Source: an uncultured Methylobacter sp. (GTDB taxonomy: Bacteria > Pseudomonadota > Gammaproteobacteria > Methylococcales > Methylomonadaceae). From it: a DNA stretch of 46,562 nucleotides. Of the stretch, positions 1 to 46,562 are shown in pieces (within the stretch, counting starts at the first letter, position 1; every line of letters starts with the position of its first letter). The stretch spans positions 1 to 46,562 of the forward strand of contig CAILCX010000181.1 of assembly GCA_903832775.1 (NCBI GenBank), given 5' to 3'. The notes under the pieces are model-generated. The model was not told where the DNA came from and made no database searches. It worked only from the letters and a program-made list of their open reading frames with translations. The translations under genes were made by a program, and so were the position numbers.

Positions 1-33
1 ATAAGTCTTTGGCTGTAATTACTATCTCCTCTT

Positions 34-64
34 GCTGTTTCGTTTTTTTTCAGGGCGAAACAGC
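34..64 (+). promoter_or_regulatory. Hairpin upstream of pmoA (pmoC-pmoA intergenic region)
   Basis: A perfect 9-bp inverted repeat (GCTGTTTCG at 34-42, CGAAACAGC at 56-64) encloses a 13-base loop that is mostly T. It lies about 58 bases before the pmoA start, in what would be the pmoC-pmoA gap of a normal pmoCAB operon. The T-run is inside the loop and not after the stem, so it is not a classical terminator. An mRNA processing or 3'-end protection element that lets pmoC differ from pmoAB in abundance is a reasonable inference. Confidence 0.6.
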
Positions 65-121
65 TAAGAAAGATGATAGTCATTAAATAAAAATAATTTA
101 AATCCTTTAGGAGGTAAGCTA

Positions 122-865
122 ATGAGCGCATCTCAATCAGCTGTACGTTCACGCGCTGAAGCAGTTAAAGTTTCACGTACGTTCGACTGGCTAATTCTGT
201 TTACATTGTTCTTCGTTGTACTTGGCGGATATCACATTCACTATATGTTAACCGGTGGTGACTGGGACTTCTGGACTGACTGGAAAGATAGACGTCTATG
301 GGTAACCGTGGCTCCAATCGTTTCAATCACTTTCCCTGCTGCTGTTCAAGCGGTGTTATGGTACCGTTACCGTTTGCCTTTTGGTGCGGTAGTTTGTATC
401 TTAGGTCTTCTGTTAGGTGAGTGGATCAACAGATATTTGAATTTCTGGGGTTGGACTTATTTCCCAGTAAACTTCTGTTTTCCTTCAAACTTAATGCCAG
501 GAGCTATTGTTCTTGATGTTATTTTATTGTTGTCAGGTAGTATGACTGTAACAGCAGTACTTGGTGGTTTGGCATATGGTTTGCTTTTCTACCCAGGAAA
601 CTGGCCAATTATGGCTCCATTACATGTACCTGTAGAATACAATGGCATGATGATGACACTTGCTGATTTACAAGGTTACCACTACGTAAGAACTGGTACA
701 CCTGAGTACATCAGAATGGTTGAAAAAGGTACATTGAGAACTTTCGGTAAAGACGTTGCTCCAGTATCAGCGTTCTTCTCTGGTTTCGTGAGTATTTTGA
801 TTTACTTCTTGTGGCATTTCTTCGGTAAATGGTTCGGTGGTACTTCATTCACACAAAGCACTTAA
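122..865 (+). CDS. pmoA: Particulate methane monooxygenase subunit A (PmoA)
   Basis: Encodes the 247-residue membrane subunit of particulate methane monooxygenase, which oxidises methane to methanol in the (intracytoplasmic) membrane together with PmoB and PmoC. Length equals that of known gammaproteobacterial PmoA. The protein is almost all hydrophobic helices and carries the family landmark GGDWDFW near residue 45 (the site used for pmoA PCR surveys) and GKDVAPVSAF near residue 209. The start is fixed by a near-perfect Shine-Dalgarno, AGGAGGT at 109-115, six bases before ATG. Codons such as TTC, TAC and GAC are frequent, as expected for a very highly expressed gene in an AT-rich genome. pmoB follows after 117 bases. 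The ammonia monooxygenase homologue AmoA is the only realistic alternative, and the serine-cycle genes in the window argue for a methanotroph. Confidence 0.98.
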   Translation: MSASQSAVRSRAEAVKVSRTFDWLILFTLFFVVLGGYHIHYMLTGGDWDFWTDWKDRRLWVTVAPIVSITFPAAVQAVLWYRYRLPFGAVVCILGLLLGEWINRYLNFWGWTYFPVNFCFPSNLMPGAIVLDVILLLSGSMTVTAVLGGLAYGLLFYPGNWPIMAPLHVPVEYNGMMMTLADLQGYHYVRTGTPEYIRMVEKGTLRTFGKDVAPVSAFFSGFVSILIYFLWHFFGKWFGGTSFTQST

Positions 866-907
866 TAAATTAAGTAATTTGTTTGATAAGAAAAACACAA
901 AAAGACT

Positions 908-974
908 AATGTTAAAGCAAATATTTGTTAAAAACATTGGATACTCTAAAAACTATAGATTCTCTATTATAGAG
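908..974 (+). promoter_or_regulatory. Two hairpins in the pmoA-pmoB intergenic region
   Basis: The first is nested: outer arms AATGTT (908-913) and AACATT (933-938) enclose the palindrome CAAATATTTG (918-927). The second, CTCTA-TTA-TAGAG (962-974), runs into the pmoB Shine-Dalgarno, GAGGAGG. They may stabilise the processed mRNA or tune pmoB translation. The stems are short and AT-rich, so only the position next to the ribosome-binding site makes them interesting. Confidence 0.4.
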
Positions 975-982
975 GAGGATAT

Positions 983-2227
983 ATGAAATTAATAAAAGAC
1001 AAGGTTGCTAAATTATCCTTTGTCGCACTGCTGGTAACTGTTACAGCAGCGATGTTTTACGCACCAACTGCATCTGCACATGGTGAAAAGTCGCAAGCAG
1101 CTTTCATGCGTATGCGTACTATTCACTGGTTTGACCTGAACTGGTCAAAAGATACAGTGCCTGTTAACGACACAATGACAATTTCTGGTAAATTCCACGT
1201 TTTCGCTGGATGGCCTGAAACTGTTGATAAGCCAGAAATTTCATTTTTGAACATCGGTATTCCAGGACCAGTATTTATACGTCAAGGTTCTTGGATCGGT
1301 GGTCAATTAGTTCCACGTTCAGTAACATTGGAGCTGGGTGAAACTTATGAGTTTAAAGTATTGTTGAAAGCGCGTCGCCCAGGTGACTGGCACGTACATA
1401 CAATGATGAACGTAAAAGGTGGTGGTCCAATCATCGGTCCTGGTAAATGGGTAACTGTTACTGGATCTATGGCTTCATTCACTAACCCTGTTACTACATT
1501 GTTGGGTGATACCATCAACTTGGAAACTTACAACCTTAGCAATACTTACTTCTGGCATGCTTTCTGGTATGCTCTAGGTTTGGCTTGGTTGGCATATTGG
1601 GCTCGTAAGCCAATGTTTGTTCCACGTCACCTTGCTGTTGAAGCTGGTAAAGCTGATACCTTGGTATCTGCTACTGATAGAAAAGTTGCTATGGGTTTTG
1701 CAGCTGGTACTATGGCGATTGTTGCTTTCGGTATGAGTAGCACAAACGCAGCATATCCAGTAACAACTCCTTTGCAAGCTGGTTTATTACGTGGTATGAA
1801 GCCAATTGAAATGCCTGCAAGAACTGTTAGCGTTAAAGTTGAAGATGCAACTTACCGTGTGCCAGGTCGTGCCATGCAAATGACTCTGACTATCACTAAC
1901 AATGGTGATTCTTCAGTACGTTTGGGTGAGTTTAATACTGCTGGTGTTCGTTTCTTAGATCCTAAAGTTCATGAAGATGAAACTGGTTACCCAGATGACT
2001 TGTTGGCTGAAGAAGGTTTGACTGTTAGCGATAACAGCCCACTTGCTCCAGGTCAATCAAGAACTGTTCAAGTAACTGCTTCTGACGCTGCTTGGGAAGT
2101 TTACCGTTTAGCTGACTTGATCTATGATCCAGACAGTCGTTTTGCTGGTTTGTTGTTCTTCTTTGATGAAGCTGGCAAACGTCAAATGGTAATGATAGAC
2201 GCTCCATTAATTCCATCTTTCATCTAA
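983..2227 (+). CDS. pmoB: Particulate methane monooxygenase subunit B (PmoB)
   Basis: Encodes the 414-residue copper-binding periplasmic subunit of particulate methane monooxygenase. Residues 1-32 are a signal peptide ending in ASA, so the mature protein starts at His33, the N-terminal copper ligand of the family. The partners H137 and H139 are present in the motif WHVHTMM, and H48 and H72, the bis-His site of the Methylococcus capsulatus enzyme, are also there. Order: N-terminal cupredoxin domain (about 33-170), two transmembrane helices (about 185-265), C-terminal cupredoxin domain (about 265-414). The start has a strong Shine-Dalgarno, GAGGAGG at 972-978. It is the last gene of the operon and is followed by a good terminator. 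Length matches the family and all key residues are intact. Confidence 0.98.
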   Translation: MKLIKDKVAKLSFVALLVTVTAAMFYAPTASAHGEKSQAAFMRMRTIHWFDLNWSKDTVPVNDTMTISGKFHVFAGWPETVDKPEISFLNIGIPGPVFIRQGSWIGGQLVPRSVTLELGETYEFKVLLKARRPGDWHVHTMMNVKGGGPIIGPGKWVTVTGSMASFTNPVTTLLGDTINLETYNLSNTYFWHAFWYALGLAWLAYWARKPMFVPRHLAVEAGKADTLVSATDRKVAMGFAAGTMAIVAFGMSSTNAAYPVTTPLQAGLLRGMKPIEMPARTVSVKVEDATYRVPGRAMQMTLTITNNGDSSVRLGEFNTAGVRFLDPKVHEDETGYPDDLLAEEGLTVSDNSPLAPGQSRTVQVTASDAAWEVYRLADLIYDPDSRFAGLLFFFDEAGKRQMVMIDAPLIPSFI

Positions 2228-2270
2228 TGAAAAATTAATGGTTAACTATAGTTAACTGTTGAGGAATTGA

Positions 2271-2308
2271 AAACCCTCGTTACCTTCAGGTAGCGAGGGT
2301 TTTTTTTT
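2271..2308 (+). terminator. Rho-independent terminator of the pmo operon
   Basis: A stem of about 11 bp (CCCTCGTTACC pairing with GGTAGCGAGGG, one G-T pair) closes on a TTCA loop and is followed by an unbroken run of T. It lies 44 bases after the pmoB stop and has the form of a textbook intrinsic terminator. Confidence 0.9.
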
Positions 2309-2779
2309 ATGAATTGATTGAAAGAAAAAAATTCTTAAAAAGAAAGGTTATTATTAATTTATATATAGACTGGTTCATGGTAAAAAGATATAAGACTGGC
2401 TGAGTCATTAAGGTGTAATAGCAGATTCATATGAGAAATTATCCTTGAATTGAATGAAGATTTAGAGATTAATAAATTAAGAGCAGGAGGTGTATGATTT
2501 TGAGGTATTGATAGCTAAATAAATAATAAGCTAATTTAATAACATACTAGTAACTTGTAAAATTAGCCGTTTTTGAGTAAAAAACGCCATGTATAGTGGC
2601 TTTTACAAATTCAAACCAACATCATGTGATACTTTGCAAGTAATTCATGCGATAAAGCATTAATTAAAACTTTAAATAATTATTTAAAAATGGAAAGAAA
2701 TGATAATAATTATAAATTGTAGATTTAAACATATAGTGGTAATATAAATTGTCACTTAAAGCAATTATCGCTTTTCTCA
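2309..2779. other. AT-rich intergenic region between the pmo terminator and tRNA-Leu
   Basis: No convincing gene on either strand. Contents are A/T-rich with many stops in all frames. Two weak hairpins occur: CGTTTTT with AAAAACG around 2567-2586, and GCCA with TGGC around 2586-2600 followed by TTTT. A TATAAA at 2743-2748 could be the -10 box of the tRNA promoter, but no -35 box at normal spacing is clear. Confidence 0.5.
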
Positions 2780-2866
2780 GCCGAGGTGGTGAAATTGGTA
2801 GACACGCCAGCTTCAGGTGCTGGTGGGGGCAACCCCGTGGAGGTTCAAATCCTCTCCTCGGCACCA
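2780..2866 (+). tRNA. tRNA-Leu (anticodon CAG, reads CTG)
   Basis: Cloverleaf read by eye. Acceptor arms GCCGAGG (2780-2786) and CCTCGGC (2856-2862), discriminator A, and CCA encoded at 2864-2866. The anticodon arm is CCAGC-TTCAGGT-GCTGG with anticodon CAG at 2814-2816. A long variable arm (TGGGGGCAACCCCGT region) follows, as in class II leucine tRNAs, and the T loop contains GTTCAAATC. Total 87 bases including CCA. Confidence 0.96.
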
Positions 2867-3601
2867 AAATTTAATAAATAAAAACTTAAAGAGCTATCTT
2901 TAAGCGTTATTAAAATTTCAATTCAGAATAAAATCTACCCTATTAAATCTAATTAAATCTAAATAAATTTAATAATATGAGTTTCATAAAGAATCTCATA
3001 ATGGCATAAATCTGAGTCTATTAGTTTAAAATCGCTAAATGATAAAATAATCTTTTGAAGAGCCTTGATAAATGAAGCGTTTAAAAAAAATTGTTTCAAA
3101 GATAAAAAATGTGCACTCTTCAAAAAATGCTTGAGTTATTTGAAAGAACTTTAATTTAAGGTGGAAAGTAAAATAAACAATTAAATGTTTATTTTAGGTT
3201 GAATAAATAGACTTTGAAAAAAAACATGTTGATGTGCAGAAGTTACCAATAATAATCAATATGGATTGATAACATAAGTGTTGCAAACTATGAGTAGAGG
3301 TTGGATGTACGAAATTATAAAAGATATCCAAATTAATTCAGAATAATTTAATATAGATGAAGTAAACGATTTTTGACCGTTAAAATAGAGCGATGAATTA
3401 AATTTTATTTTTGTATATATTATCCCCTACTATTCATTTGAAAGTGAAAGCTTCATTAAAATTCAAAATTAAGGTTTGTCAAAAATAAAAAAATTATGAC
3501 ATATCCTCTAAATACTTTTATGTTAAAAATCTGATTGATATACTAAGTACAGACATTGAAAATAGCTAATTGTATTCATCTTCTATAATTTAATAATTTA
3601 A
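2867..3601. other. AT-rich intergenic region between tRNA-Leu and rnr
   Basis: 735 bases without a supportable gene. A 7-bp perfect hairpin, CTTAAAG (2885-2891) with CTTTAAG (2898-2904), sits just after the tRNA and may mark its 3' processing or termination, though it lacks a good T-run. The rest is strongly A/T-rich with stops in every frame. No direct repeat of the tRNA 3' end and no integrase remnant was seen. It ends with a possible -10 box for rnr. Confidence 0.5.
3584..3589 (+). promoter_or_regulatory. Candidate -10 box for rnr
   Basis: A consensus TATAAT lies 12 bases before the rnr ATG. A TTGAAA at 3556-3561 is 22 bases upstream, too far for a normal -35, so the promoter is only half supported. 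If used, transcription would start about 5 bases before the ATG, giving an almost leaderless mRNA. Confidence 0.35.
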
Positions 3602-5839
3602 ATGACATTAAAGTCTAAAAAACCCGTTGATTTTAATTCAACAAATGATCCATATGCGCAGCGAGAAGCTGATAAATATGAGAATCCTATCCCTAGTCGT
3701 GAGCTTATACTTCAGTTTATAGAGCACTCAGGAAAACCATTGGGGCGTGAAGAAATTTCGGAAGCGTTTTCTCTAGAAGCTGAAGATCAGTTAGAGGCCT
3801 TGCGTCGCCGTCTGCGTGCAATGGAAAGAGATGGGCAGTTATTATTTAATCGTGGCAAAAAGTACTGTTTGGTAAATAATGAAGACCTAATTGCAGGACG
3901 AATTATCGGTCATGCTGATGGTTTTGGATTTATAAAACCAGACGATGGCTCAGATGATTTGTTTTTGTCACCCAGAGAAATGAATCCTTTATTACATAAT
4001 GATCGTGCATTGGTTCGTGTAGCAGGTGTTGATAAAAAAGGCCGCAGGGAAGGAGCGGTTGTCGAAATTTTGCAGAGAAATACACATCAAGTTGTTGGTC
4101 GACTATACAAAGATGACGGTTTTACTTATGTAGTTCCGGATAACAAAAATATAGCGCAAACGATTCTAATCAAAAAAGACGGCATAAGCAATGCAAAGCA
4201 AGGTCAAATTGTAGTTGCTGAAATCGTTGAACAACCCACCAAACTTCGTCAGCCAATAGGTATTATTATTGATGTGATGGGCGAGCATATGGCGCCTGGT
4301 ATGGAAATTGAAATGGCAATTAGATCCTATGAATTGCCCAATCATTGGCCTGATGAATTGCTAGAGGAAATTAAGCCATTACAAAAAGAAGTGCCCGAAG
4401 CAGCAAAACAAGATAGGGTAGATTTAAGGGCAACACCTTTAGTGACAATAGATGGTGAAGACGCGCGTGATTTTGACGATGCAGTTTATTGCCATAAAAC
4501 CCCAAAAGGTTGGAAGCTTTTGGTTGCGATTGCAGACGTTTCGCACTATGTGCAGATTAATTCGGCGCTAGATAAAGAAGCTCAAAAAAGAAGCACCTCA
4601 GTTTATTTTCCTGAGCAAGTTATACCAATGCTACCTGAGATCTTGTCGAATGGATTGTGCTCACTTAATCCTAAGGTCGATCGCTTGTGTATGGTTTGTG
4701 AACTTTTCATCGACGAACAAGGTAAGGTTGTCAGGTCGCGTTTTTTTGATGCGGTTATGAGTTCCCATGCTCGACTAACTTACAATGAAGTTGCCGCAAT
4801 GTTAGTTGATGGTGATGAGAGTTTGACCAAGAAATATCATATCCTGATGCCACATTTACAGGATTTATACGACTTATACAAGGTAATGCGAATTAGTAGA
4901 GAACAACGCGGAGCCATGGATTTTGATAGCCAGGAAACACGTATTGTCTTTGGTTCAAATCGTAAAATTGAAAAAATAGTTCCTGTGGTGCGTAACGACG
5001 CACACAAATTGATTGAAGAATTTATGATTACCGCAAATATGGCGGCAGCGCGTTTTTTGAATAGCAAAAAAATGCCTAAGCTATTACGTATTCATGATGG
5101 ACCAAGTAGTGACAAACTACTTAATCTAAAAACATTTTTAGGTGAAGTTGGCCTGATTTTGGGTGGAGGAGCAAAGCCAACTCCCTTGGATTATATGCAT
5201 CTGATGGAGTCTATCAAAGGCAGGCCAGATGCGCATTTGATTCAGACTGTCTTGTTGCGATCAATGTCTCAGGCTGTCTATAGTCCTGAGTTAAAAGGTC
5301 ATTTTGGTTTGGCATTGGAGGCTTATGCACATTTCACTTCACCAATTCGCCGTTATCCCGATTTATTGATTCATCGAGCAATCAGACATTGCCTGCAGGG
5401 CAAGTCTGTGGAAAGTTTTTTTTACGGCGTTCCAGACATGGTAATGCTGGGCGAGCAGTGTTCAGCGAATGAACGTCGCGCTGATGACGCGACACGTGAT
5501 GTGGTCAGTTGGCTGAAATGTGAATATATGATTGATAAGGTCGGCGATGAGTTCACCGGCATTATTTCTGCGGTGACCTCGTTTGGTTTTTTTGTTGAAC
5601 TCGCTGAAATCTATGTTGAAGGCCTTGTTCATATTAGCAACCTAGCACAAGACTACTTTCATTTTGATCCAATAAGTCATCAGTTAAAAGGTGAGCGCAC
5701 AGGAATTCATTATCGTTTGGGGGATAGTGTTAATGTCAGAGTTGCCCGTGTAGATCTGGATGAAAAGAAGATAGATTTTAATCTGGCAGAAATTCAGGCT
5801 GAAAAATCCAAACCTAAAAAAAGACGTCGTAAGAAATGA
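3602..5839 (+). CDS. rnr: Ribonuclease R (3'-5' exoribonuclease)
   Basis: Encodes a 745-residue RNase R of the RNB/RNase II family, which degrades structured RNA processively from the 3' end in the cytoplasm. N-terminal winged-helix region (about 30-90), cold-shock domains (about 95-250), RNB catalytic domain with the acidic motif DGEDARDFDDAV starting near residue 284, S1 domain (about 655-730), and a Lys/Arg-rich tail, KPKKRRRKK, typical of RNase R and not of RNase II. It is a little shorter than the E. coli enzyme (813). The codon just before the ATG is an in-frame stop and no Shine-Dalgarno is visible, so translation starts here in an unusual context. The last 4 bases overlap rlmB, the same rnr-rlmB pairing found in many gammaproteobacteria. 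Confidence 0.95.
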   Translation: MTLKSKKPVDFNSTNDPYAQREADKYENPIPSRELILQFIEHSGKPLGREEISEAFSLEAEDQLEALRRRLRAMERDGQLLFNRGKKYCLVNNEDLIAGRIIGHADGFGFIKPDDGSDDLFLSPREMNPLLHNDRALVRVAGVDKKGRREGAVVEILQRNTHQVVGRLYKDDGFTYVVPDNKNIAQTILIKKDGISNAKQGQIVVAEIVEQPTKLRQPIGIIIDVMGEHMAPGMEIEMAIRSYELPNHWPDELLEEIKPLQKEVPEAAKQDRVDLRATPLVTIDGEDARDFDDAVYCHKTPKGWKLLVAIADVSHYVQINSALDKEAQKRSTSVYFPEQVIPMLPEILSNGLCSLNPKVDRLCMVCELFIDEQGKVVRSRFFDAVMSSHARLTYNEVAAMLVDGDESLTKKYHILMPHLQDLYDLYKVMRISREQRGAMDFDSQETRIVFGSNRKIEKIVPVVRNDAHKLIEEFMITANMAAARFLNSKKMPKLLRIHDGPSSDKLLNLKTFLGEVGLILGGGAKPTPLDYMHLMESIKGRPDAHLIQTVLLRSMSQAVYSPELKGHFGLALEAYAHFTSPIRRYPDLLIHRAIRHCLQGKSVESFFYGVPDMVMLGEQCSANERRADDATRDVVSWLKCEYMIDKVGDEFTGIISAVTSFGFFVELAEIYVEGLVHISNLAQDYFHFDPISHQLKGERTGIHYRLGDSVNVRVARVDLDEKKIDFNLAEIQAEKSKPKKRRRKK

Positions 5840-6579
5840 AAATAAGTAAAATTTATGGCATTCATTCAGTGCAATCTGCTTTAGATTATTCTCCCAAAAA
5901 AATTGGTAAAGCTTGGGTAGATAGTCAAAGGCAAGATAAGAGATTGTTGCAGTTGGTCAATGATTTGTTGGATTTGGGAATTGAACCTGAAAAAGTTGAC
6001 CGAAAAAAACTGGATAAACTTGCAGATAGCAATAATCACCAAGGCATAGTTCTGGAAGTTGAAATGCCAGCTGAATTATCAGAAGCTGAGCTAAAAAATG
6101 CTGTTTTAATGTTGTCAGGCGCTGCTTTGTTTTTGGTGTTGGATAATGTTCAAGATCCTCATAATTTTGGTGCCTGTCTTAGAACCGCAGATGCAACCGG
6201 AGTAAATGGGGTAATTATTACAAAAGATAACGCTACTGGGATTACGCCAACTGTCTGTAAAGTTGCAAGTGGAGCAGCTGAAACAGTTCCTGTTTATCAG
6301 GTTACCAATTTGGCCAGAACTTTACGTTGGTTAAAAGAGCAAGGCATCTGGGTTATGGGAGCGGCTGGCGAAGCAACTCAGACAGCTTATCAAACAGATT
6401 TTACAGTGCCTTTAGCGGTGGTAATAGGTGCCGAAGGAAAAGGTTTAAGACGTTTAACCAAAGAGCAATGTGATTTATTGGTAAAGCTGCCAATGCAAGG
6501 GCAGGTAGAAAGTCTCAATCTATCAGTAGCAACCGGTGTGTTGCTGTATGAATGCGTAAGGCAACGATTGGCGAGTTAA
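5836..6579 (+). CDS. rlmB: 23S rRNA (guanosine-2'-O-)-methyltransferase RlmB
   Basis: Encodes a 247-residue SpoU/TrmH-family (SPOUT, trefoil-knot) methyltransferase that uses S-adenosylmethionine to 2'-O-methylate G2251 of 23S rRNA in E. coli. N-terminal substrate-binding region (about 1-75, beginning IYGIHSVQSAL), then the catalytic motifs NVQDPHNFGACLRTADA (about 112-128), IGAEGKGL (about 197-204) and LNLSVATGV (about 227-235). Length fits RlmB (243 in E. coli). The start ATG overlaps the rnr stop by 4 bases, indicating translational coupling. TrmH-like tRNA methylation is less likely, given the rnr linkage and N-terminal domain. Confidence 0.93.
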   Translation: MKISKIYGIHSVQSALDYSPKKIGKAWVDSQRQDKRLLQLVNDLLDLGIEPEKVDRKKLDKLADSNNHQGIVLEVEMPAELSEAELKNAVLMLSGAALFLVLDNVQDPHNFGACLRTADATGVNGVIITKDNATGITPTVCKVASGAAETVPVYQVTNLARTLRWLKEQGIWVMGAAGEATQTAYQTDFTVPLAVVIGAEGKGLRRLTKEQCDLLVKLPMQGQVESLNLSVATGVLLYECVRQRLAS

Positions 6580-6650
6580 TCAATGCAAAAAAGACATTTT
6601 TTTATGCTGTCATTAAGCTCTAGCTCAGTCAATAAAATAAGGAGTGTGTT

Positions 6651-7262
6651 TTGATTCCTAAGCTTCAAGGCATTGGTTTAAGTTGTATTCGTGATGACCG
6701 TTTACTGTTTGAGCAATTGGCATTTGAGGTGCTTTCAGGGCAGATTTTATTGCTGGAGGGCAAGAATGGCAGTGGTAAAACATCGTTACTTAGAATCGTA
6801 TGCGGTTTTCGTCAGCCCGATTCCGGTGAAATACGTTGGTGTGGTGATGCAGTAAATGACAGTCAGTTTTATGCACAAATGGCTTATGTTGGACATTTGG
6901 ACGGTGTTAAAAGAGAACTATCTGTATTGGAAAACCTGAAAATAGCACAGTCTTTAAATGCTACAGGGCAATACTCCATAAATGAAGCGCTGTGCAAAGT
7001 TAATTTGGCAGGCTATGATGATGTTCTTGTTCAGGCCTTGTCGGCGGGACAGAAAAGACGACTTTCATTAGCCAGGTTATTGATTACAGCTAATGTTCTA
7101 TGGATTCTGGACGAGCCATTTACCTCATTGGACAAGCAGGGCATTGCTCTGATTGAAACTTTAATGACTGAGCATTGTGCTAATGGCGGAATGATTGTGC
7201 TCACTTCGCATCATGATATTGATTTGAATGATGTTGATGTTTTACGAATTAACTTATCCTGA
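6651..7262 (+). CDS. ccmA: Heme exporter ATP-binding protein CcmA
   Basis: Encodes the 203-residue ABC ATPase of the cytochrome c maturation system I. With CcmB and CcmC it powers release of heme-loaded CcmE. Walker A is EGKNGSGKTSLL near residue 36, the signature is LSAGQKRRLSLARLL near residue 126, Walker B is LWILDEPFTSLD near residue 147, and the H-loop is TSHHD near residue 188. The start is TTG at 6651 with GGAG about 8 bases upstream. The stop overlaps the ccmB start by one base. First gene of the ccm cluster, 71 bases after rlmB. Confidence 0.95.
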   Translation: MIPKLQGIGLSCIRDDRLLFEQLAFEVLSGQILLLEGKNGSGKTSLLRIVCGFRQPDSGEIRWCGDAVNDSQFYAQMAYVGHLDGVKRELSVLENLKIAQSLNATGQYSINEALCKVNLAGYDDVLVQALSAGQKRRLSLARLLITANVLWILDEPFTSLDKQGIALIETLMTEHCANGGMIVLTSHHDIDLNDVDVLRINLS

Positions 7263-7936
7263 TGTCTTTAACACAAGCTTTTTTTGCGATTATTCGGCGC
7301 GACCTGGTTTTGGCATTGCGTCGACGTTCTGAAATAGCAAATCCGCTACTATTTTTTGTCTTGGTAATAACACTTTTTCCCTTGGGAATTGGCGCTGAAC
7401 CTCGATTGTTACAAGCTATAGCACCTGGTGTAATATGGGTTTCTGCATTATTGGCAGCGATGTTATCACTGGATAGTCTGTTTCGTTCTGATTTTGATGA
7501 TGGTTCTTTGGAACAGATTTTATTAAGTCCGCATCCAACATCAGTGTTGGTGTTGGGTAAAATAATCGCTCACTGGTTAGTTACAGGCTTACCCTTGTTG
7601 GTTGTGGCGCCTTTATTGGCGGTGTTTTTAGGCATGCCCAATAATTCGTTAGGTATTTTATTACTGACTTTGTTGCTTGGTACACCAGTGTTAAGTTTAA
7701 TCGGTGCAATTGGAGTAGCGCTAACTGTAGGATTGCGGCGTGGTGGCATGATTTTATCTTTGTTGGTTTTGCCTTTATATGTGCCAGTTTTGATTTTTGC
7801 TGGCAATGCAGTGCAAATGGCAAGTAGTGGCTTGCCGGTAGATGCACAGATTAATATCCTGATTTCAATTTTATTGATGGCGCTTGTCTTGGCGCCATTA
7901 CCTGTAGCTGCAGCATTAAAAATGAGTATAAATTGA
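7262..7936 (+). CDS. ccmB: Heme exporter membrane protein CcmB
   Basis: Encodes a 224-residue integral membrane protein with about six hydrophobic helices, the CcmB permease partner of CcmA. It begins AFFAIIRRDLVLALRRRSE, the usual CcmB opening, and contains the motif DDGSLEQILLSP around residue 79. Length equals E. coli CcmB (220) within a few residues. The start overlaps the ccmA stop by one base, so the two subunits are translationally coupled. A 158-base gap, the largest inside the cluster, separates it from ccmC. Confidence 0.95.
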   Translation: MSLTQAFFAIIRRDLVLALRRRSEIANPLLFFVLVITLFPLGIGAEPRLLQAIAPGVIWVSALLAAMLSLDSLFRSDFDDGSLEQILLSPHPTSVLVLGKIIAHWLVTGLPLLVVAPLLAVFLGMPNNSLGILLLTLLLGTPVLSLIGAIGVALTVGLRRGGMILSLLVLPLYVPVLIFAGNAVQMASSGLPVDAQINILISILLMALVLAPLPVAAALKMSIN

Positions 7937-8094
7937 TAATATCTCGTAGAATATAATAATTGTTTCGCTTGTCATAAATGAAAATTGCCTGCGCCAAAAT
8001 TTCAATTTTACGTATGTAATTACGAGAAGTTACACAAATAGCCTATTTATCCTTAGTTTTGATGTTTTCGCCATAAACCTTTCAGCTGAATCCT

Positions 8095-8856
8095 ATGTTT
8101 CTAATACCAGACCGCGTCGTTCTCTTTTTTCATCGTATGGCTTCGCCGCCTCATTTTTATGCATTTACAGAGCGACTTATGCCTTGGTTGGTAAGCGCAT
8201 TTGTATTGATAACAGTTGCCGGCCTTTATGGCGGGCTTGTGCTTGCCCCTACAGATTATCAACAGGGAGATAGTTATCGAATTATCTACATACATGTGCC
8301 AAGTGCCTGGATGTCCTTGTTTATTTATGTGGTTATGGCAGTTGCCGGGGCAATAGGCTTGGTCTGGCATATAAAATTGGCTGAGATCGTCGCCATTAGC
8401 AGTGCATCAGTCGGCGCCAGTTTTACGTTTATCGCGTTGGTTACCGGGTCACTTTGGGGTAAACCCATGTGGGGAACTTGGTGGGTCTGGGATGCGCGCT
8501 TAACATCCGAATTGATATTGTTGTTTTTGTATCTCGGAGTTATAGGCTTATACGGTGCAATTGACGATAAGCGAACAGCCTCGAGGGCAGTTGCAATTCT
8601 AGCCTTGGTCGGCGTGGTAAATATTCCGATTATTCATTACTCAGTCATATGGTGGAACACCTTGCACCAAGGTCCAACAGTAACAAAAATGGACAAGCCA
8701 TCCATTCATGTCAGCATGTTAATTCCATTGCTACTAATGGCGCTATCGTTTAAATTTTTTTATGTGATAGCTATGTTACAAAGGGCGCGAGTCGAATTAT
8801 TGCAACGCGAGCGAAATGCACAGTGGGTTAAAAATCTAATTTCAGGGTCTAAATAA
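8095..8856 (+). CDS. ccmC: Heme transporter/heme-handling protein CcmC
   Basis: Encodes a 253-residue six-helix membrane protein of the heme-handling family. It presents heme at the periplasmic face for covalent attachment to CcmE. The tryptophan-rich WWD motif WGTWWVWD lies at about residues 126-133. Flanking motifs typical of CcmC are YRIIYIHVPSAW near residue 61 and the distal histidine in NTLHQGPT near residue 186. The chosen ATG gives roughly seven more N-terminal residues than E. coli CcmC; the in-frame ATG at 8137 is an alternative. The ribosome-binding site is weak. The last base is shared with the ccmD start. Confidence 0.95.
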   Translation: MFLIPDRVVLFFHRMASPPHFYAFTERLMPWLVSAFVLITVAGLYGGLVLAPTDYQQGDSYRIIYIHVPSAWMSLFIYVVMAVAGAIGLVWHIKLAEIVAISSASVGASFTFIALVTGSLWGKPMWGTWWVWDARLTSELILLFLYLGVIGLYGAIDDKRTASRAVAILALVGVVNIPIIHYSVIWWNTLHQGPTVTKMDKPSIHVSMLIPLLLMALSFKFFYVIAMLQRARVELLQRERNAQWVKNLISGSK

Positions 8857-9017
8857 TGAGCAGTATGCAAGAGTTTTTCGCCATGGGTGGTTACGCCTTT
8901 TATGTCTGGACCTCCTATGGTCTAACTTTGATAGTGTTGCTTGCCAATATCATTATTCCAGTAACTCAACGCAAACGGTTTTTACGTTCACTCGCACTTA
9001 AGCAAAATCGACAATAA
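8856..9017 (+). CDS. ccmD: Heme exporter accessory protein CcmD
   Basis: A 53-residue gene that is easily missed. Its ATG shares one base with the ccmC stop, and its TAA ends one base before the ccmE ATG. The protein starts MSSMQEFFAMGGYAFYVWTS, a CcmD hallmark (FxMGGYAxYVWxSYG), continues with one transmembrane helix, LTLIVLLANIIIPV, and ends with a basic cytoplasmic tail, QRKRFLR. CcmD helps release holo-CcmE from the CcmABC complex. Position between ccmC and ccmE, length and motif all agree. Confidence 0.93.
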   Translation: MSSMQEFFAMGGYAFYVWTSYGLTLIVLLANIIIPVTQRKRFLRSLALKQNRQ

Positions 9018-9018
9018 T

Positions 9019-9462
9019 ATGAAAGCACATAGAAAACAACGCTTAATTCTTATCGGTTTGATGGTTATTGGAGCTGGCTTGGCTACATTCTTCGCGCTTA
9101 GATCATTTAACGATAATTTAATGTATTTTTTTTCTACGACTGATGTTGTAGAAGGTAAAGCTCCTAAAGACACTTTATTTCGTCTTGGTGGACTGGTCAT
9201 TAAAGGTTCTTTGGAAAGACCTAATGACGGGATGATGGTACGTTTTAAATTGACTGACTTTAGTAAAGAAGTCACTGTCGAATACACAGGAATCTTGCCG
9301 GACTTATTCAGGGAAGGTCAAGGTATCGTGGCTAATGGCAGATTAAATCCACAAGGTGTATTTATCGCACAAGAAGTATTGGCCAAGCACGATGAAAACT
9401 ATATGCCGCCAGAAGTAAAAGGCAGTTTGAAAAATCAGTCACAGCCAGCTAAAGGCGAGTAG
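9019..9462 (+). CDS. ccmE: Heme chaperone CcmE
   Basis: Encodes a 147-residue periplasmic heme chaperone that receives heme from CcmC and hands it to CcmF/CcmH. One N-terminal membrane anchor (about residues 9-27) follows the basic MKAHRKQRL. The OB-fold domain contains FRLGGLVIKGS near residue 54. The heme-binding histidine is H124 in HDENYMPPE, with the conserved tyrosine Y128. Length is close to E. coli CcmE (159). ccmF begins two bases after the stop. Confidence 0.96.
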   Translation: MKAHRKQRLILIGLMVIGAGLATFFALRSFNDNLMYFFSTTDVVEGKAPKDTLFRLGGLVIKGSLERPNDGMMVRFKLTDFSKEVTVEYTGILPDLFREGQGIVANGRLNPQGVFIAQEVLAKHDENYMPPEVKGSLKNQSQPAKGE

Positions 9463-9464
9463 TA

Positions 9465-11423
9465 ATGATTGCAGAACTTGGACATTTCTCGTTAATTTTA
9501 GCCTTATGTATGGCTATAGTTTTAGGCACCTTGCCAATTATTGGTGCATTTCGTGGTTTGGCAGGTTGGGTTGCGGTAGCCAAACCGGCGGCATTCGGGC
9601 AGCTGTTATTCATGGCGCTCGCATACGCTTGTTTAACTTATAGCTGTTTGACTCATGATTTTTCTGTTAAGTATATTGCAACTAACTCTAACACGGCGTT
9701 ACCCACTCTGTATTTAATTTCAGGGGTTTGGGGTGCGCATGAAGGTTCTTTATTATTGTGGGGCTTAGTATTGACAATATGGACCGGATTGGTTGCGCAG
9801 TTCAGCAACAATATCCCCGAAGCAACAGTTGCCCGGGTTTTAGGGGTAATGGGTTTGGTTTCTATTGGCTTTATCCTGTTTTTATTGCTGACCTCGAATC
9901 CGTTTGAACGCCTGTTTCCCGCGCCGATGGAAGGTCGTGATCTAAATCCATTGTTGCAGGATCCTGGCCTGGCCATTCATCCTCCTATGCTATATATGGG
10001 GTATGTGGGTTTTTCTGTGGCTTTTGCTTTTGCCATTGCCGCGTTGCTCGAAGGTCGGTTGGATGCGGCTTGGGCGCGTTGGTCCAGACCGTGGACAAAT
10101 ATCGCATGGATGTTCTTGACTATCGGCATCGCCCTGGGCAGTTGGTGGGCTTATTACGAGCTCGGCTGGGGCGGTTGGTGGTTTTGGGATCCAGTCGAAA
10201 ACGCATCATTCATGCCTTGGCTGGTAGGCACCGCGCTGATACATTCGTTAGCAGCTACCGAAAAACGTGGTGTTTTTAAAACCTGGACCGTTTTGTTGGC
10301 GATTTTTGCTTTTTCATTAAGTCTGTTGGGCACATTCCTGGTACGTTCCGGGGTCTTAACTTCTGTACATGCCTTTGCCAGTGATCCTGCCAGAGGTTTA
10401 TTTATTCTGGTTTTTCTTGCTGTAGTCGTAGGCGGGTCGTTATTACTTTATGCGATAAGAGCACCCTACGTTAAAAGTAGTGCAAGTTTTGAATTGGTGT
10501 CCAGAGAATCGGCGATATTGTTAAATAACGTATTGCTAGTCGTTACTGCTGCCAGCATCTTGTTGGGCACTTTATATCCTTTGGTGATTGATGCCTTGGG
10601 GTTGGGCAAGATTTCCGTTGGACCTCCGTACTTTAATGCAGTGTTCATTCCATTAATGGCGCCGTTGGCGATAGCTGTGGGTCTGGGGATGTTATTGCGC
10701 TGGAAAAGAGACAATATCAACGTTATTGCCTTAAAAGTACGTTGTGTCGTTTTAGTTTGCGTTGCCGGCGGGTTGCTGATTCCCTTGATGCTACCGTTTT
10801 ATTCCTGGGGTGCAGTATTAGGCTTAACCTTGGCATTGTGGACAGTTGCGATCACTTTGATTTCATTTTACGAGCGGATGGGATCGCAGGGTTTTTCAAT
10901 GCAACGCCTGCAATCAATACCCGCCGGTTTTTACGGGATGACTGTTGCTCACATGGGTATTGCCGTGTTTGTAATTGGTATTTCCCTAACCTCTGTTTAC
11001 AGTGTTGAAAAAGATGTTCGAATGTCTCCCGGCGATACGCTGGATATGTCAGGCTATATTTTTGAATTTCATGGCGTAAAACAGAACCAGGGCCCAAATT
11101 ATATTGCCCAACAGGCATTTGTTACTGTTAGCTATAAAGGTGAAGAAGTTGCCAAGTTGGAGCCGCAAAAACGCGTTTATCAGGTGAGAAAAATGCCTAT
11201 GACTGAAGCGGCTATTGATGCCGGTTTATTCAGGGATTTATTTGTGGCAATCGGTGAACCCCTTGGTGAGCAGGGTGCTTGGAGCATGAGGGTTTATTAC
11301 AAATCTTTTATTCGTTGGATTTGGCTGGGCGCACTTTTCATGGCTGCTGGGGGCTTGATTGCGGCTTGTGACAGACGCTATAAAGCGACTTCGGTTAGCA
11401 GCAAGGTGCCAGTTGATGCTTAA
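9465..11423 (+). CDS. ccmF: Cytochrome c heme lyase subunit CcmF
   Basis: Encodes a 652-residue polytopic membrane protein, the core of the heme ligation complex that attaches heme from CcmE to apocytochrome CxxCH motifs. The WWD motif GWGGWWFWDPVENASF starts at about residue 234, and GVWGAHEGSLLLW near residue 87 and LAIHPPMLYMGY near residue 168 are family signatures with conserved histidines. The large soluble loop and last helix are at about 505-640. Length fits CcmF (647 in E. coli). The 3' end overlaps ccmG by 8 bases. Confidence 0.97.
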   Translation: MIAELGHFSLILALCMAIVLGTLPIIGAFRGLAGWVAVAKPAAFGQLLFMALAYACLTYSCLTHDFSVKYIATNSNTALPTLYLISGVWGAHEGSLLLWGLVLTIWTGLVAQFSNNIPEATVARVLGVMGLVSIGFILFLLLTSNPFERLFPAPMEGRDLNPLLQDPGLAIHPPMLYMGYVGFSVAFAFAIAALLEGRLDAAWARWSRPWTNIAWMFLTIGIALGSWWAYYELGWGGWWFWDPVENASFMPWLVGTALIHSLAATEKRGVFKTWTVLLAIFAFSLSLLGTFLVRSGVLTSVHAFASDPARGLFILVFLAVVVGGSLLLYAIRAPYVKSSASFELVSRESAILLNNVLLVVTAASILLGTLYPLVIDALGLGKISVGPPYFNAVFIPLMAPLAIAVGLGMLLRWKRDNINVIALKVRCVVLVCVAGGLLIPLMLPFYSWGAVLGLTLALWTVAITLISFYERMGSQGFSMQRLQSIPAGFYGMTVAHMGIAVFVIGISLTSVYSVEKDVRMSPGDTLDMSGYIFEFHGVKQNQGPNYIAQQAFVTVSYKGEEVAKLEPQKRVYQVRKMPMTEAAIDAGLFRDLFVAIGEPLGEQGAWSMRVYYKSFIRWIWLGALFMAAGGLIAACDRRYKATSVSSKVPVDA

Positions 11424-11946
11424 GTTTCTTTTCCCCTTAGTATTATTTATCGTTTTGGCGATATTTCTGGCGTTAGGCTTGAATCTTCATCCTAATGAGA
11501 TCCCCTCTCCGTTAGTTGATAAAGTGGCTCCGGTATTTTCTGCGCCTAAGCTGCAAACTCCGGAACAAAAACTGACTCCTGCCGATTTAAAAGGAAAAGT
11601 CTGGCTCTTTAATGTTTGGGCTTCTTGGTGTGTTTCTTGTCGATCAGAGCATCCGATACTTAATCAGATGGCTAAAACAAAAACCGCCGTTATTGTTGGT
11701 CTTAATTATAAAGATGAACCTGAAGATGCAAAAAACTGGTTAAGTCAATTGGGTAATCCTTATGATGTTAGCATAATGGATCAGGATGGGCGAATTGGCA
11801 TAGACTATGGTGTATACGGTGTCCCTGAAACTTTTGTCATTGATAAGCAAGGTGTGATTCGTTACAAACATACCGGTCCAGTTACTGCAGAAGATGTACA
11901 GAAAGTATTTCTACCTTGGATTGCCAAATTACAGGCTGAGAATTAA
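11416..11946 (+). CDS. ccmG: Periplasmic thioredoxin CcmG/DsbE
   Basis: Encodes a 176-residue membrane-tethered thioredoxin that keeps apocytochrome c thiols reduced for heme attachment. N-terminal anchor (residues 2-22, FLFPLVLFIVLAIFLAL), then a TlpA-like fold with the redox pair C72 and C75 in WASWCVSCRSEHP and the cis-proline region GVYGVPETFVID. The start is placed at 11416, where MLKFLFPLV begins exactly as in CcmG proteins. An in-frame ATG at 11359 would add 19 charged residues in front of the anchor and sit deep inside ccmF, so it was not used. Overlaps ccmF by 8 bases and touches ccmH by one. Confidence 0.95.
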   Translation: MLKFLFPLVLFIVLAIFLALGLNLHPNEIPSPLVDKVAPVFSAPKLQTPEQKLTPADLKGKVWLFNVWASWCVSCRSEHPILNQMAKTKTAVIVGLNYKDEPEDAKNWLSQLGNPYDVSIMDQDGRIGIDYGVYGVPETFVIDKQGVIRYKHTGPVTAEDVQKVFLPWIAKLQAEN

Positions 11947-12434
11947 TGAAAAAATTATGTCTTGTCTTCCTGTTGATATTTTCCGGTTCAGTCTTCGCGA
12001 TTAGCGAATACCGGAAGTTTGACAATCTGGATCAACAAAAGGTTTATGAAAACCTTATTTCGGAACTACGCTGTCTTGTTTGTCAAAATCAGACCATTGG
12101 TGATTCCAATGCTGAGCTCGCCGCAGATTTGCGTAGACAGGTTTACGAAATGATTGAACAGGGTAAGTCGAAACAAGACATCGTCCAATTTATGATTGAT
12201 CGCTATGGTGATTTTGTACTTTATAATCCTCAGTTTAAGGCCAAGACCGGGTTGCTTTGGCTAGGCCCTGTGCTGTTTTTATTGATTGGACTTACCACTG
12301 TTTTTTTGTTTGTGCAGAGAAAAAAGACAGCCGCTAGACAGAATTCTCTCGCAGAACAGGGAGATGATAATAAAGAAAAGGCTGAGAAATTGGCAAAAGT
12401 TCGTAATTTGTTAGAGAAAGGTGATCTGTCTTGA
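11946..12434 (+). CDS. ccmH: Cytochrome c-type biogenesis protein CcmH
   Basis: Encodes a 162-residue protein of the CcmH/CycL/Ccl2 family, the periplasmic thiol-reductase partner of CcmF. A signal sequence (about 1-18, ending VFA) is followed by the redox motif LRCLVCQNQ with C43 and C46, then the helical domain, and a membrane helix at about 98-119 with a basic cytoplasmic tail. It is the short form, with the TPR part encoded separately as ccmI, unlike the E. coli fusion. Overlaps ccmI by 4 bases. Confidence 0.95.
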   Translation: MKKLCLVFLLIFSGSVFAISEYRKFDNLDQQKVYENLISELRCLVCQNQTIGDSNAELAADLRRQVYEMIEQGKSKQDIVQFMIDRYGDFVLYNPQFKAKTGLLWLGPVLFLLIGLTTVFLFVQRKKTAARQNSLAEQGDDNKEKAEKLAKVRNLLEKGDLS

Positions 12435-13675
12435 ATATGCTTTTTTTGTTGATCGTTAGCGTAATGATCTTAAGCGCTTTTTTAATAGTGCTACCACCAC
12501 TGTGGAGAAAACAGCCACTCGCAGCTGCGGATATAGATCAACGTAATATTGCTATTGCAAAGCAAAGACTGGTCGAGCTTAAAGAGCAATTACAGGCAGG
12601 CACTTTAAGTCAGGTGCTTTATGATGAGCAATTACTAGAGCTTGAACAGGCTTTAAGTGATGATCTTGATATACAAAGTCATGTGAATGCCTCATCGTCC
12701 CAAGGTCGTTGGATGGCAATTGTATTGATATTGGCCATCCCCTTAGGTGCGGGTTTGCTTTATTGGACGCTGGGAAGCTATCAATCTTTAACGCTCGGTT
12801 CGGAAACTACAGCAAATCAGGGCGCTCCCGAGCGCGAACAAATGATTAGCATGGTTGCCGGTCTTGCCGCGCGATTGGAAAAAGAACCTAATGATGCTCA
12901 GGGCTGGCTTATGCTTGGTCGCTCTTACAAATATCTGGAACAATTTCCTAAAGCCGTTTCAGCTTATGAACACGCCTATTCCTTAATGGGTGATAAGCCG
13001 GAAGTTATGTTGCTTTATGCCGATGCTTTAGCATTTGTGAATAATGAAGAATTAGCCGGAAAACCTGCGGAACTGGTTTTTAAAGCGTTGGCAATAGAGC
13101 CGGAAAATATCACGGGTCTTTGGTTAGGCGGAATGGCAAAGGCACAAGCTGGTGAATTGGTTGAGGCAATGGCTCTCTGGAAAAAACTGGAACCCTTGTT
13201 GCCAGAGGGGTCAGATGCTTTGCAGGAAATACAAGGCTTGATGGCAAAGCTGGAAACCCAGATGCCCGAAGCTGGAGCGCAGGCAGAAACAAAACCAGAG
13301 CAGCCAGTATTGAAAGATCAAGCGTTGAAAGCAGTTTCGAGCATTGAAATTCAGGTGGCTTTAGCTCCTGAAATGAAAGCCGAGCCTGGTGATACCGTTT
13401 TTGTTTATGCCCAAGCATTATCGGGTCCTCAAATGCCTTTGGCGATTGTTCGTAAACAAGTCTCTGAGCTGCCTTTAACGATAACCTTAAGCGATGCGAT
13501 GGCAATGATGCCAACCATGAAGCTATCAAACTTCGAGCAGGTTAAACTTCTGGCGCGTATATCTAAATCCGGTAATGCGATGAAACAACCGGGTGATCTT
13601 ATCGGTGTGATTGAGCAAGTGGCTATAGCAGATAAGAATAGCCACAAAATTCTTATTAACAGCCAGGTTAAATGA
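12431..13675 (+). CDS. ccmI: Cytochrome c-type biogenesis protein CcmI (TPR)
   Basis: Encodes a 414-residue apocytochrome-holding protein. Two membrane helices (about 3-22 and 93-113) flank a cytoplasmic helical loop rich in Gln/Leu. The periplasmic part contains TPR-like repeats (for example GWLMLGRSYKYLEQFPKAVSAYEHAYSL near residue 158, split here by family knowledge into repeat helices) and a C-terminal beta-rich domain (about 305-414) with VFVYAQALSGPQMPLAI. The start is TTG at 12431, overlapping the ccmH stop; ATG at 12437 is equally possible. Its stop overlaps the hemN start by 4 bases. Confidence 0.9.
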   Translation: MNMLFLLIVSVMILSAFLIVLPPLWRKQPLAAADIDQRNIAIAKQRLVELKEQLQAGTLSQVLYDEQLLELEQALSDDLDIQSHVNASSSQGRWMAIVLILAIPLGAGLLYWTLGSYQSLTLGSETTANQGAPEREQMISMVAGLAARLEKEPNDAQGWLMLGRSYKYLEQFPKAVSAYEHAYSLMGDKPEVMLLYADALAFVNNEELAGKPAELVFKALAIEPENITGLWLGGMAKAQAGELVEAMALWKKLEPLLPEGSDALQEIQGLMAKLETQMPEAGAQAETKPEQPVLKDQALKAVSSIEIQVALAPEMKAEPGDTVFVYAQALSGPQMPLAIVRKQVSELPLTITLSDAMAMMPTMKLSNFEQVKLLARISKSGNAMKQPGDLIGVIEQVAIADKNSHKILINSQVK

Positions 13676-15054
13676 TGGATCAATCCATTAAATTCGATTT
13701 GGATTTGATCAATCGATATGACAAATCCGGTCCGCGTTACACTTCTTATCCAACCGCGTTGGAGTTGCACGATGGTTTTGGCGATCCGGAATATCGCCGA
13801 CATATAGCAAAGTCCAATGCGGCCGGTGGACCATTGTCGTTATATTTCCATATTCCCTTTTGCGATACGGTTTGCTTTTATTGCGCGTGTAATAAAATTG
13901 TCACCAAAAACCGGAAACATGCAGAGCCCTATCTGGTTAATCTGTGTAAAGAAATTGCCATGCAGGGCGAATTGTTTGACAAGAAACGCGTCGTTAATCA
14001 ATTACATTGGGGCGGCGGTACGCCGACGTTTTTAAGTTACGAGCAAATGAAAAAGTTAATGGACGTGACTCGTGAATATTTTCAGCTTAGAGATGACGAC
14101 AAGGGAGAATATTCAATTGAAGTCGATCCTCGTGAAACCAATGATCAGACTATAAAACAATTACGCGAATTGGGTTTTAACCGGGTTAGTTTAGGCTTGC
14201 AGGATTTTGATCCAGCTGTACAAAAAGCCGTCAATCGCATCCAAAGTGAGGAGCAGACCTTTAGTGTTTTAGAGGCGGCGAGGACAGAAGGTTTTCGCTC
14301 GACAAACATTGATTTGATTTACGGTTTGCCACTACAAACGGTAGAAACTTTTTCCAAGACGCTGGACAAGATTTTGGCAGTAGCCCCGGATCGCTTTTCT
14401 ATTTTTAACTACGCCCATATGCCGACACGGTTTAAAACTCAGCGCCAAATTAATGATGTTGATATGCCGACTGTTGATGTAAAGTTGGCTATTTTACAGA
14501 TGGTAGGGCAACGATTGACCGAAGCCGGTTATGTCTATATTGGTATGGATCATTTTGCCAAACCCGATGATGAACTTGCAATCGCTCAACGTGAAGGGCA
14601 TTTGTATCGAAATTTTCAGGGCTATTCCACACATTCGGATTGTGATCTTGTAGGCTTGGGTATTACTTCGATTGGCCGGGTTGGTGATTCTTATATTCAG
14701 AATGTCAAGGAATTGGATGAGTATGAAAGATTGATTAGTCAGGGACAATTACCTGTATTTAAGGGCGTAGAGCTTGATGACGATGATAAGTTGCGACGCG
14801 CAGTTATTACCCAGACAATTTGTCATTTTGAATTGGTGTTCGCGACGATAGAAAAGCAATTTTCGATTAACTTTGCCGAATATTTTGCTTCCGAATTGCA
14901 GGCACTAGTGCCAATGCAAGTTGATGGTTTGCTATTAATGTCAACTCAAGGAATAAAAGTCTTGCCGGCAGGCCGCTTGTTAATTCGTAATATTTGTATG
15001 GTGTTTGATAAATATCTGGCGCAAAAACAGCAGCTTTTTTCAAAAGTTATTTAA
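13672..15054 (+). CDS. hemN: Oxygen-independent coproporphyrinogen III oxidase HemN
   Basis: Encodes a 460-residue radical SAM enzyme that converts coproporphyrinogen III to protoporphyrinogen IX without oxygen, in the cytoplasm. The [4Fe-4S]-binding cysteines C64, C68 and C71, with C73 beside them, are in HIPFCDTVCFYCACNK, the true HemN pattern and not that of the HemW relatives. The N-terminus SGPRYTSYPTALEL and the LHWGGGTPTFLS motif near residue 111 are also HemN-specific. Length equals E. coli HemN (457) closely. Four-base overlap with ccmI and one-base overlap with slyX show it is part of the ccm transcript, so heme synthesis is tied to cytochrome c assembly. A second ATG three bases later is an alternative start. 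Confidence 0.95.
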   Translation: MMDQSIKFDLDLINRYDKSGPRYTSYPTALELHDGFGDPEYRRHIAKSNAAGGPLSLYFHIPFCDTVCFYCACNKIVTKNRKHAEPYLVNLCKEIAMQGELFDKKRVVNQLHWGGGTPTFLSYEQMKKLMDVTREYFQLRDDDKGEYSIEVDPRETNDQTIKQLRELGFNRVSLGLQDFDPAVQKAVNRIQSEEQTFSVLEAARTEGFRSTNIDLIYGLPLQTVETFSKTLDKILAVAPDRFSIFNYAHMPTRFKTQRQINDVDMPTVDVKLAILQMVGQRLTEAGYVYIGMDHFAKPDDELAIAQREGHLYRNFQGYSTHSDCDLVGLGITSIGRVGDSYIQNVKELDEYERLISQGQLPVFKGVELDDDDKLRRAVITQTICHFELVFATIEKQFSINFAEYFASELQALVPMQVDGLLLMSTQGIKVLPAGRLLIRNICMVFDKYLAQKQQLFSKVI

Positions 15055-15272
15055 TGATATTTATGAATGAAAATCGAATAAATGAACTGGAAATAAAAAC
15101 TGCGTACCAGGAAGATTTGGTGCAAACCTTAAATACAATTGTCGGTGAGCAACAACAGCAAATCAGTCGTCTGGAAGCCACTTGTAGAATGCTTAATGAT
15201 CGCATTAAAAGTCTGTCTGTCGAGGGCGCTAATGGGGGGGAAGGTGTTGAGGAGCTTCCGCCACATTATTGA
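15054..15272 (+). CDS. slyX: SlyX family protein
   Basis: Encodes a 72-residue coiled-coil protein of the SlyX family, whose function is unknown. Residues about 6-55 form heptads with many Gln, Glu and Leu, and the C-terminus ends PPHY, the invariant SlyX tail. The start shares one base with the hemN stop; an in-frame ATG at 15063 is an alternative. Last gene of the ccm-hemN cluster. No clear terminator is visible in the 66 bases before the convergent Smr gene. Confidence 0.85.
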   Translation: MIFMNENRINELEIKTAYQEDLVQTLNTIVGEQQQQISRLEATCRMLNDRIKSLSVEGANGGEGVEELPPHY

Positions 15273-15338
15273 AGTTTCCAAAATTGGTGGTGGATACAGT
15301 TTGCTATTTCCCTAGTCCATTTGATGTGCGTCCTAAAT

Positions 15339-15890
15339 TCATTCCTCATATTTTTTAGCCAGTTGCAGTAACACAAACACAGCACCTGTTCCGCCGTGTT
15401 TGGGGGGAGCAGAGCAAAAAGCCTGCACATCTTTATGTTGTCGCAACCAAAGATTGATGTCGTTTTTTAACACAGGTTGATTATCTGCAGATCGGTATCC
15501 TTTACCGTGAACGATATGTACGCAATGATTGCCGTCTTCAACGCTGTCATGTAGAAAATTCAGCAACTGCTTTTTTGCTTCATTGCTGTTTAGCCCATGC
15601 AGGTCTATTTCTGCATTTAAGCCAAATTGTCCTTTGCGTAATTTTTTCAGGACATTATGTTGTAGTCCAGGCGATAAAAAACTCAGCGAATCTTCAATTC
15701 CTACTTGTTCCACATCGAGCCCTTGCTGGCCGCTTAAATGCTCCTCAATATTGATAGATTGCAATTTCGGGTAGGGTTTGGGTTTATTGTCTACTTTTAA
15801 GAGTACCTTATCACTTTTTACGGTGTGTACTTTTCCGATAGTGTTGCGAAATAAATCGCAGTCCTCAGATGTAAGAATTTTTTTTATCAC
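15339..15890 (-). CDS. Smr-domain protein, SmrA (YdaL)-like
   Basis: Encodes a 183-residue protein with a C-terminal Smr domain (about 94-178), a fold found in RNA endonucleases and MutS2-type proteins. Visible motifs are DLHG (96-99), HGKG (128-131) and HGGTGA (165-170). The N-terminal half, with SPGLQHNVLKKLRKGQF just before the domain, resembles E. coli SmrA/YdaL more than SmrB. The DLHG motif, linked to nuclease activity in the SmrB family, is intact here. Convergent with slyX, divergent from surE. Its substrate cannot be told from the sequence. Confidence 0.85.
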   Translation of the reverse strand: MIKKILTSEDCDLFRNTIGKVHTVKSDKVLLKVDNKPKPYPKLQSINIEEHLSGQQGLDVEQVGIEDSLSFLSPGLQHNVLKKLRKGQFGLNAEIDLHGLNSNEAKKQLLNFLHDSVEDGNHCVHIVHGKGYRSADNQPVLKNDINLWLRQHKDVQAFCSAPPKHGGTGAVFVLLQLAKKYEE

Positions 15891-15965
15891 GAAAGCTGAT
15901 TTTGGCGTGTTTTGTTGCTAATATGTTTGATTTTATAGCTTATTCTGCTTTAGGGCGAATTGATA

Positions 15966-16718
15966 ATGCATATTTTGATAAGTAATGATGACGGTTATCT
16001 GGCTGAAGGGCTTATTGCGCTAACAAAGGCACTTGGTGAGCATGCCCTGATATCGGTGGTTGCACCGGACAGGAATCGGAGTGCAGCAAGTAATTCTTTA
16101 ACACTGGAATTGCCGCTACGTGCTTATACAATGGAAAATGGTTTTATCCGAGTTGATGGAACCCCGACTGATTGCGTGCATTTAGCGATAACAGGGTTGC
16201 TGGAAAATGAACCCGACATGGTTTTTGCCGGGATCAATCATGGCGCAAATTTGGGTGATGACGTGTTGTATTCAGGTACGGTCGCAGCGGCATCAGAGGG
16301 AAGGTATTTAGGATTGCCGGCTGTTGCCATATCACTGGTGGGTAGCAATCCAATCCATTTTGACACGGCAGCCCATGTTGCGGTGACGTTGTTAAAGCGT
16401 TTGATTGATAAACCATTGCCCGAAGACACTATTTTAAATGTCAATGTGCCTGATGTGGCAATAAAAGATTTGAAAGGTTATCAGGCAACGCGGCTTGGAC
16501 AGAGGCATAAATCCGAGCCTGTTATTAAGAGTGAAGATCCGCGTGGACGAACAATATACTGGGTTGGACCGCCCGGAGCAGAACAGGATGCCGGTCCCGG
16601 AACTGATTTTTATGCCATTAATGCAAACTATGTGTCGGTTACGCCCTTGCAGCTGGATTTGACCTGGTATGAGCGCATTAATGACTTAAAGGCCTGGTTG
16701 CCTAGGGAGCATAGTTAA
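15966..16718 (+). CDS. surE: 5'/3'-nucleotidase SurE
   Basis: Encodes a 250-residue metal-dependent phosphatase that removes phosphate from nucleoside monophosphates. The family opening [11 protein letters not shown] supplies the metal ligands D8 and D9, SAASNSLTL the phosphate-binding serine region (about 39-47), and [21 protein letters not shown] (about 92-112; split motif) the asparagine ligand. The start is set at ATG 15966, so the protein begins at the conserved MxILxSNDDGY; a TTG six bases earlier is less likely. One-base overlap with pcm, the common surE-pcm pair in Proteobacteria. Confidence 0.95.
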
Positions 16719-17380
16719 TGATTAAAGGCCTTCAGGGAATTGGCATGACCTCTCCGCGTACCCGTGAGCGGATGATTACAAGGTTAATGGATCAGGGTAT
16801 TACAAGCCATAAAGTGCTCGATGTGATTCGCAATACACCGAGACATATTTTTATGGATGAGGCTCTGGCAAGTCGCGCTTATGAAGATACCGCATTGCCG
16901 ATTGGTTATAGTCAAACTATCTCTCAGCCTTATATTGTTGCGAAAATGACTGAGCTGTTGCTAGAGTCTTCCGGGCGACTTGCCAAGGTGTTGGAAATTG
17001 GTACCGGTTGTGGCTATCAGACGGCGATTTTGGCCCAATTGGTTGATCATGTTTATTCTGTAGAAAGAATTGCACCTTTGCAGAAAAAGGCTAAAGATCA
17101 TTTATGGGATTTGAAGCTTAAAAATATCAGCTATTTACATAGTGATGGCGGTTGGGGATGGCCTGAGCATACGCCTTATGATGGTATTTTGGTTGCTGCT
17201 GCACCTCCGGAAATACCTGAAATGCTTTTGCAGCAAATGGCAGTGGGTGGTGTAATGGTGATTCCGATAGGCAGTGCAATCGATCAAAGGTTACAGCGTA
17301 TTACACGAACCGAAACTGGGTATGAGGTTGAAAAACTTGAGTCGGTTATGTTCGTGCCTTTTTTATCAGGAAGAAAATAA
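16718..17380 (+). CDS. pcm: Protein-L-isoaspartate O-methyltransferase
   Basis: Encodes a 220-residue S-adenosylmethionine-dependent enzyme that repairs isoaspartyl residues in aged proteins. It shows the N-terminal helices with [15 protein letters not shown], the isoaspartate-binding [17 protein letters not shown] (about 67-83), and SAM motif [17 protein letters not shown], at about 90-105. Length equals E. coli Pcm (208) plus a short N-terminal extension. Coupled to surE. In E. coli nlpD and rpoS follow, but here nothing follows for 277 bases and then comes hypE. Confidence 0.94.
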
Positions 17381-17657
17381 GCTTTCGATAACTAGGAAGG
17401 GTAACGGGGTTATTAGCTTACGTGTCGTTTAATTGATTTTTGGTAAATAGTAGCTTGCTCTGATTTTTTCAGGTTACTAATTCTGGTTCAGTTGAAGTTT
17501 TCTAAGAAAAGAATTTTTTGATTTCGTTTAAGCGATTTTTCAGAGACCAATTAAACATTTTCATGATTATTGATTGAGAAAAACTTGTTCCTTGATTCTT
17601 GTAATTTATTAATAATCAATATTTAAATAGTGATTATCTAACGTCTTAATTTCAAAC

Positions 17658-18683
17658 ATGAATATACCTCATTATTTTACGGATACACATATTGCCCTCG
17701 CTCATGGTAATGGCGGTCGTCTCATGCGAGAACTCATTGAGGGTTTATTTGCACGACATTTGAAGAATGAGTTGCTCGATACTCAGGTCGATGCTGCACA
17801 TTTACCGATAGACCCCGGCTCTGGTGAAATTATGATAACCACTGATGGGTTTACCGTGGAACCGCTTGAGTTTCCAGGTGGAAATATCGGTAGTCTGGCT
17901 GTACATGGGACAATTAATGATTTGGCTGTGTCGGGAGCAACACCGCTATATCTCACACTCAGCGTCTTCATCGAAGAAGGTCTTGAAGTCGCTGTCTTAG
18001 ATCGTTTATTGGAGAGTATGGCACAGGCATGCCGTGAAAGTAAGGTTCGAGTAGTAGCGGGTGACACCAAGGTCTTACGTCGTGGTCAGGGTGGTGGCGT
18101 CTATTTTGCAATGGCAGGCGTTGGCGTGCGCCCATCAAAACTATTGTTAGGTATTAACCAAATTCGTTCGGGCGATTTGATCCTGCTGAGCGGCACAGTG
18201 GGCGATCATGGTACTGCAGTCTTGCTTGCACGGGAGCAGTTTGGTTTATCCGGAGATTTAAAATCGGATTCCGCGAGCGTTTTGCCAATTACGCAAGCGC
18301 TAAGCGAAATTACTGGATTACGTTTCATGCGTGATCCGACTCGTGGAGGTTTGGCAACTGTTGCCAATGAAATTGCTCAGGCAACGGTAACAACAGTGCG
18401 TTTAAATGAAATACATATACCAATATTGGCTCCAGTTCGAGCAGTATGCGACATGCTGGGTTACGATCCGTTGTATCTTGCTTCTGAAGGACGCGTCGTT
18501 GCAGTTATGACTCCTGACAGCGCCGAACTGGCTCTAAGCAAACTTAAAGAGTTGGGCTATAACGATGCGGCAATTATTGGAGTCGTTAATAGCGGTCGTG
18601 CTCAAGTCGTGTTAGAAACAGAGCTGGGCGGTGAGCGTATTTTGGCCGAGCTGGAAGATGATCCGTTGCCGCGTATTTGTTAA
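17658..18683 (+). CDS. hypE: Carbamoyl dehydratase HypE
   Basis: Encodes a 341-residue enzyme of the PurM/AIR-synthetase-like fold that, with HypF, makes the thiocyanate donor for the CN ligands of [NiFe] hydrogenase. N-terminal IALAHGNGGRLMRELIEG, the ATP-binding VVAGDTKVL near residue 132, MRDPTRGGLATVANEIA near residue 227, and the invariant C-terminal PRIC with the acceptor cysteine C341 are all present. Length matches the family (about 330-350). It stands alone: no other hyp or hydrogenase gene is in this window. No good Shine-Dalgarno is visible before the ATG. The intact C-terminal cysteine argues for a working enzyme whose partners are elsewhere. Confidence 0.94.
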   Translation: MNIPHYFTDTHIALAHGNGGRLMRELIEGLFARHLKNELLDTQVDAAHLPIDPGSGEIMITTDGFTVEPLEFPGGNIGSLAVHGTINDLAVSGATPLYLTLSVFIEEGLEVAVLDRLLESMAQACRESKVRVVAGDTKVLRRGQGGGVYFAMAGVGVRPSKLLLGINQIRSGDLILLSGTVGDHGTAVLLAREQFGLSGDLKSDSASVLPITQALSEITGLRFMRDPTRGGLATVANEIAQATVTTVRLNEIHIPILAPVRAVCDMLGYDPLYLASEGRVVAVMTPDSAELALSKLKELGYNDAAIIGVVNSGRAQVVLETELGGERILAELEDDPLPRIC

Positions 18684-18948
18684 TAATTTCAATGTTATTG
18701 AAAAGTTAACTTCGAACTGTAGCGCTATTGAGTTAAGTATAATAAATCGAAGCAGCTGTTTGTGACAGCGAAGATTGAGTTGCAATTGTTAAACTGTGTC
18801 ACTTAAATTTCTGGGATTACCTATCTCCTTCAGTGTTAAGTAATTTGTATTATGACAAGGCACTTTGATACCAGCTTTTTTTGTTTAGGCACTCAGTACA
18901 ACAATACAGTAAAATCACTTCATTTTTGTTTATAACGCCGGAATATTT

Positions 18949-21318
18949 ATGACTACTTGGCTAGAAACCTGTCAACAACAAATGGTCAGACTGGAGAAAA
19001 CCTCAGTACTGGCTGACAAGCTGCTTACTTTGGCCAATAAAACCGGAGTGGATATTTCTGCTGATTTATTGAATAGACTGAATATTGAAAGACCTCGTTT
19101 ACATCGGCAGCTAGACAGGCTTCATGCCAATCGTTTTGAGGTAGCCGTTATTGGACTTGAAAAAGCAGGCAAAAGTGCGTTACTAAATGCCTGGCTGGAA
19201 CAGGAAATATTACCTTCGGCTCGAGAACGCTGCACGTTTACCAGTACCGAAATCTGGTCAGCTCAAACCGAGCAAGACCAGGAACTGTATATCCAGTATT
19301 ACACTAAAGAAGAAATCAGCAAGTTGCAATTACAGCGTCGTGATGCCTTGTTGGGGACTTTGAGCGAACGGGAACGGAAAGAAATCCAGGAAGACTTTGA
19401 CGATACCGAAAAACACCTCAGCCATATATTAGAGTTTGGCAAACAGAAAAAAGGTTTTACGCAAAAGTTCATTGATATAGGTGAAGTCAGTGAGCAACTG
19501 CAATCGGCAGTGTTTAAAAATCGCGCCCAATCGTTGGCGATTAAGCGTATTCAGTTAAAAACAGTCCGCTTGCGTAGTGACCGCGACATCATTTTTCATG
19601 ATGTACCCGGCTTCAATTCAGGCATATTAATGCACGCCGAGCAGGCTATCGAGCGCCTGAAAAACTGTGATGCGATTATTTATGCCAAAGAAATGAAACA
19701 ACCTTCAGTGACTGGGCCGGAAAAAGAAATGTTGGCTATTGCCGATTCAGAAGATCCCAGCGTTAAAGTTTCTGATAAAGTGTTTGTGGTGCTGACCCAA
19801 GCCGATGCCATGGACGATCAAATCGACTTTAAAGATACTTACGAAAAACATCGCAGCTATTGGCCGTCCGTGCCAGAGCATCGCATGATTCCGGTTTGTG
19901 CTCGCGCTCATTTGGTCGAGTTTGGTATACCGTCTGAAGATACGCTTAGACGCACTAAAAACGCCGATGACAAAGCCAAGATGAAAAAACTGGGTATCAC
20001 CGACGGCATTAATATTTTAAAAGACTCGATTAACTATTATATCGATAATGAACGCGCCGGTGTTCTGGAGCGACGATGTGACGCTTTAGTTAGCGCCATT
20101 CGTCAAATTGCTAACGAAATTCTATTCAAACTGGAGCCCATTTATGGTGTTTTTGATGAAACCGAACTGCAAGAAGATGATTTGCTGGGCAAAGAGTTTA
20201 ACCAATGGTGGGGGCGTGAATGGCAACGCATCAAAAAGGATTTTGATGGCTGGTATGCAGAAGTAATTCAAGGACGAAAAGAAGCCGATGCGGCGGGCTC
20301 TGAACATGAAGAATTGATTGCCCTGCATGCAACTTACGATGAAAAGATTGAAATGTTGCTGTCAAATCTTGTGACAGCCAAGCCGGAGGAACTGAAACGT
20401 ATTTATACGGCAGGCGGTAGCATTTCCATGCCTGATCCCCGTGAAGGTAATTATAAGATTCGAGAAGAGTTATTTCGTGAAATTCAGAAAAAATTTGAAA
20501 CCGAATTGACTGACCAACTGGCTTCGGCGTTACAAACCTTGATTGATCAAATTGCCCGTAAAACACAAAGTCTACTTTGGGAGACGGAAGATGTACGTAA
20601 AATTTTATTGCACTCGGACGTTGATGAAAGCCTGGAACAAGCGCGGATTCGTCATGGCTTTCAGGTGCTTTTTTTGCGGTTCAGTCGTGGCGCGGTCGAA
20701 GCATTTATTGCTAAGCCTTTGCAGGCAAGAGAGCGCTTGTTAAATGAACGTGCGGCAGAAATTAAGACCTTGGAAGCTTTTTATCAAGGTAGTGATAAAG
20801 CCAAAAGTGAAGGTGGTCTGACTTGCTATTTACGCTATGGTGTTTGGACTAAGCCAGGCAATCTTGAAGTGATTTCCGGTCGAGCCCGAACCCAGGAAAA
20901 ACCGGCTACTAAAACCCAGGTTATGCAAGAAATAGTAAGTGCGGCGCTTGATGGATCTTCGCTTAAAAATGTTCAGCAGGAAGCGGAAAAAATGTTTGAA
21001 CCGACTAATTTTGAATCGGTCGTTGCAGAAATAAATGGCGATTTAGCGGCGCTGGAAGATTATCTAAAAAACAGCGTATTTTATGCTGCCGGATTTATTA
21101 CCTACTGTAATCAGGAGTTGGAGCGTATCCGTAACCGTTTTAAAGAAATGGAAGATAATGACAGGCAGTGGATAGGCTTGATTCGTACTGCTGTGAAATA
21201 TGAAAAAAACCCTAATATTCCTTACAGTATTATTCACACAAGACGGGATTTTCGTATGCGTAGAGAAATTGCCCTTGAGCTTAAAGAAGTACGTGAAACC
21301 TGTACTAATGTTTTTTAA
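18949..21318 (+). CDS. Dynamin-like GTPase family protein
   Basis: Encodes a 789-residue large GTPase. After an N-terminal helical segment (1-60) comes a G domain with P-loop GLEKAGKS (69-76), switch threonines in CTFTSTEIW (about 95-103), G3 DVPG (218-221) and G4 TQAD (283-286). The remaining 450 residues are predicted to be long charged helices, as in the stalk of bacterial dynamins. No transmembrane helix or signal peptide stands out, so it is probably cytosolic or peripherally membrane-bound. Bacterial dynamin-like proteins act in membrane remodelling, and some are associated with stress or phage resistance; nothing here says which. It is solitary, with 265 bases in front and a convergent gene behind. 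Possible Shine-Dalgarno CCGGAA before the ATG. Confidence 0.75.
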   Translation: MTTWLETCQQQMVRLEKTSVLADKLLTLANKTGVDISADLLNRLNIERPRLHRQLDRLHANRFEVAVIGLEKAGKSALLNAWLEQEILPSARERCTFTSTEIWSAQTEQDQELYIQYYTKEEISKLQLQRRDALLGTLSERERKEIQEDFDDTEKHLSHILEFGKQKKGFTQKFIDIGEVSEQLQSAVFKNRAQSLAIKRIQLKTVRLRSDRDIIFHDVPGFNSGILMHAEQAIERLKNCDAIIYAKEMKQPSVTGPEKEMLAIADSEDPSVKVSDKVFVVLTQADAMDDQIDFKDTYEKHRSYWPSVPEHRMIPVCARAHLVEFGIPSEDTLRRTKNADDKAKMKKLGITDGINILKDSINYYIDNERAGVLERRCDALVSAIRQIANEILFKLEPIYGVFDETELQEDDLLGKEFNQWWGREWQRIKKDFDGWYAEVIQGRKEADAAGSEHEELIALHATYDEKIEMLLSNLVTAKPEELKRIYTAGGSISMPDPREGNYKIREELFREIQKKFETELTDQLASALQTLIDQIARKTQSLLWETEDVRKILLHSDVDESLEQARIRHGFQVLFLRFSRGAVEAFIAKPLQARERLLNERAAEIKTLEAFYQGSDKAKSEGGLTCYLRYGVWTKPGNLEVISGRARTQEKPATKTQVMQEIVSAALDGSSLKNVQQEAEKMFEPTNFESVVAEINGDLAALEDYLKNSVFYAAGFITYCNQELERIRNRFKEMEDNDRQWIGLIRTAVKYEKNPNIPYSIIHTRRDFRMRREIALELKEVRETCTNVF

Positions 21319-21334
21319 TATTTAACGTTAGTCA

Positions 21335-21366
21335 ATCGAAAGGTACCTTTTCGTGTACCTTTCGAT
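21335..21366. terminator. 12-bp perfect hairpin between convergent genes
   Basis: ATCGAAAGGTAC (21335-21346) and GTACCTTTCGAT (21355-21366) form a perfect 12-bp stem with an 8-base loop, 16 bases after the dynamin-like gene. No T-run follows on either strand, so termination is plausible but not certain; an mRNA 3'-end stabiliser is the other reading. Confidence 0.5.
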
Positions 21367-21372
21367 CCCCAG

Positions 21373-21400
21373 AACTTGATGATTCAGTCCACATCAAGTT
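21373..21400. terminator. 9-bp hairpin overlapping the stop of the minus-strand gene
   Basis: AACTTGATG (21373-21381) and CATCAAGTT (21392-21400) pair perfectly around a 10-base loop. The 3' arm contains the stop codon of the convergent gene at 21394-21981, and on the plus strand the stem is followed by TT. Together with the neighbouring 12-bp hairpin it makes a tandem stem-loop between two converging genes. Confidence 0.45.
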
Positions 21401-21981
21401 TTAGAATTAGGTTTTTTCAGTGCCGCAAACACCAGCGTAAAAAATAATACACCTGCCATCATCACCAGTATTTTGGTCACAGGAATTCCCACCAAAAATA
21501 AAAAACTCTGTTGAGATTGTTCACCGCTAGCTTTTTGCACCGAGACATTGAGCTTATAAATGCCACGTTGTTGGAAGGTTTGTGTAATTGAGACTAGACC
21601 TTCACCCATTAACTGCGCTGGTTGTTGCTTAAGTACGGTAAAAACTTGGTCAGGATTTAACGAAACCGATAAAGCAGCTAATTCCAAGGTTACCGAGGTC
21701 TTTTCCATACCCTGTTCCACTGGTTCTACTACCAGCACAATCTGGCCAAGCTCGGGGAAAAAATGACAAAGATGTTTGCCTTCCAGCTCAGGTAGAAACT
21801 GGTAGCCACTTATTTGCAAACGGGTAACACCCACGGTTAAAAAACAACTTTTACTGTGATCGACGCCGGCATGGGCTAAAGCCGGTTGGCAATTCATTAC
21901 GCCAACAATTATGCCAAGAAAATATCCTATCTGGTTTAACCTGAGAGAAATCGACAATTGTTTCAACATGCTTTTCATCAA
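21394..21981 (-). CDS. Exported, C-terminally membrane-anchored protein of unknown function
   Basis: I do not recognise a named family. The 195 residues show a signal peptide (about 1-36, hydrophobic IGYFLGIIVGVMN then PALA), a periplasmic, beta-rich domain of about 130 residues, and a C-terminal helix, KILVMMAGVLFFTLVFAAL, with a short basic tail. The sequence GIYKLNVSVQ is reminiscent of small Ig-like exported domains (YtkA/FixH type), but that is only an impression. Cleavage after PALA would leave HAGVDHSKSC as the N-terminus, with histidine first; cleavage two residues later (AHA) is also possible. Two cysteines (CFLTV and HLCHF) could form a disulfide. In-frame ATGs at residues 1, 2 and 5 leave the exact start open. 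Confidence 0.75.
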   Translation of the reverse strand: MMKSMLKQLSISLRLNQIGYFLGIIVGVMNCQPALAHAGVDHSKSCFLTVGVTRLQISGYQFLPELEGKHLCHFFPELGQIVLVVEPVEQGMEKTSVTLELAALSVSLNPDQVFTVLKQQPAQLMGEGLVSITQTFQQRGIYKLNVSVQKASGEQSQQSFLFLVGIPVTKILVMMAGVLFFTLVFAALKKPNSKT

Positions 21982-22118
21982 CTCAAAAGCTTAGTGTAAC
22001 AATTTATGACGCTGTTTATCGCTTCGTCATTAAAATTTAATCAGATCGAGATGCTATAAATGCTAGAATCTCTTTAATTAAAAACGCCTTTTACTTTTTT
22101 ATTTCCGGAGCATCGTCA

Positions 22119-24800
22119 ATGGGTCCTCATTATCTGAATCGTTTTTTTACACCAAAATCTGTTGCTCTTGTTGGCGCATCCGAACGCGAAGATAGCGTAG
22201 GTTATCGTCTATTGCTTAACATGCAGGAAGCAGGTTTTGAAGGCGGGCTATATCCGGTCAACAATAAACGTGAAACCTTATTGGGTTTAAAAGCTTATCC
22301 TGATCTTTTAGCAGTTCCTGAGGATCTTGACCTAGTTGTGATTGCAACGCCCGCACTCAGTGTTCCGGGTATTGTGCGTCAATGCGGTGAGTTGGGTGTT
22401 ACTTCCGTGATCATTATCAGCGCCGGTTTTGGTGAGTTGGGTGCCGAAGGTAAGCGCTTGCAACAGGAGGTTCTTGATATTGCTCATCGCTATAGTATCC
22501 GTATCATCGGTCCTAACTGTCTTGGTGTTATTCGTCCCAGCGGCAAACTTAATGCGACCTTTGGCGACGGTACCGTTAAAGACGGCAATCTGGCGCTGCT
22601 TTCTCAATCGGGCGCTGTTTGTACAGCCATTCTGGACTGGGCCAAATCCCAGGATATCGGTTTTTCAACAGTTGTATCAATGGGTGGCGCTGCCGATATT
22701 GATTTTGGGGAAGTACTCGATTATCTGGCAACGGATGGTAAAACTACCGGCATTTTGATGTACGTAGAAGGCATTCGCGATGCACGGCGGTTTTTAAGCG
22801 GACTTAAAGCGGCTGCCCGATTAAAACCGGTTATTCTGATTAAATCGGGTCGTCATGAGGCCGGTTGCAAAGCCGCCATGTCACATACCGGGGCGATGGT
22901 CGGAGGAGATAATGTATTTGATGCGGCGATTGCCAGGGCAGGTGTGGTAAGGGCTTATAATATCAATGAATTGTTTTCTGCGGCTCGCGTTCTTGCAAAT
23001 AATTATGTCGTTAAAAAAGACCGTTTGGCGATTATCACGAATGCCGGCGGCCCTGGCGTTATGAGTACTGACCGCGCCGAAGACGTTGGCATCACCATGG
23101 CGGAATTAAGTCCTGCGAGCATTACCGCGTTGGATGAAGTTTTACCGGTACATTGGTCTCATGCCAATCCTGTTGACATTTTGGGTGATGCAACGTCAGA
23201 ACGTTACCAAAAGGCGCTGGAAATCTGCCTTAAAGATAAAAATATTGATGGTATTTTAGTTATTTTGACGCCTCAGGCGATGACTAACCCTACACAAGTC
23301 GCCGAATGTATTATTGAGGGGGCCAAAGCCAGCAAAAAACCGGTACTAGCGTCCTGGACCGGAGGTGCACGGGTTCAGGAAGGCCGTAATCTGTTTGCCA
23401 ACAGCAAAGTTGCTCATTTTAGCACTCCGGAAATTGCGGTCGATGCCTTTTCATTTCTGGCCAGTTATACCCAGAATCAAATATTGCTAAAACAAATTCC
23501 CTCGCCGACCGATGAATTGGCAACACCTGATGTTGCCGGGGCCCGTTTGATTATTGAACGGGTGCTTTCTGAAGGGCGCCAGGTTTTAACCGCGCAAGAA
23601 TCCAAAGCCATTCTTGCGGCCTTTCATATTCCTGTTACACAAACCATCAAAGTATCCAGTGCCAAAGATGCGATGATTGCCGCTGAAACATTACGCTTTC
23701 CGGTTGTATTAAAAATCAATATGGCGGAATTTAGCCATAAATCGGATATCGGTGGTGTGCGACTCAATATAAACAGTGTCCAGGATATTTCTCGAAACTT
23801 TCTGGAAATGGAAGCTGCGATTAAACAGAAATATCCAGAAATTACAGAAGTAGGCATGACCGTTGAACCGATGTATAAATCCCTCAGTGGTCGTGAGCTG
23901 ATGATCGGCGTGGTTAGAGATCCGGTTTTTGGCCCTGCAATCAGTTTTGGCTTGGGCGGGACGATGGTTGAGATTTTACAAGATAATGCTGTTGCTTTGC
24001 CGCCACTTAACGCTTATATGGTTGAGCAAATGATCGCCAAAACCAAAGCGGCCAAATATCTGGGGGCTTTCCGTCAGTTACCTCCGGCCAACAAACAAGC
24101 TTTGGTCGATGTCTTGCTGAACATTTCAACGATGGTCAGTGAATTGCCGGAAATTTTAGAGCTGGACATTAATCCCTTGATCGTTGACGAGCACGGTGTA
24201 ATGGCAGTTGATGCAAGAATTAAAGCAGAAAATTCACATCAGCTTTCGCCTTATTCACACATGGCTATTCATCCTTATCCTCATGAGTTAAGCCATCAAT
24301 ATCAATTGACTAACGGCTCCAATATTACGATCAGGCCGATTCGCCCTGAAGACGCAAATCTTGAAAAAGATTTTGTTCATCGTTTATCGGAACGCACCAA
24401 GTATTTTCGTTTTATGCAATCCTTGCAAGAATTAACGCCTGAAATGGTAGTGCGTTTTACCCAAATTGACTATGACCGTGAAATGGCTTTTGTTGCGGTA
24501 ACCAATGAAGACCATTTGCCGAATGAATTGGGTGTAGGTCGCTACATGGTTAATCCGGATGGGCATTCTGTAGAGTTTGCGCTGGTTGTCGCCGATGACT
24601 GTCAGCGTCTCGGCATAGGCAGTAAACTGATGAAAACTCTGTTGCAAACGGCCAAAGCTAAAGGAATCACTTTCTTTGAAGGTGAGGTTCTGGCAGTTAA
24701 TAAACCGATGTTGTCGCTGGTTACCAAATTGGGTTTTAGCATTGAAACCATCAATGGCGATCAGGAAGTAGTGCGCGTGGTTAAGGATTTAAGGCAGTAA
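22119..24800 (+). CDS. Pat/PatZ-type bifunctional acyl-CoA synthetase-like/GNAT protein acetyltransferase
   Basis: Encodes an 893-residue protein with the architecture of Salmonella Pat and E. coli PatZ (YfiQ), which acetylate lysines of proteins such as acetyl-CoA synthetase. Order: CoA-binding Rossmann domain (about 8-100), succinyl-CoA-ligase-like domain (about 150-300) with SHTGAMVGG around H256, second ligase-like region (about 300-460), ATP-grasp domain (about 490-700), and a C-terminal GNAT domain (about 730-893) with the acetyl-CoA loop QRLGIGSKLMK. Shine-Dalgarno CGGAG about 8 bases before the ATG fixes the start. It could still retain ADP-forming acyl-CoA ligase activity; in characterised Pat proteins that part is regulatory. 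Probably monocistronic. Confidence 0.9.
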   Translation: MGPHYLNRFFTPKSVALVGASEREDSVGYRLLLNMQEAGFEGGLYPVNNKRETLLGLKAYPDLLAVPEDLDLVVIATPALSVPGIVRQCGELGVTSVIIISAGFGELGAEGKRLQQEVLDIAHRYSIRIIGPNCLGVIRPSGKLNATFGDGTVKDGNLALLSQSGAVCTAILDWAKSQDIGFSTVVSMGGAADIDFGEVLDYLATDGKTTGILMYVEGIRDARRFLSGLKAAARLKPVILIKSGRHEAGCKAAMSHTGAMVGGDNVFDAAIARAGVVRAYNINELFSAARVLANNYVVKKDRLAIITNAGGPGVMSTDRAEDVGITMAELSPASITALDEVLPVHWSHANPVDILGDATSERYQKALEICLKDKNIDGILVILTPQAMTNPTQVAECIIEGAKASKKPVLASWTGGARVQEGRNLFANSKVAHFSTPEIAVDAFSFLASYTQNQILLKQIPSPTDELATPDVAGARLIIERVLSEGRQVLTAQESKAILAAFHIPVTQTIKVSSAKDAMIAAETLRFPVVLKINMAEFSHKSDIGGVRLNINSVQDISRNFLEMEAAIKQKYPEITEVGMTVEPMYKSLSGRELMIGVVRDPVFGPAISFGLGGTMVEILQDNAVALPPLNAYMVEQMIAKTKAAKYLGAFRQLPPANKQALVDVLLNISTMVSELPEILELDINPLIVDEHGVMAVDARIKAENSHQLSPYSHMAIHPYPHELSHQYQLTNGSNITIRPIRPEDANLEKDFVHRLSERTKYFRFMQSLQELTPEMVVRFTQIDYDREMAFVAVTNEDHLPNELGVGRYMVNPDGHSVEFALVVADDCQRLGIGSKLMKTLLQTAKAKGITFFEGEVLAVNKPMLSLVTKLGFSIETINGDQEVVRVVKDLRQ

Positions 24801-25009
24801 CTAAAACAGTGAAGCATGGACTGGATGGATTTATTCGGTTTTTCAACTAAACTGAAGTCTGGTTCGTGCCAAATGTAATATTTTTAAACTCGATTTTTAT
24901 AATAAAAACAACTAATTCGACATGCTGTTTACATAAATATATTAAATCGAAAAGTGCAATGGCGGATGACTCAGGTAAACACGACAAACGGGAAGGCAAT
25001 TTTCTGATC

Positions 25010-26563
25010 ATGTATAAGACAAAAAACTGCTTGATTTATGGCCTTGTTTTTCTTGGTTGGGTTACTGTGACATTAGTGATGATGACTCTGGTATTCAAAC
25101 TTGTGGTGCATGAAGCGGAGGTTGCATTTAATCAGAAGGTTATGCAATTACACGAGCGTCTTGAGTTGGTAGCGAGGGATAACGAATCGATTTTAGAGGG
25201 ATTTACTGCCTATCTGAGTGCTATTGAGTATGCAGATAGAGCAAGCGCATCCCGTTACGCAAGACAAATCCTCGCTCGCTATCCTCACGTTCAAACACTC
25301 GAAATTGCGCTTATTGTTGAACGTCATGATTTGGCTGAGTTTATCGCAAGACAGAAACGATCTTGGTTTCCTCGGTTCAAAGTAAAAAAATTCAGCGACA
25401 TGACTGATGGTAGCAGAGACCAAGCTGTTGAAAAAAAACCAGTATACTACCCGATCATATTTATTGAACCGATGTCCCCAACGTCTAAACAATTAATAGG
25501 TGTCGATATGGATTCGTCACACTTTCTCAGCGATGCACTTAATAAGTCGAAGAGAATACAAGCCTCCGTGGCAACCATTCCATTCAGGTTTGTCGATGGG
25601 TCGTTGGGGTATGTTCTGTTTCACCCCGTTCCAGATGCCCCGAAAGGCGATCATTCCAAACGAAAACAAGCTTTTGTACTCTTAGCAGTCAATGCTGAAG
25701 CAATCTATAATAATATTGCTTTTCTGGTCGAAAATATTGAACTTCGTCTTTATCATACAAGCCACACAAGCAATGAACAGCAAGGCATGTTGTTGCATAT
25801 TAAGACATCTGTTCCGAATAGTTTAGATGCCAGACTATTTCCTTTGCTAACCAATGAAAGGAAACTGGATAGTCAAGGTCAGCCCTTTACTCTTCGTGTA
25901 GACAAGCAACTGGGCTGGACTGACCTTGATTTTCCGTTGGTGATAGCAACCGGTTGTACATCGCTTTTACTTCTCGCGCTGCTGCTGCTTTTTATAAACA
26001 ACCATTTTTTTCGCGAAGAACAAAGAAAAATATCGGCGAATCATTTGCTCCATATTGCAACGCATGATCCCTTGACGGGGCTTCCTAATAGAACTTTACT
26101 TGAGGACCGATTCAGTCAGGCATGCACCCGGACACAACGGAGTGATCAGCCATTTTCGACGATGTTTCTTGATCTGAATGAATTTAAAAAAGTGAATGAT
26201 AGCTTTGGTCACAAAATAGGCGATGAACTCCTCAAGACATTAGGCAATCTACTAAAAGAATGTATCAGAAATGAAGATACCTTGAGTAGAATCAGTGGGG
26301 ATGAGTTCGTGATCTTACTGGAAGACATGTCTTATGAGAATGCAGAAAAGGTAGCACATAAAATTCACGCCAAGTTGGAGCGACCACTACTTATTAAGGA
26401 TATAGAGCTAAATATTGGTCTTAGCTTAGGAATTGCGGTTTATCCAGACGATGGTATTGATATGAACGAAGTACTCGGAAAAGCCGATGAAAGAATGTAT
26501 GTAGCAAAAAAACGAAGTAAAGCGGTAAAGCTGCATGCCAATAATAGTGTAGATTGCGTTTAA
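25010..26563 (+). CDS. Membrane-bound GGDEF diguanylate cyclase
   Basis: Encodes a 517-residue protein predicted to make cyclic di-GMP. A membrane helix (about 6-30) is followed by a periplasmic sensor region (about 35-310), a second helix (about 312-335) and a cytoplasmic GGDEF domain (about 350-510). The active-site loop reads SGDEF (429-433), with serine in place of the first glycine, a variant known in working cyclases. The inhibitory I-site RNED lies five residues before it. No EAL domain. The start was placed at ATG 25010, with GGGAAGG 13 bases upstream, because the first helix then begins right after the N-terminus; ATG 24959 and GTG 24866 are in-frame alternatives. Confidence 0.88.
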   Translation: MYKTKNCLIYGLVFLGWVTVTLVMMTLVFKLVVHEAEVAFNQKVMQLHERLELVARDNESILEGFTAYLSAIEYADRASASRYARQILARYPHVQTLEIALIVERHDLAEFIARQKRSWFPRFKVKKFSDMTDGSRDQAVEKKPVYYPIIFIEPMSPTSKQLIGVDMDSSHFLSDALNKSKRIQASVATIPFRFVDGSLGYVLFHPVPDAPKGDHSKRKQAFVLLAVNAEAIYNNIAFLVENIELRLYHTSHTSNEQQGMLLHIKTSVPNSLDARLFPLLTNERKLDSQGQPFTLRVDKQLGWTDLDFPLVIATGCTSLLLLALLLLFINNHFFREEQRKISANHLLHIATHDPLTGLPNRTLLEDRFSQACTRTQRSDQPFSTMFLDLNEFKKVNDSFGHKIGDELLKTLGNLLKECIRNEDTLSRISGDEFVILLEDMSYENAEKVAHKIHAKLERPLLIKDIELNIGLSLGIAVYPDDGIDMNEVLGKADERMYVAKKRSKAVKLHANNSVDCV

Positions 26564-26600
26564 AGATTTTACAGGGCTTATCTAATTTTTTTTGATAAGG

Positions 26601-28136
26601 TTAATTGAAGATGCGTTTACTCAGTAACAAGCCTAGCAACAAAACAACCATTGCCCAAATAACCGGTTTGTCACCCAACTTACCATAGGGTGTCATACCG
26701 CCCATCGGGGTTATTGTTCCGGTTAGTACTGTCTCCTGAAACGAAGTCGCAAGCTTAAGAATTTCACCTTTTGGAGAAACAATCGCAGTCATGCCGGTAT
26801 TTGTGGATCTCAATAAATATCGGCCGGTTTCCATCGCTCGCATTCTGGCCATTTGTAGATGCTGATGAGGTTCTATGGTATCGCCAAACCAGCCATCGTT
26901 GGTTACATTGACCAGATAGGCCGCCTCGGGTAAACCTTGCCTACTTAATGTCCCAAAAGCGTCCTCATAACAAATCATGGTTATAAATGGATAGCCACCG
27001 GCTTTCAACAAAGGCTGAAGGGCTGCTCCAGGAGTAAAGTCACCTAATCTGATATCGATCAAGTCCAATACAAAGCCTGAAAAAGGTTGAAGCGGCTGAT
27101 ATTCTCCAAAAGGTAATAAATGTGACTTGCGATAGATGCCTTGATTTTTGCCTAGCGTGATGACTGCATTATAGTTTTTAAGTGGGGTCGTTTCCTGTAC
27201 AGGAACGCTGATGATTAGATCTGTGTTGTGCAAGCGGGCTTCATTTTCCAAGGGATTTAAAAAACTTTCTTTAACTTGATCCAGAAAAGCCGGTATTGCA
27301 GTCTCCGGCCAAATAATGACCTTCGAATCCCAATGTTCTTCGGTCATTTTTTTATATTTCAACAAGGTAGTGATTTTATTTTCAGGTTTCCATTTTTGAT
27401 CCTGAGAGATATTGCCCTGAACCATCGAAATGCTAAGTGGCTGTCCGATTTCGTAGGTCCAGGTTTGATGGCGCAACAAGCCGCCAAGAGTCCAGAGTAT
27501 CGCAAGAATAAATAGGTATTGTAAGGGATGTTTAAGTTGTCCAAGGCGAAAGTTACAGCTGGAATATGTTCTTGTAGAGGGAAGAATAATGTCCGTAATA
27601 ATCGACGCTGTTAGCGCCACAACAAACCCCGTTCCGTAAACGCCAATAATTGGAATGTAGCCAGCCAGGGGTGTCTCCAATTGAGAATAGGCGATTTGTA
27701 GCCATGGAAAGCCGTTAAGTAGCCAATAACCACGAAAGTATTCAATTAATATCCAAAGAAGCGGTATTAACACAATCTGGCCTTGTCCTTTGTTGAGTCC
27801 GATTATTTTTACCGAAAAATAACCCGCAAGGGCAGGGAAAATGGCCCAAAAGCAAGCAAATAAACCGGTTAGCAGGCTAGATCCGATCACACTGGCACCG
27901 CCAAAGTCGTGCATACTGATATAAACCCAGGATACCCCTGAACCAAATGTACCCAAGCCAAATAGATAACCGCGCAAGGTGGCTCGTTTAGCTGTAATGT
28001 TTTGCCAACTGCTATAAAGAAACACTAGCGCAACAAACGCCAGACAGGAATAATCAAAAGGGGCAAAAGAAAGGGTAAGTAAAAGCCCTGCAATTGGTGC
28101 GCAACAATCCCAATACTTACTGTTTGAATAATTCAT
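26601..28136 (-). CDS. lnt: Apolipoprotein N-acyltransferase
   Basis: Encodes a 511-residue inner-membrane enzyme that adds the third acyl chain to the N-terminal cysteine of lipoproteins. Several membrane helices (about 10-220) precede a periplasmic nitrilase domain with the catalytic triad E278 (WPETAIPAF), K337 (YRKSHLLPFGEY) and C389 (MICYEDAFG), the same arrangement and nearly the same numbering as E. coli Lnt (512 residues). A last helix, VIWAMVVLLLGLLL, is at the C-terminus. It is convergent with the cyclase gene and divergent from the small gene at 28264. No strong Shine-Dalgarno is visible. Confidence 0.96.
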   Translation of the reverse strand: MNYSNSKYWDCCAPIAGLLLTLSFAPFDYSCLAFVALVFLYSSWQNITAKRATLRGYLFGLGTFGSGVSWVYISMHDFGGASVIGSSLLTGLFACFWAIFPALAGYFSVKIIGLNKGQGQIVLIPLLWILIEYFRGYWLLNGFPWLQIAYSQLETPLAGYIPIIGVYGTGFVVALTASIITDIILPSTRTYSSCNFRLGQLKHPLQYLFILAILWTLGGLLRHQTWTYEIGQPLSISMVQGNISQDQKWKPENKITTLLKYKKMTEEHWDSKVIIWPETAIPAFLDQVKESFLNPLENEARLHNTDLIISVPVQETTPLKNYNAVITLGKNQGIYRKSHLLPFGEYQPLQPFSGFVLDLIDIRLGDFTPGAALQPLLKAGGYPFITMICYEDAFGTLSRQGLPEAAYLVNVTNDGWFGDTIEPHQHLQMARMRAMETGRYLLRSTNTGMTAIVSPKGEILKLATSFQETVLTGTITPMGGMTPYGKLGDKPVIWAMVVLLLGLLLSKRIFN

Positions 28137-28263
28137 ATTTTTTAGATCGACTTAATGACGTATTTTGTAAGTGGACGTTTATTAAAAATAACTGCCATAA
28201 TACCAAAAACAACTGTGCAGTCTTTACAAACGATGCACCTGGATCTTTAAGAATGGGGATATT

Positions 28264-28434
28264 ATGAAAATTATTACCATGCCCAAGCCAATCCGTATGT
28301 TCTGGGTAAGTTTAGTCGCCTATTGGTTGGCAGGTATTATCAGTCCGGCTTTTATTGCGATTGCGGTGCTTATTGCACTATTTATTCCTGTTTTGATTGT
28401 CGAATCTAATTTTTCTGCCCGACCTGAAGCCTGA
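28264..28434 (+). CDS. Small membrane protein (56 residues)
   Basis: A short reading frame starting ATGAAAATT with GGGGAT about 5 bases upstream. The 56-residue product has a basic start (MPKPIRMFW) and two closely spaced hydrophobic stretches, VSLVAYWLAGII and AFIAIAVLIALFIPVLIV, then a polar tail. It lies between the divergent lnt and the M23 peptidase gene, 26 bases before the latter, so the two may share a transcript. Codon use is ordinary for the region. No family recognised. Confidence 0.6.
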   Translation: MKIITMPKPIRMFWVSLVAYWLAGIISPAFIAIAVLIALFIPVLIVESNFSARPEA

Positions 28435-28460
28435 AGGACAGTATTATTCATGGAATCATC

Positions 28461-29417
28461 ATGAAAAAAAGTGCTCTAGCAATTTTTATACTGTTAATTT
28501 TTTGTTCGTTAAATGCTGCTGGGCAAAAACTCTATAAGTTTCAGGATAAAAAAGGTATCTGGCATTTTACAGACAAGCCCACGGCAAATCAGTTAAAGGA
28601 AGCTCAACAGAATATTGAGATCAGACAGCTTAAAGTAACTTCCAAGCAATTAGTTTGGCTTTTACAAAAGGGGGAAGAACGACATCCGCAGTTTTATATC
28701 CGTAATGATTATTCCGGTCCTGTTGAAGTTGAAATTGAATTCTCCCAACGTGACAATGTAACTGCCACGCCAGACTTGCCAAAGCATTTTGTTATTCAAC
28801 CGGGAGAATCGGACACGCTTTTTAAAGTTAATGGCATTAATGAATTTGAAGCATGGCAGATTTCCTTAAAATACCGTTACATTATTGGCCGTCCCCTACC
28901 ACATTATCAAGCTATGACCAGCTATTTTCCACCGATAGCACCTGATTCATCCTTTCAAATTTCTCAGGCTTTTGGCGGCAGTTATAGTCACTTCGATGCG
29001 CAAAATGAATATGCCGTCGATATTGCGATGCCTATTGGTACGCCGGTTTATGCGGCAAGAGCTGGCATGGTGGTTGAAGTCGATGATGATTATTTTAAAG
29101 GTGGTATCAATAAGGCTTATAGTTCGGAAGCGAACAATATCAGAATTATGCATGATGATGGTGCTATGACGATTTATGCCCACCTGGAGCTTGAAAAAGC
29201 CCAAGTGTATCCTGGCTTAACGGTAGCGGCAGGGCAATTGATCGGTTATTCAGGTAATACCGGTTTTTCTACTGGTCCACATTTGCATTTTGCTGTTCAG
29301 ATTAATAAAGGTATGGAACTGGTTTCTGTGCCCTTTACATTTTACAATTTGAGCAGTAATGCAGAGGAGCCACAAGTTGAGGCCTGGCTTAAAGGGTTTG
29401 TTCCAAGGCAGAGGTAG
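28461..29417 (+). CDS. M23-family metallopeptidase with N-terminal DUF4124-like segment
   Basis: Encodes a 318-residue exported zinc peptidase of the LytM/M23 type, which usually cuts cross-links in peptidoglycan. Signal peptide about 1-20; a DUF4124-like stretch, LYKFQDKKGIWHFTD, at 24-38; a beta-rich middle; and an M23 domain from about 165. Likely zinc-site residues are H177, D187 and the HLH pair H274/H276, with H241 nearby. The spacing between the first His and the Asp (SHFDAQNEYAVD) is that of an M23 subgroup and not the compact HxxxD of LytM. No LysM domain, so it is not an NlpD equivalent. Confidence 0.87.
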   Translation: MKKSALAIFILLIFCSLNAAGQKLYKFQDKKGIWHFTDKPTANQLKEAQQNIEIRQLKVTSKQLVWLLQKGEERHPQFYIRNDYSGPVEVEIEFSQRDNVTATPDLPKHFVIQPGESDTLFKVNGINEFEAWQISLKYRYIIGRPLPHYQAMTSYFPPIAPDSSFQISQAFGGSYSHFDAQNEYAVDIAMPIGTPVYAARAGMVVEVDDDYFKGGINKAYSSEANNIRIMHDDGAMTIYAHLELEKAQVYPGLTVAAGQLIGYSGNTGFSTGPHLHFAVQINKGMELVSVPFTFYNLSSNAEEPQVEAWLKGFVPRQR

Positions 29418-29435
29418 TTAAATTGATGAGCTATG

Positions 29436-29702
29436 CTATGGCTCAATGTAGCCTTCGATAATTCCCATTCCAATCTGGCTGATAAAAACCTCAACATCGG
29501 CCTGCTCAAAGGGCCAGCCGAGTTCTTTTAGGGTCTCTGGATGAAATAAAACCGGAATGCGGATTGCGTAGAGTTCTTGCCATTGATCCTGTTCCGCGAT
29601 GTCTACAAAGTCGACCCTGTCTAAAACGCAGGCGTTAATAAGGGCTTCTGCCTGTTCGCAAAGATGACAGCCAGAGGTGCCAAACAATATATAGTGCGTC
29701 AT
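29436..29702 (-). CDS. Glutaredoxin-like (DUF836) protein
   Basis: Encodes an 88-residue small thioredoxin-fold protein with the redox motif CHLC (C12 and C15) in GTSGCHLCEQAE and the cis-proline segment IRIPVLF. This matches the DUF836 glutaredoxin-like family. The start was placed at 29702, where MTHYILFG begins the first strand; a longer reading frame to 29780 would run through the upstream gene. Its ATG shares one base with the stop of the YqhA-like gene, so both are translated from the same mRNA. Confidence 0.85.
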   Translation of the reverse strand: MTHYILFGTSGCHLCEQAEALINACVLDRVDFVDIAEQDQWQELYAIRIPVLFHPETLKELGWPFEQADVEVFISQIGMGIIEGYIEP

Positions 29703-30208
29703 CAATGTTTGGTAATCTTGTCCAGATAACCCATCAATAACGCAGACAGGACCAAGGTCAAATGAATAAGGACATACCACATGAGTTTGTCGTTATCGGT
29801 AGCCTCGATATTCATGAAGACTTTTAACAGGTGTATGGAGGAAATCGCAACAATTGAAGATGCCACCTTCATTTTCAGAGAGCCATAATCGTGCTTGCCC
29901 AGCCATTCCAGTTTTTCGGTCGACTCGGCTATGTCCAGTTGCGAAACAAAATTTTCGTAGCCGCTAAACATGACGATCAGAATCAAACTGCCAACTAAGG
30001 TAAGATCAATCAGGGTCAGAAACTTTAATACCAGCTCAGTTTCATTTATTTCAAAAATATGTGGCAGAAAATGGAAGAGTTCCTGGAAAAATTTAAGCAA
30101 AAGCGCCAGAAGAACGAGACTTAGGCCAAAGTAAATCGGCGCAAGTATCCAGCGACAGCCATACATAAAGCGCTCTAAAATGCGGACCGTTTTTTCTTGA
30201 GGAGACAT
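29702..30208 (-). CDS. YqhA/UPF0114 family membrane protein
   Basis: Encodes a 168-residue membrane protein with about four hydrophobic segments. The N-terminus [18 protein letters not shown] and the central [21 protein letters not shown], interrupted by charged [26 protein letters not shown], are typical of the UPF0114 (YqhA) family. The function of the family is unknown. It lies 29 bases after the metH stop and is coupled to the glutaredoxin-like gene. Confidence 0.88.
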
Positions 30209-30237
30209 GTTTAATAACGCATCAATGTTTTTTCAAT

Positions 30238-33200
30238 TTAATGATGCAAATGTGCTGCCAGCCAACGCTCAGCGACTTCTTCGGCAATACCTTTGCGACG
30301 GGCATAATCTTGCAATTGATCTTTATCGATTTTACCGACGTTAAAATACTGGGCATCGGGGTGAGAAAAATACCAGCCACTTACTGCTGACGCCGGGTAC
30401 ATAGCGTAACTTTCGGTCAGTTCTATGCTGGTATTTTCGGTCACATTGAGTAGTTCAAACAGTTTGCTTTTTTCGGTATGATCGGGGCAGGCCGGATAAC
30501 CGGGTGCTGGCCTAATGCCTTGATAGGCTTCGTTGATTAATTGCTCGGCCTGATGAGCTTCATTCTGGTCATAGCCCCAATAGTCTTTTCTGACCACTTG
30601 ATGCATGTATTCTGCGAAGGCTTCGGCCAATCTGTCAGCCAGCGCTTTAAGCATGATGGCGCTGTAATCATCATTATCTTGTGCAAACTCTTGCAATTTT
30701 TGTTCGATATTGATGCCGGTCGTTACCGCAAAAGCGCCAATATAGTCGGCTTTACCACTTTCCGCCGGAGCTATAAAATCAGATAAACAATAATTGGGCC
30801 TGCCCGGCGCTTTGATATTCTGCTGGCGCAAGTGTTGTAAAGTTTCCTTTTGCTGAGTGCGCGTGTCGTCGGTATAAACCACCACATCATCGCCGTCACT
30901 GTTGGCCGGGAAGAAGCCGACCACGGCCCTGGCTGTTAGCCATTCTTCGCTGATGATCTTTTTCAGCATGGTCTGCGCATCTTCAAACAACTCTCGCGCC
31001 TGGATACCGATTATTTTGTCATCGAGTATTTTGGGATAACTGCCGGCCATTTCCCAAGTCTGAAAAAATGGAGACCAGTCGATATACCAAACCAGCGTAT
31101 CCAGAGGGAAATTATTGAGGACTTTTATGCCCAGAAAAGAGGGTTTAACCGGCTCACAATTACCCCAATTGAATTTATTGTTGCGGGCTTCTTGTAGCGA
31201 GTGTTGCTTGGTTTTTGCTTCACGACCTTTGTGTCTTTCCCTGACTTCCTCATATTCATCGCTGACACTGTTGACGAAGTCTTTTTTTAGCTCAACGCTT
31301 AATAAATTACTGGCGACGCCGACGCCGCGCGAAGCATCGGTCACATAAATAACCGGGCCTTCGTAATGCGGAGCGATTTTTACTGCAGTATGCGCCCGCG
31401 AAGTGGTCGCGCCGCCAATCATCAACGGAATGATGAAACCTTGGCGTTGCATTTCTTTGGCGACATGTACCATTTCGTCCAGCGAGGGCGTAATCAAACC
31501 GCTTAAGCCGATAATGTCGACATTTTCAAGGCGTGCAGTTTGTAAAATCTTTTCTGCCGGTACCATCACGCCTAAATCAATCACGTCATAGTTGTTGCAT
31601 TGCAGAACGACGGCCACGATATTTTTGCCGATATCATGCACATCGCCTTTTACCGTTGCCATCAGGATTTTGCCGTTGGTTTGCCGTTCGCCGGCCGCTT
31701 TGTCGGCGTCCATAAACGGCATTAAATAAGCCACCGCTTTTTTCATGACACGTGCTGATTTGACTACTTGCGGCAGGAACATTTTACCGGCACCGAACAA
31801 GTCGCCAACCACGTTCATTCCATCCATCAACGCGCCTTCAATAACGTGCAAGGGACGTTCGGCTTCCAGTCTGGCCTGCTCGGTATCTTCATCGATATAA
31901 TCGGTGATGCCTTTTACCAAGGCATGCTCCAGACGTTTGCTGACCGACCAGTTGCGCCATTCGAGATCCTGCTCTTTTCCAGCGCTGCTAGTGCCATCGC
32001 CTCGATATTTGTCGGCAAGTTCGAGCAATTTATCTGTGCCGTTCCCATCATGTTGGTTTAAGACTACCTCTTCAACAGCGATGCGTAAATCATCCGGTAT
32101 ATCAGCGTAAATCGCTAGCTGACCAGCATTGACGATGCCCATATCCATCCCGGCCTGAATCGCATGATATAAAAACACAGCATGAATTGCTTCCCTCACC
32201 GGATTATTGCCCCGAAAAGAAAACGATACGTTGGAAACGCCGCCGGAAATTAGTGCGTAGGGCAGTGTACGCTTTATTTCACGAGTAGCTTCAATAAAAT
32301 CCAGGCCGTAATTATTGTGTTCGTCAATGCCGGTGGCAATGGCGAAGATATTGGGATCAAAAATAATGTCTTCAGGCGGAAAGCCGACCTGCTCGGTCAA
32401 TATTTTATAAGCTCGCTGACATATTTCGATTTTTCGGGCTTGGGTATCGGCCTGTCCTTCTTCATCAAAAGCCATGACGATAACCGCAGCACCATAACGG
32501 CGTACCAGTCTGGCCTGTTTGAGGAACGCTGCTTCGCCTTCTTTAAGCGAAATGGAGTTGACCACGCCTTTGCCTTGTATGCATTTAAGACCGGCTTCCA
32601 AAATATCCCATTTGGAGGAATCCAACATAATCGGCACTTTGGCAATATCGGGTTCGGAGGCGATCAGCATTAAAAAACGCACCATCGCTTCTTTGGACTC
32701 CAACATGCCCTCATCCATGTTGATGTCGATGATTTGAGCGCCGTTTTCAACCTGCTGTTTGGCGACATCCAATGCCGCTTCAAAATCACCGTCAATGATT
32801 AGTCGTTTAAACGCCGCTGATCCGGTAACGTTGGTGCGTTCGCCGATATTGACGAATAATGACTCAGGACCGATGTTCATCGGTTCCAGACCTGACAAGC
32901 GACACTGTTTAGGTATGTCGGGAACTATTCTGGGGCTGTGTTTTTGGACGGCTTCAACAATAGCTTTAATGTTGGCTGGCGAGGTTCCGCAACAGCCTCC
33001 GATAATATTTAAATAGCCGTTTTTTGCCCAATCGGCCAATTCTTCAGCCATGGCTTCGGGGGTTTCGTCATATTCACCAAACTCGTTAGGCAAGCCGGCA
33101 TTGGGGTGAGCTGAAACATGGGTATCGGCAATGCCGGATAATTCGGCAATATACTGACGTAATTCGGTTGCACCCAGAGCGCAGTTAAAGCCGAAAGAAA

Positions 33201-33918
33201 TAGGCTCTATATGTTTTAACGAATTCCAGAAAGCGGCAACAGTTTGGCCGGACAGCGTTCTTCCTGAGGCATCGGTAATCGTGCCGGAAATCATCACTGG
33301 TAACTTATAGCCGATAGTATCAAAAACCTGCTCGACCGCAAAAATGGCGGCTTTCGCATTCAGAGTGTCAAACACGGTTTCAATCAAAATAATGTCTGCA
33401 CCGCCATCAATCAGACCATTGGTAGCCTCGGTATAGGCGACGACCAGATCGTCGAAGAAGATATTTCTAAAGCCCGGATCATTAACATCAGGCGACATCG
33501 ACGCAGTGCGATTGGTAGGGCCTAATACACCGGCGACAAAGCGTGGTTTTTCGGGAGTCTTTTGGGTGTATTCATCGGCGGCTTGTCTTGCTACGCGCGC
33601 AGCTTCGACATTGATTTCATAGGCAATGGCTTCCATTTTGTAATCGGCCATTGCAATACTTGTTGCATTGAAGGTATTGGTTTCTACAATATCGGAACCA
33701 ACCTCAAAATAAGCGCAGTGTATAGCTTTAATGATGTCTGGTTGGGTTAGGGACAACAGGTCGTTATTCCCTTTGAGGTCCGTTTCCCACTGGGCAAAGC
33801 GTTCGCCGCGATAATCTTTTTCTTCAAGTTTGTAGCTTTGGATCATCGTCCCCATTGCGCCATCGAGAAATAGAATTCGCGAAGATAATTGCTGCTTTAA
33901 TAATACTGTTTTACTCAT
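30238..33918 (-). CDS. metH: Cobalamin-dependent methionine synthase
   Basis: Encodes a 1226-residue enzyme that transfers the methyl group of 5-methyltetrahydrofolate to homocysteine through cobalamin. Homocysteine domain (about 1-330) with the zinc cysteines C246, C309 and C310; pterin domain (about 355-620) starting [11 protein letters not shown]; cobalamin cap and Rossmann domains (about 650-890) with DVHDIGKN, whose H761 is the lower cobalt ligand; and the C-terminal reactivation domain (about 900-1226). Size equals E. coli MetH (1227) and all key residues are present. No cobalamin riboswitch is recognisable in the short upstream gap. It heads a minus-strand group with the YqhA-like and glutaredoxin-like genes. 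Confidence 0.98.
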
Positions 33919-34012
33919 GGGAACGATCCAGGGGGTTATTGGTTTTGGATATAATCTTGCTTAAAAACTGATCAAGCCCTATTATTTTTAATATTTTTTG
34001 TCGGAGATGAGT

Positions 34013-34201
34013 ATGTCAAAACCAACGATTATTCAAGTTATAAAGAGTGTCCTCGCTGCTGCCATTGGCGTGCAAAGCGACAAAAACAGGCGGTATGATT
34101 TTGAGCACGGCTCTGCTTCAACTTATATTATTGCAGGATTGATTTTTACGGTGCTATTCGTTTTAGGTCTTGTTTTTCTTGTCTCTAGTATCTTAGGATG
34201 A
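34013..34201 (+). CDS. DUF2970 domain-containing small membrane protein
   Basis: Encodes a 62-residue protein with an amphipathic N-terminal half (IIQVIKSVLAAAIGVQSDKNR, here cited only in part as family-typical VLAAAIGVQS) and one membrane helix, YIIAGLIFTVLFVLGLVFL. This is the layout of the DUF2970 family, of unknown function and often found next to unrelated housekeeping genes. The start was placed at ATG 34013, six bases after CGGAG; ATG 34007 and TTG 33998 overlap that ribosome-binding site. Followed by a bidirectional terminator. Confidence 0.82.
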   Translation: MSKPTIIQVIKSVLAAAIGVQSDKNRRYDFEHGSASTYIIAGLIFTVLFVLGLVFLVSSILG

Positions 34202-34287
34202 AAAATAGCCAGTGCTACCCTGATTTTATAATCTACTAAAGCTGACTAAACTTATAAGTTGGCTGGACTTACAAAATGATCAGCCAT

Positions 34288-34318
34288 AAAAAAGCCCAAG
34301 CATCGCTCGGGCTTTTTT
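34288..34318. terminator. Bidirectional intrinsic terminator
   Basis: AAAAAAGCCC-A-AGC, loop ATC, GCT-C-GGGCTTTTTT. The stem has one A/C mismatch, with A and T tracts on the two sides, so it can stop transcripts from the DUF2970 gene on the plus strand and from the convergent minus-strand gene at 34334-34765. Confidence 0.88.
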
Positions 34319-34333
34319 AACCAACGCTTTAAC

Positions 34334-34765
34334 TTACTTGTCAGAGGTTTCTTTAAAGCTTTGTTTTATGCTTTGAAACATCACGCTGATATCGCCAAAT
34401 AAATTGTTGACCGAAATCGCTTCTTTAGTAATAAATTTTATTCTGATCAGTGCAGCCGCTAAAACGCCTACAATAGAAGGCATTAACTCTAGGTAAAGTG
34501 ATAACATTACGCCGCCAAAACCTTGAAAGCCGCCTTCATTTTTCCTATCACCGATAGTTGTTAAATCGCGCTCGTAGTCACCACCGCCTTCGCTACTTTT
34601 GATCGACTCTAAAATATACAGATTGATATCAATAAATCCTAACTGCACTACAAAAAATGCAACTACACAAATTGCTACCCACATCATTACGTTACTTGTT
34701 TTCGCTCTCATAGCTGACTGGTAAATCCAGAGAGCTACAAAAATCATTATAATGCCACCTATCAT
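34334..34765 (-). CDS. Hypothetical membrane protein (143 residues)
   Basis: Not recognised. Hydrophobic segments at about 2-15, 25-55 (VMMWVAICVVAFFVVQLGF) and 85-105 (LSLYLELMPSIVGVLAAAL) suggest three or more membrane spans. A polar Gly/Glu/Asp-rich loop (about 60-82) and a soluble C-terminus follow. Shine-Dalgarno AAGGA lies about 8 bases before the ATG. It is 22 bases downstream of the secreted protein gene on the same strand, so the two are probably cotranscribed and end at the bidirectional terminator. Confidence 0.65.
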   Translation of the reverse strand: MIGGIIMIFVALWIYQSAMRAKTSNVMMWVAICVVAFFVVQLGFIDINLYILESIKSSEGGGDYERDLTTIGDRKNEGGFQGFGGVMLSLYLELMPSIVGVLAAALIRIKFITKEAISVNNLFGDISVMFQSIKQSFKETSDK

Positions 34766-34787
34766 AAGTTATATCCTTTTATTTTAT

Positions 34788-35177
34788 TTATATTTTGGTT
34801 AGAAAAAAGTAAAGATACGCGCACTTTAAAGTCATTTTAGAACCCTCTTTTTCAACTACTTTACAGGATTCATATTTTTCTCGTCCAGGAGTTGTTTGTT
34901 TATGGATCTCTCCATTCTCGACAAAATATTTAATGGCTATCTTCATCTCTTTTGTTCGACCTACAGAATCTGTCGCTGTTGTTTGTAAAGCACCGTCTGC
35001 TTTAAATTCCCATTCAACCTTAACTGCTTTTTGCTCTCCATCCAATTTAGCTGCTTCAGCATATAAATTCCATTTCCCCAGGATTTCAGCGTTATCTTTT
35101 AATGTAACCTCAGCATTTGCTGAAAACGCAAAAAATAGCGCAGAGAACGATAATATTTTAACGCATTTATTCATCAT
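34788..35177 (-). CDS. Hypothetical secreted protein, lipocalin-like
   Basis: Encodes 129 residues with a clear signal peptide (about 1-22, FSALFFAFSANA). The mature part has the pattern of a small beta-barrel: ILGKWNLYAEA near the start (the lipocalin-type GKW) and alternating strands with WEFKADGALQTTATD. Two cysteines, ESCKVV and LKCAYL, could pair. Family placement is by resemblance only. Two adjacent ATGs are possible starts; AAGGA upstream suits both. Lies upstream of the membrane protein gene at 34334-34765. Confidence 0.65.
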   Translation of the reverse strand: MMNKCVKILSFSALFFAFSANAEVTLKDNAEILGKWNLYAEAAKLDGEQKAVKVEWEFKADGALQTTATDSVGRTKEMKIAIKYFVENGEIHKQTTPGREKYESCKVVEKEGSKMTLKCAYLYFFLTKI

Positions 35178-35307
35178 AATTCCTTATCTAAAAATGTACT
35201 AACACATACGGGTCAGATTTTAAACTATACCACACTGCCTATCGAGCAATAAATTACAACTGAAAACAATAGTTAAATCCTATCATCATGCCCACAAACA
35301 ATAAGCC

Positions 35308-35335
35308 TTGACTTTAACTTTTGCTAAAGTATTAT
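35308..35335 (+). promoter_or_regulatory. Sigma-70-type promoter of the 43-residue microprotein gene
   Basis: TTGACT (35308-35313) and TATTAT (35330-35335) are separated by 16 bases, a strong match. The spacer is bounded by an inverted repeat, ACTTTA (35311-35316) and TAAAGT (35325-35330), which could be an operator. The predicted start near 35342 leaves a leader of about 60 bases. Confidence 0.65.
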
Positions 35336-35401
35336 GCTCTTTCCTTTTGCTATGTAATTAGCATTATTTCTAAAAACACAAAATTATAGGTAGGACATCC
35401 C

Positions 35402-35533
35402 ATGGGAGCGATCTTAGATATCACCGAAATGTTAAAAGAACCAGCTGGTATGGTCGGCGCGGTTGTTGTTATAGCTGCTGGCTACTTCCTTGTAAAATGG
35501 GTATTCGCTGAACACCCAGACGACGAAAAATAA
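35402..35533 (+). CDS. Single-pass membrane microprotein (43 residues), probably highly expressed
   Basis: A 43-residue reading frame, MGAILDITEMLKEP to HPDDEK, with one membrane helix, GMVGAVVVIAAGYFLVKWVF, a short amphipathic N-terminal segment and an acidic C-terminus. It is supported by a good promoter, AGGA six bases before ATG, and its own terminator. Its codons are C-ending where it counts (both Phe TTC, Tyr TAC, His CAC, two of three Asp GAC, two of three Ile ATC), like pmoA and unlike the small gene at 28264, which suggests abundant expression. I recognise no family. A structural or assembly role as a small helix in a larger membrane complex is a guess. Confidence 0.75.
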   Translation: MGAILDITEMLKEPAGMVGAVVVIAAGYFLVKWVFAEHPDDEK

Positions 35534-35559
35534 GTCGTCAAACGATTTAACCTTAACTT

Positions 35560-35604
35560 AGGCCGTCCATTTCAATTTTTTAATTGAGTGCGGCCTTTGT
35601 TTTG
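35560..35604 (+). terminator. Terminator of the microprotein gene
   Basis: AGGCCG (35560-35565) pairs with CGGCCT (35591-35596), with an inner CAATT/AATTG stem, and is followed by TTGTTTTG. It starts 27 bases after the microprotein stop. Confidence 0.75.
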
Positions 35605-35679
35605 TCATTTTTATATATCCGCATTAACCCCACTAATACTGTATAATTTATACATCTTCCAGATTTTTCTAATCATGAA

Positions 35680-37572
35680 ATGTATAAACAATTCTCCGCT
35701 AAACTTCTCGCACTCAGATCAAACCAAGTTCCAGCTACAGGCATAGGTTTTTTTAGGTTTTTTTATGGCCTAGTTACCTTGCAGGAAATTATATTTTTAT
35801 TGTATTTCAATCACTTGATATTCGATCCTATGCCTTACATAGATGTTGAATTTCCTATGATTCCTTTCTTTCTATGTGTTTGGGGCGTTATTGCCAGCTT
35901 TGTTGTTGTTGGTTATCGTTACCAGTTTGCAATAACTTGTAATTATATTTTCTGGATTATTTTCGTTAACTTCACGCCAATGCAGCGAGATTTTGATGGT
36001 GGCTTCGATTTATTCATGATTGGGGCAGGATTCTTTCTACTTTTTATGCCGGGAAATCGAGCTTTTTCAATAGATAATTTAAGAAATAAGCTGAGTACAC
36101 CCTTTATTCATTACAGTACTTACTCAAAGCCAACAGTCTCGGTTCTTGCCTATTATTTGCCTGTTGCAATTTGCCTGGGTTTTCTTTACTTCGACTCATC
36201 GATACATAAGATGTTTGCAGAGCATTGGCGCAATGGTCTTGGCACTTGGTTGCCTGCAACACAGCCGTATTATGTTTCAGCGATAGACATGTCAGATCTA
36301 CTGAACAATAAACTTCTCCAAAACATCTTGGGTTACACAATTTTGGTGTTTCAATTCACCTTTATTTTCTTTTTTGCACAGAAAAGGTTGCGTGTATTCT
36401 ATTTATTGATTGGCTTAGGACTGCATCTTGGTATTACGCTGTCGTTTAATATTTATCCTTTCGGTTTGGGAATGCTTATTTTTTATACCTTAATGGTTCC
36501 TTTTAGCTGGTGGGAATATATGGGGCGATGTATTTCAGCAAAACATCCTTCTCTTACCGTGTTTTATGACCAGCTATGCCCATTATGTAACCGTACCGTG
36601 ATGATCCTTAATCATTTCGATATATTTAATTGTATTGACTTCAAAAGCGCTCAGGATCACTCTGCTTATTATCCTGCGCTAGTAAATATCTCTAAAGAAA
36701 CTTTGCTTACAGACTTGTATGCATTGGATAGCAACAACACCATTTATGCAGGCGTCGCCACCTATATCCAAATCTTTTTAAAAATGCGTTATTTATCACC
36801 TGTCGGCGTTTTTTTGAGCCTTCCGGGTGTACATCAGTTCGCCTTAAGAAAATATCGGTCTATTGCGGATAACCGAAACCGTATTCAATGTACATCGACT
36901 TGTGTAACAACAAAGGAACTAACCGATAACACTCTCTATCATTATTTTTTTGAAAAAACTGCAGTTCAGAAACCCAAGGCTTTTTCCAGGAAGCTTTTAA
37001 AGATATTGCTTGCGCTACTGTTTTTACAATTAAACAGCTCCATTCATTATGGTCTTATTTACAGGCTACATGCAGATCGTCCCCAGAGTCCTATATCGCA
37101 GATCAGTAACGCTATTTTAATGGTCTCGCAGACCTTTCTGGGCATTACCCCGCATGCGCTATATCTACATGATCATTTCGCCGGCTATGACCATATTTTA
37201 GCGCTAACTTATACTGACGAGAGTGGAGTGGAGCGGTGGCTACCTTTTGTTAATGAGCAAGGGCGTCTTCTAGCTCCTAATTGGGGTCGAGTTCATTCCA
37301 TGTGGGCCAATATTGCTGTTACACCAACTATTAATAATCAACGTTTGTATAAATTCATTATGAAAGTCACCGCTTTCTGGGGCCAGAAAATTGGCTTGAA
37401 TCTTGATCAGGTTGTTTTTAACATTAAACTGAAGAAAATAGATGCACCTACGTACTGGGTTCATGATCAATTACACAAGAATTTAACATCTCCATGGATT
37501 ACTATCGGAACTGCTAAATGGAGCAATAAACAAATATCTATTCATTTGCCGAACAACATCAATGATCTTTAA
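35680..37572 (+). CDS. HTTM-domain membrane protein fused to a DCC (DUF393) thiol oxidoreductase domain
   Basis: Encodes 630 residues. The N-terminal 280 residues hold several membrane helices in the pattern of the HTTM domain (related to vitamin-K-dependent gamma-glutamyl carboxylase), with FFRFFYGLVTLQEI at the start and SSIHKMF near residue 170. A DCC/DUF393 domain follows (about 290-410) with the redox motif FYDQLCPLCNR (C300 and C303). The last 190 residues include one more helix (about 440-460) and a soluble domain I cannot name. The reaction is unknown; the two domains together suggest thiol chemistry at the membrane. The microprotein gene upstream has its own terminator, so this gene probably has its own promoter. 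Confidence 0.82.
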   Translation: MYKQFSAKLLALRSNQVPATGIGFFRFFYGLVTLQEIIFLLYFNHLIFDPMPYIDVEFPMIPFFLCVWGVIASFVVVGYRYQFAITCNYIFWIIFVNFTPMQRDFDGGFDLFMIGAGFFLLFMPGNRAFSIDNLRNKLSTPFIHYSTYSKPTVSVLAYYLPVAICLGFLYFDSSIHKMFAEHWRNGLGTWLPATQPYYVSAIDMSDLLNNKLLQNILGYTILVFQFTFIFFFAQKRLRVFYLLIGLGLHLGITLSFNIYPFGLGMLIFYTLMVPFSWWEYMGRCISAKHPSLTVFYDQLCPLCNRTVMILNHFDIFNCIDFKSAQDHSAYYPALVNISKETLLTDLYALDSNNTIYAGVATYIQIFLKMRYLSPVGVFLSLPGVHQFALRKYRSIADNRNRIQCTSTCVTTKELTDNTLYHYFFEKTAVQKPKAFSRKLLKILLALLFLQLNSSIHYGLIYRLHADRPQSPISQISNAILMVSQTFLGITPHALYLHDHFAGYDHILALTYTDESGVERWLPFVNEQGRLLAPNWGRVHSMWANIAVTPTINNQRLYKFIMKVTAFWGQKIGLNLDQVVFNIKLKKIDAPTYWVHDQLHKNLTSPWITIGTAKWSNKQISIHLPNNINDL

Positions 37573-37601
37573 GAGTAGGAATGATTTTTGAATTTTTATT
37601 A

Positions 37602-37642
37602 TTGCATCATCATTCGAGTCATGATATAAAATGCACGTGCAT
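37602..37642 (+). promoter_or_regulatory. Promoter with a palindromic operator candidate, lipoprotein gene
   Basis: TTGCAT (37602-37607) and TATAAA (37625-37630) at a 17-base spacing form a good sigma-70 promoter. Directly after the -10 box lies a perfect 12-base palindrome, ATGCACGTGCAT (37631-37642), covering the expected transcription start near 37637. This is where a repressor could bind. Confidence 0.65.
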
Positions 37643-37698
37643 TAATTTAATGGCGCACATTAATAAAAATAATTGAAACCCCTTTGGAGGATATTTGT

Positions 37699-37812
37699 AT
37701 GAACAAAATTTTATCTCTTATAGCTATGGCATTAATGATTGTTGGCTTAACTGGCTGCATGGACAACCCAGACGGTTCAAAGCAAAAAGTTTCTAGTTCT
37801 ATTCAATTATAA
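37699..37812 (+). CDS. Small lipoprotein (37 residues)
   Basis: A 37-residue gene with a lipoprotein signal peptide: MNKILSLIAMALMIVG followed by the lipobox LTGC, with C20 as the lipidated cysteine. The mature peptide has only 18 residues, starting CMDNPDGSKQK and ending with a Ser-rich tail. The residue after Cys is Met, not Asp, so outer-membrane sorting is expected under the Lol rule. Strong Shine-Dalgarno GGAGG (37686-37690), a good promoter and an immediate terminator support expression. Similar in size to entericidin-type lipoproteins but without clear sequence likeness. Function unknown. Confidence 0.75.
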   Translation: MNKILSLIAMALMIVGLTGCMDNPDGSKQKVSSSIQL

Positions 37813-37827
37813 ATAGAACCGTAAGCT

Positions 37828-37862
37828 AAAAAAAACCCAGCCAAATGGCTGGGTTTTTTTTG
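37828..37862. terminator. Intrinsic terminator after the small lipoprotein gene
   Basis: AACCCAGCC-AAAT-GGCTGGGTT, a perfect 9-bp stem flanked by an A-run and a T-run, 15 bases after the stop. It can work in both directions and also faces the convergent trkH gene. Confidence 0.93.
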
Positions 37863-37996
37863 TATATTATTTACGTCTTAGGAGTGCATCTCTATCCGGT
37901 TATATTCCTTAAACTCGCCTTATACCCCCGATTTAAAACTCCTGTAAATTCGAAGCAGATTTTTTTAATTAAGATATCTTAACTTCAAAATTTGAA

Positions 37997-39454
37997 CTAT
38001 TTCCGCCAGAATTCTGGTACAAATAAAATAACTATTGAAAATATTTGCACTCTTCCCAAGAGCATTGCAAATGTACAAACACCCGTTTGAAAATCATTCA
38101 AAATAGCATAATTGCTTGCGGGACCTACCATATTAAGTCCAGGGCCGGCATTATTAAAGCAGGCAATAACGGCAGAAAATGCAGTTATAAAGTCGAGTCC
38201 ACTTAATAACAACGTAAACACCAAAATCAGGATACTTATGAAGTAGAGAAAAATAAAGCCCATTACAGAGGTTACAACATCGTTGCTAATCACGGCTCCA
38301 CCAATTTTCATCGGTTTAACGGCATAGGGATGAATAGACTTGAATAACTCCAAATAAGCCTGCTTCATTAGTATGATGGTTCTAATCATGCGGATGCCAC
38401 CACCTGTAGAGCCTGTAGAAACTGAGATGGCACTTAAGAACAGCATCCATATAGGAATAAAAACCGGCCAGAGATTAAAGTCCTGCGTCACATAGCCAGA
38501 CGTTGTGGCAATAGATACAACGTTAAATGTTGCATGACGTAAAGCTGTGAAAAAGTCCGTATAAGTTCCTGCATGCCATAACATTGAAGCAATCACTACA
38601 CTACTCAGCAATACCACAATAAGCATGCCCCACATTTCCATATCCTTTAAATAAGGCTTAAGTGAGCGTTTATTAAGTGATAGAAAATGAGTGCCAAAAT
38701 TCATGGCTGCCAACAGTTGAAACACTGTTAATACGATTTCAATGGGCAAGGAGTTATAAAAGCCGATACTGTTATCATGGGTGGAGAAACCACCCAAGCT
38801 CATTGCCGAAAAAGCGTGGCAAATTGCATCAAACCAACCCATTCCAGCCAGATGTAAAGCAATAATACAAACAAAAGTGATTGCGACATAAGTCAGCCAT
38901 AAAGCCTTTGCCGCTTGAGTAATGCGAGGAGGTAAATCAGATTCCTTAACAGAGCCGGGCGATCCGGATTTTAGCAATTGCATGCCGCCAATGCCTAAAA
39001 TAGGCAAAATGGCTACTGCAAAAACAATAATCCCAATACCGCCTAGCCATGCTAATTCATGTCGCCAGAGGTTAATCGACATTGGCAACTGATCAAGTCC
39101 GCTTAGAATAGTTCCGCCCGTTGTAGTGAGGCCCGAAATCACTTCAAAGTATGCGTCGACAAAGCTTAAACTTGGCAAAGCCATTAACAGGGGTAAGGTA
39201 CAAAACACTGGAGCGAGTGACCAACAGAGCGTTACCAGTAAAAAACCTGCTTTACGTGAGACCTTTTTAGGTGAGTGCCTGGTTGAGAAAAACAACAAGG
39301 TGCCAGACAATACAGTAATTAAAGTTCCTTGGTAAAAAGCTGTGGTAGTGCCGTCGTCAACTATTGCAGAGTTCAGCCAGCAGGTGGACATTAATCCACC
39401 AAAGACCATTATTATCAAGCCGAAAATGTGTAAGATAGTATGAAAGACATTCAT
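37997..39454 (-). CDS. trkH: Trk potassium uptake protein TrkH
   Basis: Encodes the 485-residue potassium-translocating subunit of the Trk system in the inner membrane, which works with cytoplasmic TrkA. It has the four pore-loop repeats of the TrkH/KtrB superfamily: SGLTTTGGTIL near residue 108, SAMSLGGFSTHD near 217, VSIATTSGYVTQ near 316 and ACFNNAGPGLNMVG near 432. Length is close to E. coli TrkH (483). It follows trkA on the same strand with a 64-base gap. Confidence 0.96.
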   Translation of the reverse strand: MNVFHTILHIFGLIIMVFGGLMSTCWLNSAIVDDGTTTAFYQGTLITVLSGTLLFFSTRHSPKKVSRKAGFLLVTLCWSLAPVFCTLPLLMALPSLSFVDAYFEVISGLTTTGGTILSGLDQLPMSINLWRHELAWLGGIGIIVFAVAILPILGIGGMQLLKSGSPGSVKESDLPPRITQAAKALWLTYVAITFVCIIALHLAGMGWFDAICHAFSAMSLGGFSTHDNSIGFYNSLPIEIVLTVFQLLAAMNFGTHFLSLNKRSLKPYLKDMEMWGMLIVVLLSSVVIASMLWHAGTYTDFFTALRHATFNVVSIATTSGYVTQDFNLWPVFIPIWMLFLSAISVSTGSTGGGIRMIRTIILMKQAYLELFKSIHPYAVKPMKIGGAVISNDVVTSVMGFIFLYFISILILVFTLLLSGLDFITAFSAVIACFNNAGPGLNMVGPASNYAILNDFQTGVCTFAMLLGRVQIFSIVILFVPEFWRK

Positions 39455-39518
39455 TGGGTTAAGTTCAAAGTTTAAAGCTAAGGAGTCTAGGTTTTTTTGT
39501 CTTACACTTGCACTTAAA

Positions 39519-40880
39519 TTATAGAGGCTGAAATTTCTTTTCGATGTTGACGACCAGTTTTTTATCCATAGCGAACATGACTACATGATCCCCCTCTTCA
39601 AATACGGTGCCACAGTGGATGGAAATAACCTGTTTGTTGCGTATCAATGCACCCATTACAATACCTTCAGGAAAGCTGATGGCATCTACTCTGCGTCCAA
39701 CTACTGAATTAAGATCATTGCTTTGATGGGCAATTGCTTCAATAGCCTCTGCACTTCCACCGCATAGTGAGCTGACTTGCGCCACGTCACCTCGCCGGAC
39801 ATGCTTGAGTATGCTTCCAAGTGTTTCCTGATTCGGTAATACAGCAACATCAATCCCTGTTCCGGGTAATAACTTGCCGTACGAAACATGGTTAAGTAAA
39901 CAGATAGACTTGCGGGCGCCCAAGCTTTTTGCTAAAGAGGCGGAAACGATATTAACGCCGTCATTTTCGGTGATTGCGCAAAATAAATCAGTCGTATCGA
40001 TAGATTCATCAAGTAATAATGCTTCATCAGCACAATCGCCAAGTAACACTACAGCCCGGTCAAGGTCATTGGCCAATTTATTAGCGCGATGTGGATCTTT
40101 TTCTATGATTTTAACTTGGTGGTTATTTTCCAGTGCCAGTGCCAAACGCTTGCCAACATGACCGCCACCGGCAATTATAATTCGTTTTAAAGGTGCCTCA
40201 ATTTTGTCCAGTTCTTTTAAAATTCCATGCACTTCTTCTCGCGGAGCCACAAAAAAAACTTCATCGCCAGTTTCAATGACTGCTTCACCATTGACTACCA
40301 GTGGTATGCCTTGGCGAAAAATAGCTACTACGCGAATCTTTCCACCTACCAGTCGTTCTTTAAGTGTTTTGATTTCTTTACCTGTCAGCGAGCCGTCAGC
40401 AACTACTTTGACGGAAAAAAGCCTGACTAATCCGCCGGCAAAATCAGAAATATGCTGAACGCCAGGGAACTCAATTAAATTTCTAATTGCCTCCATTACT
40501 ATTTGTTCAGGGCTAATCACGATATCTACCGGTATACCGTTTGGACCAAACAACTTCGGATTGTTTAAATAATCAACAGCTCGAACCCGTGCAATGGTTT
40601 TCGGACGACTATAAAGCGTATTAATGATGACGCAAGCCAACATATTGGTTTCATCGCTATCGGTAACTGCAATAATTATATCGGCTGTTCGTGCGCCCGC
40701 CTGTTCAAGCACTTTGGGATGCGCCGCATTCCCAGCAACGGTGGCGATATCAAACCGTTCTTTCAAAGCATCGAGCAATTCGGTCCTGAAATCAACGACC
40801 ACAATATCGTTTTCCTCGCTTGCCAGCGCGCCGGCAACCGAAGAACCGGTAACACCAGCGCCAAGAATAAGTATTTTCAT
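39519..40880 (-). CDS. trkA: Trk system NAD-binding regulatory subunit TrkA
   Basis: Encodes a 453-residue cytoplasmic regulator of TrkH built from two tandem RCK units, each a Rossmann domain plus a TrkA-C domain. The nucleotide-binding glycines are seen in ILGAGVTGSSVAGAL (about 4-18) and IIAGGGHVGKRLALAL (about 235-250), each followed later by an acidic residue for NAD. TrkA-C parts are at about 140-225 and 370-453. Length equals E. coli TrkA (458). Lies upstream of trkH, downstream of mtkB by 87 bases. Confidence 0.96.
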   Translation of the reverse strand: MKILILGAGVTGSSVAGALASEENDIVVVDFRTELLDALKERFDIATVAGNAAHPKVLEQAGARTADIIIAVTDSDETNMLACVIINTLYSRPKTIARVRAVDYLNNPKLFGPNGIPVDIVISPEQIVMEAIRNLIEFPGVQHISDFAGGLVRLFSVKVVADGSLTGKEIKTLKERLVGGKIRVVAIFRQGIPLVVNGEAVIETGDEVFFVAPREEVHGILKELDKIEAPLKRIIIAGGGHVGKRLALALENNHQVKIIEKDPHRANKLANDLDRAVVLLGDCADEALLLDESIDTTDLFCAITENDGVNIVSASLAKSLGARKSICLLNHVSYGKLLPGTGIDVAVLPNQETLGSILKHVRRGDVAQVSSLCGGSAEAIEAIAHQSNDLNSVVGRRVDAISFPEGIVMGALIRNKQVISIHCGTVFEEGDHVVMFAMDKKLVVNIEKKFQPL

Positions 40881-40967
40881 TTAGACCTTGTGGGTATTAA
40901 AAAATAAAGCGGGCAAATGCGAATTACAAAAGTTGAAAAACCTGTGTGCTTCGCTTTTTTATGTTTT

Positions 40968-41858
40968 TCACTTCAAGTTGGCCAACACTGCAGCGACCGT
41001 TGCGCCCATAGCGGCAGGTGTCGAGCATATAGTAACGCCTAATTCTTTCAGTATCGCAACTTTCTCGGCGGCGCTTTCTCCGGCTGAGGAAATAATTGCA
41101 CCGGCATGTCCCATGCGTCGACCTTCCGGTGCTGTTAAACCTGCGATATAGGCGATGACGGGTTTAGTCATGTTTTCTTTGGCAAAAATACCCGCTTCAA
41201 CTTCTTGCGGGCCACCGATTTCACCGATCATAAGCACCACTTTAGTTTCAGGGTCAGCTTCAAATTTTTCTAGAATATCACGATGAGAGCTTCCGTTAAT
41301 CGGATCACCACCGATACCTACCGACGTTGAAATACCAATATTCAACCGTTTCATTTGGTCTGCGGCTTCGTAACCCAGTGTGCCAGAACGACCGACAATT
41401 CCGACATTGCCTTGGCTATAGATGTGTCCTGGCATAATGCCCAGCATAGAGCGTCCAGGGCTTATAGTTCCAGCGCAGTTGGGACCGGTCAGTATCATTC
41501 TTTGATTTGCAGGAAAGCGACGCAGGAAGTTTTTAACTGTCATCATATCTTGTGTAGGAATACCGTCAGTAATTCCTACGCAATATTTAATGCCGGCGTC
41601 AGCGGCTTCCATGATTGAATCAGCCGCAAAAGCAGGTGGTACAAAAATGATGCTGGCTTCAGCTCCGACTTCTCGAACCGCTTCTTTTACGGTATTAAAA
41701 ACCGGCAAACCCAAATGAGTTTGGCCGCCTTTGCCTGGGGTTATGCCGCCTACGACCTTAGAACCATAATTAATCATGTCTTGAGCATGAAAACTACCGA
41801 TTTTTCCGGTAAAGCCCTGAACAATAATTCGTGTTGTTTCGTCAATTAAAATAGCCAT
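40968..41858 (-). CDS. mtkB: Malate-CoA ligase (malate thiokinase) alpha subunit
   Basis: Encodes a 296-residue subunit of the succinyl-CoA synthetase family that, with MtkA, makes malyl-CoA from malate, CoA and ATP. It has the CoA-binding Rossmann domain with VQGFTGKIGSFHAQ (13-26), the ligase domain, and the phosphohistidine H251 in GRRMGHAGAII. By sequence alone it could be SucD; position directly beside mtkA and mcl, and opposite sga, decides for the serine-cycle enzyme. The start was set at 41858 (MAILIDETT), one base after the mtkA stop; the longer reading frame to 41963 would run inside mtkA with a Lys/Arg-rich, unlike-family N-terminus. Confidence 0.9.
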   Translation of the reverse strand: MAILIDETTRIIVQGFTGKIGSFHAQDMINYGSKVVGGITPGKGGQTHLGLPVFNTVKEAVREVGAEASIIFVPPAFAADSIMEAADAGIKYCVGITDGIPTQDMMTVKNFLRRFPANQRMILTGPNCAGTISPGRSMLGIMPGHIYSQGNVGIVGRSGTLGYEAADQMKRLNIGISTSVGIGGDPINGSSHRDILEKFEADPETKVVLMIGEIGGPQEVEAGIFAKENMTKPVIAYIAGLTAPEGRRMGHAGAIISSAGESAAEKVAILKELGVTICSTPAAMGATVAAVLANLK

Positions 41859-41859
41859 C

Positions 41860-43053
41860 TTATACTTCCTGTGCCGCTTCTTTTGCGACCGCTTCGTTAC
41901 GTGCCTGTACTGCTTTTTCCGCGGCTTCGGCCAGTGTTTCCGCAGTAATAATTGGCAAGCCACTTTCTGCGATTATTCGTTGGCCTTCTGCAACGTTAGT
42001 GCCCGACAGTCTGACGATCAACGGAATTTTCATGTCGATTTTTCTGACCGCTTCAACAACGCCTTCTGCAATCCAGTCACAACGATTGATGCCGGCAAAA
42101 ATATTGACGAGCATGGCTTTTACACCCTTATCAGCTAAAACCAGGCGAAAAGCTTTTTCGGTACGTTCAGCGGAAGCGCCGCCGCCTACATCAAGAAAAT
42201 TTGCGGGTTCGCCGCCTGCCAGCTTAATCATATCCATAGTGGCCATCGCTAATCCCGCACCGTTAATCATGCAACCGATATCACCATCCAAGCCGACATA
42301 ACTTAAACCACGATCAGCTGCCGCCATTTCGCGGGGGTCTTCCTGCGTTTTATCGCGCAATTCTGATATCTTTTGTTGGCGGAACAGGGCGTTATCATCA
42401 AAGCTCATTTTAGCGTCCAGTGCTATTAATTCACCACTACGCGTAACAACCAGAGGATTGATTTCCAGCATGCTGACATCAAGTTCACGCAGCGCGCGAT
42501 AACACCCCCGGATAGTTTTAACGGCATGGCTGAGTAATTCAGGCGCAAGTCCCATTGCAAAAGCCATTTCGCGAGCTTGATAATCTTGTAAGCCGACGGC
42601 AGGTTCAATATAAATTTTGGTAATGGCGCCAGGATTATTTTCGGCCAATTCTTCGATTTCCATGCCGCCTTGCGCAGAGCCTACCATGACAATTCGCTCT
42701 GAACTACGATCGACCAGAAAACAGAAATATAATTCTTTGACGATATCGGTTCCTGCTTCAACATACAGTCTGCCGCATACCTTTCCTGACGGGCCAGTTT
42801 GGTGTGTAATCAATCTTTTGCCTAATAAGGCTTCAGCGGCTACTTCAACCTCATCATGAGTTTTACAGATTTTAATGCCACCTGCTTTACCCCGCGCACC
42901 GGAATGAATTTGTGCTTTGACCGCCCAAATATGTCCGCCTATGTCTCTTGCACGTTGTACCGCTTCTTCGGGACTATAAGCCATGCCGCCTTCAGCGATT
43001 TTAACGCCATAACCTCTTAAAATTTCTTTTGCCTGATATTCATGAATATCCAC
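41860..43053 (-). CDS. mtkA: Malate-CoA ligase (malate thiokinase) beta subunit
   Basis: Encodes a 397-residue ATP-grasp subunit that begins [17 protein letters not shown], the shared opening of SucC and MtkA. Further landmarks are the ATP-binding [15 protein letters not shown] (about 45-59), the metal-binding LEINPLV near residue 196, and the ligase segment [19 protein letters not shown] near residue 283. It has Shine-Dalgarno AAGGAG before the ATG. The three-gene order mcl-mtkA-mtkB on one strand identifies it as malate thiokinase and not succinyl-CoA synthetase. The gap to mcl is 62 bases. Confidence 0.91.
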
Positions 43054-43115
43054 AGCATCTCCTTTTATGTATCACGTTGGTTGGTTTGATTATTTTCTCA
43101 AGCCAGTATATTTGA

Positions 43116-44066
43116 TTATTGACTTTTTGCAGCGATAGCTTCAGCCGCTCTAACCACGTTATTGGCCATTTTTTCCGAGGCAGCATCAATTAAACGGCCA
43201 TCCAGTGCTGCAGCGCCTTTACCTTGGGCTGCGGCTTCTTTCAAGGCGGCCAATATGCGTTTTGCTTTGTCAACTTCAGCTGCAGGCGGTGTAAAAATCT
43301 CATTGGCCAATTCAACTTGAGAAGGATGTATTGCCCATTTTCCTTCGCAACCTAAGGCTGCGGCGCGTCTTGCTGCCATTTTGTAGCCTTCGGGGTCTTT
43401 AAAGTCGCCAAATGGTCCGTCAATAGGGCGCAGGCCATAGGCTCTGCAGGCAACTGTCATCCGGCTAATAGCAAAATGCCATTGATCGCCAGGATAATCA
43501 GGATTTAAACCGCCGATGTTGGTTGTTCTGGCTCGGTTGCTGGCTGCGTAATCGGCCACACCGAAATGTAAGGATTCGAGACGTCCTGTGGCTCCATTGC
43601 GAGCTATCTCTTCAACATTGGCCATGCCTAAGGCGGTTTCAATCAAGGCTTCAATGCCGATTTTGTTTTTCAGTCCCTGTTGCATTTCCAACTGGTTAAG
43701 CATAGCTTCAACCATGTAAACATCAGCATAAACGCCGACTTTAGGAATTAAAACTGTATCCAGTTTGGCGCCACATTGTTCCACCAGATCCACTACGTCA
43801 CGAACCATATATTGGGTGTCCAGGCCGTTGATGCGTACTGAGACAGTTACGCCGTGCCCTTTCCAGTCCAAGTCATTAATCGCTTCAATAATATTTTTTC
43901 TGGCTTGTAACTTATCATCTGGAGCGACGGCATCTTCAAGATCCAGAAAGATAAAATCAGCGCCACTCTTCATCGCTTTTTCAAACATTTCAGGGCTTGA
44001 GCCCGGAACGGCTAATTCACAGCGTTGAACTCGTTGAACTGACGCTGCATATAAGGTGTGGCTCAT
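43116..44066 (-). CDS. mcl: Malyl-CoA lyase
   Basis: Encodes a 316-residue HpcH/HpaI/CitE-family TIM-barrel enzyme that splits malyl-CoA into glyoxylate and acetyl-CoA. The N-terminal QRCELAVPGSSPEMFEKA, the strand FIFLDLEDAVAPDDK with acidic residues near the magnesium site, VSVRINGLDT with the catalytic arginine, and the C-terminal WAIHPSQVELAN are all family features. Start at 44066 is supported by AGGAAAG upstream; a frame open to 44099 was rejected. First gene of the minus-strand set mcl-mtkA-mtkB. Beta-methylmalyl-CoA lyase activity is possible in this family, but the context favours malyl-CoA. Confidence 0.92.
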   Translation of the reverse strand: MSHTLYAASVQRVQRCELAVPGSSPEMFEKAMKSGADFIFLDLEDAVAPDDKLQARKNIIEAINDLDWKGHGVTVSVRINGLDTQYMVRDVVDLVEQCGAKLDTVLIPKVGVYADVYMVEAMLNQLEMQQGLKNKIGIEALIETALGMANVEEIARNGATGRLESLHFGVADYAASNRARTTNIGGLNPDYPGDQWHFAISRMTVACRAYGLRPIDGPFGDFKDPEGYKMAARRAAALGCEGKWAIHPSQVELANEIFTPPAAEVDKAKRILAALKEAAAQGKGAAALDGRLIDAASEKMANNVVRAAEAIAAKSQ

Positions 44067-44384
44067 GGGTGCTTTCCTAATTTCATGGGAATAAATCAAG
44101 TCAAAGGTTGGATTACAGCTACTGCCTAACCCAACTTACAAGGATTAAGCCAAACATAAATTAACCGTACATTTTACTTTCAGGGGTCTCAAAGTCAATT
44201 TTTAAAGCGCCTTCCATAACGCACAATCGCGGTTTGAACAACTGTAGCCAAGGTGTTTTAACAGCTTAAGCCAAAATATGGCCTTGCTGATTTTTTATAG
44301 CTATGTCATTATTGCCGATTTTTTGGATGTTGGCTCTAATGTCCAAATTGCGTTTTTCAATCAACTACTCAAAGAGGCAATGCA
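44067..44384. other. Divergent intergenic region between mcl and sga
   Basis: 318 bases that must hold both divergent promoters. On the plus strand TTGCTG (44284-44289) and CATTAT (44307-44312) at 17-base spacing are a candidate sga promoter. A GTTGG/CCAAC inverted pair lies in the mcl leader at about 44106-44137. No small gene or riboswitch was recognised. Confidence 0.45.
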
Positions 44385-45551
44385 ATGGCTGGTCGTAACC
44401 ACCTTTATATTCCAGGCCCTACCAATGTGCCTAATGAAATCTTGAATGCTATGCATATCAACATGGAAGATCATCGTTCTCCCGTGTTTCCAAAATTGTT
44501 GACGCCTCTTTTACAAGACCTGAAAAAAATCTTTAAAACCGAAACAGGACAAGCGTTTATCTTTCCTGCCACCGGCACCGCAGGTTGGGAAGTCGCGTTG
44601 ACCAATACATTAAATCCTGGTGACAAGGTTTTAATTTATCGTTTTGGTCAATTTAGTCATTTATGGGCTGAAATGGCAAAACGTCTGGGCTTTGAAGTGG
44701 AAATTCATCAAGAAGTCTGGGGCAAAGGCATTCCTCTGGATAGAATTGAAGCCCGTTTAAAAGAAGACACCAACCACGAAATCAAAGCTGTTCTTGCCAC
44801 GCATAACGAAACCGCGACCGGCGTTACCAGCGATATTGGCGGCGTGCGTAAAGCATTGAATGCGGCAAACCACCCGGCATTCTTATTTGTTGATGGGGTT
44901 AGTTCCATTGCCAGTCTTGATTTTCGCATGGATGAATGGGGCGTAGACGGAGCCATCAGCGGTTCACAAAAAGGCTTTATGATGCCTGCCGGTGGTGCTT
45001 TTCTGGCTTTTAGCCAAAAAGCCTTGGCAGCCGTTGAAACCTCGACTTACCCGCGTTGTTTTCTGGACCTAAAAGACCAGATGAACACCAATAAAGACGG
45101 TTACACACCTTATACTCCAGCATTGCCGATTTTGTATGGCTTGCGTAAAGCGTTAGATTTGTTGCTCGAAGAAGGTATGGACAATGTTAATGCGCGTCAT
45201 CACCGTTTGGCCGAAGGCGTTCGTAAAGCCGTTGCCGCTTGGGGCTTAACTATTTGTGCGCAACCCGGTTTCGAGTCTGACACGGTGACTGCGATTATCG
45301 TGCCTGCCGACAAGGACGCCAAAGATGTAATTAGTACCGCTTTTAGCAAGTACGATATTTCTTTGGGTGCTGGTTTATCTGAATTGGCCGGTAAAGCTTT
45401 CCGTATCGGCCATGTTGGCGACATGAACGATGTTTCCATGTTGGGTGCTATTGCGGGCGTTGAAATGGCGATGCTGGACAATGGCTTTGACTTTAAGCCA
45501 GGCGTAGGCGTTGCTGCGGCGATTGAATACTATCGTTCAACAGCTAAGTAA
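44385..45551 (+). CDS. sga: Serine-glyoxylate aminotransferase
   Basis: Encodes a 388-residue class V PLP-dependent aminotransferase that converts serine and glyoxylate to hydroxypyruvate and glycine in the serine cycle. The start MAGRNHLYIPGPTNVP is typical of the family. The PLP lysine is K196 in SGSQKGFMMPAGG, preceded by FLFVDGVSSIASLDF with the PLP-binding aspartate D170, and ATGTAGWE (62-69) binds the phosphate. AGAGG lies 7 bases before the ATG. Followed by a strong hairpin and then by the hydroxypyruvate reductase gene on the same strand. Confidence 0.96.
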   Translation: MAGRNHLYIPGPTNVPNEILNAMHINMEDHRSPVFPKLLTPLLQDLKKIFKTETGQAFIFPATGTAGWEVALTNTLNPGDKVLIYRFGQFSHLWAEMAKRLGFEVEIHQEVWGKGIPLDRIEARLKEDTNHEIKAVLATHNETATGVTSDIGGVRKALNAANHPAFLFVDGVSSIASLDFRMDEWGVDGAISGSQKGFMMPAGGAFLAFSQKALAAVETSTYPRCFLDLKDQMNTNKDGYTPYTPALPILYGLRKALDLLLEEGMDNVNARHHRLAEGVRKAVAAWGLTICAQPGFESDTVTAIIVPADKDAKDVISTAFSKYDISLGAGLSELAGKAFRIGHVGDMNDVSMLGAIAGVEMAMLDNGFDFKPGVGVAAAIEYYRSTAK

Positions 45552-45557
45552 TAATTT

Positions 45558-45586
45558 ATGGGGCGCTTGCAATGCGCCCCATTTAC
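45558..45586 (+). terminator. GC-rich hairpin after sga
   Basis: ATGGGGCGC (45558-45566) and GCGCCCCAT (45574-45582) make a perfect 9-bp stem with a 7-base loop, 6 bases after the sga stop. Only three T follow, so it may be a weak terminator or an attenuating hairpin that separates sga from hpr in expression. Confidence 0.6.
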
Positions 45587-45769
45587 CTTAGCTTATGCAT
45601 AAATTCTGACTATCCAATCAATAGATTAATCAGCAAGAAGATAGAATTATCACTCGTTTTACCTAGTGTTTTTGGTAATTGCACCTGCATTGATCTACCT
45701 CCTGCATTCATGCAGTCGTTCGTGTCTTCGTGTTGATATTTCTTTACCCAAGCTAATCGAGGAATCCCC

Positions 45770-46562
45770 ATGAGCAAGCCTAAAGTCTTTGTTACCCGTC
45801 GCTGGCCCGCCTCAGTCGAGGCAAAACTTAAAGCCCTCTACGACGTCACGTTAAATACGGATGACCGACCGTTAACTGCCGACGAATTCAAATCAGCGCT
45901 TCAAAATTATGACGCTGTTTGCCCGACCGTTTGTGATAGTTTGCCTGCCGATGTCATCAATGTCGAAAACAAGCGTTGCAAAATTTTGGGCAATTTCGGT
46001 GTTGGCTACAATCATATCGACATTAAAGCAGCCAAAACACAAGGTTTAATCGTTACCAACACCCCTGGCGTATTGACGCACAGCACCGCCGATATTGCCA
46101 TGACCTTATTATTGATGTCGGCTCGCCGCGGCGCAGAAGGCGATCGATTGGTTCGAGCCAGGCAATGGCAAGGCTGGTGCCCGACGCACATGTTGAGTAG
46201 CGATGTTACCGGTGCAACCTTGGGTTTGATTGGTTTTGGTCGCATTGCACAGGCCATGGCCAAAAAAGCCCATCATGGTTTTGGCATGAAAATCGTCTAT
46301 TTCAAACCCAGTCCTGCCGATGAATATGTCACTGACGATCTAAGCGCTACCCGTTGCAACTCTATCGAAGAGTTATTGCAGATAGCAGATTATGTTTCTT
46401 TGCACTGCCCCGGTGGCGAAGCAACCCGTCATTTAATTAATGCTGACATGCTTAACCTAATGAAACCGTCAGCCCATTTAATTAATACGGCGCGAGGCGA
46501 TGTGGTTGATAGTGATGCTTTGATTAATGCTTTAAAAAACAAGAGAATTGCGGGGGCAGGTC
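45770..46562 (+). CDS. D-glycerate dehydrogenase/hydroxypyruvate reductase (3' end outside window)
   Basis: The first 264 codons of a D-2-hydroxyacid dehydrogenase, cut by the window end with no stop. It would reduce hydroxypyruvate, the product of Sga, to D-glycerate with NAD(P)H. Visible are MSKPKVFVTRRWPASVE, the substrate-side GNFGVGYNHID (about 74-84), the cofactor loop LGLIGFGRIAQAMA near residue 151 and the catalytic arginine R242 in NTARGDVVD. The catalytic Glu and His would lie beyond the edge. GAGGA stands before the ATG. Position after sga argues strongly for the serine-cycle enzyme (hprA type). Confidence 0.92.
   Translation, partial: MSKPKVFVTRRWPASVEAKLKALYDVTLNTDDRPLTADEFKSALQNYDAVCPTVCDSLPADVINVENKRCKILGNFGVGYNHIDIKAAKTQGLIVTNTPGVLTHSTADIAMTLLLMSARRGAEGDRLVRARQWQGWCPTHMLSSDVTGATLGLIGFGRIAQAMAKKAHHGFGMKIVYFKPSPADEYVTDDLSATRCNSIEELLQIADYVSLHCPGGEATRHLINADMLNLMKPSAHLINTARGDVVDSDALINALKNKRIAGAG

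Follow-up and report, generated by a model that had tools for sequence, protein, structure and literature searches.

What does a methanotroph do with a 43-residue membrane protein that is encoded by a gene of its own, away from any obvious operon? The question is raised by a short open reading frame on the forward strand (35402..35533) of the window, by which we mean the whole stretch of 46,562 nucleotides analysed here, from an uncultured Methylobacter species. The same window carries pmoA (122..865, forward strand; PF02461, with pMMO chains as its nearest PDB relatives) and pmoB (983..2227, forward strand; PF04744), and the original prediction had guessed that the small protein is linked to the methane monooxygenase that these genes encode. 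Oxidation of methane by this enzyme, the particulate methane monooxygenase (pMMO), is a major biological sink for the gas.

A conserved microprotein with one membrane helix

The open reading frame encodes MGAILDITEMLKEPAGMVGAVVVIAAGYFLVKWVFAEHPDDEK, a predicted single-pass membrane protein in which an amphipathic helix (residues 3-12) is followed by Pro14, a membrane helix (14-35) and an acidic tail. AlphaFold2, run on the single chain, predicts the helices at 3-12 and 14-35 with a pLDDT of 84.8, and of 57 in the last block. Among 34 aligned gamma- and alphaproteobacterial members, which span 37-46 residues, M1, G2, I4, L5 and P14 never vary and G16 and W33 hardly do, so that the family core can be written MGAIL..P14.G16...(K/R)32-W33. 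Position 4 is V in the protein of the genus g453, MGAVLELVQMMFTPLGLVVTIACGAALFFFVRWVLTD, and I4 is therefore not invariant across the whole family. One helix with an acidic tail had been predicted. The single helix is supported, but the tail fails as a family trait: it is lineage-specific and the least conserved part of the protein, and the aligned alphaproteobacterial members stop at D37. No Cys or His is conserved among the aligned members. Consequently, neither copper binding nor electron transfer is proposed for the microprotein, and a copper-binding reading was dropped.

As predicted, the protein also has no counterpart in the family libraries searched. It passes no Pfam cut-off, the best weak matches being DUF6019 (14.1 against 23.6 bits) and SieB (12.1 against 26 bits), and NCBIfam yields no family at E values up to 1. 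PDB chains with known residues, many pMMO entries among them, yielded no match better than E 0.2 by sequence or by profile, and Foldseek returned a single match at E 8.5. A 2025 study has reportedly examined pMMO and AMO in native membranes and may already identify the microprotein. It is not named in the literature that we found, which consists of open-licence PubMed Central papers; naming elsewhere is possible. The available passages of a native mass spectrometry study of pMMO (PMC6572826) and of a transcriptome study of M. trichosporium (PMC3615186) mention no such protein.

The protein is under strong selection (pN/pS 0.03-0.09). Across 19 loci of the same genus, a set that leaves out two loci with divergent proteins (G005 and G016), 18 distinct coding sequences specify only 4 distinct proteins, with pS 0.252, pN 0.0070 and pN/pS 0.028. 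Including all 21 same-genus loci gives pS 0.308, pN 0.028 and pN/pS 0.091. On this comparative evidence, the gene is genuine and strongly conserved, and its predicted product is a single-helix protein.

A transcription unit of its own

Upstream of the gene lies a sigma-70-type promoter, TTGACT-16-TATTAT (35308..35335, forward strand; TTGACT at 35308-35313, TATTAT at 35330-35335). A consensus promoter scan of the window performed no better than chance (6 sites against a shuffle mean of 5.2), and the terminator did not appear in the scan output. Because the scan alone stood at chance level, conservation of the promoter was tested against control reading frames. The pattern used, picked after viewing the upstream sequences, was TTGAC, 15-18 bases and [TC]ANNNT within 110 upstream bases; it recurs in 71 of the 82 orthologous loci, to which each genome contributes one, compared with 7 of 520 other reading frames of at least 200 residues in 61 wide loci. 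The Shine-Dalgarno sequence AGGTAGGA (35388..35395, forward strand) ends in the AGGA (35392-35395) that had been noticed six bases before the ATG, and a site of the AGGTAGG type is found in 69 of the 82 loci and in 1 of the 520 controls. Downstream, a predicted intrinsic terminator (35560..35603, forward strand) combines a hairpin at 35560-35596 with a T-rich tail; the hairpin folds at -16.8 kcal/mol (z -4.47), and none of 200 shuffles is as good. Codon choice points the same way as the original prediction, which had likened it to that of pmoA. Scored towards pmoA and pmoB usage, the gene reaches a log2 value of 0.19 per codon, and none of 528 background segments, taken from 24 other genes of the window, scores as high. 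Training on pmoB only gives it 0.12, at the lower edge of the range of the pmoA segments (0.12-0.45). This pmo-like codon usage supports a prediction of strong expression.

The original prediction missed one further element. Near or just past the predicted transcript start (about 35342), the 5′ untranslated region contains a hairpin, TGCTA-N6-TAGCA (35348..35363, forward strand), whose sequence varies between genera while its pairing is kept. In 25 chosen sequences of family f1, from which the stem was itself chosen and to which the scope of the test is confined, 88.8% of cells are paired and 11 cells have changed on both sides. None of 500 shuffles reaches the paired share, the two-sided changes or the covariation score; the two measures based on numbers of pairs and of pair types are reached by 36 and 39 of the 500. 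Sliding one side of the stem by 1-3 columns drops pairing to 51% or less, and RNAalifold recovers four of the five pairs unaided. Folding energies are less uniform, with z -2.51 for the hairpin in the window (4 of 200 shuffles as good) and -0.13, -1.68 and -2.47 in three other loci. Hairpins at the 5′ end are usually read as lengthening the life of an mRNA, and this one may do so for the microprotein transcript. A TTGACA promoter-like site also lies upstream of pmoC in six loci (L032, L039, L082, L083, L089 and L090); a pmoC leader hairpin near the start could be folded in three of these, not above shuffles.

In family f1 the usual gene order is methionine synthase, two small genes, the microprotein and then a gene, c0, that in the window encodes a 630-residue protein with HTTM and DCC1-like parts (35680..37572, forward strand). 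The two small genes of the window lie on the reverse strand and encode conserved proteins of 143 residues (34334..34765; membrane-like by eye) and 129 residues (34788..35177; with a start resembling a secretion signal by eye), neither with a Pfam match; in many f1 loci they are divergent to the microprotein. Six gene clusters, named here by their window members, are common to at least 8 of the 61 wide loci: HTTM-DCC1, two without a Pfam match, methionine synthase, a glutaredoxin-like protein and UPF0114. The context is different in families f4, f6 and f36 and in the alphaproteobacteria, and we therefore regard the microprotein gene as a unit of its own. Its usual f1 neighbour, c0, was found in 14 of 21 chosen genomes and in none of three tested f7/f8 genomes, and is a second methanotroph-linked gene worth study.

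Distribution among methanotrophs

The original prediction would have fallen without conservation among relatives, and it clearly withstands this test. Within Methylococcales, the order of the window, the microprotein profile matches 268 of 311 genomes, spread over 44 of the 50 genera, mostly in single copy, and 207 of the 228 better genomes. The PmoC family is found in 271 of the same 311 genomes (214 of the 228). In a set of 101 relatives, 82 carry the microprotein and 87 carry PF02461; 75 have both, 7 the microprotein only, 12 PF02461 only and 7 neither, a co-occurrence with a Fisher p of 0.004 if kinship is ignored. The 12 genomes with PF02461 only fall in families f3, f7 and f8, and their best PF02461 scores are no higher than 382 bits, whereas genomes with both score about 397 bits or more, save one fragment (G016). 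Six of the 7 genomes with the microprotein only do have a PmoC match (a fragment at 1.5e-4 in G025), and one has none (G017); two of the seven, G025 and G075, are 100% complete.

Exceptions in the opposite direction, with PmoC present and the microprotein absent at a completeness of at least 90%, include G149, G262, G270 and G286 in family f1, and G110 (100% complete) and G134 (94%) in family f4. Six f1 exceptions reach a completeness of 90% or more. Four of them (G008, G149, G262 and G270) also lack c0, and in the other two (G174 and G286) the contig breaks off within c0, on the side on which the microprotein is expected. Assembly gaps are thus the likely, if unproved, cause of these f1 absences.

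Beyond the order, strong matches among 369 genomes of the class are confined to three Methylococcales and two members of another gammaproteobacterial family, f36: G338 (E 4e-14) and G483 (E 2e-12). Both of the latter have PmoA; the nearest chains to the G338 protein are those of pMMO, which we take to be of the M. capsulatus type. PF02461 occurs in 11 of the 369 genomes. Six of these have no microprotein, namely one f7 Methylococcales, four with divergent homologues (about 263-324 bits) and an ammonia oxidiser, G631. In this last genome, the sole ammonia oxidiser sampled (its AmoA scores 569 bits to an AMO chain), the microprotein was not found. Seven weak matches in the class (E 0.0015-0.009) were discarded, as about four are expected by chance and none of the seven genomes has PF02461.

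Across a sample of 219 genomes from the phylum, PF02461 appeared in one genome outside the class, G845, a Methylocystis. A profile that contained no alphaproteobacterial sequence then found the microprotein in 39 of 39 Methylocystis genomes at E values up to 0.1, strongly in 38; the remaining one (G901, 64% complete) has only a weak, paralogue-type match. In the Methylocystis family the microprotein is present in 12 of 147 genomes, which belong to 3 of the 43 genera (in the genera that lack it, PF02461 was looked for in the single genomes of the phylum sample): Methylocystis, Methylosinus (five genomes, with M. trichosporium OB3b among the carriers) and g453. A third pMMO-bearing genus of this family would presumably be Methylocapsa.

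Some alphaproteobacterial copies are on plasmids. In M. parvus OBBP, the copy on plasmid pMpar-2 sits in a gap of the distributed annotation, a table that is incomplete by its own description, and one Methylocystis copy matches three Methylocystis plasmid records. P0001 has no relatives in plasmids, and viral contigs and phage records hold no confirmed relatives. A phage or plasmid origin was set aside on these two grounds, although the Methylocystis plasmid copies exist. Extra copies occur in seven Methylocystis loci (L219, L221, L224, L225, L231, L232 and L235). Those of L219 and L235 are on contigs matching named plasmids, and one copy in L224 lies about 3-4 kb from pmoC in a locus with no pmoA or pmoB match. 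Methylocystis also has a second type of microprotein, MCDGEGLGLIQMAMTPxG...RWV (L228:9963-10082, L217:9969-10088, L226:9937-10098, L222:9896-10012 and L233:9910-10041), whose neighbour in each of the five loci is a gene of one and the same cluster, in L228 a MerR-type regulator; in three loci MerT- and MerP-cluster genes also stand beside it. The TPxG and RWV parts recall the present family, a likeness that does not imply shared descent.

Linkage to the pmo genes is occasional. The microprotein lies outside the pmo operon in all 61 wide loci and near it in six; in the window, 35 kb separate it from pmoA. Among the 75 genomes with both genes, eight have the microprotein within 10 kb of pmoA (4.4-8.7 kb), where roughly 0.5 would be expected, an estimate that assumes random placement and 1.3 operons in 3.7 Mb. 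The linked cases belong to two families, one of them being in f2 (G068), and because of kinship they represent fewer than eight independent events. In all six linked loci that were drawn, the microprotein converges on pmo.

A putative partner of pMMO

A protein that is nearly universal in the sampled pMMO-bearing proteobacterial groups, rare elsewhere, sometimes linked to pmo and equipped with signals for strong expression is best interpreted as a dedicated partner of pMMO. We suggest that, on balance, the microprotein is probably a dedicated accessory (supernumerary) subunit of pMMO, or a factor in its assembly or stability, in proteobacterial methanotrophs. Its distribution appears to be a good fit to that of pMMO in these bacteria, with exceptions both ways. 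The guess made at the outset has thereby gained independent support, from the occurrence in two classes and from the pmo linkage, and the overall reading is supported in part.

We infer the abundance, topology, pMMO contact and function of the microprotein along the following lines. The N-terminal amphipathic helix (MGAILDLTEML) would lie on the membrane surface, Pro14 would turn the chain into the one membrane helix (14-35), and Lys/Arg32-Trp33 would anchor this helix at the opposite interface. The conserved N-terminal face and Gly16 could then pack against a transmembrane pMMO subunit, PmoC or PmoA, where they would occupy a lipid-facing groove and thereby stabilise the pMMO trimer or its arrays.

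Several observations weigh against a pMMO subunit. The gene is outside the pmo operon and unlinked to it in most genomes, no PDB chain matches the protein despite the pMMO entries, PF02461 and the microprotein occur without each other in 12 and 7 of 101 relatives, and some PmoC genomes of at least 90% completeness (in f1 and f4) do not have it. The rival that deserves most attention is a protein that shapes or organises the intracytoplasmic membranes holding pMMO, sensing or stabilising their curvature without binding the enzyme. Methanotrophs of both classes form such membranes, and ammonia oxidisers do too; shared membrane biology could give the same two-class pattern, and an amphipathic helix followed by a membrane helix would suit the role. 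Nevertheless, the invariant G2-L5-P14 and the near-invariant I4, G16 and W33 look more like a protein-contact face than a lipid-sensing one, and the sole ammonia oxidiser sampled has no match, so that we rate this explanation as rather unlikely. A small subunit of some other membrane complex special to methanotrophs, such as one feeding electrons to pMMO or a terminal oxidase, would account for a gene that stands alone outside the pmo operon, and single-helix subunits are common in respiratory complexes. We consider it unlikely, as no known respiratory subunit is among the six clusters common to at least 8 of the 61 wide loci.

Further roles were considered. The microprotein might be a partner of the HTTM-DCC1 protein encoded next to it, an enzyme of membrane maturation or thiol-redox chemistry, in maturing methanotroph proteins: in most f1 loci c0 follows directly on the same strand, and both are missing from the three tested f7/f8 genomes. 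Yet the two genes are at least 120 kb apart on one contig in f4/f6 genomes (G063, G078, G093, G090, G070, G065 and G082), a terminator separates them in the window, and G064 has c0 and no microprotein, all of which makes such a partnership very improbable. A short hydrophobic reading frame upstream of a larger gene could also encode the hydrophobic toxin of a type I toxin-antitoxin system, or serve that larger gene as a leader peptide. Both ideas are barely credible for a gene that is mostly single copy, evolves at a pN/pS of 0.03-0.09, has its own terminator and sits in a context that is not conserved between families; they were rejected for these reasons.

Returning to the pMMO partner, a more specific version can be sketched. 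The crystal structure of pMMO from Methylocystis sp. Rockwell (PDB 4PHZ) contains an unassigned transmembrane helix (PMC8098663), and a map of pMMO in native membranes has densities that the model leaves unfitted (PMC9445010). The microprotein is a candidate for such an unassigned helix or density. It is possible, if somewhat doubtful, that it is the long-unassigned extra helix itself, a fourth pMMO subunit common to alpha- and gammaproteobacterial methanotrophs, which would have escaped notice because of the shortness of its gene (about 40 codons) and its position away from the pmo operon. If detergent removes it, this might then partly explain the low activity of the purified enzyme. The activity of pMMO falls 10- to 100-fold when it is isolated, and missing protein components have been proposed (PMC6189053). 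A pMMO-tracking protein of 37-46 residues offers a concrete sequence for existing maps, and its gene could be deleted, tagged or re-introduced in attempts at pMMO expression and reconstitution.

Known systems offer several comparisons. CydX and CcoQ are of similar size, have one membrane helix and are encoded by separate small reading frames that annotation often misses. Unlike them, the microprotein reaches no Pfam cut-off and has no NCBIfam match, and no respiratory gene is among its six shared neighbour clusters. PmoD/AmoD is a membrane protein that co-occurs with pMMO and is partly encoded away from the operon, in which it resembles the microprotein; it has a signal peptide, about 150-250 residues, a copper-binding domain, two conserved Cys and a C-terminal helix, and is also present in ammonia oxidisers (PMC6189053). 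The microprotein, in contrast, has 37-46 residues, no such domain and no conserved Cys. The helix of 4PHZ is likewise a single helix, and the pMMO comes from Methylocystis, a genus almost all of whose genomes carry the microprotein; no PDB chain sequence matches the microprotein family. The archaeal ammonia monooxygenase, also a copper enzyme of membranes, has AmoX, AmoY and AmoZ as additional subunits, which came to light through exclusive conservation, linkage and proteomics (PMC10030591). They are archaeal and backed by proteomics, whereas the microprotein is described here from comparative sequence analysis; the reasoning that would make it a subunit of pMMO resembles that which led to AmoX, AmoY and AmoZ.
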